Of a DNA stretch of 64,000 nucleotides, positions 1 to 64,000 are shown piece after piece. The notes beneath the pieces are model-generated. The model was not told where the DNA came from. It ran no database searches and saw nothing but the letters and a program-made list of their open reading frames with translations. This DNA is from Clostridiaceae bacterium. Its GTDB lineage: Bacteria > Bacillota > Clostridia > Saccharofermentanales > DTU023. Made by a program: the position numbers and the translations under genes. How positions within the stretch are numbered: the stretch's first letter is position 1; each line of letters opens with the position of its first letter. Location: positions 1-64,000 of the forward strand of contig JAAZJH010000072.1 of the NCBI GenBank assembly GCA_012800435.1. Reading direction: 5' to 3'.

Positions 1-87
1 TATTACAGTATAATGACTCAAGGAATCCCATTCTTTCGCATTTGCGATGCGGGTTATTTGAACTGATATGATGCCGGAGGCAAAACC

Positions 88-1137
88 ATGGCTAGAACTT
101 TAGCGATAGGCTTGACTGAATCAGGAACAGAGATGTCAGTCAACGAGGATACGTTCAGCTTCGATCAGCATGTGTACCCCGATATGATCACCGGTGGCGA
201 AGAAAAAAGTTCCGGTTCTTCTGATTACACACAGCTTTTTGTAGTGACGCAAGGAGTTGGCGGTCCCGGAGCCGGTGATCTTGCAGGGCGTATTCTTCAG
301 CGTGCCTCCCGTGATATGCTTCGTCACATCACAGATTATAAAAAACCCGAGCTAGATTTCAAAACATTTGCAGATGATCTTATGACGCTCGCGCATGCGC
401 GTTTGCGCGGCAGAATGGCGCGCCGCGGGAAGCCCTATGGCGTATCTTTTGCACTACTATTGATTGATGCGAATATGGCGTACGTTATGAATGTCGGTGA
501 GACAGGACTTTTGCTTTTCCGTCGCGGACGTCTCTTGCAGATCAGCAAATTTTCCGTTTCACAAAATAGAGAGCAGGATGACGTCTTTCATTCCGATGAA
601 ATGACAACTTTAAATAATGGATTACCACGTGACATCCTTCGCTCTGACATCGTGCCTGCACCGAATACTTTAAAACGTTTTGCTCTTGAAGCCGGCGATA
701 TCATATTGCTCACATCGTCCGGCTTTTTTGACAATTATAATTTGTCAGATCTTACGCTTAATCTCGCTCCGACAGATGCTTTTGCCGCAACCATTCGACA
801 GGCACAGATCGACTCCGGAATGCGTGATCGGAGCAATAACCGAACTGTTCTTGCCGTTAAAGTTCGTGACTTATCTTTGGAAACGCCACGATTGATTTCG
901 GAGGATCGGCGCAGCGAGTCTGTTGTTGAAACTCAGCTTGATGACGCGCGCGATTACGTTTCATCACAACCACAGAAGAAAGCACCAAGACGTAGAATGA
1001 AAACTGCTCCAATGACGGCTGAAGATTCGGAAACGAGCAGGAGCAAGCCATGGAAAACTTTTCTACTTAATCTTCTTGCCGGATTCCTAGCCGGCTTGGC
1101 TATCATTATGGTGATCTGGTACTTTGTAGTCCGTTAA
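88..1137 (+). CDS. PP2C-like (SpoIIE/PrpC fold) protein, probably catalytically dead, with C-terminal transmembrane helix
   Basis: NED, LFVVTQGVGGPGAG, AYVMNVGETGLLLFRRG and GDIILLTSSGF align with PP2C motifs; hydrophobic C-terminus FLLNLLAGFLAGLAIIMVIWYFVV. Confidence 0.7.
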   Translation: MARTLAIGLTESGTEMSVNEDTFSFDQHVYPDMITGGEEKSSGSSDYTQLFVVTQGVGGPGAGDLAGRILQRASRDMLRHITDYKKPELDFKTFADDLMTLAHARLRGRMARRGKPYGVSFALLLIDANMAYVMNVGETGLLLFRRGRLLQISKFSVSQNREQDDVFHSDEMTTLNNGLPRDILRSDIVPAPNTLKRFALEAGDIILLTSSGFFDNYNLSDLTLNLAPTDAFAATIRQAQIDSGMRDRSNNRTVLAVKVRDLSLETPRLISEDRRSESVVETQLDDARDYVSSQPQKKAPRRRMKTAPMTAEDSETSRSKPWKTFLLNLLAGFLAGLAIIMVIWYFVVR

Positions 1138-1145
1138 CCACCGGA

Positions 1146-1847
1146 TTATGGCCGCATTAGCCGGATGTCTTCTAAATGTTTCCAATAGGCGCTGACAGCA
1201 AGCTCATAAAAGGGCAATTCAATCGTTTCATCGGGGAATTGCTCGTATAGCCATGTTTTTGCAAATAACGGATTGGAAACAAGAAAAGGTCCCAGTAAAT
1301 AGGTGCCTAGGAAATTATTCCAACAAATACCCTCTTCTTTGGATTGCAGATTAAGACCGAATCCCTTCTCTACTTCGCAAAGGTATGGCAAATCACCCGT
1401 TTTATAAACTTGCGTAAATTGCGCCTTTAGCCCGATGATGTCGAGGTCTCCTCTCTTCCCTATAAAAACGTCACTTAAGCGATCAAGCATCTGCCTGCGC
1501 GCATAAAAAGGAAAGATCCCAAGCGCCTCGATCTTACCGTCATCCGCCTCTATATATTGTCCAAAAATCTCGACGGCATTAGAGATAGCCAGAATCGTCT
1601 GGCCGCCCTCGATTTTATCGCGTATGATGTCTTTTTCCGGCATAAGATCGTCGATGACCTGTTCTTGCATACGTTCTGTCATCGGTCCAATGAACACCAG
1701 GTCGATCACCTCATCAAGAAATCGCGGTCTCTCAATTCGTTTCGTCCGAATGACCTCCGCTTCCGGAAAACTTCTAATCAGGAAATCAATATCCCCCAGC
1801 TCACCAAACAAGCTCGCTATTTCCGGATACAAAAATTCAATCTTCAT
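1146..1847 (-). CDS. GatD-like (lipid II isoglutaminyl synthase glutaminase subunit) protein lacking recognisable catalytic Cys/His
   Basis: Next to MurT; DLVFIG, ALGIFPFYA and LGTYLLGPFL align with GatD; nucleophile region reads TILAISNAVEIFGQYI. Confidence 0.75.
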   Translation of the reverse strand: MKIEFLYPEIASLFGELGDIDFLIRSFPEAEVIRTKRIERPRFLDEVIDLVFIGPMTERMQEQVIDDLMPEKDIIRDKIEGGQTILAISNAVEIFGQYIEADDGKIEALGIFPFYARRQMLDRLSDVFIGKRGDLDIIGLKAQFTQVYKTGDLPYLCEVEKGFGLNLQSKEEGICWNNFLGTYLLGPFLVSNPLFAKTWLYEQFPDETIELPFYELAVSAYWKHLEDIRLMRP

Positions 1848-1852
1848 ACCTT

Positions 1853-3226
1853 CTATTCCTTATCCTGCAGTTGAGCCAGATCCTTACGTATCGCGGACAG
1901 AAGATCACGAACCCAAGGTACATCACTGACATCATGTATGAGGCAAATCAAGTCTGCCTCCTCGTACGCAATGAGACGGGGGATTTCGGCGTACTCACGG
2001 GAAAGAACAATGCGTTCTTCAGGTATATCAGCCATTCTAAGCCGCAGAGCATAATCAAGGTATCTTTCCCCGCAACAAAAAATCTGAAAGAACGAAGGAT
2101 CGTTGAGATATGAATAATCATTGTCATAGAGGTAGGCCATGTTCTCCACAATCTCTTCCTCGGTACCATTGGCCATTACCAGAACTTTACGGCCGGGTTG
2201 TGCTTGCAAATAATCGAAGACACGTGCCGGCGCAACCGGGTTATATCCTTTGCAAAGAACTGAAAGGAAGCGTTTCCCTTGAATGGTCTCTTCATGATAG
2301 CGACTCTTGAGGGGCGGCAATGACCTCGAGTATTCAGCAATCGCACTGAGAGGAATACCGCATTCTGATGCTGTCGCCGCAGCAGAAAGAAGATTATAAA
2401 GATCTGTAACGCCATCCGTCTGTGTTTGAAAGATATTCGTCGTCCCATCTGATGCAAACTCAGCCTGTTTAAGGTCGCGATCAAAGGAGACGACTTCATA
2501 TTTAGTTTCAGGGGTACGATAGCCGCAATGCGTACAATGGTAGCGTCCGATGTGGTTGTAACGAATAAAATCGATCGTCAAATCGAGATGACAAACTGGA
2601 CAGTAAACGAGATCGCTAAAGCGCGGATTCCGTTGTTCTCGTTCTCCTTCTAGCAGCGGAATGCCGTAGTAGACGCGCTCGTTGCTAAGCGTCAGTCTGC
2701 CGGATATAGGATCTTCAGCATTGAGAACTAACTTCGTATTCTGAGGAATGGATCCGTCCAGTATGTCAAAAATGTATTCCGCATGAGCGTTTCGCTGGTA
2801 TGAATCGCGAAAAAGATTGGTCACCAGTAACACATCCGGTTGGATATGCGGGAAGACGCGAATAGCGCTTCGTTCATCAAGCTCCAATACACTGCCTTCA
2901 TGGTGGGATTTACCTCTCCATGTATTGTGCGTTAGGAATGCCGAAGCAAGCCCTTCAATGGTGTTTGAGCCTTCGCGATTATCCATCACGTTCCTGTCTG
3001 CGGATTCAAGAAAAAACCGCAACATGTTACAAACAGACGTTTTTCCGTTTGTACCCGTCACCATGACGATATGATCCGGTTTCTCGACGTGTTTAAGATA
3101 ATTCGAATCAATCCGAAGCGCAATCGCTCCGGGCAGATAACTGCCCGTACGACGTAGAAGACGCATGCCGAAAAGAACGATTTTGCCAATCCAGTGAGCT
3201 ATGTAAAAAGAAAACGGTTTTCTCAT
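1853..3226 (-). CDS. murT: MurT-like Mur ligase domain protein (lipid II isoglutaminyl synthase subunit)
   Basis: MVTGTNGKTSVCNMLR P-loop, CPVC...CTHCG zinc ribbon, DUF1727-like C-terminus, adjacent gatD-like gene. Confidence 0.85.
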   Translation of the reverse strand: MRKPFSFYIAHWIGKIVLFGMRLLRRTGSYLPGAIALRIDSNYLKHVEKPDHIVMVTGTNGKTSVCNMLRFFLESADRNVMDNREGSNTIEGLASAFLTHNTWRGKSHHEGSVLELDERSAIRVFPHIQPDVLLVTNLFRDSYQRNAHAEYIFDILDGSIPQNTKLVLNAEDPISGRLTLSNERVYYGIPLLEGEREQRNPRFSDLVYCPVCHLDLTIDFIRYNHIGRYHCTHCGYRTPETKYEVVSFDRDLKQAEFASDGTTNIFQTQTDGVTDLYNLLSAAATASECGIPLSAIAEYSRSLPPLKSRYHEETIQGKRFLSVLCKGYNPVAPARVFDYLQAQPGRKVLVMANGTEEEIVENMAYLYDNDYSYLNDPSFFQIFCCGERYLDYALRLRMADIPEERIVLSREYAEIPRLIAYEEADLICLIHDVSDVPWVRDLLSAIRKDLAQLQDKE

Positions 3227-3457
3227 GTTGGTTCATTCCTAATCAAAGAATCGAGAGGTATTATAGCACAGTAGCACAGGTAATAAGCTATGACGCTGTG
3301 CGATGTCATTAGATTCTTCCCTGAAGCTATTTGGAGTAAAACGGTACAGCATGTACCAACGATTAGCGGCGACGTATTGAGTAAGAAGCAAGATCATCAA
3401 GGCAAGTAATTTAGAATAATAGTAAGATTCGTATCATTTTATTGGTCATATAAAGCC

Positions 3458-3482
3458 AAAAGCCCCGTGATAAGGGGCTTTT
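3458..3482 (-). terminator. Rho-independent terminator downstream of tmRNA
   Basis: AAAAGCCCC-ttatcac-GGGGCTTTT on the minus strand. Confidence 0.75.
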
Positions 3483-3491
3483 AGTGAAATG

Positions 3492-3863
3492 TGGTGGAAG
3501 TGATGGGAATCGAACCCATGTCCGAAATCGCATCTTCCGGGACATCTCCGGGTGCAGCTCATGATTTGAAATTCCCTTTACGACACGACCATAAGCAATC
3601 TTGCCGGTGAGGTAGCCTCTATTACAGATCGGGCGGCGAGGCAAGCGCCCGTCCGTTACCTCATTTAACCTGCCACCGAGGAAAGGTCTGATGCTGACGT
3701 CACGTCACGGCTATCAGATTCACCGAGCGGACGGCAACGGTTACGCCGCTGCAAGAGCCGGTTTATCGGCAATTAAAAGGTCTCTCGTTTTTTAAAGAGG
3801 CCAACGAGAATCCTCTACCCGCTTTCCCGGTCTCAACAACCCCGTCGAAACCAGTACACTCCC
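3492..3863 (-). ncRNA. ssrA: tmRNA
   Basis: 5' GGGAGTGTACTGGTTTCGACGGGG and 3' GGTTCGATTCCCATCACTTCCACCA form the tRNA-like domain (GGGAGUG/CACUUCC acceptor); tag ORF ends ...ADKPALAAA-TAA; followed by a terminator. Confidence 0.95.
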
Positions 3864-3874
3864 GTGTATAATCA

Positions 3875-3883
3875 ATTATACCA
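3875..3883 (-). promoter_or_regulatory. Putative extended -10 promoter element for tmRNA
   Basis: TGGTATAAT on the minus strand, 11 nt before the tmRNA 5' GGG; -35 not convincing. Confidence 0.45.
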
Positions 3884-3954
3884 TGCGATCGGCAATTCTG
3901 TATTTCATTGTATTTTAAGAAGACGATTACTACTACAATCAAACGGTCAAAGAG

Positions 3955-4428
3955 TCATCGATAGAATTTCTTCACTTGTCTTTGCATCTCACGATCCGTG
4001 TCTCGCTCACGAATGGCTTCTCGTTTATCGTATTGTTTTTTTCCGCGCGCGAGACCGATCTCCAATTTGACGCGTCCGCGCGAAAAATAGGCCTTGAGAG
4101 GCACCAAAGTCATACCCTTTTGTTGTACCGACGCCGAAAGTGAATCGATTTCATGGCGATGCGCAAGAAGTTTGCGGTCACGTATCGGATCAGGATTAAA
4201 TCGATTGCCTTCCTTATATGGACTGATGTGGGCGCCGACAAGAAAGAGTTCACCGTCACGTACGACGACATACGCTTCACCTAGGCTGAAATGACCTTCG
4301 CGGATCGATTTGACTTCGGTTCCCTTAAGAGCAATACCGACTTCAAGACGCTTCAATATATGGTAGTCATGGTAGGCTTTACGGTTTTCCGTAATTTTTC
4401 TTATTTTGTTTACTTTGCCATCAGCCAT
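3955..4428 (-). CDS. smpB: SsrA-binding protein SmpB
   Basis: ENRKAYHDYHILKRLEVGIALKGTEVKSIREG...; next to ssrA; start chosen at MADGKVNK. Confidence 0.95.
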   Translation of the reverse strand: MADGKVNKIRKITENRKAYHDYHILKRLEVGIALKGTEVKSIREGHFSLGEAYVVVRDGELFLVGAHISPYKEGNRFNPDPIRDRKLLAHRHEIDSLSASVQQKGMTLVPLKAYFSRGRVKLEIGLARGKKQYDKREAIRERDTDREMQRQVKKFYR

Positions 4429-4445
4429 CTTTTTGTCACCTAATG

Positions 4446-5582
4446 TCATGTTGCTTTAAGGTCTTCAAAACTTGCCATAGCCATCGCATCGAGATCAAAT
4501 CCCGCACTACGACCGGCACGCCAAGCAAAATAGCCGGCAGAAGCGATCATCGCGGCATTATCAGTACAGTAAGCCAATGGCGGAATCGTCAACGTGATTC
4601 CCTTTCTCTCCGCCATGTCCTGCATGTTATCACGAAGGCATCGATTTGCCGATACACCGCCACCAACGACGAGCGTCGAATACCCCGTAGCGTCGAGAGC
4701 GCGCTCTGTATGACGCACTAAGGTATTGACGATGGTCTTCTGAAAAGACGCGGCAAAATCATGGAGTGAAAGATCTCGTGGCCATTCCTTTCTTTCACTC
4801 GCCGCTTGACGTTCCAGTCGACGATAAGTATTGATCGCAGCTGTTTTGACACCGCTGAATGAAAAATCGAAAGAATTCTCAAATGACGCTTCAGGAAAAA
4901 CGAGAGCATCATCTCTTCCCCCTGCTGATGCATTCTCAATCGCCGGGCCACCGGGATATGTTAGCCCGAGCACGCGCGCAATCTTATCAAAAGTCTCGCC
5001 GGGTGCATCATCGCGCGTGCGCGCAATTTCATGATACGGGAATACATCTTTACGAACTTCAATAATCGATGCGTGACCACCTGATACGATAAGAGCGAGA
5101 AAAGGCGGACGAAGGGAGGGATTAGCCAGATATGCCGATGCCACATGTCCTTCGATGTGGTGGACCGGAATAAGAGGAAGATCGGTTACCGCAGCTAATC
5201 CTTTCGCCGCCGCAACACCGACAAGCAATGCACCGATAAGTCCGGGGCCAAAAGTAACCGCAATGCCGTCTAAATCCTCGAGTGTCATCTCCGCCTGATT
5301 AAGAGCTTGATCAATCACAGGAAGGATTGCCTTAACATGCTCGCGCGAAGCAATCTCCGGCACTACGCCGCCGTAAACCTTATGCAAATCGACTTGAGAT
5401 GCAATAACATTCGATAACACTCGCGTACCGTCAACGACGACTGCCGCCGCCGTTTCATCACAAGACGTTTCAATACCGAGGATGTGAACATCATCTATTT
5501 TCTTATTTTGAAGATGCGCACCGCCATCAAGATTTGAGGCATCGTCTTTCACTTTTTCAATTGTTGCACTGTCGAGTGTCAT
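4446..5582 (-). CDS. tsaD: tRNA N6-adenosine threonylcarbamoyltransferase TsaD
   Basis: ILGIETSCDETAAAVV, HHIEGH, LIVSGGHAS, VVGGGVSANRCLR. Confidence 0.95.
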   Translation of the reverse strand: MTLDSATIEKVKDDASNLDGGAHLQNKKIDDVHILGIETSCDETAAAVVVDGTRVLSNVIASQVDLHKVYGGVVPEIASREHVKAILPVIDQALNQAEMTLEDLDGIAVTFGPGLIGALLVGVAAAKGLAAVTDLPLIPVHHIEGHVASAYLANPSLRPPFLALIVSGGHASIIEVRKDVFPYHEIARTRDDAPGETFDKIARVLGLTYPGGPAIENASAGGRDDALVFPEASFENSFDFSFSGVKTAAINTYRRLERQAASERKEWPRDLSLHDFAASFQKTIVNTLVRHTERALDATGYSTLVVGGGVSANRCLRDNMQDMAERKGITLTIPPLAYCTDNAAMIASAGYFAWRAGRSAGFDLDAMAMASFEDLKAT

Positions 5583-5849
5583 GTTTACCTCAATTCTCTC
5601 TTTTTTATTCGTTCAAGAGAGTGTATCAATACTGAATTGTAACATCACCGACGAATGAACGGCAACGAAAAGAAAATGAGACTGCGCCATTTGTGAGAAA
5701 CGAGAGCCATGGCGTACAATAACAACATCTCTGCCGATGAAGAACAAGAAGTGTCATAACGCACTTCAATTTTGGTCAATAATACATGCATTGCCTAATG
5801 TAAATTAATTAGGCAGCACCTCATCGTTCATCGGCATAAAATATAGAAA

Positions 5850-6971
5850 GTGAGCATACGCGTGCGACGTAACGACTCCTTGACAAGTAGATCCTCTACA
5901 AAGCGATGGCGCCTGATTGTTCTGGTTTTTTTCATTGCGCTGCTTCTTTTTTTTGCGCTCGTCGCGATTTCAAGTCTTAACTTGGCTAATGCCTTGATGA
6001 AAAATGACATCGAACCGATTCCGCCCTATGCGACGAACGCGTTTAAAATGTACGAACCGGTTAGTTTTTTCTCCGGCCCGGAACAGATCACTCTTAACGG
6101 ATGGCTTATCCATGCTGAAAAACCGCTTCGCGGAACGATCATAGTGGCACATCACCAAGGAAGTAATCGACTTCCTCACGGGATGGACACCGCTCGCCTT
6201 TATCAGAAACTCAGTCAGCGCGGCTTTCAGATTATTGCATTTGATTTTCGTCATTCCGGCGAATCATATGGCGACACTTCTACTTTCGGGTACGAAGAAT
6301 CCGAAGATCTCCTCACAGTCATGAGGTGGGCGACAAAGAAGGTAGGTGATTCGCCTCTGATTCTCTACGGTATTGGGAGCGGTACGACAGCGATCATGCG
6401 AGCCCTTTACCAAATGCGCAGACAGATGCTGCCCGGTATCCCCGAGACGCACATTCTTCCAAATGACACCGGTGAAAAAGAAGAAAGCGTCACTTTGTCT
6501 GAAAAGGATCCGTCAAATCAAGAAAACAAAGACGAGGCATCCAAACGCCAACAAGAAGAGATTCGAAAACTCTACGAACGTGTTGGCGGCCTAATTCTAG
6601 ATACACCTGCACGGGGATCAGGTGCATTCATTCGCGCAGACGCTCAGGCGAACATGAATCGCGCGTTTTTCTGGTTACCTTCAACTGTACCATATATCGC
6701 ACGCTTCTCGCTTCGCGCGTATCCTGAAGATGACTTCTACACACTATTAACGATCACTCCATTACCGGTCATGATTGTCTCTCATGATGAAGACAGTCGT
6801 CTTAAATACAGTGAATCACGCGTCATGATCGATGAACGACTGCGTCTTCATCCGGATCGTACACTGTTTTATGAGGCTCCGGGAAAAGGATTTTTAACCG
6901 CCTATCTGCAAAATCCTGCCGCGTATGAAAACGCGCTTTTTAATTATCTTGATCGGTGGTTTCTAAAGTGA
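5850..6971 (+). CDS. Membrane-anchored alpha/beta hydrolase-like protein
   Basis: N-terminal TM; GTIIVAHHQGSNR, IIAFDFRHSGESYG; C-terminal MIVSHDEDSRL. Confidence 0.7.
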   Translation: MSIRVRRNDSLTSRSSTKRWRLIVLVFFIALLLFFALVAISSLNLANALMKNDIEPIPPYATNAFKMYEPVSFFSGPEQITLNGWLIHAEKPLRGTIIVAHHQGSNRLPHGMDTARLYQKLSQRGFQIIAFDFRHSGESYGDTSTFGYEESEDLLTVMRWATKKVGDSPLILYGIGSGTTAIMRALYQMRRQMLPGIPETHILPNDTGEKEESVTLSEKDPSNQENKDEASKRQQEEIRKLYERVGGLILDTPARGSGAFIRADAQANMNRAFFWLPSTVPYIARFSLRAYPEDDFYTLLTITPLPVMIVSHDEDSRLKYSESRVMIDERLRLHPDRTLFYEAPGKGFLTAYLQNPAAYENALFNYLDRWFLK

Positions 6972-6976
6972 AGGTA

Positions 6977-7606
6977 TTAGCGGCCCGTTGATCCGAATCC
7001 GCCCCCGCGATCATACCCCTTGCCTTTAAGAGAAGAGCTTTCTATCCACTCAGGAAATACGGGACGAGAAAAAACAAGTTGAGCGATTCGATCACCCTTG
7101 CGAATAAAGTAAGTACCTAGAGGATAGCCCTCTTTATCAATAGCTATTATCTGAAACATCAAATCAGAAGGCAAGGCTAGTCCTGTCTCTTGCTTAAAAT
7201 AGTCTGATGCCGGGATAATCTTGTAACGGTTGGAAAAATCTTTTGCAAGCTCAGGGTACTTCATTAATACAGCAACAGGTTCGGTTAATGGTAATAGATT
7301 CTGGCAAATGATCGCCACCATACCTCGATAATCCGCGTCAATGGTGCCTGGAGCGTTGGCAATGCGAAGTGTCGTACGAAGTGAGAGACCGCTTCGAGGG
7401 CGAACCTGTGCTTCCATATCCGGAGGCATCGCCATGCGAATACCGGTTGGAACAAGGACGGTTTCTTGTGGTCGTATCACCACATCTTCTGAAGCAAAAA
7501 GATCATAGCCCGCCGCATCGTTAGATGATCTTTCAGGAGCTATTGCCCCGTCATCCAGTGTAAAAAAAAGGTGATCGCCACACATATCTCTAGACTCTCT
7601 TCCCAA
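6977..7606 (-). CDS. dut: dUTP diphosphatase (dUTPase) with internal insertion
   Basis: SSNDAAGYDL, RPRSGL, GTIDADYRG, RKGDRIAQLVF, DRGGGFGSTG: all five motifs present. Confidence 0.9.
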   Translation of the reverse strand: MGRESRDMCGDHLFFTLDDGAIAPERSSNDAAGYDLFASEDVVIRPQETVLVPTGIRMAMPPDMEAQVRPRSGLSLRTTLRIANAPGTIDADYRGMVAIICQNLLPLTEPVAVLMKYPELAKDFSNRYKIIPASDYFKQETGLALPSDLMFQIIAIDKEGYPLGTYFIRKGDRIAQLVFSRPVFPEWIESSSLKGKGYDRGGGFGSTGR

Positions 7607-8173
7607 TTAAACACCTGTATCCTCAGACATGTATAACGTATTTTCCGCTGAATCATCAGTATCGTCGGGTACTTGGTCATCGATGTTGTTCTGAATCGTA
7701 TCTTCAATTGTTACCTGAAGATCGCCGATCATCGTTCGGCGCGGACGTCTTCTCTTACGTGCTGTACGGATCACCTTCTCATCGTCAGAAGATAGCATGC
7801 GCTCCGATAACTTCGTTTCATAAATCTCACAAAGATTGCGGTAATATAGAAGCTCTTTTTTCATCTGCCAGAACTGTTCGCGCAATCGCATAAGTTCCGC
7901 ACGAATTTCTTCCGTTGTGCGTTCCGCAAGGTCACGGGACTCATACGCTTCTTGCCTCTTTTCATGAGCTTCTTGCATCATTCCGACAGCGTTCACCAGT
8001 GCGAGTACCGCCTGAGAAATCTGATTGAGCTGCGGCTGGCGCTTGGCGATTTGCTCCATCATGGCATTTGCGGTCACAGCAATATCCCGCATTTTCTGCG
8101 GATCATCGCTCGCCGTCAACTGATAAGTCATTTTTCCTATGCGCACCCGGATGCGTTCGACACGGTCACTCAA
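7607..8173 (-). CDS. zapA: Cell division protein ZapA-like
   Basis: RVRIGKMTYQLTASDDPQKMRDIAVTANAMMEQI; likely TTG start after GGGAGGTGG. Confidence 0.75.
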   Translation of the reverse strand: MSDRVERIRVRIGKMTYQLTASDDPQKMRDIAVTANAMMEQIAKRQPQLNQISQAVLALVNAVGMMQEAHEKRQEAYESRDLAERTTEEIRAELMRLREQFWQMKKELLYYRNLCEIYETKLSERMLSSDDEKVIRTARKRRRPRRTMIGDLQVTIEDTIQNNIDDQVPDDTDDSAENTLYMSEDTGV

Positions 8174-8223
8174 AAAACCACCTCCCGCCAATGAACTTAT
8201 GATACTGAATACAACGTTTTTTC

Positions 8224-9153
8224 TCAATCGTATGCATGAAGATGTTGAAATAGTACACCCAACTGCGTCGGAGAAAGCGCTTCAGCACGTACTGAAGATG
8301 AGAGCTTATATTTTTTTAAAAAAAGAGTGATTGTACGTCGGCGCTGTTCTTCTTGATCGGACTCATTTGTTGCGACAGTCAAGGCGTTAGAGATCGTCTT
8401 TCGCCTAGATTGAAATAGTGCAACCAGAAAAGAATGAAACACAAGATCACCGGCAAGCTGATGCGCTTCCGAATCTTTCGATGGAATCAACTCAACAATT
8501 TTAGACGTGACTCGAGGCACAGGGTAAAAGGATTGCCTTGATACCGTTCTTCTTATGTGCCAATGACCAAAAAGTTGACTTGCGATCGCCAATGGACCAT
8601 AACGTTTTGAACCGGGTGATGCAACCAATCTTTCCACAGCGTCTGCTTGTACCATAAAAATAGCGCGCTGCATCGTTGGAAAATGAGTAAGTGAGGATAA
8701 AATGAGCTCCGTGGTAAGGTAGTAAGGAAGATTTCCGAAAAGCACATAGGGTGGAAGTATTTTATCTCCTTTCCTCTCTTTCTCATCACCGAATAGCAAA
8801 TCAGAAATATAACTTTCGTTCACATCACGTGCATCTTCATAAATCATTATGGGCGGAATAGGAAGATCTGCAAAAAGATCTTTATGCAACGCCATAAAAC
8901 GTTGGTCAATTTCAATCGAAATCACTCTGCCAGTTTGTCGTGCGAGCTCATACGTCAACAAACCGGGGCCGGCTCCGATTTCAATGAAATGATCTGTTTG
9001 AAAAGAGGAAAGATCACTCACAATGGCGTCAATCGTCTCTTGATCACTAAGAAAAGCTTGGCCGAGCGAACGCCTAGGCGTAATCTTGTATGTCTCTAGG
9101 AGTGTGATAAGATTCGGTGTTATCCACTCAGCTCTAGTAGTCAACGTAGACAT
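8224..9153 (-). CDS. rsmA: 16S rRNA (adenine1518/1519-N6) dimethyltransferase
   Basis: RRSLGQAFLSDQETID, IEIGAGPGLLTYELA, LFGNLPYYLTT; start chosen at MSTLTTRAEW. Confidence 0.93.
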   Translation of the reverse strand: MSTLTTRAEWITPNLITLLETYKITPRRSLGQAFLSDQETIDAIVSDLSSFQTDHFIEIGAGPGLLTYELARQTGRVISIEIDQRFMALHKDLFADLPIPPIMIYEDARDVNESYISDLLFGDEKERKGDKILPPYVLFGNLPYYLTTELILSSLTHFPTMQRAIFMVQADAVERLVASPGSKRYGPLAIASQLFGHWHIRRTVSRQSFYPVPRVTSKIVELIPSKDSEAHQLAGDLVFHSFLVALFQSRRKTISNALTVATNESDQEEQRRRTITLFLKKYKLSSSVRAEALSPTQLGVLFQHLHAYD

Positions 9154-10354
9154 CAAAAGCCTGTGGGTTCTCAGGATAGAAAGCGTCGTAAATTTTCCCG
9201 CTGTAACCAAAGGGAGTCGTAATGACATCGCCGCGGCGGTGATATTCCAGATTTGCCGCTAATACGATATAGCCGTCTTTATCGGCGATATAACCATCTT
9301 GGTTAACATGTCGTCCCGGGATTTTAAGACCGTATCCCGGAAGAACGCTTTGTGGATAATAGTAAAACACTTTACTTTGCCAACGAATCACACCCCTCTT
9401 CATGAAGAAATCAAAAGAATACAATCGCACCGATCCCTCATGGATGTTCACTGTAGTTGTCGTTGTGGTTGTAGTGGTCGTTGTAGTTGTAGTGGTCGTT
9501 GTTGGCTTTATCGTTGTAGGAACAGTTTTTGGCGGGACGTCCGTTAAATATACAGAAAATGCGTACGCCGTTTTACCGTCTGATAGCAAAATCTTCGACC
9601 ATTCAAGACTCTTTGCGACAACACGAAGAGCTTCCCCGTTGCGCGCCGCTCGGATCACAGAAGCGTCCATATTTGGAGCGCTTCGAAGGTTCAAACCGGC
9701 CTTCGAATTGACATAATAGATCGTATCGCAACTGGTCCAGACATCTTTTGCCGCGCTGCGAGTCGTCGGGGGAGGTCGATTTTTTGAGAGATAAGATCGA
9801 AAGAGAAACAAATAAGAACCGTCGGCGCCGTTAAAGGCTGCCCATTCGTCACTTAAAGCGCACACCTTCACCGCTCGTCCGTATATCAGAACTCCTGATA
9901 TAGGAGCAGATATAGTAGGTTCACGTCGAATATAGAGGCCGCTCTCCGCCGTACAATACATTAAAAGATCACAAGTCTCCCAGCCCTCAGGAAGGGTCTT
10001 CTCCTGTTTAAGAGCTGCAGTGGAAGGCGTCGAATTGGAAGTCGGAAGCGTTGTCGCAGGTTCTTCAGATACGTTTGTCTCGTTTAATAACGACTCGCCT
10101 TGTGATATTGAAGGAGGTGTAGTAGGAGGAGAAGATTCCGAAGCGGAATAGGGTATTTGGTCGGGTGACATATGGCGATCATACAGAACGTCAGCGAGGT
10201 AGTTAAAATTGACGTTATCTGCGTCAGACGACACTTTTTGAAGCGTGTCAATATCATTTCTTCGTTGCGCAAGTAAAATCACCACCACTGAGACAATCAG
10301 CAACACGGCGATAATCACAAGAAATCGATCGAGTATTCGTCGACGCATAATCAT
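9134..10354 (-). CDS. Membrane-anchored tandem SH3-like domain protein with poly-Thr linker
   Basis: N-terminal TM; two SH3-like repeats (SGLYIRREPTISAPISGVLIYGRAVKV; AGLNLRSAPNMDASVIRAARNGEALRV); TTTTTTTTTTTTTTTTTT linker; unassigned C-terminal domain. Confidence 0.75.
   Translation of the reverse strand: MIMRRRILDRFLVIIAVLLIVSVVVILLAQRRNDIDTLQKVSSDADNVNFNYLADVLYDRHMSPDQIPYSASESSPPTTPPSISQGESLLNETNVSEEPATTLPTSNSTPSTAALKQEKTLPEGWETCDLLMYCTAESGLYIRREPTISAPISGVLIYGRAVKVCALSDEWAAFNGADGSYLFLFRSYLSKNRPPPTTRSAAKDVWTSCDTIYYVNSKAGLNLRSAPNMDASVIRAARNGEALRVVAKSLEWSKILLSDGKTAYAFSVYLTDVPPKTVPTTIKPTTTTTTTTTTTTTTTTTVNIHEGSVRLYSFDFFMKRGVIRWQSKVFYYYPQSVLPGYGLKIPGRHVNQDGYIADKDGYIVLAANLEYHRRGDVITTPFGYSGKIYDAFYPENPQAFDVYVDY
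9468..9503. repeat. 18-nt tandem repeat within Thr-codon tract
   Basis: GTTGTAGTGGTCGTTGTA / GTTGTAGTGGTCGTTGTT (17 of 18 identical). Confidence 0.8.
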
Positions 10355-10539
10355 GTCACTCCTAAGAACGATGTCTTAGCCGAACGATATTTCCCTTCCT
10401 TCTATATACAACGGTTCGTTATCCTGTTCTAAGAATCGTGTTATTAAAGCGGATTAAGTACCGTTATATATGTCGATTTGGATTTATTTTATCTTTTTTC
10501 AAATTAAAACGCAAATCTACGCATTTTAACATTCTTTTA

Positions 10540-11115
10540 TTAAATGGATATCTTCTTTAGAAAGGAAACGGCTGTAGTGAACATAGCTTCTCGATTATGT
10601 TTTGTAACAGTAAGAAACGTTGAATTCGATGACTTCTCAAGAAATGTGCGAAGTTGCTCATACGCTTCGCGGTAAGTATCATTATCTGGATCCGGTTTTT
10701 GTATCTGACGCTCCATCCCGGAACGGTCTTTTAGCACACCGATGCAAGGAATAGGGCTTTCCAAAATCTCAATAATTCGCTGACGAAAAGGGACGTTGAG
10801 TAGCTCTTTCCCGCCAATCTCATCCATTAAAATAACGTCAAAGGCTTCTGCTTGCTCTAGAGCATCAAGGGCAACGCGACAAAAAAGCAAGTCATCGCGA
10901 CGCCACTCCTCCCCTTCATCTCGAGTCATAAATCGAACAGCTAGTTCCGGAGAACGGACATCTGAGACTACATAGGCGCAAACTTTATCATGATCGTCAT
11001 AAACGCGTATTGTGCGAAAGCCTGCAGGCCAGATACACACCATCTGCAGTGCTTGTTGAATCAGAGTTGATTTGCCTGCGCCGGAGAGACCGGTAAAAAA
11101 AAGATTGCTCCCCAC
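10540..11115 (-). CDS. THEP1-like nucleoside-triphosphatase (NTPase_1 family)
   Basis: NLFFTGLSGAGKSTLI Walker A, DVILMDEIGGKEL Walker B. Confidence 0.7.
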   Translation of the reverse strand: MGSNLFFTGLSGAGKSTLIQQALQMVCIWPAGFRTIRVYDDHDKVCAYVVSDVRSPELAVRFMTRDEGEEWRRDDLLFCRVALDALEQAEAFDVILMDEIGGKELLNVPFRQRIIEILESPIPCIGVLKDRSGMERQIQKPDPDNDTYREAYEQLRTFLEKSSNSTFLTVTKHNREAMFTTAVSFLKKISI

Positions 11116-11125
11116 TCATTTTCTC

Positions 11126-11701
11126 CTATCCGTTGTAATAGTGCTCGGCATGATAAGCAAATAGACCTTTAAGCATTGACATGAGATTACTTGATGATAC
11201 TGTGGCCCCCGCGATTGCATCGGCATCGATTTGAGGCAATTGAAATCCATAGCCTTTCCAAACATCCAACTCTTTTTTCGTAATACTTACAAGCGGCTGT
11301 ACAAGATGCTCGTCCATATATTCTTCAGTGTATTCGGAAATGTAATAATTGGGATTGCTGTCTCCCCAGAGTCCCTGATTCTTCCCGAATGTGATGGATC
11401 TTATCGCCGACTCGTCCGGTGTTGGTCGACTATTCAATAATTCGACATAGCATATCGAATAATAGTTAACCATCGTGTCGCGACAGGTGCAAGATAAATA
11501 AGCCACTTGATAGGACGTAAAAGTAGCGTTGCTCTGCTCAAACAGGATAATCGCCAGATAAGGTTCCTCTGTTCCCCCCGAAGCATAGTGCGTGAAAGGA
11601 AAGGTAGAAATGCTCTTTTCCGCGGATTCTTCTTTGTGGCTGCAGCTAACAACGCCGACGAACAGCAATATAAACAGTATGATTACGGTTCTCTTTCTCA
11701 T
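11126..11701 (-). CDS. Putative lipoprotein with FMN-binding/flavinylation-like motif (DAIAGAT)
   Basis: Lipobox VVSC near the N-terminus; C-terminal DADAIAGATVSSSNLMSML resembles FMN-binding domains. Confidence 0.55.
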   Translation of the reverse strand: MRKRTVIILFILLFVGVVSCSHKEESAEKSISTFPFTHYASGGTEEPYLAIILFEQSNATFTSYQVAYLSCTCRDTMVNYYSICYVELLNSRPTPDESAIRSITFGKNQGLWGDSNPNYYISEYTEEYMDEHLVQPLVSITKKELDVWKGYGFQLPQIDADAIAGATVSSSNLMSMLKGLFAYHAEHYYNG

Positions 11702-12402
11702 TCCGATCCTCCCTGTATCGGATGAAGGCGACTAAAATCAATATAGGCGTAATCAGCGCGCCATGTGGCGTAGATGTTGTCATCGTTGGCATCCTCAGGA
11801 TAGACGATAAGCTCTAACGCGTTCTTACCGGCATAGCCCCAGTTTGCTCCTGTGTTGTAAAGAAGATTTACGTCCCAACCGTAATAGATCAACAATTCCT
11901 TTATCATGTTAGAGTATCCGGCTCCACCGCACATAAGAAAGATGGCTTTATCGCGAGGAAACAATTCCTCTAAGATCATCTCTGATTCAGCGTAACGGGC
12001 ACGAGCATTTGCAACGGTACCATTATCCGCCCAATCTACATCAAACAATCTTTCTCCTTGATAAGCGCCCTTAACAGGAAGCGGCTGAAGCGTGGCTATA
12101 TAAGGAAACGGAACAACCTTGAATCCGCGGATGGTACGACTGAGGTCTGCATCTCCCCCTACAGCTGCGTAATCGGCCGGATCAAACAACATTCGTACGT
12201 CACGGTAAGCTACGTCAGAACGGTCCAGGTATTCATCGATAGTTGTCATATTGATATTCTTATCCACGAAAAAAGGTGAATCTACATCTGCAGAAGGGGG
12301 CGGGAGCGGTTTCTCCTTCGTCTGTGAACTGCAAGCGCTTACCATTCCAATAGTAAGAAGTGCTAATAGCATGACAATAAGAACCGATTGATATCGGCGC
12401 AT
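11698..12402 (-). CDS. Putative rhodanese-like lipoprotein
   Basis: MVSAC lipobox; AIFLMCGGAGYSNMIKELLIYYGWDVNLLYNTGANWGYAG resembles a rhodanese active-site loop and C-terminus; start at MRRYQ after GGAGAGG. Confidence 0.6.
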   Translation of the reverse strand: MRRYQSVLIVMLLALLTIGMVSACSSQTKEKPLPPPSADVDSPFFVDKNINMTTIDEYLDRSDVAYRDVRMLFDPADYAAVGGDADLSRTIRGFKVVPFPYIATLQPLPVKGAYQGERLFDVDWADNGTVANARARYAESEMILEELFPRDKAIFLMCGGAGYSNMIKELLIYYGWDVNLLYNTGANWGYAGKNALELIVYPEDANDDNIYATWRADYAYIDFSRLHPIQGGSE

Positions 12403-12524
12403 ATTTCCTCTCCTTTCTTCATTAATATTTAGATAAACAGCTAATCTACGGTGTAAAAAATGCCGCCACTCCAAATACATTCGAATCATGGCCGAACATT
12501 CAGCGACACAATCGTTGTGAATGC

Positions 12525-12555
12525 GGTTGTCTTACGCTTTAAACATAAGACAACC
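12525..12555. other. Intercistronic perfect 10-bp stem hairpin
   Basis: GGTTGTCTTA-cgctttaaaca-TAAGACAACC, no U-tract on either strand. Confidence 0.6.
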
Positions 12556-12649
12556 ACATTACAATCAAAGTTCTCCTAACAATGCGGCCGATTCAGAATG
12601 ATAAGCAGATGATGGACGCATATTAGACGATCATATCGCAATGGTGCGA

Positions 12650-13696
12650 TTATTCCACAACGAGACTGGAAACAAGCTTGCAGTAGCTTCTAGATGACGA
12701 CTCGCTGCAGGGCGCCACCCAAATCGTTCCGTCTTCGCCTGTCTCTTTATCTTTTTCGATTGCGACAAGCGTATATTCACTCTCAGCTTGTTCTTTTGAT
12801 AGTTCAGTTTCGTAACCGTCAGATGCAACGGCTTTCACTGAGCTGTAATCATCAATGCCGCAAGCGGCCAGCACGTCAGAAAGGACGTAACCTGTATAGG
12901 TCGATTCAGATAGCTCGCCGTTTTTGTTCTCTGTAACTACGGTAATCTTGTAGATTCTTAGGCCTTCCAATGTCTCATTCGTCACTTCATTGCCGTTGAT
13001 CTCAAAGCTGAAATCGGTGAACGTCACCTTTTCCGTGCGATCGAGCTTTTCAGGTGTTTCGCCGGTGAGTTCGAGTCCTTCCGACTCCTTAGGCTGCTCA
13101 GGATCTTCGACAACAGGTTTTTCATCGACTGTGTTGATGAGAATGGCTACACAGCCCTTCAGATAATCGCCGGTGGTGCCGGATGTACAGGGTGCAAACC
13201 ACGGCGCATTCTTAAATTGGCTTCCATCTTTGGTTATCGCCAGCAGAGTGGTGTTCGCCATGATGTCTTTTCCTTTAAAGCTTACAACGTAGCCGTCATC
13301 TGCCTCCGCCTCCAACCAGATGTAACTTTCTGTCAGTCCGGCAGCTTGGAACACATCAGAGAGGGCAAAGCCTATATACGTTGTTGTCGATTCCGTGCCG
13401 GCACTGTTCACGCTTGTTGCTTGAACCGAATAGGTCGGATAAGCGGCCATGGCTACATGGTCTACAGCGACGCCGTTTACCGTAACGGAAAACTCCGGTA
13501 TCGTAATCCCTTTCACCTCTTCTGCCACCGGTTCGGCAGGCGGAATGGCTTCAGTTTTCTCAGCGGGAGTTTCGATCGGCTCAGTGACCTGTTCACTCGT
13601 ATCGACCGGCTCCGGTGTGGTCTTTCCATTGCAGGCAGCAAGTGTTAACGCTAAACACAGTGCCAAAAACAATGAAAGCAGCTTTCTGTTTTTCAT
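12650..13696 (-). CDS. Putative lipoprotein with two tandem SUOX/molybdopterin-domain-like repeats
   Basis: LTLAAC lipobox; repeated TYIGFALSDVFQAAG / TYTGYVLSDVLAACG and WFAPC / WVAPC segments. Confidence 0.6.
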   Translation of the reverse strand: MKNRKLLSLFLALCLALTLAACNGKTTPEPVDTSEQVTEPIETPAEKTEAIPPAEPVAEEVKGITIPEFSVTVNGVAVDHVAMAAYPTYSVQATSVNSAGTESTTTYIGFALSDVFQAAGLTESYIWLEAEADDGYVVSFKGKDIMANTTLLAITKDGSQFKNAPWFAPCTSGTTGDYLKGCVAILINTVDEKPVVEDPEQPKESEGLELTGETPEKLDRTEKVTFTDFSFEINGNEVTNETLEGLRIYKITVVTENKNGELSESTYTGYVLSDVLAACGIDDYSSVKAVASDGYETELSKEQAESEYTLVAIEKDKETGEDGTIWVAPCSESSSRSYCKLVSSLVVE

Positions 13697-13736
13697 GTTC
13701 TTCCTCCTTTTAGTTAACTTTCGTTATCTATATGAT

Positions 13737-13762
13737 GGTTGCGGATGATTAATCCGGCAACC
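13737..13762. other. Hairpin spanning the stop codon of the ABC ATPase gene
   Basis: GGTTGC GGAT gatta ATCC g GCAACC. Confidence 0.55.
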
Positions 13763-14558
13763 TCATCGTTTTTATTGTTTTCAAATTAGGACTGATACAA
13801 ACACTCCGCCCCAGCTCCTCAAGGTATCGTAACACAAGCTTTTCTCCGTAGAGCGCGCGCAATTTTTCCTCTGTTACCATCTCCTCTACACTTCCGGAGA
13901 CAACGCTGCCTTCTCGGTCGAAAATAGCCGCTTTACCTCCTAAAAGCAGCGCGTGGTTAGGGTCGTGTGCCGTAATCGCTACAGCAAATCCGTTTTCAGA
14001 TAGTGATTTTATGATCCGTAACACTCGTACCTGATTGCCTACATCCAAGTGTGCCGTTGGTTCGTCAAAAAGTACGGCTTTCGGTTTACCGACGATAGCT
14101 CTTGCAATCGCAGCCTGTTGTCGTTCACCACCGGATAGCTCACTATATTTTCGTGTCGTCAAATGGGAGATTCTGAGCATCTCTAATGCTTTATTTGTAT
14201 CTTCCTTTTCTTTCCGACCGGGATGAGACATCAAGCCGACTTTTGATGCACAGCCCATAAGTACGTAGTCAAACACTGTGTATCCGAACGCGGGAACATG
14301 ATTCTGCGGAACATATCCTACTTTCGATGCGATGAGACGAGGTTTCAATATGGATACCTTCTCCCCGCATAACTGCACTTCTCCCTGCTGCGGTCGAAGG
14401 AGCCCCAGCATGCAGCCGAGCAGAGTGCTTTTTCCAGCACCGTTCCGACCCATTATGGTCAGAACGTCGCCTTCTTCCAAAGTTAAACTGATGCCGTTCA
14501 GTACGACCGGCAATGACGGACGATAAGAAAACCGAATGTTCTTAACTGAATAGATCAT
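13749..14558 (-). CDS. ABC transporter ATP-binding protein (FecE/BtuD type)
   Basis: MGRNGAGKSTLL, LSGGERQQAAIARAIV, AVLFDEPTAHLD; adjacent FecCD permease. Confidence 0.9.
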   Translation of the reverse strand: MIYSVKNIRFSYRPSLPVVLNGISLTLEEGDVLTIMGRNGAGKSTLLGCMLGLLRPQQGEVQLCGEKVSILKPRLIASKVGYVPQNHVPAFGYTVFDYVLMGCASKVGLMSHPGRKEKEDTNKALEMLRISHLTTRKYSELSGGERQQAAIARAIVGKPKAVLFDEPTAHLDVGNQVRVLRIIKSLSENGFAVAITAHDPNHALLLGGKAAIFDREGSVVSGSVEEMVTEEKLRALYGEKLVLRYLEELGRSVCISPNLKTIKTMRLPD

Positions 14559-15589
14559 CGTATACGATCCCTCTGTCGCCAAATCAGCCAGTAGAAGAAG
14601 AACGAGCCCAATACACCTGTCATAATGCTCACAGGCATTTCTGAGACTCCGATAATTCTCGTCAGTGTATCAACTAATAACATGAAAAATCCGCCAAGCA
14701 GAGCGGAAAAAGGGATTAATCTGCGATTCCCGCTTCCTACAACCATCCGTGCGAAGTGCGGAACAATCAAACCGACCCAGCTAATTGTTCCGGCGATACA
14801 GACGGACCCTGCAGTGAGCAATGTAGAACAAAGAATTACGATCCCCCTCATTTTTGTTACATCCGCTCCTAGCGTACGAGCCTCTTCCTCTCCCATGGAC
14901 AGGACATCAATCCACCACGCCATTAGTATTAATATCGTCATCGGTACGATTAAAAGCGGAATCAGAAACGCTAAATCCCGTAACGATACATAAGCAAAGC
15001 TTCCCATAGTCCAATAAGTGATGGAGGCAAGTTGAGTGTCGGGATCGGCCGTGTACTTAATAAATCCCAACAATGAGGATAGAGCCGAACCGACAATAAT
15101 CCCTGCCAACACCAACACCGTATTGGACCGGTTGCGAAGAAGAGCAGGTAAGCTAATCGTGAGCATAAAGGCTAAAATACCTCCTATAAAGGCAAAAAGG
15201 GAGATGAACACCGTCGTCAGCGACATCAATATCGCAAAAGCAGCCCCCACACAGGCACCGCTTGAGACACCAAGAAAATCAGGAGAGACTAAGGGATTCT
15301 GGAAGATTCCCTGATAAGCTGCACCGGCTACCGAAAGAGCTCCGCCAACGAAAACACTCGCTAAAATTCGTGGAATCCTAAGGCCTAAGACAACGTTCAC
15401 CGTCATACCCGAAGCAGTTACGGGCTGTCGGAAAACTACGCTAAACAAAATGCGAAGACTCTCTTTAGGAGTAACCGGATATTTTCCAACGCAAACAGCC
15501 AGTACGACGCCGCAAAGCAGTCCCACTGACAAAAGACCCATTAAAACGGCAGTCTTCCCTCCGCCGCTTGCGATCTTTCCTAAGCGCAA
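14555..15589 (-). CDS. FecCD/BtuC-family ABC transporter permease
   Basis: LGLRIPRILASVFVGGALSVAGAAYQGIFQNPLVSPDFLGVSSGA; GTISWVGLIVPHFARMVVG. Confidence 0.92.
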   Translation of the reverse strand: MRLGKIASGGGKTAVLMGLLSVGLLCGVVLAVCVGKYPVTPKESLRILFSVVFRQPVTASGMTVNVVLGLRIPRILASVFVGGALSVAGAAYQGIFQNPLVSPDFLGVSSGACVGAAFAILMSLTTVFISLFAFIGGILAFMLTISLPALLRNRSNTVLVLAGIIVGSALSSLLGFIKYTADPDTQLASITYWTMGSFAYVSLRDLAFLIPLLIVPMTILILMAWWIDVLSMGEEEARTLGADVTKMRGIVILCSTLLTAGSVCIAGTISWVGLIVPHFARMVVGSGNRRLIPFSALLGGFFMLLVDTLTRIIGVSEMPVSIMTGVLGSFFFYWLIWRQRDRIR

Positions 15590-15590
15590 A

Positions 15591-16634
15591 TCATCCCTCC
15601 AATGAATAGCCTAGATACTCGCTGTCGAACGTTTTTCCAAACATAAACATATAGTATTCGTCGATCTCCGAGTTCAACTCTTCGATGGAATAATAATCGG
15701 GGTACATCGTATGGAGCATGAACAATGCGCCAAGGACACAGCTTATACCGGGCATATCCCAAGAATCGATACGGGCCGGCATCACAAAGACATTTTCGTC
15801 TATGATAGCCTGAACGGCGCTCCAAGTAGGATCATTTAAGAGTTCCTCGGGTGTGTAATCGAGTGCTGTAGAGCTCGTACAGAAAATGTATTCTGGATTC
15901 CAGTTAAACACCTTTTCTACGCCCACGTTGATCCAGCGATGATCTTCGCCTTCGTCCACGACACATAGTCCACCTGCCTGTTCGATCATCCAAGACTGGA
16001 GCATATCGTCTCCGGCAACGCGTCCCGTTTGTCCACCCATTAACATCGCGGTAACACGCTCGTCTTCAGGGATCTTTTTCACGATATCTCTAATCTTGGA
16101 AAACTTCCCGTCAATCCATTCTATCACCGCTTCGGCGCGATCCTCAGCGCCGAAGTAGGCTCCAAGCATGGTGAGCATGGCACGTATGTCGTCAATATTT
16201 TCCACTGTGATACATAGGACATCAATCCCCAATTTTTCTACAGCTTCGACCGTTTCAGGATCGTTTGATCGATGAATGAAGGTGGTCGGAGCATAAGTCG
16301 CTAATGCTTCAAGGTCAACAATTCCCCTACCGACCGTTCCTGCACGTGCCAAATCTTCATCGGCATCGGTCCAGAACTTGCTCTTGACATTGACGGCCAA
16401 GACACGATCTGACAGGTCCAGCGCCACAATCAAAGGAACCGACACGGCATACACGGAAGCGATCGTCGCAGAGGCAGGATCATCCGGTATATTTTTGATC
16501 ACGCCGGCGCCGTCAATCACCTGACCAGGACCCGGCTTTGCGACAGTGTTGTCCTTTCCGACACAGCCGGAAAGGAGTAATACCGCCACAAGGAGAAGAG
16601 CGATACTTCGGTGCCTTCTCAACGATTTATTCAT
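15591..16634 (-). CDS. ABC transporter substrate-binding lipoprotein (FecB/BtuF/MolA fold)
   Basis: LLLSGC lipobox; class III periplasmic-binding architecture; ends with ...PARIDSWDMPG...LHTMYPDYYS. Confidence 0.85.
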   Translation of the reverse strand: MNKSLRRHRSIALLLVAVLLLSGCVGKDNTVAKPGPGQVIDGAGVIKNIPDDPASATIASVYAVSVPLIVALDLSDRVLAVNVKSKFWTDADEDLARAGTVGRGIVDLEALATYAPTTFIHRSNDPETVEAVEKLGIDVLCITVENIDDIRAMLTMLGAYFGAEDRAEAVIEWIDGKFSKIRDIVKKIPEDERVTAMLMGGQTGRVAGDDMLQSWMIEQAGGLCVVDEGEDHRWINVGVEKVFNWNPEYIFCTSSTALDYTPEELLNDPTWSAVQAIIDENVFVMPARIDSWDMPGISCVLGALFMLHTMYPDYYSIEELNSEIDEYYMFMFGKTFDSEYLGYSLEG

Positions 16635-19600
16635 TATTTATCCCCCTCATTTTGATCGACGGAATTAAAATTCTCCGAACCTTTAATGGTGACTACAATT
16701 TTCATACAATGCTTCACAGAAGCACCTTGGTTTGTCTCAGCAACGATGCGTAACGGCCCCCCGGCGTTGCCAGCAAGACCCGTGTATCCCTCATGGTTCT
16801 CATTATCAACAAGCGGATAGCCGTTGATGGCATAACAAAGGATCAGCGGTTTATTATCACCGTACTCATTGGGAACGCCCAAACGGAATCCGTCCATAGA
16901 GAATACGCTGAGAAGATCATTCTTATATCCATCAGAGGCGTATGCAGTGATGGAGATAGGATCATCAATACCTGGCATCCATCCAACTTCTTGGAGTATT
17001 AATTTCCAGATATCGACACCCTCGCACTCACCAAGATCAAGTACCGTGTAGTCATCACGAACGATGAGATTCTTCATATTCTCAAGAGCGTCTAACGTGT
17101 AATCGCCGTGCCATTCGCTCGCATCATTTCTTACGGTTAATGTAAAGGGCGCTTCGAGGAATTCTTCGAAGACATCACTCATCCGATGGCTCCACGTGTC
17201 AATCTCACGTGCTGAAACTTCCAATGACACGACATGTTCAATGCGTTTTGCCGTACCGTCCTCATTCGGAATCAATAGCGCCAGCGGACCTCCGTCATTT
17301 TTTGCGGAGGCCACATAACCGGGGTCGTCGGACGATGCCGTGAGCGGAAGTCCGGCTAGCCTGTCATGTTCGTCCGTACCGATGCCATAAGCTAAAATGG
17401 CACAAAGATCGTTACCACCCTCGTCCTTAATATTGCGTTTAAGTGAAGATAGTGAAACCGTTACACTCTCCCCTCCTGCGGTACGGATCGCCACGTCTCC
17501 GGCATTGTTCTTTATTCCGGACTGAATAAAGAGAGGGTAAACGGGAATGCCCCGATAACGAGCGGTCTTTAAGCTTCCATCCTCCATTAATAAAGTGAAA
17601 TCAAAGGTTCGAGCTAGTCGTTGACGGCCTTCCAGCGCTTCAAGAGTTAACGATCGTTCTTCTTCAAGCCCGGGACCTTCGAGGATGATTTTTTCATTAC
17701 GACTTAAACTATAGACGCCGTCCAGATGAGCGTAAGCGTCAGGAATTAAGGTGATTTCTATCTCTTTTACGGAAGACAGAATCTTACCGGAACTTTCTAC
17801 CGGCGACGAACTGGGGAGAATCAGTGCAACCGGTCCGCCACAATTATTGACCGGATAGACTTCGGGGTCGGAGTCTAAGAATGGATAAAGTTTTCGCTCT
17901 TGTATATATCCCGCATCCCCTGCCTTAACGGTAAGAGGCGTTCCGTTCTTAGCAAAAGCTAATATAGCCGACATGTTCCCACGTTCCAAATCGGCGTTGT
18001 AACCTAAACGGAAGAGATCGTCCAACGGTAAGGTGAGTTGATCTTCACCGTTGGAGAACGTCGCTACTCCGTTCATTCCCGGAAGCCGCATCGTCTCCAT
18101 GAGCAGGTATTCCAGAGAAACACCCTCGAAAATATGTGTTTCATATACGTTATTTACAGGGATTTCATAGGAATCTTTTCTGCGCGCCGCTTTCTTGTTT
18201 TCACGTGAAATCATTGCCCCGTAAACAAGATCCTCCAGTTCCCCTACCGTTATATTTTGATTAATCAGTACCCTGCCGTCCTCGCCCTGCACTCGAACGG
18301 CAATAGTCTCATCAGCCAGCGCGTGCAGAGCCTGATCCGGCGTATACTGATGCGTATTGTAAAGGATATCTTCTCCTACGAGCAGCTCGCTCAAATATTG
18401 CACCTGATTAGAGCCGTTCGCATGGTTATACTGTGTCTTACCGAACACAACACGTAACGGGCCTCCACTATTTGAAAGCCCGGAGACATAGGCGGGATCC
18501 GTCTTCTGAATGGTGTAGGGATAACGATTCACTCCGTAGGCCAATAGTACCGGATAACCGGTGTCTTCCAGATCGGCGTTCGTGGGTATATAACTGCCGT
18601 CTCCATGATCCGCCGCGTTTCTGTTATAAAATCCAAAGACATCAGGAGAAGACAGTGTGTCCACCGAGAACGTCTCGCTTGAGGGCACGCCGTCGGCAGC
18701 AATAAAATGGACGAGGGTTGTACGGGCTTTCTGTAATCCCATGTCCTCTGCACTTTCCATGCCTAAGTACATCAACAGTTTATAGAGGTCCAATCCCTCA
18801 AAAGAATTCACGTACCAATAGGCATTATTTGCTAAGCTGTAGTCGTCAGCGTAGCCCATACCTCCCGGAATGATGCCGTCAGGTCCATGCACCACCAGAT
18901 CTTCAAGTTGTCTTACCGTCAGATCAATCTCATAACCCAATCCTGCGCCTCGGAATGTAATGATGTAATCTGTGTATCGCGAGACATCAAATTCTTCCGC
19001 CTCCGTATGTTTGAATCCCGGCTCCTCTTCTTCGCGAACGTAGATATACGCTACGTTCGTGAACGTAGCGCCACTTGCGCTTATGCCATATTTCTCCATG
19101 TCATAGACAAGCCTTATACAGCCGTCCTCATTATCAAGCTCCGGCACATAACCTAAGGAATGTTCACCCTCCGCGAGCGCATCAAACACGAAAGGAGCAG
19201 AAAATGTACCGTCCAAAGTTCCTACACCATAGGCAAGCAATATCGGCCGACCATCGGTGCTGGCCTTAAGGATCTCATCCAAAGTAAACGAAGCGACAGG
19301 AGCACGGTTATGATTTTTCAGTTCCACTCGATATGCCGTATCGGTTAAGAAAATGCCGTTATCGCCGTCTGTCATCTCATAAAGGAGATAGGCTAGGTTC
19401 ATTCCTTCGTATACGCGCGTACCAGCAGTGTCTGTATATACACCGCGAACAAGTCCTGCATTGCGGTTTTCTAGTTCGCGCACAGAGAGAGGAATACTGG
19501 TTACAACAGCCGGACCTTCAACCGTCATAGTCGCGCCGGTAATGACATCTACGTTATAGGGCAGAATATCGTTATCCGTAACACCGCCATTGTTTACATG

Positions 19601-19759
19601 TTTAAAGACACTCGTTGAAAAGTCTACATTAGAAAAATCAGTATCGGATAGATCCGTCAACGTAGGATTTGACTCCTTCGTATCAGATCCGACGCATCCT
19701 GCCAAAAGAGCCAAAATCAGCAACAAGGTCATAACAATCATAAGCTGTCTTTTTCTCAT
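16634..19759 (-). CDS. 1041-aa putative lipoprotein with about five tandem SUOX/molybdopterin-domain-like repeats
   Basis: LLAGC lipobox; repeated (I/V)L(L/A)(A/C)YGV.G...GGPLR(V/I)V modules; TAATG coupling to the downstream substrate-binding gene. Confidence 0.6.
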   Translation of the reverse strand: MRKRQLMIVMTLLLILALLAGCVGSDTKESNPTLTDLSDTDFSNVDFSTSVFKHVNNGGVTDNDILPYNVDVITGATMTVEGPAVVTSIPLSVRELENRNAGLVRGVYTDTAGTRVYEGMNLAYLLYEMTDGDNGIFLTDTAYRVELKNHNRAPVASFTLDEILKASTDGRPILLAYGVGTLDGTFSAPFVFDALAEGEHSLGYVPELDNEDGCIRLVYDMEKYGISASGATFTNVAYIYVREEEEPGFKHTEAEEFDVSRYTDYIITFRGAGLGYEIDLTVRQLEDLVVHGPDGIIPGGMGYADDYSLANNAYWYVNSFEGLDLYKLLMYLGMESAEDMGLQKARTTLVHFIAADGVPSSETFSVDTLSSPDVFGFYNRNAADHGDGSYIPTNADLEDTGYPVLLAYGVNRYPYTIQKTDPAYVSGLSNSGGPLRVVFGKTQYNHANGSNQVQYLSELLVGEDILYNTHQYTPDQALHALADETIAVRVQGEDGRVLINQNITVGELEDLVYGAMISRENKKAARRKDSYEIPVNNVYETHIFEGVSLEYLLMETMRLPGMNGVATFSNGEDQLTLPLDDLFRLGYNADLERGNMSAILAFAKNGTPLTVKAGDAGYIQERKLYPFLDSDPEVYPVNNCGGPVALILPSSSPVESSGKILSSVKEIEITLIPDAYAHLDGVYSLSRNEKIILEGPGLEEERSLTLEALEGRQRLARTFDFTLLMEDGSLKTARYRGIPVYPLFIQSGIKNNAGDVAIRTAGGESVTVSLSSLKRNIKDEGGNDLCAILAYGIGTDEHDRLAGLPLTASSDDPGYVASAKNDGGPLALLIPNEDGTAKRIEHVVSLEVSAREIDTWSHRMSDVFEEFLEAPFTLTVRNDASEWHGDYTLDALENMKNLIVRDDYTVLDLGECEGVDIWKLILQEVGWMPGIDDPISITAYASDGYKNDLLSVFSMDGFRLGVPNEYGDNKPLILCYAINGYPLVDNENHEGYTGLAGNAGGPLRIVAETNQGASVKHCMKIVVTIKGSENFNSVDQNEGDK

Positions 19760-19862
19760 GGTCGTCTAATCTCCTATCGTCTCAGAACGTCTCAAGTTTT
19801 CACCCTGTCCTCATATCCATAGAGTCACTCTGTCGTTCGGAATGCCATTCGTAAAATCACTA

Positions 19863-19881
19863 TAATTGTGATCGACAATTA
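19863..19881. promoter_or_regulatory. Palindrome, candidate operator
   Basis: TAATTGT-GATCG-ACAATTA. Confidence 0.4.
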
Positions 19882-19917
19882 GGATTTTCCATACGAACAA
19901 AAGTCGCTTTCCCTTTA

Positions 19918-19938
19918 TATGTATGTTAAGTATACATA
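19918..19938. promoter_or_regulatory. Palindrome, candidate operator
   Basis: TATGTAT-GTTAAGT-ATACATA. Confidence 0.45.
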
Positions 19939-20196
19939 ACAAATCTCTCCAGCGCGTCGTTTTTATCGTGCAATTTCTCTTTCTTCTGTAATTATAGGGC
20001 TCATTCCTTACTCGATGTAGATGAATATTAATTATATTACCTTCTTCATCAAACCTGAATAAACCTTAAATAAATTTCTGATTAATCTTAATTATCTGGA
20101 TGAATACGAGCAAAAAGTATAAAATGTGATGAGTTGTTTCAATGACAAAAAAGAAGTCAGAAGAGCAGCTGAACATTATGGCAAGAAAATAAGCAT

Positions 20197-22941
20197 ATGC
20201 TCAAACTTAAAAACATATCAAAACATTACATAACCCAACATTTTTCTCAGACGGCACTTGATAATGTCACAGTCGAATTTCGAGAAAATGAGTTTGTCGC
20301 CATTTTAGGACCTAGTGGCTCCGGCAAGACGACAATGCTCAATATCGTTGGAGGTCTAGATCGTTATGACGAAGGTGATTTGATTATCAATCACATATCG
20401 ACCAAAAAATATAACGACCGCGACTGGGATACATACCGAAACCACCGTATTGGGTTTGTTTTTCAAAGTTACAATCTGATTCCTCATCAATCGGTGCTCG
20501 CCAACGTTGAGCTTGCATTGACGATTGGCGGAATTTCGCATCAGGAACGTATTTCAAGAGCAAGACAGGCATTGGAAGAGGTCGGACTTTCAGATCATAT
20601 GCATAAACGGCCAAATCAATTGTCGGGTGGACAGATGCAGCGCGTAGCGATTGCACGTGCGCTTGTCAATGACCCGGATGTCCTTCTAGCTGATGAGCCG
20701 ACAGGTGCTCTTGATACTGAAACGAGTATACAGATCATGGAACTTCTCCGCATTGTCGCCGATGACAGACTCGTAATCATGGTCACTCATAACACCGAGC
20801 TGGCAACGCGATACGCAACTCGAATGATCCGATTGCGTGATGGAAAAATCATAGCGGATTCAGATCCTTTTACGAGAGATACACCCCATCAGGCGAAAGA
20901 GAAACCGAAGCGTAAACCATATGTCGGAATGTCCTTTGCCACTTCCCTCTCTCTTAGTCTGACCAATTTACGTTCTAAAATAGGACGGACGCTGATGACA
21001 GCGCTTGCCTGTTCTATTGGTATTATCGGCATTGCTCTAATCTTATCGCTCTCTTCAGGAATGCAGGCCTATATTGATTATGTTCAGCGCGATACGCTTT
21101 CTGCGTATCCAGTTCAAATTGAACGTGAAACCATCAATTTGGAAGGACTGACGGAGTTAAGCATGTCTCATATGGACTCCCTCCAAGAAGATCTTATCCC
21201 GGGTGTCTACATAAACACCTCTCTTGAAGATGCAGATCGCCTTGGCATACTCACGAACAAACTTGCGCGCTTTAAGAAATATCTTGATGATCCTGATAGT
21301 GAAATTCATCAATATATTTCTGAACAAGGTATCCGTTACACGTACGATGTTCCCTTCCAAGCGTACAGCTATAACGATGATCAGGTCATCGTCAACACTG
21401 CCGACGATCCTTCAGAGCGTAAAAAAACCGGTTTTTTTAGTGAGCGAATGGCTATGTTCTCGGCATTCAGGCAAGATTCTTCCGGCTCGGCGCAGCATTT
21501 TTCTGAGATAAATTGCGACATCGATGGGGTGCAAGTCAGAGAACACATCAAAGAAAACTATCAATTACTCGCCGGCAATTGGCCGGATCAATATGACGAC
21601 GTTATGTTGATTCTCGGTAAAGATCAATCTTTGCCTACGGTCGTGCTTTTTCAACTTGGATTTGTTACCGAATCTGCTTACATGGATCTTGCAGAAGCGG
21701 CAACCGAGGGACAGCCCTTTCCGGATCCCGTATTATCTTACGATGACATTCTGGACCACACATTTTCTATTGTTCCGGCAAGTGATTACTACCTTAAAAA
21801 AGGTGATCTTTATAAACCCGTTGAGTTATCAAAGGGCACGATCGAAGAGCTCTTTGAGCATGGCACTAAAATCAAAATTTGCGGCATTGCATCCCTTCAT
21901 AAAGATGCCAAGTATTTTCCCATTATGACCCCCATTGCGTACACTGAAGCATTGACTCAACACATAATCAACTACAATAACTACAGCGATCTTGTTCAAG
22001 ATCAACTTTCAGATCCAGATACGAATGTGTTAACGGGGTTGCCTTTTGTAGCTCTATCGGACGAGGACAAAATTAAGGACGCTAAAAACTATATTGCTGA
22101 AGCAGATGATGAGATGAAGGCTCAACTGTTCACAGTGATTCAACTCGGCGCCGATTCAAACGAGCCTGATTCTGAAACAACAATGCCGGATTACCCTTTT
22201 GAGCCGACAAGTCCGGGTCAAAATTTGGACAGGATTTCGTGGATGAGCATGGCGATGGATACTTGGCTCGCAGATGATCCGGATGAGGGCTTTTTGCTTC
22301 GGTTCTATGAAGATGTTATCGGAGGCGATACGTACCTTAATAATCTTGACGACTTCGGTTACGTGAATAAAGAAGAGCCGAGCGAGATCAGCCTCTATGC
22401 TGATCATTTCGAGAACAAAGAAAAAATAGCTGAAGCTATCACGAACTTTAATGTGACCGTTTCTGAGGCTGATCAAGTCCGATACACCGATTTTGTCTCC
22501 ATGATGACGCGATCGGTAACATCGATCATTCGTGTCATCACATATGTTTTAATCGCTTTTGTTGCTATTTCTCTTGTCGTTTCTAGTTTAATGATCGGCA
22601 TCGTGACCAATATTTCGGTACTTGAACGAACGAAAGAAATCGGCATACTGCGTTCACTTGGCGCGTCCAAACGCAACGTTTCTCAAATCTTTAACGCTGA
22701 AAACTTAATCATCGGCTTTTGTTCAGGAGCACTGGGTATATTCATAACAGCCTTATTGAATTTACCGATCACCCGTATTGTGCGAAACCTAGTTCAGAAC
22801 GACGCGATCAATATTGCATTGCCGTATAAAGGTGCCGTCATCCTCATTCTTGTGAGCATCATGATCACTTTGTTAGGCGGTTTTCTTCCCGCCCGAAAAG
22901 CAGCGAAACTCGATCCGGTTGACGCGCTACGTACAGAATAA
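20197..22941 (+). CDS. MacB-like ABC transporter, fused ATP-binding and FtsX-type permease
   Basis: [40 protein letters not shown]-terminal [24 protein letters not shown] and [17 protein letters not shown]. Confidence 0.9.
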
Positions 22942-23092
22942 TACGTAGTATAAATGTTCAGAGCACATTAAGCCTTGAACATCACGACTGATCGCCATTG
23001 CATCGTGCATCTTCGACATGATCGACAAGTAAATGATCGACAAGTAATTTATCTAGGTGATCTATTTCCTTGTTCCAGTGAAATACAAGTAC

Positions 23093-24730
23093 CTAATCTG
23101 GATCGGTCTCTCTCTTATAACGTGGCAAGTTTTTAAGAAAACGACGCACAGCCCCTTTTCCCTGGTTCATTAATCTAAAATAACGAATGATCTTTGGTGC
23201 AAGCGATGTTTTCGTTAGATCCTGTCCGAACAGACGTTGATTTGACAATATCGGCATAAGCGCTTCTTGAATGGTTGTTTCATCATCTGCACCAAATTCA
23301 ATCGCTTTTATCTTGTCTTTCAAGCGATTTATCATGGGATCAGGTGAAAGCGTCATAGCTTCGCCTTGGTCGTTCAAGCCCATTAGGTAGCGTAGCCAGC
23401 CGGCTATGACAGCGGGAATATACACCAGATTATCGAGTGATGCTTCATCTTTTTCACGATAACGACGAATATTATTTCCAAATCGCACTGACATTTTCTG
23501 GGACGTATCCGTTGCGATCCGCTGTGGCGTATCCGGTACAAAAGGATTAGAAAAACGTTGACGAATCACCGTGTCTAAAAATATTTTCGGATCGATTATC
23601 TCAGGGTCAACGACAACCGGCAGTCCCTCTTTGTAGCCTAGTCCGGAAATAAGATTAATAAGATCCGGATCCGTCATTTCATCATTGATTTTCTCAAAAG
23701 ATAAAAGGCAGCCGTAGATCGCAAGAGCCGTATGCAGTGGGTTCAGACAGGTGGACACCTTCATCGCTTCAACCTTATCAACGACGTCTCTACTCGTGAA
23801 TATCACACAGCGCGCATCCCATTTCGGACGACCGTTCGTAAAGCTGTCTTCAATGACGAGGTATTCTGCTTCCTCCGCGTTGGCAAATGTGAAAGAGCTG
23901 ACGCCATGCTCCGGCGTTCCAAAAAATCCCTTCGATTCAAGTATCTTAGCGATGTCAGGATCAGATGCAGGTGTAATTTTATCTATCATCGACCAAGGAA
24001 AACTGATTCGTGTCTCGTCATCTAAATACTTCAAGAATGAGGGCGCCATAAAACCGTTATTTACCCACGACGTTGCATATGCCTTAACAGCTGAGCTGAG
24101 TACGGAGCCATTTTGCGACAAATTATCCATACTCAAAAGTGTCAGAGGCCATCGGCCGGCAAGATAACGTTCATAAAGCAGCAAGCATGTAATGCCCATC
24201 AGATGCTTACAATCATGAGGATCACGACTCATCTCCTCTTGAACTTCTTTAGTGAAGGCGCCACTTGAATCAAATAGCGCATAGCCCTTTTCAGTAATCG
24301 TATAAGAAACGACTTGAAAATTTGGGTCTCTGAAAACTTGTGATATTCGTTCCCAGTCTGAAGTAGACGGAATGGCAGCAAGGACATCACTAATACAGCC
24401 AACGACACGAAGATCGAGTTGAGCATCTGATCGAAGCCCAACCACGAGAATCAGATTATCTACGGCAGATAAACGGGCTTTGAATACTTCGACATTTCTA
24501 TTTGCAGCGACAATAACGCCGCTGTCAGTGAATCCCCTTTCCAGAAGTTCATCATGAATACGAGCAAGGTATACTTTAAAAAGATTTCCTGCGCCAAAGT
24601 GAAGCCATCGCGGTGATTTAATTGTCCTCTCTCGTACTTCACTGATCGAATATGAAGGAAGCTTAATGCCTTGTGATTCCCATGATTCACGATCATCCAG
24701 TGCCTTAAGGTTAAGATATAGTTTCTTCAT
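23093..24730 (-). CDS. Mannitol dehydrogenase / fructuronate reductase family oxidoreductase
   Basis: WLHFGAGNLFKVYLARI, TITEKGYAL, SMDNLSQNG, FPWSMIDKITP. Confidence 0.8.
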   Translation of the reverse strand: MKKLYLNLKALDDRESWESQGIKLPSYSISEVRERTIKSPRWLHFGAGNLFKVYLARIHDELLERGFTDSGVIVAANRNVEVFKARLSAVDNLILVVGLRSDAQLDLRVVGCISDVLAAIPSTSDWERISQVFRDPNFQVVSYTITEKGYALFDSSGAFTKEVQEEMSRDPHDCKHLMGITCLLLYERYLAGRWPLTLLSMDNLSQNGSVLSSAVKAYATSWVNNGFMAPSFLKYLDDETRISFPWSMIDKITPASDPDIAKILESKGFFGTPEHGVSSFTFANAEEAEYLVIEDSFTNGRPKWDARCVIFTSRDVVDKVEAMKVSTCLNPLHTALAIYGCLLSFEKINDEMTDPDLINLISGLGYKEGLPVVVDPEIIDPKIFLDTVIRQRFSNPFVPDTPQRIATDTSQKMSVRFGNNIRRYREKDEASLDNLVYIPAVIAGWLRYLMGLNDQGEAMTLSPDPMINRLKDKIKAIEFGADDETTIQEALMPILSNQRLFGQDLTKTSLAPKIIRYFRLMNQGKGAVRRFLKNLPRYKRETDPD

Positions 24731-24843
24731 ATCGTTATAATGCCAACTCCGTCATAATCTACATCCGTATAAAGCAGAATCAATAGGCTTCTAACCGTAG
24801 AATACTACTTATACTATGAATAGATGATATTAATGAGTGTGTG

Positions 24844-25788
24844 TTACATATCGCCTAAATATGCAGCACCGATCGTGCCGGCATCATTGCCCAAAGCAGC
24901 TCTTTCTATTAGTGGAACACCAATAATGTCGCCAGCGAAAACATATTTTTCAATTTTCCTACGTACCGGCTCCAAAAGCGTGTCACCTGCATCCGACAAG
25001 CCACCGCCTAAAAGAACAAGTTCCGGACGAAATATAGTGATAAATCCGCCGATTCCATTTGCTAAATAGGTGCAATATTGGTCGACTACTCGCATAGCAA
25101 CAGCATCTCCTTCACGCGCACAGTCAAATGCAGTTCGGCCTGACACGTCACCATATTTTTCAACATGTGAATGCATTAGCGTTTCAGGACTTTCCTTCAT
25201 AGCCTCTTTTGTCTGACGGATCAGCGCTGTAACGGACGCATAGGCTTCAAGACAGCCTTTTTGTCCACATGTACACTGTTCGCCTCCTGCAATAAGCGGT
25301 GTATGGCTGAGCTCTGTGCCCATACTATCTCCTCCGCTAAAAAGATGACCGTCAATGATTAATCCACCGCCCACACCTGTACCCAGTGTCAACATAAGGA
25401 CGTGACGATAGCCTTTCGCTGCTCCGGCTATCATCTCGCCGATAACAGCACAGTTAGCATCATTTTCGATGAAAATCGGTAATGGTATATGTTTTTGAAG
25501 CTCTTGTTTTAGAGGCATATTCCTCCAGTTGGTATTACTCGAGAGAACAAGAAGTCCGGTATGAGGATTGACGAACCCCGGCGAACCGACGCCAACCGAA
25601 GAGAAATCGTCCCATTCGAGTCCCACTTTTTCCGCCGCAAATCGAGCCGTTTCCGCCATATCAGCAACAACAATCTCAAATCCTTCAACGGTTGGCTGTT
25701 GATGACTACAAATTATCCGGTGCGTTTCATCGACAACGCCGGCCTTAATAGTCGTGCCTCCTAAGTCAATTCCAATTCGATATTGCAT
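24844..25788 (-). CDS. ROK-family sugar kinase (glucokinase-like)
   Basis: GIDLGGTTIKAGVVD, VGSPGFVN, ENDANCAVIGE, CTCGQKGCLEAYAS. Confidence 0.9.
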   Translation of the reverse strand: MQYRIGIDLGGTTIKAGVVDETHRIICSHQQPTVEGFEIVVADMAETARFAAEKVGLEWDDFSSVGVGSPGFVNPHTGLLVLSSNTNWRNMPLKQELQKHIPLPIFIENDANCAVIGEMIAGAAKGYRHVLMLTLGTGVGGGLIIDGHLFSGGDSMGTELSHTPLIAGGEQCTCGQKGCLEAYASVTALIRQTKEAMKESPETLMHSHVEKYGDVSGRTAFDCAREGDAVAMRVVDQYCTYLANGIGGFITIFRPELVLLGGGLSDAGDTLLEPVRRKIEKYVFAGDIIGVPLIERAALGNDAGTIGAAYLGDM

Positions 25789-25991
25789 AAGTCTACCTAC
25801 GTAATATTTGAGTGCCTCATTTTATCACGAGTTACAAGAGCGCTCAAATCATTTCAATTCATATAATGCTATGTGAATCCTCAGAACCGACTCGAAATAA
25901 ACTGTTAAAATAATCAAAAGTCTATTATTAAAAATGTTTTCAACATTCATGCGTTTCAACGAAATGCCGGTCGAACAGAAAGTGTTGCTCT

Positions 25992-27113
25992 ATGACAGTC
26001 TTATCTAATATTAAGCTCTTTGACGGTATATGTTTTCGTGATGAGACAGCGATCGCTTTCGATAATGGAGTCATTACGGAGCTGGGAAACATGACAACAG
26101 GTATCGATATGGGGGGACGCATGATGACTCCTGGATTGATCGATCTCCATATACACGGCCAGATGGGCGAAGACAGTATGCGTCCCGGGGGCGTATCACA
26201 TATATCTGCTACACAAGTTCAATTTGGAGTCACATCCTTCTGCCCCACATCTGTCACCAATTCTAACCATGCTATACGTGCTTTTCTAGAAAACGTACGA
26301 CAAGCAATGACTACATCGCAAGGCGCTCGTGTTTTAGGTGCTTATCTGGAAGGACCTTATCTTGACCAATCACTCCGAGGTGTACACGACTCTCGCTTCT
26401 TGAAAGACCCGTTAATTTCACATTATCGTGTGCTTGTTGAAGGCTATGAAGATCTTATTATCCGAATCACGCTCGCACCTGAAAAAACAGGAGGCATGTC
26501 ACTTGTACAGTATCTTGTCAATCAAGGTATTACCGTATCGATTGGACATTCATCGGCCACTGCCGATGAAACAGAGAATGCCATTCACCTTGGAGTGAGC
26601 ACTACGACACATACGTTTAACGCCATGCATCCGCTTCATCACCGACAGCCGGGTGTACTCGGCGTCGCGCTCACTCATCCTGACATTAAACTAGAATTCA
26701 TCGCGGACATGGTTCACATAGATCCTCTGATTGTTGAACTAATTTACAAGGTGAAGGGTGTAGAGGGTTGCTTCTATTGCACAGATTCGATGGAGGCGGC
26801 AGGTATGCCGGACGGCCATTACCGTCTCGGCCCAAGCAACGTCACTGTAGAAAATGGCATTGCGCGAAAAGGCGATCGTTTGGCCGGCAGTACACTTACG
26901 ATGGATCGCGGTCTTCGTCTACTGGTCGAAGAAACGAACATTCCGCTTCATGACGCGCTACGCATGGGAACGTCTAACCCTGCCGACGTCATTGGCCGCT
27001 CTGATCTGGGACGTCTTCTTCCGGGTGCTAAAGCCGACTTCGTACTCTGGGATGAATCGCTCAATGTCAAGGCCACCTACGTTGATGGTCAATGCCTCTA
27101 TCGCGCCGACTAA
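25992..27113 (+). CDS. nagA: N-acetylglucosamine-6-phosphate deacetylase
   Basis: TPGLIDLHIHGQMGEDSM, LGAYLEGPYL, VSIGHSSA, THTFNAMHPLHHRQPG, STLTMD. Confidence 0.9.
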   Translation: MTVLSNIKLFDGICFRDETAIAFDNGVITELGNMTTGIDMGGRMMTPGLIDLHIHGQMGEDSMRPGGVSHISATQVQFGVTSFCPTSVTNSNHAIRAFLENVRQAMTTSQGARVLGAYLEGPYLDQSLRGVHDSRFLKDPLISHYRVLVEGYEDLIIRITLAPEKTGGMSLVQYLVNQGITVSIGHSSATADETENAIHLGVSTTTHTFNAMHPLHHRQPGVLGVALTHPDIKLEFIADMVHIDPLIVELIYKVKGVEGCFYCTDSMEAAGMPDGHYRLGPSNVTVENGIARKGDRLAGSTLTMDRGLRLLVEETNIPLHDALRMGTSNPADVIGRSDLGRLLPGAKADFVLWDESLNVKATYVDGQCLYRAD

Positions 27114-27263
27114 CTATTAAAGTATCAAATAAACCATGTTACCATTATTCAAGGTTTCAATAACGGTTAGTAGATAATAATATGTTATACCTAAAGGCAC
27201 AGCATAGTCGTTTTTTCTCTTAAGATATGTAGCAGAGATTTAATGCCTGAAAGAGGAATCACA

Positions 27264-27944
27264 ATGAAAGACCGACATGTTAGAAATCATCCCGCTATTT
27301 CTCTCGCTGATCAGGAAAGGCTAAAAGCTCTACGCGTCTGTGTTGTTGGTTGTGGAGGGCTTGGCGGTTATATCATTGAGTATTTCGCGCGACTAGGCAT
27401 TGGCAGTCTTGTAGTCGTTGACGGCGACACTTTTCAACCCTCCAACCTAAATCGTCAACTCATCTGCACCACAGAAACGATCGGAAAATCTAAAGCCGAC
27501 GTAGCAGCACAGAGAATCCGGATAATTGACTCTGATATAGAAGTGCTCGTTTACAATGAGTTTTTAACAGAGGATAACGGTATCAAAATATTAAAAGATT
27601 GCAATCTTGCGATGGATGCGTTGGACAGTATTCCTTCAAGGTTGCTCCTTGCCAGACTCTGTGATCATCTCGACATCCCCATGATACACGGAGCAATAAA
27701 CGGCTGGAATATGCAAGCTACAGTCTGCATGCCTGGCAGTAAGCGCATCGAAAATATTTATCCGCATAGCGATGGTGATAGCATTAAAACCGATCAGTCA
27801 AATTTAGCATTTACTGCGTCTTTATGTGCTGCCATACAAACGGCAGAAGCAGTTAAAGTACTGCTCGGCAAAAAATCTTCTTTAGAAGATCGACTGCTAA
27901 TCGGAGATCTCAAGGAAATGAAGTTTTTCAACATCGAGATGTAG
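27264..27944 (+). CDS. ThiF/MoeB/HesA-family E1-like adenylyltransferase
   Basis: VCVVGCGGLGGYIIEYFARLGIG, VVDGDTFQPSNLNRQ, IGKSKADVA; start after AGAGG RBS. Confidence 0.85.
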   Translation: MKDRHVRNHPAISLADQERLKALRVCVVGCGGLGGYIIEYFARLGIGSLVVVDGDTFQPSNLNRQLICTTETIGKSKADVAAQRIRIIDSDIEVLVYNEFLTEDNGIKILKDCNLAMDALDSIPSRLLLARLCDHLDIPMIHGAINGWNMQATVCMPGSKRIENIYPHSDGDSIKTDQSNLAFTASLCAAIQTAEAVKVLLGKKSSLEDRLLIGDLKEMKFFNIEM

Positions 27945-28047
27945 TCATTCGTATGCGTGTGATAAACTAAATGGGCAGTAACGTATAGTAGCCGAATGTC
28001 GCATACAATGACGTCTGTTAAGAAATATTTTATTCGAGGAGTCTGCT

Positions 28048-28989
28048 ATGGATGACAAATTCGAAACAAATAACAACGATTTAGACTCGATTGAACGTCT
28101 TCACGTTGATGTCGATTCAAACGGCATGCTTCAGAAAGCACATAAAAATAGATCAATTAGAGAGAACAATAAGTCCGAAAAAAGTAAGACCGGCCGTGAT
28201 AATTCATCATCTCAGATGCGACACAGGGTAATTCAGGCAGCACTACTCGTTTTGGCTATCGTATTCCTTGTTGCTGGTCTTTACTTTTTTTTCAAACCGA
28301 GAATTGAGCATCGCAACCAGGAGAACGCTGAAGAGGCACTTCACAGTCAACTAAAGGCTCAATTTGATCTCCAAAGCGAGAATACACCTCAAGAAACATT
28401 GCAACTCAACGCCGTCATCACGGTACGAGCAGGGTCGGTTGAAGACGATAACAGCTTCGATCCTGGTGCTGACTATATCTTGCGACCGGGTGAGACGTTG
28501 GATCCGAATCTTCCGGCTCCGACGCAGGCACCGCTTGAAAAAGATAAAATTGTCGAAGTCAAAACGGATAGCATCATGCTCATCCCATACATTCATTTAG
28601 AAGTGCCCGTTGGCACCAACGTCAATCGTACGACACTCGCCATCGTACCGGGTCATATGCCAGGAACACCACATCCCGGAGAAACAGGAATTGCCGTTTA
28701 TTTCGGTCATAATTGGATCTATAAGAAAGATCGTCATTTCAGCCGTCTACGTGAAGTCCCCGTCGGTGAGACTATCGAAATCAAACGTGCCGGCAAGAGT
28801 TTTACATATCGCATCGATTTCTCAGAGGACATCAAACCGGATAAGATTGGTCAGTATGTCTATAGGAAAACAGATCAGTCGCGAATTCTTTTGGTTACTT
28901 GTTATCGTCCTGACGGAAACCGTACCGGTTCAGCACCTTATCGGACGGTAGTCGGTGCCTATCTTGAATCTGTGAAACCGTTAAAATAA
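28048..28989 (+). CDS. Membrane-anchored sortase-family transpeptidase
   Basis: N-terminal TM; AVYFGHNW (His), ILLVTCYRP (Cys), PYRTVV (Arg). Confidence 0.75.
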   Translation: MDDKFETNNNDLDSIERLHVDVDSNGMLQKAHKNRSIRENNKSEKSKTGRDNSSSQMRHRVIQAALLVLAIVFLVAGLYFFFKPRIEHRNQENAEEALHSQLKAQFDLQSENTPQETLQLNAVITVRAGSVEDDNSFDPGADYILRPGETLDPNLPAPTQAPLEKDKIVEVKTDSIMLIPYIHLEVPVGTNVNRTTLAIVPGHMPGTPHPGETGIAVYFGHNWIYKKDRHFSRLREVPVGETIEIKRAGKSFTYRIDFSEDIKPDKIGQYVYRKTDQSRILLVTCYRPDGNRTGSAPYRTVVGAYLESVKPLK

Positions 28990-29038
28990 ACAGATCTTTA
29001 TATCTACTGATCCGCTGAGTAAATTTCTCTGATGAACA

Positions 29039-29074
29039 GAACGCCTTTTCAATTTACAGAAGAGGCGTTTTTTA
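29039..29074 (+). terminator. Rho-independent terminator after the sortase gene
   Basis: AACGCCT...AGGCGTTTTTT. Confidence 0.7.
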
Positions 29075-29157
29075 GATATCAAAGATCTCTTATTCTATTA
29101 TTTTAATCGCACGCAGCAAATAACCTATTGCAACGCTATGATGAGAAGGATCGTGTT

Positions 29158-29403
29158 TTATTCCTCGAACAAATCATCGAGAGATAAATCTTCAAGAATA
29201 GTTCCCAAAATAGCAGCTTCTTCTCTTGAAAGTGTAATTCCCTTCCCCATTTTAGTATGATCGGGCGACCAATCACGGATATCCAGTTTCGGATTAGCTC
29301 CATTCCAGCTCACAAAGTTGAGCTCACGATTCCAACCCGATTTCGGACTGCTGGATAGAACCGCTATTTCTTTCTTGATCTCAAAAGTAAATTTGTTAGA
29401 CAA
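29158..29403 (-). CDS. YdbC/PC4-like ssDNA-binding domain protein
   Basis: FTFEIKKEIAVLSSSPKSGWNRELNFVSWNG..PKLDIRDWSPDHTKMGKGITLS; TTG start after AAAGGAG. Confidence 0.75.
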   Translation of the reverse strand: MSNKFTFEIKKEIAVLSSSPKSGWNRELNFVSWNGANPKLDIRDWSPDHTKMGKGITLSREEAAILGTILEDLSLDDLFEE

Positions 29404-29419
29404 GCGTGGACTCCTTTCT

Positions 29420-31798
29420 CTAATCAACAAGTTTGTGGGGTGTGATACGCCAAATATCGGACGCATAATCGCTTACCGTACGATCGGAACTGAAATATCC
29501 GCTCTTGCAGATGTTGACCCAACACTTCTTAGCCCATCCTATCGAATCACGGTAGGATTTGTAAGCGTAGTTGCGTGTATTCCGATAGGCGTCAAAGTCG
29601 CCTAATACGTAAAACGGATCGGCCTTTTCATAGCTTGAACCCTTCAACAGTTTCGTATGCAAGGCTTTGAACATCCCGGTATTTCCGTCGGACAGCGTTC
29701 CGTCTACAAGCAGATCGACAGCGCGTTTTAGACCCTCGATATTTTCATATTGCCAGTATGATGTGTAGAATTTTTTCGTCTCAGGAAAATCTTCAAGTTT
29801 AGGACCGAACATGAAAGCATTCTCTTCGCCGACTCGTTCAACAATTTCAAGATTCGCGCCGTCATAAGTGCCAATCGTCAGCGCACCGTTCATCATGAAT
29901 TTCATATTGCCGGTGCCGGAAGCTTCCATTCCGACTGTTGAAATTTGTTCTGAAAGATCTGCCGCAGGAAAGAGACTTTCCGCTAACGACACGTTGTAGT
30001 TATGCATGAAAACGACGCGAAGCTTCTCATTCACTTCGAGGTCATCGTTGACCATACGCGCCACCTCATTAATAAACTTGATGGTCGCCTTAGCTAGAAA
30101 ATAGCCGGGAGCTGCCTTTGCGCCAAAAATATACGCGACAGGCTGTACATTTCGGTTTGGATTGTCTTTAAGCTTAAGATAGCGATCACAAATTTCAAGC
30201 GCATTCAGAAGTTGACGCTTATATTCATGAAGTCGCTTGATTTGTATATCGAAGAGAAAATTAGTATCCAGTTCAATGCCTTCACGTTCTTTGATCAGTT
30301 CAATGAGGTTCTCTTTGTTTTCCTTTTTAACCTCTAATAAATTGCGCATCTCGGTCGTATCTTCAGCAATAGGGAGAAGTTCCTCAAGGTCTTTCATGTT
30401 TGTAATCCACTCGTCAGAACCATAAAGTCGCGTTAACATCGCAGAAAGATTCGGTGAGCAAAGATTGAGCCAACGTCTTGGTGTCACACCGTTTGTTTTG
30501 TTGGAAAATTTATTCGGCCACCATGCGTTAAATTCTTTGAAAACACGGTTCTTTAAAATATTGCTGTGAATTTTCGCCACGCCGTTAACCGAATAACAGG
30601 TATACACCGCAAGCAGCGCCATGTGTATTTTTCCATCATGAATGGGCGAAAGGTGCTGTATCTCATCTGAGTTATATCCCTTAAAACGAGCTTCATTCTC
30701 AAACTGCTTGCTGATTCTCTCAATGATTTCGAGGATGCGTGGAAAAAGGAACCTGAAAATCTCAATATCCCATTTTTCGAGTGCCTCTTGAAGAATCGTA
30801 TGATTAGTGAACGCGAATGTCTTAGTCACAATGGACCACGCTTCCTCCCAGCTCTGCTGATTTTCATCAATCAGCAGTCGCATGAGTTCCGGGATAGCTA
30901 ACACCGGGTGCGTGTCATTAAGATGAATCATATTTTTCTCAGAAAACTTTGAGAAATCATAACCGTGCTGATCTCGATACTGACGTACGATCGTCTGGAG
31001 TGCAGCAGATACAAAGAAATATTGCTGGCGAACGCGCAATACTTTTCCATCATATGAAGTGTCGTTTGGATAAAGTACGCGGCAAATATCCTGAACACGG
31101 TTTCGCATGATCACAGCATCGTCAAAACGCTGTGAATTAAACAGATTGAAGTCAAATTCTTCCGCCTCTTCCACTTTCCAGAGGCGAAGAGTATTGACGT
31201 TGCGTGTATGATATCCCGTTATAGGCAGATCCATCGGTACAGCGTAGACGTCCATATCGTTAAAATGTACGCGCACTTGATCCTCACGACGAGCTACCAT
31301 GAACGGATAAGGCATCTCCATCCAAGCATCCGGGTACTCTTTCTGATTGCCATGATCTATTTCCTGACGAAAAAGACCAAAACGGTACAAAAGACCCTGA
31401 CCCATCACAGGCAGGTTCATCGTAGCCGCTGAATCAAGAAAACACGCTGCCAAACGACCAAGTCCGCCGTTGCCCAACGCCGGATCCGTCTCCTCATTCA
31501 GAACCGAATCAAAATCAAAACCGTCCTCTTCGACGACTTGTCGTACGCTGTCCAGAAGATCACGATTGATTAAGTTGTTGAGCAGACTGCGACCAACAAG
31601 AAATTCCGCTGAGAAGTAGTAAGTCATCCTTTGAGTCGCGTAGTGTTCACGAGTCGCTTCCCAATCAGGACCGATATTTCCCATTATCACTCGTGATAGC
31701 GCTGTCCAATATTCATGCTCACTGGCGTTTTGAACGCTTTTACCAAACTCTGCAAAAAGCAGCGTCTGTATTCCTTTTTTAATTTCTTTAATTTTCAT
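29420..31798 (-). CDS. glgP: Glycogen/starch phosphorylase
   Basis: NDTHPVLAIPELMRLL, FTNHTILQEALEKW, EASGTGNMKFMMNGALTIGTYDGANLE. Confidence 0.95.
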   Translation of the reverse strand: MKIKEIKKGIQTLLFAEFGKSVQNASEHEYWTALSRVIMGNIGPDWEATREHYATQRMTYYFSAEFLVGRSLLNNLINRDLLDSVRQVVEEDGFDFDSVLNEETDPALGNGGLGRLAACFLDSAATMNLPVMGQGLLYRFGLFRQEIDHGNQKEYPDAWMEMPYPFMVARREDQVRVHFNDMDVYAVPMDLPITGYHTRNVNTLRLWKVEEAEEFDFNLFNSQRFDDAVIMRNRVQDICRVLYPNDTSYDGKVLRVRQQYFFVSAALQTIVRQYRDQHGYDFSKFSEKNMIHLNDTHPVLAIPELMRLLIDENQQSWEEAWSIVTKTFAFTNHTILQEALEKWDIEIFRFLFPRILEIIERISKQFENEARFKGYNSDEIQHLSPIHDGKIHMALLAVYTCYSVNGVAKIHSNILKNRVFKEFNAWWPNKFSNKTNGVTPRRWLNLCSPNLSAMLTRLYGSDEWITNMKDLEELLPIAEDTTEMRNLLEVKKENKENLIELIKEREGIELDTNFLFDIQIKRLHEYKRQLLNALEICDRYLKLKDNPNRNVQPVAYIFGAKAAPGYFLAKATIKFINEVARMVNDDLEVNEKLRVVFMHNYNVSLAESLFPAADLSEQISTVGMEASGTGNMKFMMNGALTIGTYDGANLEIVERVGEENAFMFGPKLEDFPETKKFYTSYWQYENIEGLKRAVDLLVDGTLSDGNTGMFKALHTKLLKGSSYEKADPFYVLGDFDAYRNTRNYAYKSYRDSIGWAKKCWVNICKSGYFSSDRTVSDYASDIWRITPHKLVD

Positions 31799-32153
31799 AT
31801 GAGTGTATTTTGGGCAACGTTTTGCCCACCCCTCCCTATTTATGCCTTTACTGATGCCGTCGCCTATTATAGCAGAAGACGACATTTTCTCGAATGTTAT
31901 CTTTCATTAAATCCTCTAAGATGAAAAACGCATTTATCGTACGCTTTTACAGATCAAAAATCTTGTAGACACTGAAACTCCTTAATTTTCGGTTATCCCA
32001 TTTAGATTCAAGATACGAAATTACTTTTGTGCTTTATTACAGACAAATTCGTCTCTTAATCGTGCTCCTCTCTCGCACATTTTGACTGATAAAGAGGGTT
32101 AATAAGGGTTTACATATATATTCTTTGGTCAGTGAATTCAAGATAATGATGAT

Positions 32154-32711
32154 ATGCAATCACAGATGTTGACTCTAACGTATGTTCTTCGGAGAACCAC
32201 AGAAATGGGTATGTTCTTATTTGCTCTTGTTCTGTCATGGCAGGATATCCGATCACGTCAAGTGACGGGGAAAGCGCTTTTTACATTCACACTCTTCAGT
32301 CTGTTTAACGCTCTCCTGACGCCTGTAAAGTATTGGCTACAGTTTGCTGCTGGTGCCGCCGCAGCAGGTCTTTCTATGCTGGTTGCTGCACGCTTATCAT
32401 TCTGCATGTCAGATCGTGAAATGATCGGGAATGGTGACGTATGGTTTGCATTTGCTACTGCTCTGACCTCGGGTGGTATATCGAACGCATTTGAGATGCT
32501 TGCATCAGCATTTCTTCTCGCTCTTCTGCCGGCCATTTTTGTAGTCATCCGTTTCATTTATCAAAGTTTTAATAAAAAGGATAAAATAGGAGAAAATCCA
32601 GACCCATGTCAAGAATCACTTCGCGACATTATAAGATATGAAATTCCCTTTATTCCTTTTCTCGCAATCTCATTGTTAATTATTCGTACGAAAACGGGAC
32701 ACTCATTTTAG
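32154..32711 (+). CDS. A24-type (prepilin peptidase-like) membrane protein
   Basis: WQDIRSRQV and MIGNGDVWFAFA match the paired-Asp motifs; multiple TM segments. Confidence 0.6.
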   Translation: MQSQMLTLTYVLRRTTEMGMFLFALVLSWQDIRSRQVTGKALFTFTLFSLFNALLTPVKYWLQFAAGAAAAGLSMLVAARLSFCMSDREMIGNGDVWFAFATALTSGGISNAFEMLASAFLLALLPAIFVVIRFIYQSFNKKDKIGENPDPCQESLRDIIRYEIPFIPFLAISLLIIRTKTGHSF

Positions 32712-32753
32712 GGAGACTTTTTAGGGAGACTTTGTATCATCCAAAAACAAATT

Positions 32754-33803
32754 TTAAGTTGAAAATAAGAATGCACCTGCGAACAAGGCCGTCACAAGAA
32801 TCAGGGTTAGTATGATTGTCATAAAACGACGAGCGCCGCTGCGTTCAGAGGCAAGCACAGTACGTCCCCTGAGGGCTTCATGCTGTTTTAAACGGGCATC
32901 AAGTCCTTGGATAAAAGCAATCGGCGCAATGAGTAAAAGCGAAAGAAAAAGTAGACAGGTTATAAGGAAAACACGATATTGCGCGTCATCCATGGTAATA
33001 CTCGAAAAGATCGTTGTTCCAACGATACCATACACCCGTCCGGACATGAGCAATGAAAAATTGTAGCCTGCGCTTGTTAACGAAGAGGCAACAAGCGAAT
33101 CACAACTTAGTCTAACCCACGATGATATTAATGAGCCAAACGCAATTAAAACAAAACCTGATGTGTCAAATAGAGCTAACGGCAGCAAAATAGCGATTTG
33201 AAAAGATGACAGACGAGGACCCGCTCCCTCCAGAAGTCCGGGTTGGACTAATCCACGAAGAAAAAATTCCAGCGCTGTCGCCGGCACTAAAACTGTTGCT
33301 AAAAAAACCAGAAATGAAATAACGAATGAGCGGTCAAGCAACGTTTGTCCAATATAAAGATAGGATGGAATCGCTACATATTGAGCAGCTGTCGCCACCC
33401 ATGACACCAGCAATTCACGTATGCACCATACCGCCATCGCTGATAAAATGCCTAATATCGGAGCGAACAGAAAAGACCAGCGGTTACGTGCACTTCCCAG
33501 GATCAACTGAGTCGGAGGCTTCACAACAAGAAGTATGACCGACGCCGTAACAAGCGGAATAAATCCCATGACAATCAAAGTGTTTACAATGCCGACAAAG
33601 GAGGTGCCAGCTACGCCTCCGGAAGAAATCAAGCCTTTCTTTTTTAAAATAAAAAATATGAATGAGAGAATACAAAAAACGCTTAATCCGATCAACGCAA
33701 ACGGATAAAGTCGCCGCCGTTCATTTTGCAGACGAATATTTCGTCGCCGCTCGATATCTATCACACGTAAATTAGCTCGCGGTTTTTCAGACATTGGTTT
33801 CAC
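32754..33803 (-). CDS. CPBP-like (CAAX protease-like) polytopic membrane protein
   Basis: ALEFFLRGLVQPGL resembles the EExxxR motif; polytopic. Confidence 0.5.
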   Translation of the reverse strand: MKPMSEKPRANLRVIDIERRRNIRLQNERRRLYPFALIGLSVFCILSFIFFILKKKGLISSGGVAGTSFVGIVNTLIVMGFIPLVTASVILLVVKPPTQLILGSARNRWSFLFAPILGILSAMAVWCIRELLVSWVATAAQYVAIPSYLYIGQTLLDRSFVISFLVFLATVLVPATALEFFLRGLVQPGLLEGAGPRLSSFQIAILLPLALFDTSGFVLIAFGSLISSWVRLSCDSLVASSLTSAGYNFSLLMSGRVYGIVGTTIFSSITMDDAQYRVFLITCLLFLSLLLIAPIAFIQGLDARLKQHEALRGRTVLASERSGARRFMTIILTLILVTALFAGAFLFST

Positions 33804-33812
33804 AACACCACA

Positions 33813-34949
33813 CTATGGCGCAGCGCTGTATTGCGCAACTTTGGCATCATGCTCAGCTGCCGTCTTCGAAAAGTCATTCGTACCGTCACCACGTGCACAG
33901 AAAAAGAAATACTGACCTGCACCTGACCAGGTGCGGTCGGTGGCTGGCCAGAGGACACCCTCAATGGCAACTAGGCCGGGTGAATTAATTGGGCCGGGCG
34001 GAAGACCTGCATGACTATACGTGTTATAAAGGCTGTCGCTGTAACGATCGATATCGTCGTGAAAAATCCACAACCGCGCACTTTTTCCTTCTTCTTTTCG
34101 AAGATAATTGATCGTCGCGCAGGATTGAAGCGGCATTCCTTGTTCAAGACGATTCATGAAGACGCGAGCTATCTTAGGCATCTCGACAATTGGGCCCTCT
34201 TGCTGTACGACGGACGCCAATGTCAAGACTTCATCTATTGTCATTCCGATCTTTGCCGCTCGATCCAGATAATCGCCCTGTCGGAGTCGATATTCGGTAT
34301 TGCTAAGAAATGTACGAATGATCTGTTGTTCTGTCGCGTTGATATCAAACCGGTAAGTGTCCGGCCAAAGATACCCCTGAAGAAGCCACTCGCGACCGGG
34401 CTTTGCTTCAATCTGCCGGATAAACGAAAAATCCATGAAAAGACTTGGCTGATCCATCATCATGTCGAGTAATTCAGGATTAAAGCGCATACCGGCATCG
34501 AGTAATTTCATTTTAATATCGAGGTATGTCATACCCTCATAGATCGTAACTGTCACAGGTTCAGGTTGATTCGTAAGCAAAACCATAATTTCATCGTACG
34601 AAAGGCCGGGAACGAGGTAATGGGTGCCGTACTTGTATTCACCATCGAAACCGTTAAATTTTGAAATCAGCTTAAATGCCAAGAGATTGGATATCAGACC
34701 TTTGTCAATCAGAATCTCACCGATGATCTCTGAATCAGCCTGCTGAGGTATATAAACCTCAACTGCATTCGGCGTATCCTTCGTGATTGGAGAAAAGCCG
34801 TGCTCGTCAAATCGGCTTCGAAGATTCGCAAATCGTTCATCCTGTTTGCGGACATAGCGATACCCTGTGATAAAGCCAGCGACCACAAAACTTGAGATTA
34901 GCAGAATCACTATAAGAACAACGATCGATTTTGTGACGTTGCGAGTCAT
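33813..34949 (-). CDS. mltG: Endolytic murein transglycosylase MltG (YceG-like)
   Basis: N-terminal TM; LEGYLWPDTY-like LQGYLWPDTYRF, ASVVQQEGP, VFMNRLEQGMPLQS, SLYNTYSHAGLPPGPINSPGLVAIEG. Confidence 0.9.
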   Translation of the reverse strand: MTRNVTKSIVVLIVILLISSFVVAGFITGYRYVRKQDERFANLRSRFDEHGFSPITKDTPNAVEVYIPQQADSEIIGEILIDKGLISNLLAFKLISKFNGFDGEYKYGTHYLVPGLSYDEIMVLLTNQPEPVTVTIYEGMTYLDIKMKLLDAGMRFNPELLDMMMDQPSLFMDFSFIRQIEAKPGREWLLQGYLWPDTYRFDINATEQQIIRTFLSNTEYRLRQGDYLDRAAKIGMTIDEVLTLASVVQQEGPIVEMPKIARVFMNRLEQGMPLQSCATINYLRKEEGKSARLWIFHDDIDRYSDSLYNTYSHAGLPPGPINSPGLVAIEGVLWPATDRTWSGAGQYFFFCARGDGTNDFSKTAAEHDAKVAQYSAAP

Positions 34950-35004
34950 AATTTTAGAGCGTACCGTCCTTTCTTCCTGACGATACGATTATAGCATGAG
35001 GGGG

Positions 35005-36354
35005 TTAATATGGGGTCACTTTCGACGCCTTCTCATCGCGTGCAGCCTTCCCTTTAAACTGAATTCGAATAGGTGTACCGTCGAAATCGAACGCTTCGCG
35101 CAGGCTGTTCTCCAGATAACGTTCGTACGAAAAATGGACTAGTTTGCGGTCATTGACAAAAAAGACGAACGTAGGCGGACACGTTGAGACTTGCGTTGCG
35201 TAGTATATCTTGAGATGTCGCCCCTTCTTCTGAGGCGTCGGATGTTGAATGACCGCCTCGGCAACGACTTCATTGAGCAGCGACGTCATTATGCGACGAC
35301 GAGCAGCCTCGTATGAGCTGAGTAACTGAGGCCAGATACGAGGCAGGTTAAGTCCTGTCTTCGCTGAAATAAAGAGAACAGGCGCATACAACATGAACGG
35401 AAATCGCGCTCGGAGTCTCTTCTCCATTTCAAACTGAGAGATCTCACTATGATTGACGGCATCCCATTTGTTAAAGAGAAAGATGACAGGAATGCCGTCA
35501 TTGTGAGCGATGCCCGCAATTTTGGTGTCTTGCGCAGTCGGTCCGTCGATAGCATCCAATACAAGGAGACAAATATCAGCATTTTTAACAGAACGCGACG
35601 CCGTCAGCACGCTGACGAATTCAATTTTACCTGAAACCTTTGATTGGCGGCGAATACCGGCTGTATCATAAATATAGAAGCGACCGTATTCATTCTCAAC
35701 TAATGTTCGAATGGCATCCCTCGTCGTTCCGGGAATATCCGAAACTATGCTCCGAGCCTCTCCGATCAAAGCGTTGCAAAGCGTCGATTTGCCAACGTTG
35801 GGACGTCCTGCTACGGCGATTGTAATGGGCTGATCTAATGAATCATCTTGGACGATCGTTTTCATCGGTTCTGTCACCGCATCGAGAAATTCTGGAAGTC
35901 CAAGCTTATGTGTCGACGAAATCGCAAATACAAGCTCAAAGCCGAGTTCGTAAAAAGAATAGAATGCATCGGGAGCATCACCTGGTTGATCAACCTTATT
36001 GACAGCGACAATGACCGGTTTCCCGCTTTTACGAAGTTTATCCGCGATCTTATATTCAAGATCGGAAAGACCTGCCTTTAAATCACAGACAAGACAAAGA
36101 ACATCAGCAGCATCGATTGCCACCTCTGCCTGGTGCTGTACAAGACGTTGAATATCGTTATCAGCGAAATCGATGCCGCCTGTATCAATAACTTGAAAAT
36201 CGAGACCGCCCCAGTCGGCTTCACCGATAATGCGATCTCGTGTAACACCGGGTTCCGGGCCGACAATCGCAGTTCGTCGACCGGTAAGAGCGTTAAAGAG
36301 AGTTGATTTTCCTGTATTAGGTCGGCCGACAAGGGCCAGCACAGGCATGTTCAT
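35005..36354 (-). CDS. der: Ribosome biogenesis GTPase Der
   Basis: Two G domains: LVGRPNTGKSTLFN and VAGRPNVGKSTLCN. Confidence 0.95.
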   Translation of the reverse strand: MNMPVLALVGRPNTGKSTLFNALTGRRTAIVGPEPGVTRDRIIGEADWGGLDFQVIDTGGIDFADNDIQRLVQHQAEVAIDAADVLCLVCDLKAGLSDLEYKIADKLRKSGKPVIVAVNKVDQPGDAPDAFYSFYELGFELVFAISSTHKLGLPEFLDAVTEPMKTIVQDDSLDQPITIAVAGRPNVGKSTLCNALIGEARSIVSDIPGTTRDAIRTLVENEYGRFYIYDTAGIRRQSKVSGKIEFVSVLTASRSVKNADICLLVLDAIDGPTAQDTKIAGIAHNDGIPVIFLFNKWDAVNHSEISQFEMEKRLRARFPFMLYAPVLFISAKTGLNLPRIWPQLLSSYEAARRRIMTSLLNEVVAEAVIQHPTPQKKGRHLKIYYATQVSTCPPTFVFFVNDRKLVHFSYERYLENSLREAFDFDGTPIRIQFKGKAARDEKASKVTPY

Positions 36355-36501
36355 ATCGATCTCACTTTCTAAAACAAAAAGCAACGTGCCCTATGGCGCG
36401 CTGCCTCCTGTGCTTTCGAATCCTATCAACGTTTCCGTAATCTTAGAAGCGCCTACCGGCAAACTGTAAATTGTGCCGGCTGAGTCACCTCAAAATAAGC
36501 G

Positions 36502-36684
36502 TTAGTCTTCTTCCTTAACGACTACTTCGCGTCCGTCGTAGTAGCCGCAATCTTTACAAACTTGGTGCGGCACTCTAAGTGAATGACATTGAGGACAGCG
36601 CGCAAGATTTATCGGCTTGTGCCTGAGTGTAGCTCGATGCGTTCGTGATCTTCTTTTAGACCATTTTCTTTTTGGTACAGCCAT
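36502..36684 (-). CDS. rpmF: Ribosomal protein bL32 (zinc-binding form)
   Basis: MAVPKRKWSKRRSRTHRA...CPQC...CKDCGYYDGREV. Confidence 0.95.
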   Translation of the reverse strand: MAVPKRKWSKRRSRTHRATLRHKPINLARCPQCHSLRVPHQVCKDCGYYDGREVVVKEED

Positions 36685-36805
36685 GTTGTACACCCCCTTT
36701 CGGAGTTATGTTATCTATTGATTGGCGACATATCGACGCCATGATGTGTAAAAACACGCCTAGCTATTATCCTTAAAATAATGACAACTGTCAAATTTTA
36801 TGGGT

Positions 36806-37273
36806 TCATCTGCGTTCGTCGATGTCAATATCCTTCGACATAATGTGAACCTGCACATTCGCGCTATATGTATGACGATCGTTCAAAGACAATACGTATC
36901 CAAGACTCAAATCACCGCCTGCTTCATTGAGCGAGCCATCAACTTCATGTGTAAAAATTGAGAACTTCATACGGCCGAACGGTGTTTCGCGTTGCTCGAT
37001 CAATTGCTCCCCTTTGATGAAATCAAGCACTTGTTGAACCTGTCCTTCCCTGCTGACGCGTACACGTCCGTCAGGATAGAGACTCAAACTCGTTAATGTA
37101 TCGTTTAGCCCCGTAGCATCGCTTTCCTTGTAAGAAACGCGCCAAACGTCCTCACTTTCCTCATAAGAAAGCTTACCTTGTGTGGTGAGCTGAAGCGAAT
37201 CAAGCTCTCTCCTGCCCTCCCACTGGCGGTGTGTTAGATAAATCACAGCATCTCGATCGAGATTATGGGGCAT
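36806..37273 (-). CDS. DUF1934/YwiB-like beta-barrel protein
   Basis: Size and beta-rich pattern; GYVLSLND; overlaps murI end. Confidence 0.6.
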   Translation of the reverse strand: MPHNLDRDAVIYLTHRQWEGRRELDSLQLTTQGKLSYEESEDVWRVSYKESDATGLNDTLTSLSLYPDGRVRVSREGQVQQVLDFIKGEQLIEQRETPFGRMKFSIFTHEVDGSLNEAGGDLSLGYVLSLNDRHTYSANVQVHIMSKDIDIDERR

Positions 37274-38228
37274 CAACGCTATTATCCTCCATAGGCGGTT
37301 CTTCATAATACGAACATATAATTGGTAAAAGATTTCTTTCAAGCGACTCCAAGTCAACATGATGAACGATATCTACATCTCTGTCAAGAAATCGTGAGGC
37401 ATGCTCTCGAAATGTATCAGGTGCATCGCTTGACAGAAACATCAGTCTTCCCTCGTCTCTTCCCTCACGCATCATATTTTCGTTTCGGAGCGTCTTCTCC
37501 ACCATACGCGCAATGTAGAGCGCGCTATCCGTGAGATGAACATTCGGTTCTAATGCTTTCCTAATTGATTCTGAAAGCACGGGATAATGTGTACACCCTA
37601 AGATAACAACATCAGGCTTAAAAGCGCGCACATCATTCAGATAGCGCTTCGCGACACGATCCGCAAGAGGACCGTTCCAAACCCCGTCATCAACTAGAGA
37701 AACAAAACGAGGACAGGACTGTTCTATGAAAATCGGTTCACGTAAATAATGTCGTATCGCATATTCCGTTACATGCTTGCGGTAAACACCGCTTTCAACA
37801 GTGAGTTTCGTACCCAAGAGGGCAATACGTGCAGCGCGTGGAGGATCGTCACCTTTCTTTACGCATTTCAACTCACAAGGAAGCACGTCAAAAACAGCCT
37901 GTGTACCCTGTGTGATAACCTCAAAGACCGGTACCTTGCCGGCACGCTGTCTCACAGCGTCCGCTGCAACACTGCTTGCCGTCGTACAGGCGATCACAAT
38001 AAGTTTAACACCACAATTAAGAAGAAAATCGGTGATTTGCAACGCGTAATGTCGAACGGTGTCGATATCCTTTGATCCATAGGGAGCGCGCGCGCCATCG
38101 GCAACGTAAATAAAATGCTCTCTTGGAAGTACCGAGTTAAGAGCTTTCAGAATAGTAAGTCCGCCGATGCCGGAATCAAAAACACCGATCGGCGCATTAT
38201 TCACTCCTGTCTGATCGCCTCGTGACAC
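37263..38228 (-). CDS. murI: Glutamate racemase
   Basis: IGVFDSGIGGLTILKAL, VIACTTASS, VILGCTHYPVL. Confidence 0.95.
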   Translation of the reverse strand: MSRGDQTGVNNAPIGVFDSGIGGLTILKALNSVLPREHFIYVADGARAPYGSKDIDTVRHYALQITDFLLNCGVKLIVIACTTASSVAADAVRQRAGKVPVFEVITQGTQAVFDVLPCELKCVKKGDDPPRAARIALLGTKLTVESGVYRKHVTEYAIRHYLREPIFIEQSCPRFVSLVDDGVWNGPLADRVAKRYLNDVRAFKPDVVILGCTHYPVLSESIRKALEPNVHLTDSALYIARMVEKTLRNENMMREGRDEGRLMFLSSDAPDTFREHASRFLDRDVDIVHHVDLESLERNLLPIICSYYEEPPMEDNSVDAP

Positions 38229-38373
38229 ATCATGCCTCTTTCATAAAAGGAGAATCGATTCGAACAGCCTGACAACTTCTCCTCACACTCCTCGCGTGAA
38301 GAATCTGAATCATTATCGCATTCTCTGAACAGTAAAAAGTTCTCTTATATCTGCCTGGTGAGTTACATTGACA

Positions 38374-39810
38374 TCAATAAGCTCTTCCCCAGATGACCAT
38401 CTGAAGCGCCGGACGATTGCAAACGATGCAAGAATGAGACTTGTCAGCTGCGCCTTCGATCAGTCTCGAAGTCGCTTTTGTTATGTCTTTTACCTTAGCT
38501 TCACAGTCAGGATCTTTGCACCAAGGCGCACGAATAAAGCCGGGCTTCTCATCCATTGTTTGTACAAACTCATTCCAGTCTGAAACGTCATAAATCCGTG
38601 ATGTAAGACGCTTATTGGCATTTTCAAACATACGTTTGTTTAGATCATTAAGCATTCCGGGAAGCTCTTCAATGATATTTTCAAGCTGTACAACCGTTTT
38701 TTCACGGTTATCGCGAGTAACAACGACGCACGAGCCTTGAGCGATATCGCGCGGACCGAGCTCAAGACGAATCGGGACACCTTTCATTTCATACTCAGCG
38801 AATTTCCATCCGGGCATGCGATCACTGTCATCCAGTTTCACACGAAAGCCTGCTTCCTTTACAGCTTCTTTAAGACGACAAGCTTCGTCCAAAACACCTT
38901 CTTTATGTTGCGCGATCGGAATAATGACAATCTGAATGGGCGCTACTGCAGGCGGTAAAACGAGGCCGTCATCATCGCCGTGCACCATAATAATACCGCC
39001 GATGGAGCGCGAAGACACTCCCCACGATGTCTGATGAACATACTGAAGTCGATTGTCACGATCTGCATATTGGATGTTGAACGCTTTTGCGAACCCATTT
39101 CCGAAATAATGAGATGTCCCTGCCTGCAAGGCCTTGCCGTCGTGCATCATGGCCTCTATTGTGTAGGTATTCACTGCGCCGGCAAATTTCTCCGATTCAC
39201 TTTTTTCACCGGAAAGCACAGGAATAGCGAGCGCCGTCTGATAAAACTCTTCGTACAGATTCAAAATCATTAATGTCTCTTCCATTGCCTCTTCTTTTGT
39301 CGCATGAGCGGTGTGCCCCTCTTGCCAGAAGAACTCTCGCGTCCGAAGAAACGGGCGCGTCGTCTTCTCCCAGCGAACGACCGATACCCACTGATTATAA
39401 AGTTTGGGAAGATCGCGCCAGCTTTCGATCACTTCGGCGTAATGGTCGCAGAAAAGTGTCTCTGATGTCGGCCTCACGCACAAACGTTCCGTGAGCTCCT
39501 CATCGCCGCCATGCGTCACCCACGCGACCTCCGGAGCAAATCCTTCAACGTGGTCTTTCTCCTTTTGCAGGAGGCTTTCCGGAATGAAGAGCGGCATCAT
39601 AACATTCTCGTGTCCCGTTTTCTTAAATCGCCGATCCAATTCACCCGTAATCAATTCCCAGATCGCATAACCGTACGGACGGAGTATGACGCATCCACGA
39701 ACTGTGGAATACGAGCAAAGCTCAGCGCGCATGCAGATATCAGTGTACCAACGGGTAAAATCTTCGTCACGAGGCGTAATCGCCTCAACCATTTTCTGTT
39801 TTTTACTCAC
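38374..39810 (-). CDS. proS: Prolyl-tRNA synthetase (short, archaeal/eukaryote-like type)
   Basis: [42 protein letters not shown]-terminal Cys-rich domain. Confidence 0.93.
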
Positions 39811-39963
39811 AAATCTTCCCTACTTTTCTCAGTTCGTTGTTGTCAATCGCCATTTTTATTAAAACAAATTCATCCGTTTAACCGGAAGAAAATAGTTTCG
39901 AAAGAAACCTGACTTTGGAAATCATACCATACGTGTTCCTATTAAGAAAAAAGATTATCGTAA

Positions 39964-41301
39964 TCAACGAAACACCAATACGGCAGAAGTATTATCTAGC
40001 GCCGTCAAAGTACTTGTGTAAGGTGTACTGCCAACTCGATAAAATCCGCCGAAAATAACGCTTGACTGCGAGACAACCCTAAAGCGCAACAACGCTTCTT
40101 TTGCATCTTCAATAAGCTGTTGATCTCCCACTGCTCGCCCATAACACATCACCAACGCATAATCGGAAGGGGTCGCCTCTGTTGTAAGCGGTGCGTTATT
40201 GAGCATATTCCAACCTACAGGAAGACGCTTGTAATCACGAAGCGACGAACGGATCATCGAAAGGAACGCGTCATCAGTTATATTCACTTCAGCCAAATGA
40301 AGTGCCATGATGAGTTGTTCTCGAAGGAAGAGCGTTCGCTCTCCATCTCTCAATGCCATGTAGTATTGTGTCGTCGCACAAACTGCCGGTGCCATGAGCG
40401 GCAATTCTCCCTCCAGTCTTGCGTTTCTTGTTACATTGATCCAATGTGAAGCAATTGACGCCCATTTCGGTTCAAAGCGAGATAGCGCAAGAAGCGCCCA
40501 TAGATCTATCTCTGAAAGAAGTGTTCCTTGGGTAACAATATCTTCATCCGGTAACGGCCAAGGTTCTTCCCATACATCTAAAGCGAGGGGAAGCTGTGCG
40601 CCTGCACGAAGCGACTGGTCGGTCTTCATCTCATCAAAAACCTGCCATAGAGCATCTGACGCTTTGACAATCGCGCGCTCAATCTCTCGTCCGCCCCATA
40701 AACGCCATGCCTCAAGAAGTGCTCGCGTATATGCCAGCGTTACAGCCCAACTGGCTTCTCCCCTTACGAGAACAGGAGACGATACTGTCGCAGCATCGAA
40801 AGGATCCGTTTCCTCTATGCGAAGCCATGTATCATGAAAAGATGAGTCACTGCGCCAATAGGCAATATCAAAATCCTTCATCCATTTTCGGAAAGCGCTT
40901 TTTCTGCGCATAGCAACAAGCGCTCGACCGTAAAAAATTTGATCCGAGGCGTTAAATAAAGTGCTCTTCTTCCCGGATTCCCCTCGTTTCTCGGGAGTTT
41001 CGTAAACTGATGCCAAAAGAGTAACCGTCGTTTTTGAAATGTTATTATTTGAGGCGTTGATTGTTACCTCTACATCAGTAAGAAGATGCGATTTAATGGC
41101 ATTCATGATGCCTGGCGCGAGAATGTCGGAGTCATACGCACCGACATCATCCAAAGCGCCATAAAGCACCGGAAGCTCTACCTTATGTAATACGGCGCTA
41201 CAAGAGAAAAGTATCAGTGCCGAGCACATAAATACCAACAGGGTCATTGAGACGAGGACAATGCGTATTGTATGTTTTACTTTTGACATTTTCTCATGCA
41301 T
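39964..41301 (-). CDS. Membrane-anchored protein, possibly (alpha/alpha)6 glycosidase-like
   Basis: N-terminal hydrophobic segment; alpha-helical pattern with FHDTWLRIEE, EASWAVTLAYTRALLEAW, SDYALVMCYGRAVGDQQLIEDAKEALL. Confidence 0.4.
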   Translation of the reverse strand: MHEKMSKVKHTIRIVLVSMTLLVFMCSALILFSCSAVLHKVELPVLYGALDDVGAYDSDILAPGIMNAIKSHLLTDVEVTINASNNNISKTTVTLLASVYETPEKRGESGKKSTLFNASDQIFYGRALVAMRRKSAFRKWMKDFDIAYWRSDSSFHDTWLRIEETDPFDAATVSSPVLVRGEASWAVTLAYTRALLEAWRLWGGREIERAIVKASDALWQVFDEMKTDQSLRAGAQLPLALDVWEEPWPLPDEDIVTQGTLLSEIDLWALLALSRFEPKWASIASHWINVTRNARLEGELPLMAPAVCATTQYYMALRDGERTLFLREQLIMALHLAEVNITDDAFLSMIRSSLRDYKRLPVGWNMLNNAPLTTEATPSDYALVMCYGRAVGDQQLIEDAKEALLRFRVVSQSSVIFGGFYRVGSTPYTSTLTALDNTSAVLVFR

Positions 41302-41364
41302 CCTTTAGCTTAATTTTAGCATCACAACGACGTGTTATGATACGAACGGAGGGCATAACATAGA

Positions 41365-42630
41365 ATGGACACTTGCGGTATCATTGCAGAGTACAATCCG
41401 CTACATCGAGGTCATCAGCAACAGCTGTCAAATATTCGCAACAAGATGGGACGAGAAACCGGCATTGTCGTCTGCATGACGGGGCCTTTTTGTCAGCAAG
41501 GTGTCCCTGCTTTGCTTGACAAAGGTATAAGAACAAAGTTGGCACTTCGTGCCGGAGCTGATCTTGTACTTGAACTTCCTCAAGCTTTTGCGACAGATTC
41601 TGCAGAACGATTCGCAGAGGGTGCTGTTGCCACGTTGCTTGCCACCGGTGTCGTCCGATCGCTCGCTTACGGAACGGAATACCCCGATAAAGCAGATACC
41701 ATTCAAGCGCTTGGTAATTTTTTCGTTGAGGAATCAGTGGATTTTGTAAAAGCGCTCAAAGAGGAACTCGCGTCCGGTCAAGGTTATGCCGCTGCCCGAG
41801 CGACCGCATCTGCACGCTGGATCAAGAATGCCGAGATACTTCTTCAATCCCCGAACACAATCCTTGCCGTGGAATATGAAAAAGCATTAAGACGTTTGTC
41901 AGAAGGCGACATTCTTCCCACTATCGCACTTCCTTTAATTGATAAAGAAACGTGCTCGTCCCGAAAAATCCGCGCTATCATCGATCGACAGTTCGATACA
42001 CGAAACGGTATTCTTCTCCCGGAAATATACTTTCCTCTTTTTAATGAGTTGCTACCTGTCTTGCCGCCCTTCTCCAGCTCCGCGATCATGCACGCCGCAA
42101 TTGAGGGACGCGGTTTGGTAACAACGTCACTTTTGGCGCGTTATACGCTTCTCTCCCCTCTTTTGCGAGACCTCGACCGGCTACTGACGATCCGTGGCAT
42201 GCACGGCGGATTGGCAGAACGCATCATCAATCTCCTCGCTAATAAAGATATTAAACAATCTAAATATTTACATTCCGCAGATTATACTCCGGCACAAATC
42301 ATTGCGACACGATCGTTTCCAACATCACGTGTGCGCCGAGCACTGCTCTCAGTCGCGCTGAACATTCGGTCAGATGATGTTGCACTAACGGATGAGAAGC
42401 CACGTTATATTCGAGTCCTCGGTTTTTCTAAGAAGGGACGACGTCTGCTGTCATTCATGCGTCATACGTCAACACTCCCCGTAATCACAATCGCATCTCA
42501 ATTTCATAATCTTGATTCAGACATTGCAAGAAGACAAGCACAACTCGATCTATATGCGCAATCTCTTTGGAATGCCCTTGCCGGACTTAACGCTGCCGAT
42601 GAAATAGAGCGTATTCCGATAATCATATGA
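41365..42630 (+). CDS. tmcAL: tRNA(Met) cytidine acetate ligase (TmcAL-like)
   Basis: CGIIAEYNPLHRGHQQQL, VVCMTGPFCQQGVPALLDKGIR, GADLVLELP. Confidence 0.9.
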   Translation: MDTCGIIAEYNPLHRGHQQQLSNIRNKMGRETGIVVCMTGPFCQQGVPALLDKGIRTKLALRAGADLVLELPQAFATDSAERFAEGAVATLLATGVVRSLAYGTEYPDKADTIQALGNFFVEESVDFVKALKEELASGQGYAAARATASARWIKNAEILLQSPNTILAVEYEKALRRLSEGDILPTIALPLIDKETCSSRKIRAIIDRQFDTRNGILLPEIYFPLFNELLPVLPPFSSSAIMHAAIEGRGLVTTSLLARYTLLSPLLRDLDRLLTIRGMHGGLAERIINLLANKDIKQSKYLHSADYTPAQIIATRSFPTSRVRRALLSVALNIRSDDVALTDEKPRYIRVLGFSKKGRRLLSFMRHTSTLPVITIASQFHNLDSDIARRQAQLDLYAQSLWNALAGLNAADEIERIPIII

Positions 42631-42668
42631 TAGAGTGTATGAGCAACGAACGATAGGAGGACATCTCC

Positions 42669-43916
42669 ATGACGATTAACGTCTACGACATGCTAAAAGA
42701 ACGCGACTTTATCGCACAGGTCACACATGAAGATGAGGTACGCGAATATCTTTCTAAGAAGGGTTCCACCTTTTATATCGGGTTTGACCCGACGGCGGAC
42801 AGTTTGCATGCGGGGCACCTTGTTCAGATCATGGTCATGCGGCACTTGCAGCAAGCCGGTCTTCGCCCTATCGCATTAATGGGCGAAGGAACGGGCCATA
42901 TCGGTGATCCGAGTGATCGCACCGACATGCGCTCCATCATGTCATCCGACACCATTCGCCATAACGCCGATTGTTTCGTAGAACAGATGAGTCGTCTTCT
43001 TGATTTTTCTGAAGATGGCGTGATCCTTGAGAATAATGCAAACTGGCTGCTCTCCCTCAATTATGTCGACTTTATCCGCAATGTCGGACCACATTTCACC
43101 GTCAATCGCATGCTTGCCGCAGACTGTTACCGTCAACGCATGGATCGTGGTTTATCTTTCTTGGAATTCAACTATATGGTTATGCAAGCTTATGATTTCC
43201 TTGTGCTTTTCAGAAAGAGAGGTTGCCGCCTACAAGTCGGCGGCGACGATCAATGGTCTAACATTATAGCCGGAGCGGAGCTGATCCGTAGAAAAGAAAG
43301 AGAAGCAGCGTGGGGACTCACGTTTCGCCTGCTTACGACAAGCAACGGTCAAAAAATGGGCAAAACGGCTTCAGGTGCGCTTTGGCTGGATGAGAAAAAA
43401 TGTTCTGTTTACGACTTCTATCAATACTGGCGTAATGTCGATGACGCGGACGTAGGAACATGTATGCGCATGCTTACTCACCTCTCTTTGGAGGAGATTC
43501 GGTCATATGAACAACTAAAAGGTGCCGACATCAACGTCGCAAAAGAGCGCTTGGCTCTCGAGGTTACCAGCTTAGTACACGGACGCGCCAAAGCCGAACA
43601 AGCAGCAGAGGCGGCACGTATGGCCTTTTCCGGTTCGGGTAACAGTGCCGCCATTCCGATATGCATAGTATCAGAGGAGGATCGTGGCAATACATATATG
43701 GATGTGCTTACAAAACATGGCCTAACATCCTCAAAGAGTGATGCCCGACGACTGATTCAACAGGGCGGTTTTTATGTCGAAGAACGTCAAGTTCAAGATC
43801 TTTTTGAAACACTTTCAGACGATGTATTCGATAAAGGAGAACTCTTGATCCGCTTGGGCAAAAAGCGCCACATTAAGCTCATTTCAAAAGATTCGCAAGT
43901 GACAACATTAGATTAA
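42669..43916 (+). CDS. tyrS: Tyrosyl-tRNA synthetase
   Basis: YIGFDPTADSLHAGHL, GGDDQWSNI, NGQKMGKTASG. Confidence 0.95.
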   Translation: MTINVYDMLKERDFIAQVTHEDEVREYLSKKGSTFYIGFDPTADSLHAGHLVQIMVMRHLQQAGLRPIALMGEGTGHIGDPSDRTDMRSIMSSDTIRHNADCFVEQMSRLLDFSEDGVILENNANWLLSLNYVDFIRNVGPHFTVNRMLAADCYRQRMDRGLSFLEFNYMVMQAYDFLVLFRKRGCRLQVGGDDQWSNIIAGAELIRRKEREAAWGLTFRLLTTSNGQKMGKTASGALWLDEKKCSVYDFYQYWRNVDDADVGTCMRMLTHLSLEEIRSYEQLKGADINVAKERLALEVTSLVHGRAKAEQAAEAARMAFSGSGNSAAIPICIVSEEDRGNTYMDVLTKHGLTSSKSDARRLIQQGGFYVEERQVQDLFETLSDDVFDKGELLIRLGKKRHIKLISKDSQVTTLD

Positions 43917-44666
43917 ATCAATTAAGCTCAGGCGCTTGGCATGGGCATGCTGCATTATTTTACGGATTTCACCGGCAGCCTTTACGGGATCCTCAGACCC
44001 GAAGATTGCCGATCCCGCAACAATCATGTCAGCGCCTGCGAGAACTAATTCTTCAACGTTAGACGCATTAACACCCCCGTCAATCTGAAGGCGAATATGA
44101 TAACCGGATGAATCGATTAAGGCGCGTGCCTGTTCGATCTTAGCTTTCATCTGAGGAATAAACGACTGCCCGCCAAATCCGGGATTGACAGTCATAAGCA
44201 ACAACATGTCAATATCGGGAAGCACCCAGCGAATGTGATCAAGGGATGTTGCAGGATTCAGAGCAACGCCGGCAAAACAGCCAAGCTCACGAATTTCAGC
44301 CAACATTCGTTGTAAATGAGTTTCCGTTTCCGCGTGAACGACCATCACCAGCGCTCCGGCATCGGCAAACGAACGCAGCATATCGCTTGAAGGGTTCTCA
44401 ACCATCAGGTGGACATCTAATGGTAATGTCGTCTGAGGCGTGAGATGTTTCAATACGGGGGCCCCGAAGGTGAGGTTCGGAACGAATTGGCCGTCCATTA
44501 TATCGCAGTGAATTATATCGGCAACATCTTCAATAATACGAACCGACGATACTAAATTCGCTAAATCACATGACAAAATCGAGGGACAAAGAAGCGGTGC
44601 CGAACGGTCAAGAAAAAGAGATCGATGCTTTCTATCTGTATCACGTTGAGTCACAGTTTTAATCAA
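43908..44666 (-). CDS. rpe: Ribulose-phosphate 3-epimerase
   Basis: LLCPSILSCDLANL, DIIHCDIMDGQFVPNLTFGAPVL, TVNPGFGGQSFI. Confidence 0.93.
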   Translation of the reverse strand: MIKTVTQRDTDRKHRSLFLDRSAPLLCPSILSCDLANLVSSVRIIEDVADIIHCDIMDGQFVPNLTFGAPVLKHLTPQTTLPLDVHLMVENPSSDMLRSFADAGALVMVVHAETETHLQRMLAEIRELGCFAGVALNPATSLDHIRWVLPDIDMLLLMTVNPGFGGQSFIPQMKAKIEQARALIDSSGYHIRLQIDGGVNASNVEELVLAGADMIVAGSAIFGSEDPVKAAGEIRKIMQHAHAKRLSLIDLI

Positions 44667-46810
44667 TCCTCCGCTGAATTGGCATCAGTCGTCTCCTCTA
44701 TCGTCGTTGAGGCTGCCTCCTCTGTCGTCGTTGAGGTCATCTCTTCAGTCGTCGTTGTCGTCGTTGTCGTCTCAGTTGTTGTCGTCGGCGTGATATAGTT
44801 TTGATAATCCTCATACGAACCATAGACCAGCTCGGGCGGTTCAGACAACATAAAGGTTACGCCCGGCTCGGTTACCTGCTCAATAATGTAAATTTTATCC
44901 CAATTGTCGCGATTATTGACATCAAGTGATGCCGTTGAACCGGGCAACAGACGGAGATTGATTTGTTGCACACCAAGCGTTGATAACTGCTTTTGAGCCT
45001 CTCGCAACGTCTTTCCGCAAAGGAGCGGCATGATAGCGGACTGCGGCTGTGTCGTCGGGTTCAGTATATTATAGAGATCTTGTGACGTGCCAACGACAAA
45101 ATGAACCAGCGTATTCGGAGGAACTTTATCATTCGGAGCCGGTCGCTGACTGATCACGTATTTATCATTTTCAGGTACCGGTCTTCCGGTATATGACTCT
45201 TCGCTTCCCAAGACTAACGAATGGCTGCTCAGAAGGTTGATCGCTCTATTGTAGGGCATTGAAGTGCAATCCGGAACGATCACCTCCGACGCGCCCGAGC
45301 TATATACCAACTCAATCAACGAACCCATGGCGACAGGTGTTCCGGGCTCCGGAATCATTCCCATGACTTCATTGATTGGCACCGTATCCGAAGGTTCGCG
45401 GGTAAGTTTTATCAGGAAACCAAGCGTACGCAGTTGCTGTTCGGCAAGGGCGACGGTCTCTCCGACGAGGTCGGGAACGATAATGGATTCGCGGCCAAGT
45501 GAAATATAAAGCGTCAAAGTCACGCCGCGAGGATCAATTTTTAATGTTCCGTCAGATTCCGGATCTTGTTTGAAAATGATGTCGGGCAGTACAGTCTCAT
45601 TTTCTTCATATTCACGAACGATTACCATACCGGCGCTTTCCAAGATACTAAGTTCGTTTGTAATATCGTTGATGTTAGAACCGCTGAAATTGTTAAGAAC
45701 AATCTGTCCTTCGCCCGACGGATCGCGGCCGTTCTGTGTGAAACGACGAACAAGCCAAACCGTAAGAAGAGCAAGTAACGCGATTGCAACCGCCACAACA
45801 GTAACGGCGATAGCGGTATCTCGATATCTGCTCGATCGGCGCTTATTGTAAGTGCGTTCAATATCACGCATACGACTGAAGTGAGATTCGCCGTTCTGCA
45901 CACTAAGTGCGGATGTCGCGTCGCCGTCCCAAGACGCCACAGTTTTCGGAATGACGCCATAGATACCGTTCGGTTCGATCATAAAAGCGTCCAGTTCGTC
46001 AACAAATTCTTGTGCCGATTGATAACGGGCATCAGGATTTTTCTGGATCGAACGATGAATAATGCGATCAAGCGCCGGCGGAAGCGACGGAACGACGGTA
46101 GACGGCGGAGGCGCCATCTCTTGTAGATGTTTGATTGCAATAGCTACCGAAGACTCACCATCAAAAGGCAGTCTTGCCGTCAACATTTCATAGAAAACAA
46201 TACCCAACGCATAGAGGTCGGAACGCGCCGTGACTTTGCCGCCGCGTGCCTGTTCCGGAGAAAAGTAATGCACCGAGCCCATGACAATACCGCCGGTTAA
46301 CGTAATCGTATTGGCACTTGAGGCACGTGCGATGCCAAAGTCAGTCACTTTTGCCGACATATCCGGCGTAATAAGAATATTCTGCGGCTTGATGTCGCGA
46401 TGAATCACTTCATGTTCGTGCGCATGTTCAAGTGCGAGTCCAATTTGAATGGCCAGCGGCGTTGCCAGATGGTAATCCAAGGCACCGTGCTTTTGAATCA
46501 GCTCTTTTAAGGTAATGCCCTCAACATATTCTTGTGCTATATAACGGATGCCGTCACGTGAACCGTAATCAAGTACACGGACGATGTTCGGATGGTTAAG
46601 GCTCGCGGCCGCCCGCGCCTCAGTTGCGAAGCGTCGCACAAATTCCGGATCATCGGCAAGATCGCCGTGCATAACTTTAAGCGCAACCTCGACGTTCGTA
46701 AAAAGATCGATTGCAAGATAAACAGTGGCCATGCCGCCCTGTCCAAGCATTCTGACAACGCGGTAACGATCCGCGACAATACCCCCGTTAGCAAACGGCT
46801 GAACCACCAT
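44663..46810 (-). CDS. prkC: PASTA-domain Ser/Thr protein kinase
   Basis: VHRDIKPQNILI, KVTDFGIAR, TM, PASTA repeats, Thr/Glu-rich tail; start after AGGAGGT. Confidence 0.95.
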   Translation of the reverse strand: MVVQPFANGGIVADRYRVVRMLGQGGMATVYLAIDLFTNVEVALKVMHGDLADDPEFVRRFATEARAAASLNHPNIVRVLDYGSRDGIRYIAQEYVEGITLKELIQKHGALDYHLATPLAIQIGLALEHAHEHEVIHRDIKPQNILITPDMSAKVTDFGIARASSANTITLTGGIVMGSVHYFSPEQARGGKVTARSDLYALGIVFYEMLTARLPFDGESSVAIAIKHLQEMAPPPSTVVPSLPPALDRIIHRSIQKNPDARYQSAQEFVDELDAFMIEPNGIYGVIPKTVASWDGDATSALSVQNGESHFSRMRDIERTYNKRRSSRYRDTAIAVTVVAVAIALLALLTVWLVRRFTQNGRDPSGEGQIVLNNFSGSNINDITNELSILESAGMVIVREYEENETVLPDIIFKQDPESDGTLKIDPRGVTLTLYISLGRESIIVPDLVGETVALAEQQLRTLGFLIKLTREPSDTVPINEVMGMIPEPGTPVAMGSLIELVYSSGASEVIVPDCTSMPYNRAINLLSSHSLVLGSEESYTGRPVPENDKYVISQRPAPNDKVPPNTLVHFVVGTSQDLYNILNPTTQPQSAIMPLLCGKTLREAQKQLSTLGVQQINLRLLPGSTASLDVNNRDNWDKIYIIEQVTEPGVTFMLSEPPELVYGSYEDYQNYITPTTTTETTTTTTTTEEMTSTTTEEAASTTIEETTDANSAED

Positions 46811-46823
46811 TAAAAACCTCCTG

Positions 46824-47573
46824 TCAGGCAAACACAACCAAAGCGGTCACGTTGTCCGGCGCGCCTTCGCGCAAGACCTGCTCAATGAGCGATGAGACAA
46901 CGTCTTGGGGTGTTCTACCGTTTTTGAGCGTTTTCTCAATCGCCTTAAAAGGAAGGAAACCGTGCAATCCGTCTGTAGCGAGCAACAGTCGATCCTCAGG
47001 TTTCAGATCTAAATGCAGGATTTCCGGCCTGACATATTCCGGATAACCGAGTGCTTGTGTCAAAATATGACGTTTTGGATGTGCTACACTCTCCTCTTCC
47101 GTCAGCTTGCCCATGGCGACCATTTCATTAACATACGTATGATCGCTTGTCATTTTCTCAAGGACGCCGTCACGCATACGATATAGCCGGCTATCTCCAA
47201 TGTGAGCAACAAAGCAGCTTTGATCATAAAGCGCTGCCAAAGTCATCGTCGTTCCCATACCCTCATTCTCTTTCGTCTCAAGAGATTTCAGATAGACTTT
47301 GACATTGGTTTTCTGAATAGCATCCTCCAGTGATTTACGGATAGCTTCCGGATGATTGTCGACGGGTAGCTGTTCGCGTAGATAGGAAAGAATAAAATCA
47401 ACCGCCGTAAGGCTCGCAATCTCGCCATGGCGATGTCCGCCAAGGCCATCTGCCACGACAAAAAGAAGTGGCCACGCGCCCTCGCGCACATCCACGGCAA
47501 AAGCGTCCTCGTTGTTTTTACGTACGAGTCCGGCGTCTGATAAACCTTTATAAGCGATGCGATCGCTTTCCAT
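46824..47573 (-). CDS. prpC: PP2C-family Ser/Thr phosphatase (canonical)
   Basis: RKNNEDAF, FVVADGLGGHRHGE, HIGDSRLYR, LLLATDGLHG, APDNVTALVV. Confidence 0.95.
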   Translation of the reverse strand: MESDRIAYKGLSDAGLVRKNNEDAFAVDVREGAWPLLFVVADGLGGHRHGEIASLTAVDFILSYLREQLPVDNHPEAIRKSLEDAIQKTNVKVYLKSLETKENEGMGTTMTLAALYDQSCFVAHIGDSRLYRMRDGVLEKMTSDHTYVNEMVAMGKLTEEESVAHPKRHILTQALGYPEYVRPEILHLDLKPEDRLLLATDGLHGFLPFKAIEKTLKNGRTPQDVVSSLIEQVLREGAPDNVTALVVFA

Positions 47574-47792
47574 GGCATTCTTCTCCCGATAGCTTTCACG
47601 TGACAGTTCGCTTGAACGTGCTTTGCCTTCATCTTTTGATGAGGCGAACGGTGTTCGCTGCTTCTATACCATATTTTCAGGTAAAAAGACGAACGAAATC
47701 AAGCGAACTATTCACCCCGCTTAAAGGAAAATTGTATCATCTTGGCGTAAAGACCGCAACTTGAGGCAGCTGCGACTGTGTACAGAACTAAC

Positions 47793-49199
47793 TCATGCGT
47801 GTAAACGACGAAGCCGAGCAATGAAAAAGCCGTCAGAATCCATACCCGGCGGCATTAGAAGCACCGACCCCGGTAAGCGCGTTGAGACCATGTTTTGGAC
47901 AGGCAGAGGAAGCTCGGAAGTAAGATCATCGAGAATGAAACCCTCCCCCTCAGGAGAATTGAGAAACGTCATAATTTGCGTTTCATTTTCAGGAGGAGAT
48001 AGAGTGCACGTTGAATACAAAAGCGTCCCTCCGCGTGCAGTCGCCTTAGCTCCGTTTTTCAGAATCTCTTGTTGCAGCGGTAAAAGTCGTTCGATCGTGT
48101 CGGAAGTCACCCGCGAACGAATTTCCGGACGTTTGGGAAGCAAGCCGAGACCGCTGCAAGGTACATCACATAGCACGCGATCATAGGAATAATCCCATGA
48201 GGAAGGAAGCTTGGAAGCATCTAGGCAATGACATGTCACATTGATGTGACCATGTTGCTTCATTACGGAACGGAGCTTGTCGGTACGATCCGGTGAAATA
48301 TCACATGCGGTTATCATCGTCTCATCGTTGGTAATCTCAGCAATATATCTTGTTTTACCTCCAGGTGCCGCGCAACAATCGAGCACGCGGTCGTTGATTT
48401 GGACTCCAAGAAACTGTGCTGCCAGCATCGCTGATTGTGATTGCAAACTGAAAAGACCGTTCAAGTAACCTGAAAGCTGTGTCACATCGCGGCCGGCAGA
48501 AATCAGAGCATAGGCGTTGTCCGGCCAGAGCAGGCATTGCGGATACCAAGAGGCTGCCTCCTCCCCTGTCATCCACTTTTTAAAGTGATCCGGACGTCTC
48601 ATGTCAGGACGTATCGAAAGCGATGTAGGAGAGGACTTTGACCACGTACCGAGGAGTTTGGCTTGCTCTTTGCCGTACCACGTCATTAATAGTCGATATA
48701 GTTCTTCCGGTAGCCCGGAAGCCAGTGCGTCAGCAGTATTTTCATCTTCCGGAAGAACAGGTTTTTCGCGCGCCAGACTGCGCATGACGCCGTTTACAAA
48801 CCCCGTAGCGCGCTCTCCTGCGAGGATTCGAGTCAATCGGACACTTTCATCACATGCCGCCCTCGGGGGAACATGAAACGAAAAGAAAAGTTGCCAGACA
48901 CCCAAACGCAAAATCGCTCGCACCCAAGCATCAAGCGATGAGACGGGACGTTTTGAGACAGACGAGATCGCATAATCAATATAAGGTTGTTCACACAATG
49001 TGCCCCACACCATCGCTGTTACAAATGCTCGATCACGCGCATCAAGCTCATGAGATACGAGATGTGTGGCGGCGCTTTCATTGGAAAACACACCCTCTTC
49101 CGTCACATCCCGAATTATCGCGACCGCGGCCAAACGCGCCGGGTCTTGGCGCTCTTGTATTGAGGAATGAGCTTTTGTCTGTCGCCTTCTTTGACTCAT
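47793..49199 (-). CDS. rsmB: 16S rRNA (cytosine967-C5)-methyltransferase
   Basis: CCAAPGGKTRYIAE, CDVPCSGLGLLPKRPEIR. Confidence 0.93.
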   Translation of the reverse strand: MSQRRRQTKAHSSIQERQDPARLAAVAIIRDVTEEGVFSNESAATHLVSHELDARDRAFVTAMVWGTLCEQPYIDYAISSVSKRPVSSLDAWVRAILRLGVWQLFFSFHVPPRAACDESVRLTRILAGERATGFVNGVMRSLAREKPVLPEDENTADALASGLPEELYRLLMTWYGKEQAKLLGTWSKSSPTSLSIRPDMRRPDHFKKWMTGEEAASWYPQCLLWPDNAYALISAGRDVTQLSGYLNGLFSLQSQSAMLAAQFLGVQINDRVLDCCAAPGGKTRYIAEITNDETMITACDISPDRTDKLRSVMKQHGHINVTCHCLDASKLPSSWDYSYDRVLCDVPCSGLGLLPKRPEIRSRVTSDTIERLLPLQQEILKNGAKATARGGTLLYSTCTLSPPENETQIMTFLNSPEGEGFILDDLTSELPLPVQNMVSTRLPGSVLLMPPGMDSDGFFIARLRRLHA

Positions 49200-49249
49200 G
49201 TCGTCTAATTGTTCAGTCTGTATCGTTCACTGCATAAAAGCTGAAGCGA

Positions 49250-49933
49250 TTAACGGCGTCGCGAGCGTGCCATTAACATGAGACGCAACAGGTTTACGAG
49301 CGCTGCCGACGTCGCCGCAACGTAGGTAAGTGCCGCAGCGGAAAGGACTTTTCTCGCATAGGGAAGCTCGTCTGCCGCAAGGATCCCCGTCTGACCAAGC
49401 ACCTTAAGCGCGCGTCGACTCGCATTAAACTCAACCGGCAGTGTAACAATATAAAACAGTACAGCAGCGGCAAAGAGCATTATTCCGACATTAATCATCG
49501 TCATACCAGCGTTCCCGGGTATAAAAAAACCGATCAACGCGATGTAAGGTCCGAGCATCGATCCGATATTCGCCACAGGTACAAGGGAAGCGCGAACTTG
49601 ATTGAGAGGATAACGATCACGCTGCTGGAGAGCATGACCCACTTCGTGTAAGGACACGCTAAGCGCAGAGACAGACGCTGAATCGTACGTCGATTCGGAT
49701 AAGCGAAGGACACCCTCGCGCGGACTGAAATGGTCACTCAATGTTCCCGAAACACGTTCCACATGAATTGCAGATAGACCATTCTCATCTAAGACGCGAC
49801 GCGCTGCCTGAGCCCCCGTGTACCCGGAACGCGCACGCACTTGATCGTATTTCGAGAAACGCGAACGGACCAAAAACTGTGCCATCAAGCTGAAAAACAA
49901 GACGCCTATGAGTAGATAATAGTACCAGTGCAT
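49250..49933 (-). CDS. YugP-like zinc metallopeptidase
   Basis: SLHEVGHALQQRD (HExxH), TM segments, RSGYTGAQAARRVLDENGL. Confidence 0.9.
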   Translation of the reverse strand: MHWYYYLLIGVLFFSLMAQFLVRSRFSKYDQVRARSGYTGAQAARRVLDENGLSAIHVERVSGTLSDHFSPREGVLRLSESTYDSASVSALSVSLHEVGHALQQRDRYPLNQVRASLVPVANIGSMLGPYIALIGFFIPGNAGMTMINVGIMLFAAAVLFYIVTLPVEFNASRRALKVLGQTGILAADELPYARKVLSAAALTYVAATSAALVNLLRLMLMARSRRR

Positions 49934-50081
49934 ATCATTTCTCCTACATTTTTATCGGCTTTGACCGACAAGCTATACGCGATAGGAAGCGGATACACTT
50001 CCTCGATAATTTATTCGTCAACGATCATGTAGACGCTGTCGATATCATTATCAAGGCCGTATACTGCTCTTCTGCAAAATC

Positions 50082-51098
50082 TTAGCACTTCTCCGACTTA
50101 GGCAAGTTAAAGCGACTGCCTTTGTCAATATTGTGCGCAACCTCATGAGCGTAAACCGGCGATCTTGAAGGCATTTGGATTTTTAGAAGCTCAATCCATC
50201 CGGTTCCGCATTTGACGAGTAAACGAGTTCTTGTAAAGATTACAATCGTTCCGGGATATAGCTCCACATCTGACGTTTCACTCTTTACAATATATAGTTT
50301 GCTATCTGACGATCCGTCATCCCTTTCCTGCTCATCAATGTCTCGAGCGACACGTGAGGCAAGGATTTTTACGCGCACACCATTCAAGTATGCGTACGCG
50401 CCTGGCCAGGGAAACATCGCGCGAATACGATTATGCACTTCATTTGCTGACAGGGCAAAATTAATGTGACCGTCTTCCTTAGATAAACGACGTGTCATGG
50501 TCGCATGTGATTCGTCCTGAGGCACCGCCTGAAGTCGTCCGGTAACCCAATCTTCCAACGTATCGGCAGCAAGTTCCCCTCCTTTGAGCGAAAGTGCTGC
50601 CATTAGAGAGTCAGCATTCATCTCGTCACAGATCGGTATTTCAGATGAAGCGATAAGAGGACCGGTATCGAGGCCAGAATCCATTAACATAATCGTCACA
50701 CCTGTTTTTTGATCACCATTAAGAATCGCAGATTGAACAGGCGACGCGCCTCGATAGAGTGGAAGCAACGAGGGATGCACATTGAGAAAACCGTGCTTAG
50801 GGATCGACAGAATTTCTTCGGAAATCAACTGTCCGTAAGCTGCCGTCACCGCCACATCAGGCGATAATTCACGCATAACTCGTCGTAATTCGGGATCATT
50901 CCCTTTTATGGGTTGTAAAAACGGCACACCGTGCTCAGCAGCCCATTCTGCTACTGGCGGTGCGGCAAGTCTTCTTCCGCGTCCTTTAGGACGATCCGGC
51001 TGAGTCACAACCAAAGACGGATGATATCCACGTTGATCAAGACATTCGAGAATGGTTCTTCCAAATTCCGGCGTACCGAAAAAAGCATATCTGATCAT
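50082..51098 (-). CDS. fmt: Methionyl-tRNA formyltransferase
   Basis: RYAFFGTPEFGRTIL, TQPDRPKGRGRRL, FLNVHPSLLPLYRGASPVQSAILNGD. Confidence 0.95.
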   Translation of the reverse strand: MIRYAFFGTPEFGRTILECLDQRGYHPSLVVTQPDRPKGRGRRLAAPPVAEWAAEHGVPFLQPIKGNDPELRRVMRELSPDVAVTAAYGQLISEEILSIPKHGFLNVHPSLLPLYRGASPVQSAILNGDQKTGVTIMLMDSGLDTGPLIASSEIPICDEMNADSLMAALSLKGGELAADTLEDWVTGRLQAVPQDESHATMTRRLSKEDGHINFALSANEVHNRIRAMFPWPGAYAYLNGVRVKILASRVARDIDEQERDDGSSDSKLYIVKSETSDVELYPGTIVIFTRTRLLVKCGTGWIELLKIQMPSRSPVYAHEVAHNIDKGSRFNLPKSEKC

Positions 51099-51101
51099 GC
51101 G

Positions 51102-51722
51102 CTACGTATTCTCCTCAACTGGCATCTCGGAAGAAGCCTCAGGCAATATTCCTACCGACATTTCAGTATGAATCTCAGACGGTTCTTCACCCATTTCGAT
51201 AGCATGATGATCTTCAAGCTGATCATCGTCTTGCGGGACATCCGTATATTTCGACAGTTCTTCAAGCGTCGTCAATGGCGTTTCAGATCGACGCCTGAAA
51301 AGAACGCCGTCAAGATGGTCACATTCGTGACAGGCGCAGCGTGCGCCAAGTCCTGTCAGACGGATCTCAAAAGGGATGCCATTCTCATCCTGTGCCGACA
51401 CCAAAACATCCATAGGGCGTTTAACAATGCCATACAGACCGGGAATTGACAAACAGCCTTCCGTTCCCTCCTGCTCGCCTTCCCTATTAAGAATACTGGG
51501 ATTTATAAACACTAAAGCGCCGTTCTCATCACCGACATCCATCACAAAAAGGCGCCGCAATACACCTACCTGTGGGGCAGCAAGGCCGACACCCTCGTCA
51601 TCATACATCGTCTCAAACATGTCTTCGACCAATGTCTTGAGACGTTCGTCAAATCGATTGACGGGACGTGCTTTTCGGTTCAATGTAGGATCGCCCTCTT
51701 TTAGAATTATTCGCTTTGCCAT
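51102..51722 (-). CDS. def: Peptide deformylase with acidic C-terminal extension
   Basis: GVGLAAPQVG, EGCLSIPG, HECDHLDG. Confidence 0.93.
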   Translation of the reverse strand: MAKRIILKEGDPTLNRKARPVNRFDERLKTLVEDMFETMYDDEGVGLAAPQVGVLRRLFVMDVGDENGALVFINPSILNREGEQEGTEGCLSIPGLYGIVKRPMDVLVSAQDENGIPFEIRLTGLGARCACHECDHLDGVLFRRRSETPLTTLEELSKYTDVPQDDDQLEDHHAIEMGEEPSEIHTEMSVGILPEASSEMPVEENT

Positions 51723-51924
51723 AAACCCTCTTTTCAGGATTAGTTTAGCATATAAGGGACATTGGAGTGGTCACATAAAATACATGCAAACATAGTCTTT
51801 GACGCAGTTATTTATTACTCAGGTCGCGTGCATTTATCACTTATTAATGTTCATATCAATCATCTCAACTATGTGGAAGCGAGTGAAAGGAAGAGCGTCG
51901 ACAGTCTAGAAGAACGAGAACTTG

Positions 51925-54207
51925 TTATAGCGACGACCACGAGTCAATATCGATTGTAAAGGAGACATTATCCGAGCGTTTCATACTATCTGCAGCATGA
52001 AAAACGAGACGTGACAACGTTTCAAGTGAAGGATCACTTACCATCACACGAAACCGATAACGGTGTCTAATTTTGGCGATTGGTGCCGGCGCGGGTTCCG
52101 ATACTTCGGTTGAGACGAAAGATCCTCCGTAACGACGAATCAGCGCAAGAACGTGTTGATAAAAAACACGTGCCGCCTTTTCAGCCTCAAGGTCGTCAAA
52201 ACTCTTAAACATAGCTTCAGCGGTGTGTCCGAAAGGCAGATAACCCATACGTTTCCGGAATACAATCTCTTCCCGATAAAACGTTTCATAATCTTGTTTT
52301 GCCGCTGTACGAACGACGAAATGATCGGGCTGCATCGTTTGGATCATTACTCGCCCTTTTTTGAGGCCGCGTCCGGATCGCCCTGCTGCCTGAGTCATCA
52401 ACTGAAAGGCCTGCTCGGATGAACGAAACTCACCCGTTCCGAGCAATTGATCGGCGGACAAAACGGCTGAAAGCGTCACATTAGGGAAATCATGCCCTTT
52501 CGCAATCATTTGCGTTCCTACGAGGATATCGGCTTCGCGACGTTCAAACGTCTCCAGAATTTCCCTGTGTGAGAAACGGCCTCGCGTTGAATCTTGATCC
52601 ATACGCAGCAAGCGTGCTTCAGGGAATAATGCGCTTAGCGCGTCCTCTACTTGTTGAGTCCCCGCTCCTGCAGCCATAAGTTCCTCATGACCGCATACAG
52701 GGCATTTTTCAGGAACCGGTGTCAACAAATCACAAAGATGGCATACCATGTGACGCGGAAGGCGATTCGAACGAAAAGGATTGCGATGGGTCGCTAAAGG
52801 GATGTCACAACGCGAGCATCGCATCTGCCAGCCACAAGCGGGACAAATGACAGTGCGCGAATAGCCTCGTCTATTAAGAAGCAAAATCGCTTGTTCCCTG
52901 CGATCAAGCATTTCTTGCAGTGCAATACGGAGCGGTTCGCTAAAAAGCGTCACATTTCCTTTTGCGTATTCTCGGCGCATATCAACGATTTCAACATTGG
53001 GGAGGCCTTGATGAGTGATGCGATGCGGCATTCTAAGCAACGTTGATTTTCCCGTTTCTGTACGCCAGAACGTTGCCACCTGTGGCGTCGCTGAACCCAT
53101 GACAAGTACGGCTCCGTTGAGGATTGCACGCATCCTTGCGACATCACACGCGTAATATCGCAACATCGTTTCTGATTTATAGCTCGATTCCTGTTCTTCA
53201 TCGACGACGATAAGACCGAGATTTCGAAGCGGTGCAAAGACGGCTGATCGCGCGCCTACTACAATAGGCACACTTCCAGTCAATATGCGCTGCCACGTCT
53301 CATAACGTACCGTCGGTGTAAGGCGACTGTGTAAAATTGCAGCGCGATGACCGAAACGAGTGACAAGACGTTGCATCATTTGTGGGGTCAATGCGATCTC
53401 AGGCACTAAAATCAACACTGTTTTTCCGCGAGATAGTACGTTCTCCGCAGCACGAAGATAGACTTCCGTCTTCCCGCTTCCTGTGACGCCGAAAAGAAGA
53501 AATTCTAAAAGCGTTCCCTTCTCTGCCTTTTCAGTCGCCCTCGCAATCGAATCGAGCGCGGCTTGCTGATCTTGTTTCGGCGTCGGAATCTCCGAGATAA
53601 ACTTATCTTCTGACCACGCCTCCAGCTCACGTGGAGACGCCTTCTTAAAAAAGGTGAGCACTCCACGTTGACGAAGTGTGCGAAGTACACTCTGACTAGA
53701 TCCTGTCGCTTGGCGAATTTCCGACAATGAAGCACTCTCATGCTCTAAAAGGAGTTCAATCACTCGGATTTGTTTCATGCTGCGAAGCCGACCGGCATCG
53801 AGCAGTTCGATCGCCTCCTCAGGATCTGCAAGTCGCGCTGCAAGCTCTTCGCGGTCACCTACGGCTAGAACGGCAGGAGGAATCATCGTGTTCAACGCTT
53901 CTCCGATCGTACAGTAACACCGTCGTTTGAGTTCAAAAGCCAAAATAATCTGTTCTTCCGTCACCTGCGGACGAGAAGACAGCACAGACGCAATCGGCTT
54001 GACGTCACTATCTTTAACATGTTTGGGAAGTGTGTTGGTAAGCTCAGTAAGGAAGGCGTGTATAGGCTTTTTTCGCTTACCGAAAGGGACGGCGACAATG
54101 GATCCCGGAAGTGCGGTATCTTGAAGCTCCGGCGGTATCCGATAGGTCCATGCACGGTCAAAGGAACGGTTGGCTCTAGAGAGATAAACGATTCCGTAAC
54201 GATTCAC
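51925..54207 (-). CDS. priA: Primosomal protein N' (PriA helicase)
   Basis: FGVTGSGKTEVYLRA, VVDEEQESSYKSE, Cys clusters CPACGW..CSRCD; GTG start overlaps ispG stop. Confidence 0.95.
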   Translation of the reverse strand: MNRYGIVYLSRANRSFDRAWTYRIPPELQDTALPGSIVAVPFGKRKKPIHAFLTELTNTLPKHVKDSDVKPIASVLSSRPQVTEEQIILAFELKRRCYCTIGEALNTMIPPAVLAVGDREELAARLADPEEAIELLDAGRLRSMKQIRVIELLLEHESASLSEIRQATGSSQSVLRTLRQRGVLTFFKKASPRELEAWSEDKFISEIPTPKQDQQAALDSIARATEKAEKGTLLEFLLFGVTGSGKTEVYLRAAENVLSRGKTVLILVPEIALTPQMMQRLVTRFGHRAAILHSRLTPTVRYETWQRILTGSVPIVVGARSAVFAPLRNLGLIVVDEEQESSYKSETMLRYYACDVARMRAILNGAVLVMGSATPQVATFWRTETGKSTLLRMPHRITHQGLPNVEIVDMRREYAKGNVTLFSEPLRIALQEMLDRREQAILLLNRRGYSRTVICPACGWQMRCSRCDIPLATHRNPFRSNRLPRHMVCHLCDLLTPVPEKCPVCGHEELMAAGAGTQQVEDALSALFPEARLLRMDQDSTRGRFSHREILETFERREADILVGTQMIAKGHDFPNVTLSAVLSADQLLGTGEFRSSEQAFQLMTQAAGRSGRGLKKGRVMIQTMQPDHFVVRTAAKQDYETFYREEIVFRKRMGYLPFGHTAEAMFKSFDDLEAEKAARVFYQHVLALIRRYGGSFVSTEVSEPAPAPIAKIRHRYRFRVMVSDPSLETLSRLVFHAADSMKRSDNVSFTIDIDSWSSL

Positions 54208-55286
54208 TGTTCACCACGTACTAGATTTTGAATTTCCTTCATAAGTTCATCAACGGCTTTCTCACTGCTCACTTTTCGTATCGCTTTTCCTTTCTTGAAA
54301 AGGAGAAATTGATCACGTCCGCCAGCTAGTCCGACATCAGCTTCTCGCGCCTCACCGGGGCCGTTGACAGAACAGCCCATGATGGCGACAGTTATGGGTT
54401 TCTTAACATCAGCGATTCGTCGTTCAACTTCCTCTGCAATCGCGATTAAAGGGACTTCTGTTCTTCCGCAGGTCGGACAACTGATGAGGCGCGCGCCGCG
54501 TCGCCTTAAATCCAGCGCCTCTAAAATTGCATAACCGGCAGCGATCTCATCTACAGGATCGCCGGTTAAAGAAACACGGATAGTATCACCGATCCCTTCT
54601 GCGAGGAGGGCGCCGATGCCGACGGAAGAGCGAATTAGTCCTTGATTCTTTAAACCTGCTTCGGTCACTCCTACATGAAACGGATATGGAAGGACTCTAG
54701 CCAATATCCGATAAGTCTCAATAAGCAGGCGCGGAGATGAAGCCTTAGCTGAAACACAAATATCGTAGAAGTCGTAGTTTTCCAGCGCCTTGCAGGCCAT
54801 TAAGGCCGAAGCGGCCAATGCTTCAGCGGTCACGCCGCCGTACAATTCACGAATATTGCGATCGAGTGATCCGGCATTCACTCCGACGCGCACGGGTATG
54901 CAATGTCTGCGCGCCATCTCAGCAACTTGTCGCAATCCGTCCTCATCATGGATATTGCCGGGATTGAGTCGAATCGCATCAGCTCCTGAGCGTATCGCGG
55001 AAATAGCAAGACGATAATCGTAATGAATGTCTGCGATCAGAGGAAGAGGTGACTGTTCATGAATGAGTTGAATTGCCTGCGCGGCTTCCGCATCAGGAAC
55101 AGCGACGCGCACAAGCTCACAACCTGCCTCCTCAAGCATCAAAATTTGATTAAGCGTCGCCTGAACATCGCGTGTATCCGTCGTGCACATTGACTGAACA
55201 GACACCGGCGCATCTCCGCCCACACGAACGTTGCCCACTTGAAGGACGCGCGAATCTCTTCTTTTAAAAGGTGTATGCGTTATCAC
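54204..55286 (-). CDS. ispG: 4-hydroxy-3-methylbut-2-enyl diphosphate synthase
   Basis: GGDAPVSVQSMCTTDT, RLNPGNI, SCPTCGRTEV, MGCSVNGPGEA. Confidence 0.95.
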   Translation of the reverse strand: MITHTPFKRRDSRVLQVGNVRVGGDAPVSVQSMCTTDTRDVQATLNQILMLEEAGCELVRVAVPDAEAAQAIQLIHEQSPLPLIADIHYDYRLAISAIRSGADAIRLNPGNIHDEDGLRQVAEMARRHCIPVRVGVNAGSLDRNIRELYGGVTAEALAASALMACKALENYDFYDICVSAKASSPRLLIETYRILARVLPYPFHVGVTEAGLKNQGLIRSSVGIGALLAEGIGDTIRVSLTGDPVDEIAAGYAILEALDLRRRGARLISCPTCGRTEVPLIAIAEEVERRIADVKKPITVAIMGCSVNGPGEAREADVGLAGGRDQFLLFKKGKAIRKVSSEKAVDELMKEIQNLVRGEQ

Positions 55287-55315
55287 GTTATTTCACTCCA
55301 CATGTACTCACAACG

Positions 55316-56641
55316 TCACCACCCGAAAAGTCGTGACAGATCAAGCCAAAGAACAAATAACCCTACTGCTATAAAAAAGGCTAAACCGATAATTGACGTC
55401 ACATGCCTAAATTTCTCAGAAAGAGATTTTCTTCGAATACCTTCAACAGCCAGAATCAGAAGATGATGACCATCTAGGGGTGGAATCGGAATCATGTTTG
55501 TGAAACTGACGGCAACCGATAAAATACCGAACATCGTAAGTATATCAGTGATGACTTCGCCGACTGTTTTACCTCGTGCCACCGTATCTGCGACCACTGT
55601 CACGATTCCGACAGGTCCGGCAAAACTTTCCTTCACACCAAGTTTACCTGTAAAAAGCATGCCTAGAGACCTAAAAGTTGAACGGATAATGGCCATAGGA
55701 TAATGAATCCCTTGCGATAAAGCATCGCCGACACGTTTTGAATACTTGAACGTTAATCCGAGCGGTTTACGAACTGAGATCATTAGCGGCGAAACCTCTA
55801 GACGAGTACGCTTCCCGTCTCGAATTACTTCCGCCGTTAACTTCACGCCTTCAGATCGCGCGATCAGCGCTTGTACACGCGTATGATCTTCAAAGGGTAT
55901 ACCTTCAAGCGCGATGATCCGGTCACCGGGCATAAAACCTTGCTCTTCGCGATAGGCAGCAGGATCAACCTCCACAATTGTGAAGTTGCCTCTATCTTCC
56001 TGATATAAGATACCGAGCATTGGACGCGGCGCATCAAATTCTTGCTCTATAACGGTCGTTTTCACTTCGCCATTTGCGTTCTTATAGGTAATTGTCCATG
56101 GAGAGCCGGGTTCATGAACCATTTGAGTAATCCCGATGTCAAGAGTTGTTTTGATATTTGCACCGTTAATGGACAAGATGCGAGCTCCCGATTGAATCTC
56201 AGATTGTTCAATAGCGCTTCCGGGAATCGGCTCATCTGCTACCGGAATCACTACTCCGGTAAAACTGAAAATAAAAGAAAAAACGATCAATGCCGAAATA
56301 AAATTAACAAAAGGCCCCATCGCGATGACGATAGCACGCTGCCAGCGAGGTTTATTCATGAATAGATCGGGCGCATTTAAATCAAGATCGGGATCGGACT
56401 CCTCCCCTTCAATCACAGAATCCTCGCCGGCAAAACTGACAGAAGCGCCGATTGGAATCGCTTTAATGTTGTATCGAACACCGTTCTTGACCCGTTCAAA
56501 TAACACAGGTCCCATAAAAATCGAGAACTGCTCAATCTTAAAACCAAGTGCCCTTCCGGCAAGGAAATGACCGAGCTCATGCAATACCATAATAATGCCA
56601 AGAATGAGTACACCGGCTAAAATACCAAATATGGTTGTCAT
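55316..56641 (-). CDS. rseP: RIP zinc metalloprotease
   Basis: VLHELGHFLAGRALG, PDZ domain, NMIPIPPLDGHHLLIL. Confidence 0.93.
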   Translation of the reverse strand: MTTIFGILAGVLILGIIMVLHELGHFLAGRALGFKIEQFSIFMGPVLFERVKNGVRYNIKAIPIGASVSFAGEDSVIEGEESDPDLDLNAPDLFMNKPRWQRAIVIAMGPFVNFISALIVFSFIFSFTGVVIPVADEPIPGSAIEQSEIQSGARILSINGANIKTTLDIGITQMVHEPGSPWTITYKNANGEVKTTVIEQEFDAPRPMLGILYQEDRGNFTIVEVDPAAYREEQGFMPGDRIIALEGIPFEDHTRVQALIARSEGVKLTAEVIRDGKRTRLEVSPLMISVRKPLGLTFKYSKRVGDALSQGIHYPMAIIRSTFRSLGMLFTGKLGVKESFAGPVGIVTVVADTVARGKTVGEVITDILTMFGILSVAVSFTNMIPIPPLDGHHLLILAVEGIRRKSLSEKFRHVTSIIGLAFFIAVGLFVLWLDLSRLFGW

Positions 56642-58026
56642 ATCGCAGTTTTCTCCGTACGACGGATCACATCCGCTTGGATCTCTTCGTGAACCGCCAT
56701 CATAGCATCAAATGAAGACTCTTTTGTGGACGACATATGACTAAAATCATTAAGTACACTTTCAATGAGCGAAAAAATAGCCGGGAAACTGATTTTCCCC
56801 TCAAGGAAAAGGCTTACAGCAGCTTCATTTGCCGCATTTAATACAAGCGGCATCAACCCTCCTTGGCGCACAGCATCACGTGCCATTTGAATAGAAGGAA
56901 AGACATCTTCATCAGGTGCGACAAAAGTGAGCGCTCCGGATGACGTTTCTAGAAGATTGAACGATTCAGCATCAGCTATTTCTGTTCTGTCCGGAAAAGT
57001 CAGAGCAAACCGGATCGGCATCTTCATATCCGGTTCACCGAGCTGAGCAAGGACGACGCCGTCACGAAATTCGGCGAGTGAATGAACGATGCTTTCAGGA
57101 TGGACGATCACCTGAACACGTTCAGGCGGCAAATGAAAGAGACGACAGGCCTCAATGAGCTCAAATCCTTTATTCATCAATGTTGCAGAATCTACCGTTA
57201 TTTTACTTCCCATCGACCACGTCGGATGTAGAAGTGCTTGTTCAGGGGATACATGAACAAGCTTTTCTTTAGAAAAACCTAGAAAAGGTCCACCGGAACA
57301 CGTCAGTATGACACGGGAAAGATCATCGGGCAAAGCAGCCAGCGCGCATTGCCAAATCGCGGAGTGCTCACTGTCAATCGGAATAATCCATGCGCCGCCC
57401 TTCGATGCCCGACAGCGAACGAGCTCACCTGCTGCTACGAGGCTCTCTTTATTGGCAAGCGCAATCTTTTTACCACTGTCCGCAGCGGCAAGCACCGGCT
57501 CAAGCCCGGCAAAACCTGTAATGGCGCCGATGACGGTATCCACTTTAGTGAGTGAAGCAGCAAGCACCGCTCCCCTTCTTCCCATCCCGATAATCGGGAG
57601 ATCAGAAGATGAAGGAACGAGAAGCAAAGGGCTTTGATCAGCTTTTTGATTATACAAAATGTCTGAAGTTTCGGCGATAAGCGCCACCTTATCCTCAGGC
57701 ATCGCGCGATACTTTGATTCCGCATCGAGAAGAAGAAGCAACGACTGTCGCGCGTTCTCGTCCTGAACGCTAACATAGCGCGGACGCCAAGCTTTGATCT
57801 GTTCACTGAGGAGGCGTACATTGCGTCCGCACACCAGCGCAAAAACAACCAATCTCTCTTCTTCGGCCACATGTAGTGTCTGAACACCAATCGAACCCGT
57901 TGAGCCGAGCAAACAGAGAACATGTGATCGCGGTACAGGTGTGTTTAACGATCGCGGAACACGCGTTAAAGCCTCAATGGACTCGCATGACAAACTTGAT
58001 CCGTGAGAAAATAAGGTGGATGACAT
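56638..58026 (-). CDS. dxr: 1-deoxy-D-xylulose-5-phosphate reductoisomerase
   Basis: LLGSTGSIGVQTLHV, ANKESLVAAG, PIDSEHSAIWQ, HPTWSMGSKITVDSATLMNKGFELIEA. Confidence 0.95.
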   Translation of the reverse strand: MSSTLFSHGSSLSCESIEALTRVPRSLNTPVPRSHVLCLLGSTGSIGVQTLHVAEEERLVVFALVCGRNVRLLSEQIKAWRPRYVSVQDENARQSLLLLLDAESKYRAMPEDKVALIAETSDILYNQKADQSPLLLVPSSSDLPIIGMGRRGAVLAASLTKVDTVIGAITGFAGLEPVLAAADSGKKIALANKESLVAAGELVRCRASKGGAWIIPIDSEHSAIWQCALAALPDDLSRVILTCSGGPFLGFSKEKLVHVSPEQALLHPTWSMGSKITVDSATLMNKGFELIEACRLFHLPPERVQVIVHPESIVHSLAEFRDGVVLAQLGEPDMKMPIRFALTFPDRTEIADAESFNLLETSSGALTFVAPDEDVFPSIQMARDAVRQGGLMPLVLNAANEAAVSLFLEGKISFPAIFSLIESVLNDFSHMSSTKESSFDAMMAVHEEIQADVIRRTEKTAI

Positions 58027-58031
58027 GTCAT

Positions 58032-59003
58032 TTACACCATCAGCCTGGCAAGCGTCGCAACTGCAAGCATCGTTGGCACAGCTGTTTTTAAGCTGTCAAA
58101 ACGATCGCTGATACCGCCGTGTCCGGGAAGAAGTGTCCCGAAATCCTTAATATTGCACCAGCGCTTAACGGCAGAACTTGAAAGATCGCCAAATGTTGAC
58201 ACAGCGCTCATCAGAAAAGCTGTGACAACGGCGAAGGCAAGAGAGCCTACTGTCGAGAAACCGAGCGGTCTTCCAATGAGAAGAGGCACATATATCATGT
58301 AGAGAATGATCGTCGCCAAGACACCGCCGAGCGTTCCCTCCCAAGTTTTGTTCGGACTTAACATGGGAATCATCTTGTGTTTTCCAAAAGCCTTCCCTAC
58401 AAAATACGACGCGGTGTCCGAGATGATCGTTGTGAGAACTGCCAGCACAAAGTAGCGCCAGCCGATCGGAAAACCATAAAGCAAAGCGATCGTCGATGCA
58501 AGCGGAAGCGAACACGAAAAAATAATCCATGTTACAGCGATCACTAACGGCAACTCTTCAGAACCGTGTTTCCAAAGTCGCGGCAAACCCAATAGTGGAA
58601 GACATACGATCAAGACTAAAGCATAGACACCGAGACTACGAAATGCGAATGTGGCATCGACCGTTTTCACAAGTTCCATCGGAAGTCCGCGCACAAAACT
58701 GTCCTTTAATATTCCTAATAATGCAGCAAGACCTGCCACGACCGTGAAAATCGCCGTTGGAACGATTTTGATCCCCGGCATGCGGAGATTGACAGCTTTC
58801 ACATGTTCGATTGTCATCATAAAAGTGACGAACGCAAATAAAATCACCGGAAAAAACGTCACCCATATTCCGGGGATGATAAAAACGATAAGTACGGCAC
58901 CCTCAATGGCACCTGTCCTCACGCGTGTCATAAGATCACTTTGATGTTTCTTTGTTATTTTGCGCATTCTCCTATTGCGCACCGAAAATGGATTGTTCGC
59001 CAT
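58032..59003 (-). CDS. cdsA: Phosphatidate cytidylyltransferase
   Basis: SDTASYFVGKAFGKHKMIPMLSPNKTWEGTLGG; KRWCNIKDFGTLLPGHGGISDRFDS. Confidence 0.93.
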   Translation of the reverse strand: MANNPFSVRNRRMRKITKKHQSDLMTRVRTGAIEGAVLIVFIIPGIWVTFFPVILFAFVTFMMTIEHVKAVNLRMPGIKIVPTAIFTVVAGLAALLGILKDSFVRGLPMELVKTVDATFAFRSLGVYALVLIVCLPLLGLPRLWKHGSEELPLVIAVTWIIFSCSLPLASTIALLYGFPIGWRYFVLAVLTTIISDTASYFVGKAFGKHKMIPMLSPNKTWEGTLGGVLATIILYMIYVPLLIGRPLGFSTVGSLAFAVVTAFLMSAVSTFGDLSSSAVKRWCNIKDFGTLLPGHGGISDRFDSLKTAVPTMLAVATLARLMV

Positions 59004-59073
59004 GGGCGCTTACCTCGTTCTGTTTATCATGTACTGACCTTTGTCCTCATATGGAGGTCGATTAATGGAGATC

Positions 59074-59799
59074 TTAAGAGCTGCCGAAACGTCGTTTACG
59101 ACTCATGAAATCTGCAATCGCAGAATCCAGCTCATCCTCACCGAAATCAGGCCAGAGCGTGTCATCAAAATAAAGTTCAGCATAGGCGGCTTGCCACAAT
59201 AAAAAGTTGGAAAGACGCTTCTCACCGCCTGTACGTATAATTAGATCCGGATCAGGGATATCAGGAAGATAGAAATGCGACGCAAACTTCGTCTCATCAA
59301 TCGACGCAATGTCGTCACCGTTTACAATCGCTTCTTTCATGGCGGAATGTACCGCCGTGACAATTTCACGCCGACCGCCATAATTGAACGCAATCACCAG
59401 CTGTAAACGATCTCGATCAGCAGACGTCGCTTCAGCTTCATCCATCGTCTGTATCAGAAGCGGCGGTAAACCATTACGATCTCCCATGAATCGAAGGCGT
59501 ACGCCCTCTTGGCGCAACTCATCAGCATATTTGTTGAAATATAGAACAAGGAGGCGCATCAAACTGCGTACTTCACGTTCCGATCGCTTCCAATTCTCGG
59601 TCGAGAAGGCGTACAACGTCAAATAAGTGATGCCGCGTTGAATACAAAGACTTGCGAGCCGATGCACATTTTCCGCACCGGAGCGATGACCAAATTCAGC
59701 TCGTCTGCCTTGACGCTTTGCCCACCTGCGATTGCCGTCCATAATGACGGCCAAGTGACGTAATTTATCGCCCGCTGTCTTCAGACTGTCCGTGTCCAC
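59074..59799 (-). CDS. uppS: Isoprenyl transferase (UPP synthase)
   Basis: HLAVIMDGNRRWAKRQG, LTLYAFSTENWKRS, RTGGEKRLSNFLLWQAAYAELYF. Confidence 0.95.
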   Translation of the reverse strand: MDTDSLKTAGDKLRHLAVIMDGNRRWAKRQGRRAEFGHRSGAENVHRLASLCIQRGITYLTLYAFSTENWKRSEREVRSLMRLLVLYFNKYADELRQEGVRLRFMGDRNGLPPLLIQTMDEAEATSADRDRLQLVIAFNYGGRREIVTAVHSAMKEAIVNGDDIASIDETKFASHFYLPDIPDPDLIIRTGGEKRLSNFLLWQAAYAELYFDDTLWPDFGEDELDSAIADFMSRKRRFGSS

Positions 59800-59806
59800 T
59801 GAACCG

Positions 59807-60376
59807 TCAGATCTCCATCAACTCCTGATTCTTCTTTTCAACCGTGCTATCAACATTAGCGATGTATTGATCCGTCAACTCCTGAACTTCATCACACAGT
59901 TTGAAAGATAAATCCTCGGGGATCAATTTGTCTTTGCCCATCGACTTGAACAGATCGTTCGCTTCACGACGGATGTGCCGGATGGAGACTTTTGTATTTT
60001 CGCCCTTCCTTGAGACATCACGCGTTAACTCGCGGCGACGCTCTTCTGTCAGGGCAGGAAACACAAGCCGAATACAACGACCGTCATTGATCGGATTGAT
60101 GCCGATATCGGAGGCTTGCAGGGCACGCTCAATTTCTTTGAGCATAGAAGAATCCCAAGGTGTGATGACAAGCAGCTTAGCTTCCGGAATTTGCACATTC
60201 GCGATTTGCTTGATTGGCGTAGGTACGCCGTAATAGGACACCGTGATAGGATCCAGCACATGCGGATTTGCTCGTCCTGCCCGCACTGTGCGCAAATCGG
60301 TCTCCAGCGCTTCAATCGTTTTTTTCATCTGATCTTCGTAATCATCCATCAAAAGTTTGATTTCATCGATCACCAT
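59807..60376 (-). CDS. frr: Ribosome recycling factor
   Basis: LRTVRAGRANPHVLDPITVSYYG; synteny. Confidence 0.95.
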   Translation of the reverse strand: MVIDEIKLLMDDYEDQMKKTIEALETDLRTVRAGRANPHVLDPITVSYYGVPTPIKQIANVQIPEAKLLVITPWDSSMLKEIERALQASDIGINPINDGRCIRLVFPALTEERRRELTRDVSRKGENTKVSIRHIRREANDLFKSMGKDKLIPEDLSFKLCDEVQELTDQYIANVDSTVEKKNQELMEI

Positions 60377-60480
60377 ATGTTTTCCCCCTTGTTCGAAATA
60401 AGGACTGCTATATCATGTTAACAGATTACCACGCACTAAAAAAAGCGTCGTGCTGCAGATAACATGTCACATCTGTCTCG

Positions 60481-61197
60481 TCAACGTTTCGCAACCACTG
60501 TTGTTCCGATTTTTTCACCTCGTGCAGCACGAATGAGCAACTCCGGATCGCTGTTAGAAAACACGAGCAGTACTTGATTGAAATCGCGACAAAGCGCTGC
60601 CGCAGTCGCATCAATAACACCAAGTCGTTTCTCTAATATTTCATCATATGTAATGGTGTCATAACGTACTGCGTCCGGATAAAGATTAGGATCTCGATCA
60701 TACACACCATCAACTTGTGTTGCTTTGAGAATGACATCGGCATGAATCATGGCTGCGCGGAGCGCCGCAGCAGAATCGGTCGAAAAGAACGGATTGCCTG
60801 TTCCCCCCGCAAAAATGACTACCTTTCCCTCGCTAAGGAAACGTCGCGCCTTAACAGCATCAACCGGTTCCGCGACAGTGGGCATCGGTACCGCTGTCAT
60901 CAGTTCAACCTGTAATCCTTTGCGTGTAAAGGCATCACGGAGAGCAATAGCATTCATGACGGTAGCTAACATACCGATTTGATCCGCTTCAGCTCGATCC
61001 ATACCTTCAGAAAGACGACCTCGCCAGAAATTACCGGCTCCGTTGACAATCCCAATCTCGTGTCCATTATCAACTAAACGACGCACCTGTTCTGCCGCGT
61101 GATCAAGCGCTTTTTCATCAATACCGGAACCGCTGTTGTCTGCAAGCGCTTCTCCGGACCATTTTAAAAGAAGTCGTTTGTATGCCATCATATCCAC
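60481..61197 (-). CDS. pyrH: UMP kinase
   Basis: LLKWSGEAL, GAGNFWRG, VIFAGGTGNPFFSTDSAAALRA. Confidence 0.95.
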   Translation of the reverse strand: MDMMAYKRLLLKWSGEALADNSGSGIDEKALDHAAEQVRRLVDNGHEIGIVNGAGNFWRGRLSEGMDRAEADQIGMLATVMNAIALRDAFTRKGLQVELMTAVPMPTVAEPVDAVKARRFLSEGKVVIFAGGTGNPFFSTDSAAALRAAMIHADVILKATQVDGVYDRDPNLYPDAVRYDTITYDEILEKRLGVIDATAAALCRDFNQVLLVFSNSDPELLIRAARGEKIGTTVVAKR

Positions 61198-61296
61198 TTC
61201 CCTTCTTTCATTAGACTAGCGGGTGCGGTTTGAACCGACGGGATTCAAAACGCTCTGTACACACAGGTCGTATATAGAATCTTGCCCGACAATGTA

Positions 61297-61320
61297 AAGA
61301 GGGCGCTTCGGCGCCCTCTT
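61297..61320 (-). terminator. Hairpin between tsf and pyrH (terminator or attenuator)
   Basis: Perfect 10-bp stem AAGAGGGCGC/GCGCCCTCTT around a 4-nt loop (TTCG on plus, CGAA on minus); short U run only. Confidence 0.55.
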
Positions 61321-61338
61321 GGTTGTACTGATCCGCTT

Positions 61339-61989
61339 TTATTTTTCGAGTTGAGCGGCGACCTCATCTGCAAAATTGCAATCTCTCTTCTCAAGGCCTT
61401 CACCCATTTCGTAGCGCACAAATCGGCGCACATGGATGTTTTCTCCTATACGACCGGCTAACTCCTTGATTACCGTCTCACAAGTTTTACTATCGTCTTT
61501 GATAAAAGACTGTTCGAGCAAGCATATGTCTTTTATATATTTCTCCATCCGTCCTTCGACGATCTTGTCGACGACGGCCGCCGGTTTTCCGGATTTTAGC
61601 GTCTGTGCGCGTACAAGTTCGCGTTCACGCTCGATGACTTCATCAGGAATTTCTTCACGACGCACGTAGAGTGGGCTCATCGCTGCTACTTGTAGCGCGA
61701 GGTCATGTACGAGCGTACGGAAATCTTGATTGTTTGCAGCGAAATCGGTTTCAATATTGACTTCGATCAATACGCCTATTCGACCTTCCCCGTGAATATA
61801 TGAATCCACAATGCCCTCAGCCGTAATGCGACTGGATTTTTTCTCCGCTGTCGCAAGATCGTTCTTGCGCAGCCATTTAATGGCTTCATCAATGTCACCG
61901 TTTGAGGCTTGAAGTGCCCTTTTGCAATCCATCATACCGGAGCCGGTAAGGTCTCTGAGTTCTTTTACCATTTGTGCCGTAATTTTCAT
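61339..61989 (-). CDS. tsf: Elongation factor Ts
   Basis: VKELRDLTGSGMMDCKRALQ; synteny. Confidence 0.95.
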   Translation of the reverse strand: MKITAQMVKELRDLTGSGMMDCKRALQASNGDIDEAIKWLRKNDLATAEKKSSRITAEGIVDSYIHGEGRIGVLIEVNIETDFAANNQDFRTLVHDLALQVAAMSPLYVRREEIPDEVIERERELVRAQTLKSGKPAAVVDKIVEGRMEKYIKDICLLEQSFIKDDSKTCETVIKELAGRIGENIHVRRFVRYEMGEGLEKRDCNFADEVAAQLEK

Positions 61990-62038
61990 GCTTAACTCCT
62001 TAATTACTCGGTGATCTATCCTATTGATCTTATAATTC

Positions 62039-62827
62039 TTACATTAAGTCGTACTCGTCGTCTGCCGTTTCATCATCGAACTCATCATCCGGTTCTTTCT
62101 CATAGGACGGATCGTCGGCTTCTTCGCCTCTAAGCTTGACATCAAAACCTTCTTTTCCTTCAATCACTGCATTAGCCATGACGCCGGTTATAAGTTTGAT
62201 CGCTCGAATCGCATCATCATTTGCGGGGATAACAAAATCAACTTCGTCCGGATCACAGTTGGTGTCAACGATCGCGACGATCGGAATGCCCAGTCGGCGC
62301 GCTTCTGCAATCGCGATGTGTTCTTTCTTCGTATCAACGACAAAAACACATGTAGGAAGTTGCTTCATGTCAGCGACACCGCCCAAATTGCGTTCAAGCT
62401 TGTCCAGTTCATTTTTCAGAGCCGCGACTTCTTTCTTTGGAAGATTGGTCCATGAACCGAGTTCTTCAGCTTCTCGGAGCTCATGCAAATGCTCAATGCG
62501 CTGCTTAATTGTACGGAAGTTCGTCAATGTGCCGCCAAGCCAGCGGTGATTAACGTAGAACATGCCGCAACGCTCCGCTTCTTCGCGAATGGCATCCTGC
62601 GCCTGCTTTTTTGTGCCGACAAAAAGCACTGTTCCGCCACGTGAAACAATCTCGTTGATGAAACGATACGCGATTTCAATCTTACGGATTGTTTTTTGCA
62701 GGTCAATGATGTAGATCCCGTTGCGCTCAGTAAATATATAGGGCGCCATTTTCGGGTTCCAACGACGGGTTTGGTGGCCGAAATGAACGCCACCTTCAAG
62801 TAATTGTTTCATGGAAACGACAGACAT
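62039..62827 (-). CDS. rpsB: Ribosomal protein uS2
   Basis: [27 protein letters not shown]; start after AGGAGGT. Confidence 0.95.
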
Positions 62828-63109
62828 AATACCTCCTGTTTCGTCCTCCGGCGTACGCTTTACCACTAATACAACAGGGCAACAGGTGCAACACGCCGTG
62901 TGTTTTCCGTTGTCGATAATAACATAAATAACCGACATCGGCAAACACAAACTTCACACATCAGGGCTTAACGCGATTCTTTAGCTGTGATACACTTCTA
63001 TGTGTGTAATCATTGTTGCAATTTGCACTCAAAAGGCATGACAATATACCGCTTACAACACTTTTGCGGCATGTCATGCCGACAACATTTGAAGTTTGGA
63101 GGACCTTGT

Positions 63110-64000
63110 ATGTTATCCAATTCATTGCTTAAATTTGCCGCTTCAGAACACTGGCAGGTATATAAAAATGACGCCTGCGTTTTTGGCACTGTTAACGGCT
63201 ATTGCATCACCGCATCCACAAACGAGGCAATAACCACATTTTATGTCCCTGTCGCGGGGATTGCTCCGGAGAATCTCATTGAGCTCACCGTATGGCTTGA
63301 GAAAACACGTTTCCCGCTTATACTGGTCAATTACGAAATGACGGACAATTTCATGGCCATTCGTGCAAAAGACACTGCCTTTTCCGGAACTGCGTCTCAA
63401 ATGAAACGCTTTCTCAATATTCTTACCGACAAACTGAATAAGCTTGATATCGATTCGGAGGCTTGCGCTATTTGCGGACTTCCCTCAGACCAACGCGCAC
63501 TATATGTCGGACTTTTCTGCCATATTCACGGTGACTGCATTCATAAAGTCGGCATTGACTTTACAAACCCAGAGCGTGATGTCCACAATCTCTCCATTTC
63601 TGAAGCGGAGCTACTGATCTTAAATGACGATGCAGACGCTCCTGCAACGGGGACAGACGTTATTCCTCCACTCCCCATCACGGACAAGAGTGACCCGTCG
63701 TCTTCAATTTCAGACGATCAGAATCAGAACGATGACTATTCTGATGTATCAGCAACATGTGAAGATGAGGACATGCCTGAGTCGATACCAAAAGAACGCC
63801 TTGTAAAGCTGGCAGAGCCTTTTATGCTTTATGAAGAGGTTTTCCTTGAAGACCTTGCCGCACTTATCGCAATTCCAAGTGTTCAAGGCGAGAATGAAGA
63901 AGGCGCGCCGTTCGGTCAAGAACCTAAACGCGCACTTGAAACTTTTCTTTCGATAGCCAAACGGATGGGTTTCCATACCGTCAATGTCGACAATGTCGCC
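63110..64000 (+). CDS. Partial CDS: N-terminal Cys/His-rich domain fused to an M20 dipeptidase (PepV-like), runs off window
   Basis: ATG after TTGGAGGACCTTGT; 297 open codons to the window end (absent from the ORF track); C-terminal ...EDLAALIAIPSVQGENEEGAPFGQEPKRALETFLSIAKRMGFHTVNVDNVA matches the M20 dipeptidase N-terminus. Confidence 0.7.
   Translation, partial: MLSNSLLKFAASEHWQVYKNDACVFGTVNGYCITASTNEAITTFYVPVAGIAPENLIELTVWLEKTRFPLILVNYEMTDNFMAIRAKDTAFSGTASQMKRFLNILTDKLNKLDIDSEACAICGLPSDQRALYVGLFCHIHGDCIHKVGIDFTNPERDVHNLSISEAELLILNDDADAPATGTDVIPPLPITDKSDPSSSISDDQNQNDDYSDVSATCEDEDMPESIPKERLVKLAEPFMLYEEVFLEDLAALIAIPSVQGENEEGAPFGQEPKRALETFLSIAKRMGFHTVNVDNVA

Follow-up and report, generated by a model that had tools for sequence, protein, structure and literature searches.

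A MurT/GatD-like gene pair from a Clostridiaceae genome has lost all three residues of the glutaminase catalytic triad and has kept the known residues of a Mur ligase site. It was found near the start of a 64,000-nucleotide stretch of contig JAAZJH010000072.1 (the window, by which we mean the whole stretch of DNA analyzed), and the same losses recur in relatives, such that the finding really concerns an ancient clade and not a single pair. What sequence comparison can establish is the loss of the triad, the intact predicted ligase residues, their clade-wide conservation, an altered MurE, and several gene linkages. On this basis we conclude that the pair has given up glutamine as its donor; the reaction itself is inferred and no biochemistry is available. 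The likeliest role, to which we assign a probability of roughly 0.45, is to join a different amine (plausibly a diamino acid) to the α-carboxyl of D-Glu.

Identity of the gene pair

The two genes are encoded on the minus strand with a spacing of 5 bp, and their coordinates and frames were checked:

1146 to 1847, minus strand: gatD-like gene for a glutaminase-dead GatD pseudoenzyme subunit, 233 aa; PF07685 at 30.4 bits, best PDB matches to GatD
1853 to 3226, minus strand: murT-like gene for a Mur ligase with the MurT zinc ribbon and C-terminal domain, 457 aa; PF08353 at 58 bits, and PF08245

All matches of the GatD to PDB sequences in a phmmer search were GatD proteins (S. aureus, 6e-15; S. pneumoniae, 7e-14; S. 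pyogenes, 5e-13), and the top matches of the MurT were MurT proteins (S. aureus, 3e-47). AlphaFold2 models built from family alignments had pLDDT values of 94.9 for GatD and 90.1 for MurT. In Foldseek searches the GatD model was closest to the solved GatD structures 5n9m and 6gs2 (TM 0.85, with other amidotransferases at about 0.6 or less), which indicates a GatD fold and rules out a misread frame, and the best matches of the MurT model were solved MurT structures. The MurT has the Mur ligase middle domain, the Cys4 zinc ribbon, and the MurT_C domain, while the GatD has the class I GATase fold and a gene adjoining murT. The pair is thus MurT/GatD by fold and origin. It should not carry the name isoglutaminyl synthase, since it fails the defining catalytic test (below) and scores far under the NCBIfam equivalog cut-offs (61.7 versus 400 bits for GatD and 171.8 versus 800 bits for MurT).

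A canonical gatD/murT elsewhere in the genome would have refuted the preliminary description of this pair. That candidate was rejected: the whole genome contains one MurT_C and one GATase_3 match above the cut-off, and no second pair. As the genome is 89% complete, a missed second copy is not formally excluded.

Loss of the glutaminase triad

Alignment with the S. aureus, S. pneumoniae, and S. pyogenes pairs confirmed the replacements that had been read from the sequence alone, namely, Cys to Ser and His to Leu in GatD and Asp to Asn in MurT. The window pair therefore fails the triad criterion (Cys and His in GatD, Asp in MurT) at all three positions:

1581 to 1583, minus strand: codon of GatD Ser89, at the site of the S. 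aureus nucleophile Cys94
1293 to 1295, minus strand: codon of GatD Leu185, at the site of the catalytic His189
2141 to 2143, minus strand: codon of MurT Asn362, at the site of the triad Asp349, where D349N inactivates the enzyme (PMC6113224)

The oxyanion glycines of S. aureus GatD, G60 and G61, are P55 and M56 in the window GatD, and G95, which follows the nucleophile, is N90. In S. aureus, C94S, C94G, and MurT D349N each abolish glutamine-dependent amidation (PMC3266927, PMC6113224), and glutaminase activity is absent from the GatD mutants C94A and H189A (PMC5871853). Replacing the MurT Asp with Ala in S. pneumoniae reduces activity without abolishing it (PMC6085368), so the argument is carried by the Cys and His losses. 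These precedents lend good support to the earlier proposal that glutamine use has been lost. The proposal would have been contradicted by a triad located elsewhere, but relocation within GatD was rejected because no conserved Cys or His column exists in 64 GatDs of the clade described below, where Cys reaches at most 22% and His 23% at any position.

A clade of triad-less pairs

The search drew on 59 relatives, 399 genomes of the phylum, 292 genomes of the class, a named genome scan, and about 120 regions, and yielded 191 complete Bacillota pairs, including the window pair and two reference pairs. Cys, His, and Asp are all present in 117 of these. Another 64, the window pair among them, form a clade in which no pair keeps the triad or even Cys and His together (0/64 in each case) and to which none of the 117 complete pairs belongs. 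The former Cys is mostly Gly in clade GatDs, in motifs such as TGNALEIFGQYI. Support for the clade is 0.998 in a combined MurT and GatD tree (FastTree, 655 columns). The same split appears in the GatD-only tree (0.82) and, with one extra member, L203, in the MurT-only tree (0.93). Between 6 and 9 canonical/noncanonical changes are needed on the trees, and 200 shuffles of the labels never gave fewer than 49. The survey of relatives that the preliminary description had called for thus found the substitutions well beyond a single pair, and their recurrence throughout the clade excludes a one-off oddity or a sequencing error.

The clade spans 18 genome-index families together with metagenome-assembled genomes (MAGs) named Lachnospiraceae, Oscillospiraceae, Tissierellia, and rumen Clostridiales, and it includes Coprococcus catus, a cultured organism. 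Judging by record titles and isolate names, gut, rumen, or digester samples are the source of many members. Across the sampled genomes, the triad-less pair mostly replaces the canonical MurT rather than being added to it. We found no published description of a dead GatD family or of such a clade in the open-access papers searched, subscription papers being excluded. A link to the Negativicutes with their cadaverine-containing wall was considered for family f36, which holds the only clade member found outside the class; it was rejected, since f36 lacks LpxC and so is not a lipopolysaccharide diderm.

Residues kept, lost, and gained

Residues are given in S. aureus numbering unless stated otherwise. 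MurT has kept GTNGKT, N81, N86, E109/D111/E112, N131, R139, N164, D167, the four zinc-binding Cys, N267, R298, K315, N316, and D355. It meets the criteria for a Mur-type carboxylate-amine ligase (P-loop Lys, Mg-binding acidic residues, and acceptor Asn), and about 97% of the clade retains the acceptor-carboxylate Asn (N86) and the DE pair that binds Mg. Lost from MurT are Q136 (now Ser), D138, E142, D346-G347, and the N341-D342 motif. The loop with Q136, D138, and E142 lies at the GatD interface and is the proposed ammonia channel (PMC6085368).

GatD has kept R128, G190, and N196 and has lost G60, G61, G95, and E147-N148-H149. Its gains, in window numbering, are E58 (98% of sub-clade C), N90, I99, Q143, F144 (98%), T35, and P41. 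Two codons stand out:

1479 to 1481, minus strand: GatD Arg123, equivalent to S. aureus Arg128, kept in 98% of sub-clade C
2783 to 2785, minus strand: MurT His148, gained, in an RNAH motif at the position of S. aureus Glu142 in the loop facing GatD; present in 84% of the 64 pairs

Arg128 is the residue that captures glutamine in S. aureus GatD (PMC5871853), which makes its retention notable. A loop His is present in all Mur ligases and absent from canonical MurT (PMC6085368). The clade His also falls within this loop, though about six positions later, so that its equivalence to the Mur ligase His is only a suggestion. Between the window and a relative with 86% identity, dN/dS was 0.057 for gatD and 0.053 for murT, with dS near saturation. 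Values this low indicate that both genes, the dead gatD included, are under strong purifying constraint.

Co-occurrence with an altered MurE

MurE adds residue 3 of the stem peptide, and a DNPR motif marks the enzymes that add mDAP, with motif and amino acid preference only loosely coupled (PMC3829189). The MurE of the window's genome (contig C55, L300:3949-5568, plus strand) has the unusual residue-3 motif DCPY instead. A non-DNPR MurE was found in 29 of 43 clade genomes versus 2 of 23 canonical genomes (Fisher P = 5e-6), or in 12 of 18 clade families versus 2 of 20 canonical families (Fisher P = 5e-4). The canonical genomes were chosen for spread over families and are not a random draw. Among the clade genomes, 23 have solely a non-DNPR MurE, 6 (Coprococcus catus included) have a DNPR enzyme plus a second, non-DNPR one, and 14 have DNPR only. 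DNPR MurE occurs in 22 of the canonical genomes of the class, and the two non-DNPR enzymes are one sole and one extra copy. Besides DCPY, the clade motifs include DNSR, GHNR, QDPR, EDPR, EDPG, and EDPS. In Coprococcus catus, the second MurE is of the EDPG type and is followed by a three-gene amino-acid-type ABC transporter (L351:3140-7292, plus strand).

Linkage to ectB and ATP-grasp genes

The diaminobutyrate aminotransferase gene ectB was found in 7 of 47 clade genomes versus 0 of 26 others (P = 0.046), with all calls above the curated cut-off except that in G732. Wall ligase genes or associated ATP-grasp genes adjoin five of the seven copies. In L037, L039, and L051, which represent one lineage, ectB directly follows the dead GatD of the pair; it directly follows an EDPG MurE in G687 and an EDPS MurE in G672. 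In G732 it adjoins a MurT relative without a P-loop (E = 1e-43), and in G269 it precedes an ATPgrasp_ST gene whose product is 31 to 41% identical to those adjoining dead pairs at four loci (and also at L050):

L036:6721-7737, plus strand: ATPgrasp_ST beside dead MurT/GatD
L048:6737-7732, plus strand: ATPgrasp_ST beside dead MurT/GatD
L241:9485-10507, minus strand: ATPgrasp_ST beside dead MurT/GatD
L248:9442-10461, minus strand: ATPgrasp_ST beside dead MurT/GatD

The function of these neighbors is unknown; they are possibly a further wall ligase. The linkages point to diaminobutyrate as the donor in some lineages. The sole MurE found in the L037 genome has DNPR (L332), so position 3 is an unlikely place for diaminobutyrate made beside this MurT-GatD, and the D-Glu carboxyl would be a natural destination for it. 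ectB is absent from the window's own genome and from 40 of the 47 clade genomes overall, and the donor in the window organism is therefore unknown. The majority of dead pairs form simple operons of two genes amid housekeeping genes, for which reason a general neighborhood signal was rejected. Polyamine genes (for carboxynorspermidine synthase and decarboxylase), which occur beside the pair in one or two genera (L008, L010, and L233), were likewise discarded as general evidence.

Proposed reaction and alternatives

Our preferred explanation is that the pair consists of a MurT-type ATP-dependent ligase and a GatD partner incapable of glutamine hydrolysis. MurT would most likely activate the D-Glu α-carboxyl of a wall precursor as an acyl phosphate, an intermediate that has reportedly been postulated in both S. 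aureus and S. pneumoniae. The nucleophile would be not glutamine-derived ammonia but another amine, most plausibly an amino acid or a diamino acid (2,4-diaminobutyrate in some relatives). MurT may require the dead GatD in order to be stable and to close, which would account for the retention of GatD, and the rebuilt GatD pocket (Arg123, Glu58, Asn90, Gln143, and Phe144) perhaps binds donor or acceptor. That D-Glu is still the acceptor and an amino acid the donor are both inferences, and no reaction has been shown. Counting against this explanation are the clade genomes with only a DNPR MurE (14/43), the lack of ectB in most genomes, and the solitary operons of most pairs. The attachment of amino acids to the D-Glu α-carboxyl is itself known chemistry (PMC11555704).

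In a more specific form, which we offer tentatively and with the odds against it, the clade would be an unidentified ligase that attaches a bridge amino acid to the D-Glu α-carboxyl in a group-B-like wall, in many gut and rumen Clostridia whose mDAP-adding MurE has been changed or supplemented. In some lineages the bridge residue would be a diamino acid, for example, 2,4-diaminobutyrate, and the glutaminase would have become a dead partner when the donor changed.

The main rival, somewhat less likely in our view but with real support, is that lipid II is still amidated to D-isoglutamine by the pair, which would draw NH3 directly from an ammonia-rich cytoplasm, with GatD a mere required scaffold. 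S. aureus GatD C94G retains NH3-dependent amidation at pH 8.5 and GatD is still required (PMC3266927). The gut, rumen, or digester origin of many clade members is also consistent with free ammonia, as are about ten scattered lineages outside the clade that lack Cys or His and mostly keep the MurT Asp, a pattern expected if glutaminase loss is repeatedly tolerated. Yet this rival leaves unexplained the gained residues (the MurT loop His and GatD E58, N90, Q143, and F144), the retained Arg123, the replaced channel-loop residues, and the co-occurrence with altered MurE and ectB. The new conserved residues, the retained Arg, and the MurE change fit an amino acid or diamine donor better. Of the three outcomes first envisaged (free ammonia, another ligation, or a structural role), the choice has been narrowed without being settled: another ligation is favored over plain ammonia by the MurE co-occurrence and the ectB and ATP-grasp linkages.

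We regard as improbable that the same chemistry serves an acceptor other than the D-Glu α-carboxyl, such as another wall polymer or stem residue. The S. aureus MurT DNADD motif, proposed to recognize residue 3 (PMC6113224), is lost in the clade, and ATPgrasp_ST, whose Pfam name denotes an association with sugar transfer, is a neighbor in five loci; but the acceptor Asn and the DE pair are almost invariant, and the pair mostly stands in for canonical MurT. A noncatalytic regulator or structural complex seems very improbable. The P-loop-less MurT relative beside ectB in G732 indicates that catalytic loss can occur in the family, but the MurT residues known to act on ATP and Mg are conserved throughout the 64 pairs, and a purely structural MurT is unlikely given that the whole predicted ligase site is kept. 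Ordinary glutamine-dependent amidation, with catalytic residues from another protein or a relocated triad, is scarcely credible, having no support beyond the 89% completeness of the genome and facing the absence of both a conserved Cys/His column in clade GatDs and a second GatD above the cut-off.

Comparison with known systems

The clade resembles the MurT/GatD lipid II isoglutaminyl synthase of S. aureus, S. pneumoniae, and M. tuberculosis in its two-gene operon, folds, zinc ribbon, ATP, Mg, and acceptor residues, GatD Arg128, and the GP and NP motifs after the former His. It differs in that the triad, the oxyanion glycines, Q136/D138/E142, and MurT D346-G347 are replaced and new residues are fixed. 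With MurC to MurF it shares the P-loop, the acceptor Asn, ATP-dependent carboxylate-amine ligation, and a His in the active-site loop, as found in all Mur ligases (PMC6085368), but unlike them it has its His displaced, lacks the N-terminal UDP-binding domain, and keeps a GatD partner. The MurT-like proteins of pseudomurein archaea, which occur without GatD (PMC11915815), are likewise MurT relatives apparently independent of a glutaminase, whereas the dead clade keeps a folded GatD.

If our preferred explanation is true, the clade would carry out the same chemistry on the same carboxyl as the loading of D-Glu in group B peptidoglycan, with Gly in Micrococcus, and in the cadaverine wall of Selenomonas and Veillonella. 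To our knowledge no gene has been assigned to the enzymes that load this carboxyl with amino acids or diamines, and none was found in the open-access literature searched. Neither S. aureus nor S. pneumoniae can dispense with the amidation of D-Glu by MurT/GatD, a drug target, and homology annotation would tend to give the clade the same enzyme name despite the missing glutamine step. Ligation of another amine would imply an undescribed stem peptide in a large share of gut and rumen Clostridia and, were an amino acid attached, a new way to build part of the bacterial wall. It would bear on NOD1/NOD2 sensing, on β-lactam and lysozyme behavior, and on which enzymes load the D-Glu α-carboxyl.

Other arrangements in the family

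Partial triad losses are scattered among 10 pairs outside the clade (L070, L072, L125, L136, L142, L147, L186, L203, L205, and L206), for example, Cys to Gly with His and Asp kept. In the window's family, MurT and GatD are fused in one frame of at least 737 aa with canonical Cys, His, and Asp at L368 (G019) and L370 (G025). Genus g2 of the same family has MurT without an adjoining GatD (L032, L033, and L222; genomes G026, G030, G033, and G036); four of these genomes have no GATase_3 protein above the cut-off, although PF07685 can miss divergent GatDs. In G014 and G020, a GatD with the canonical Cys motif is located elsewhere. The gatD genes of L048 and L050, from two related MAGs, are split by a frameshift near the same codon (about 6300 to 6370), for which a pseudogene, an assembly error, and a programmed frameshift are all possible. 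G017 carries a tandem of two gatD-murT pairs with the gene order reversed, and after them genes for carboxynorspermidine synthase and decarboxylase (L233:5293-11641, plus strand). G732 has two divergent dead pairs back to back (L045) and, immediately upstream of ectB, a third MurT relative that lacks both the P-loop and the C-terminal domain (L367:2812-3801, minus strand).
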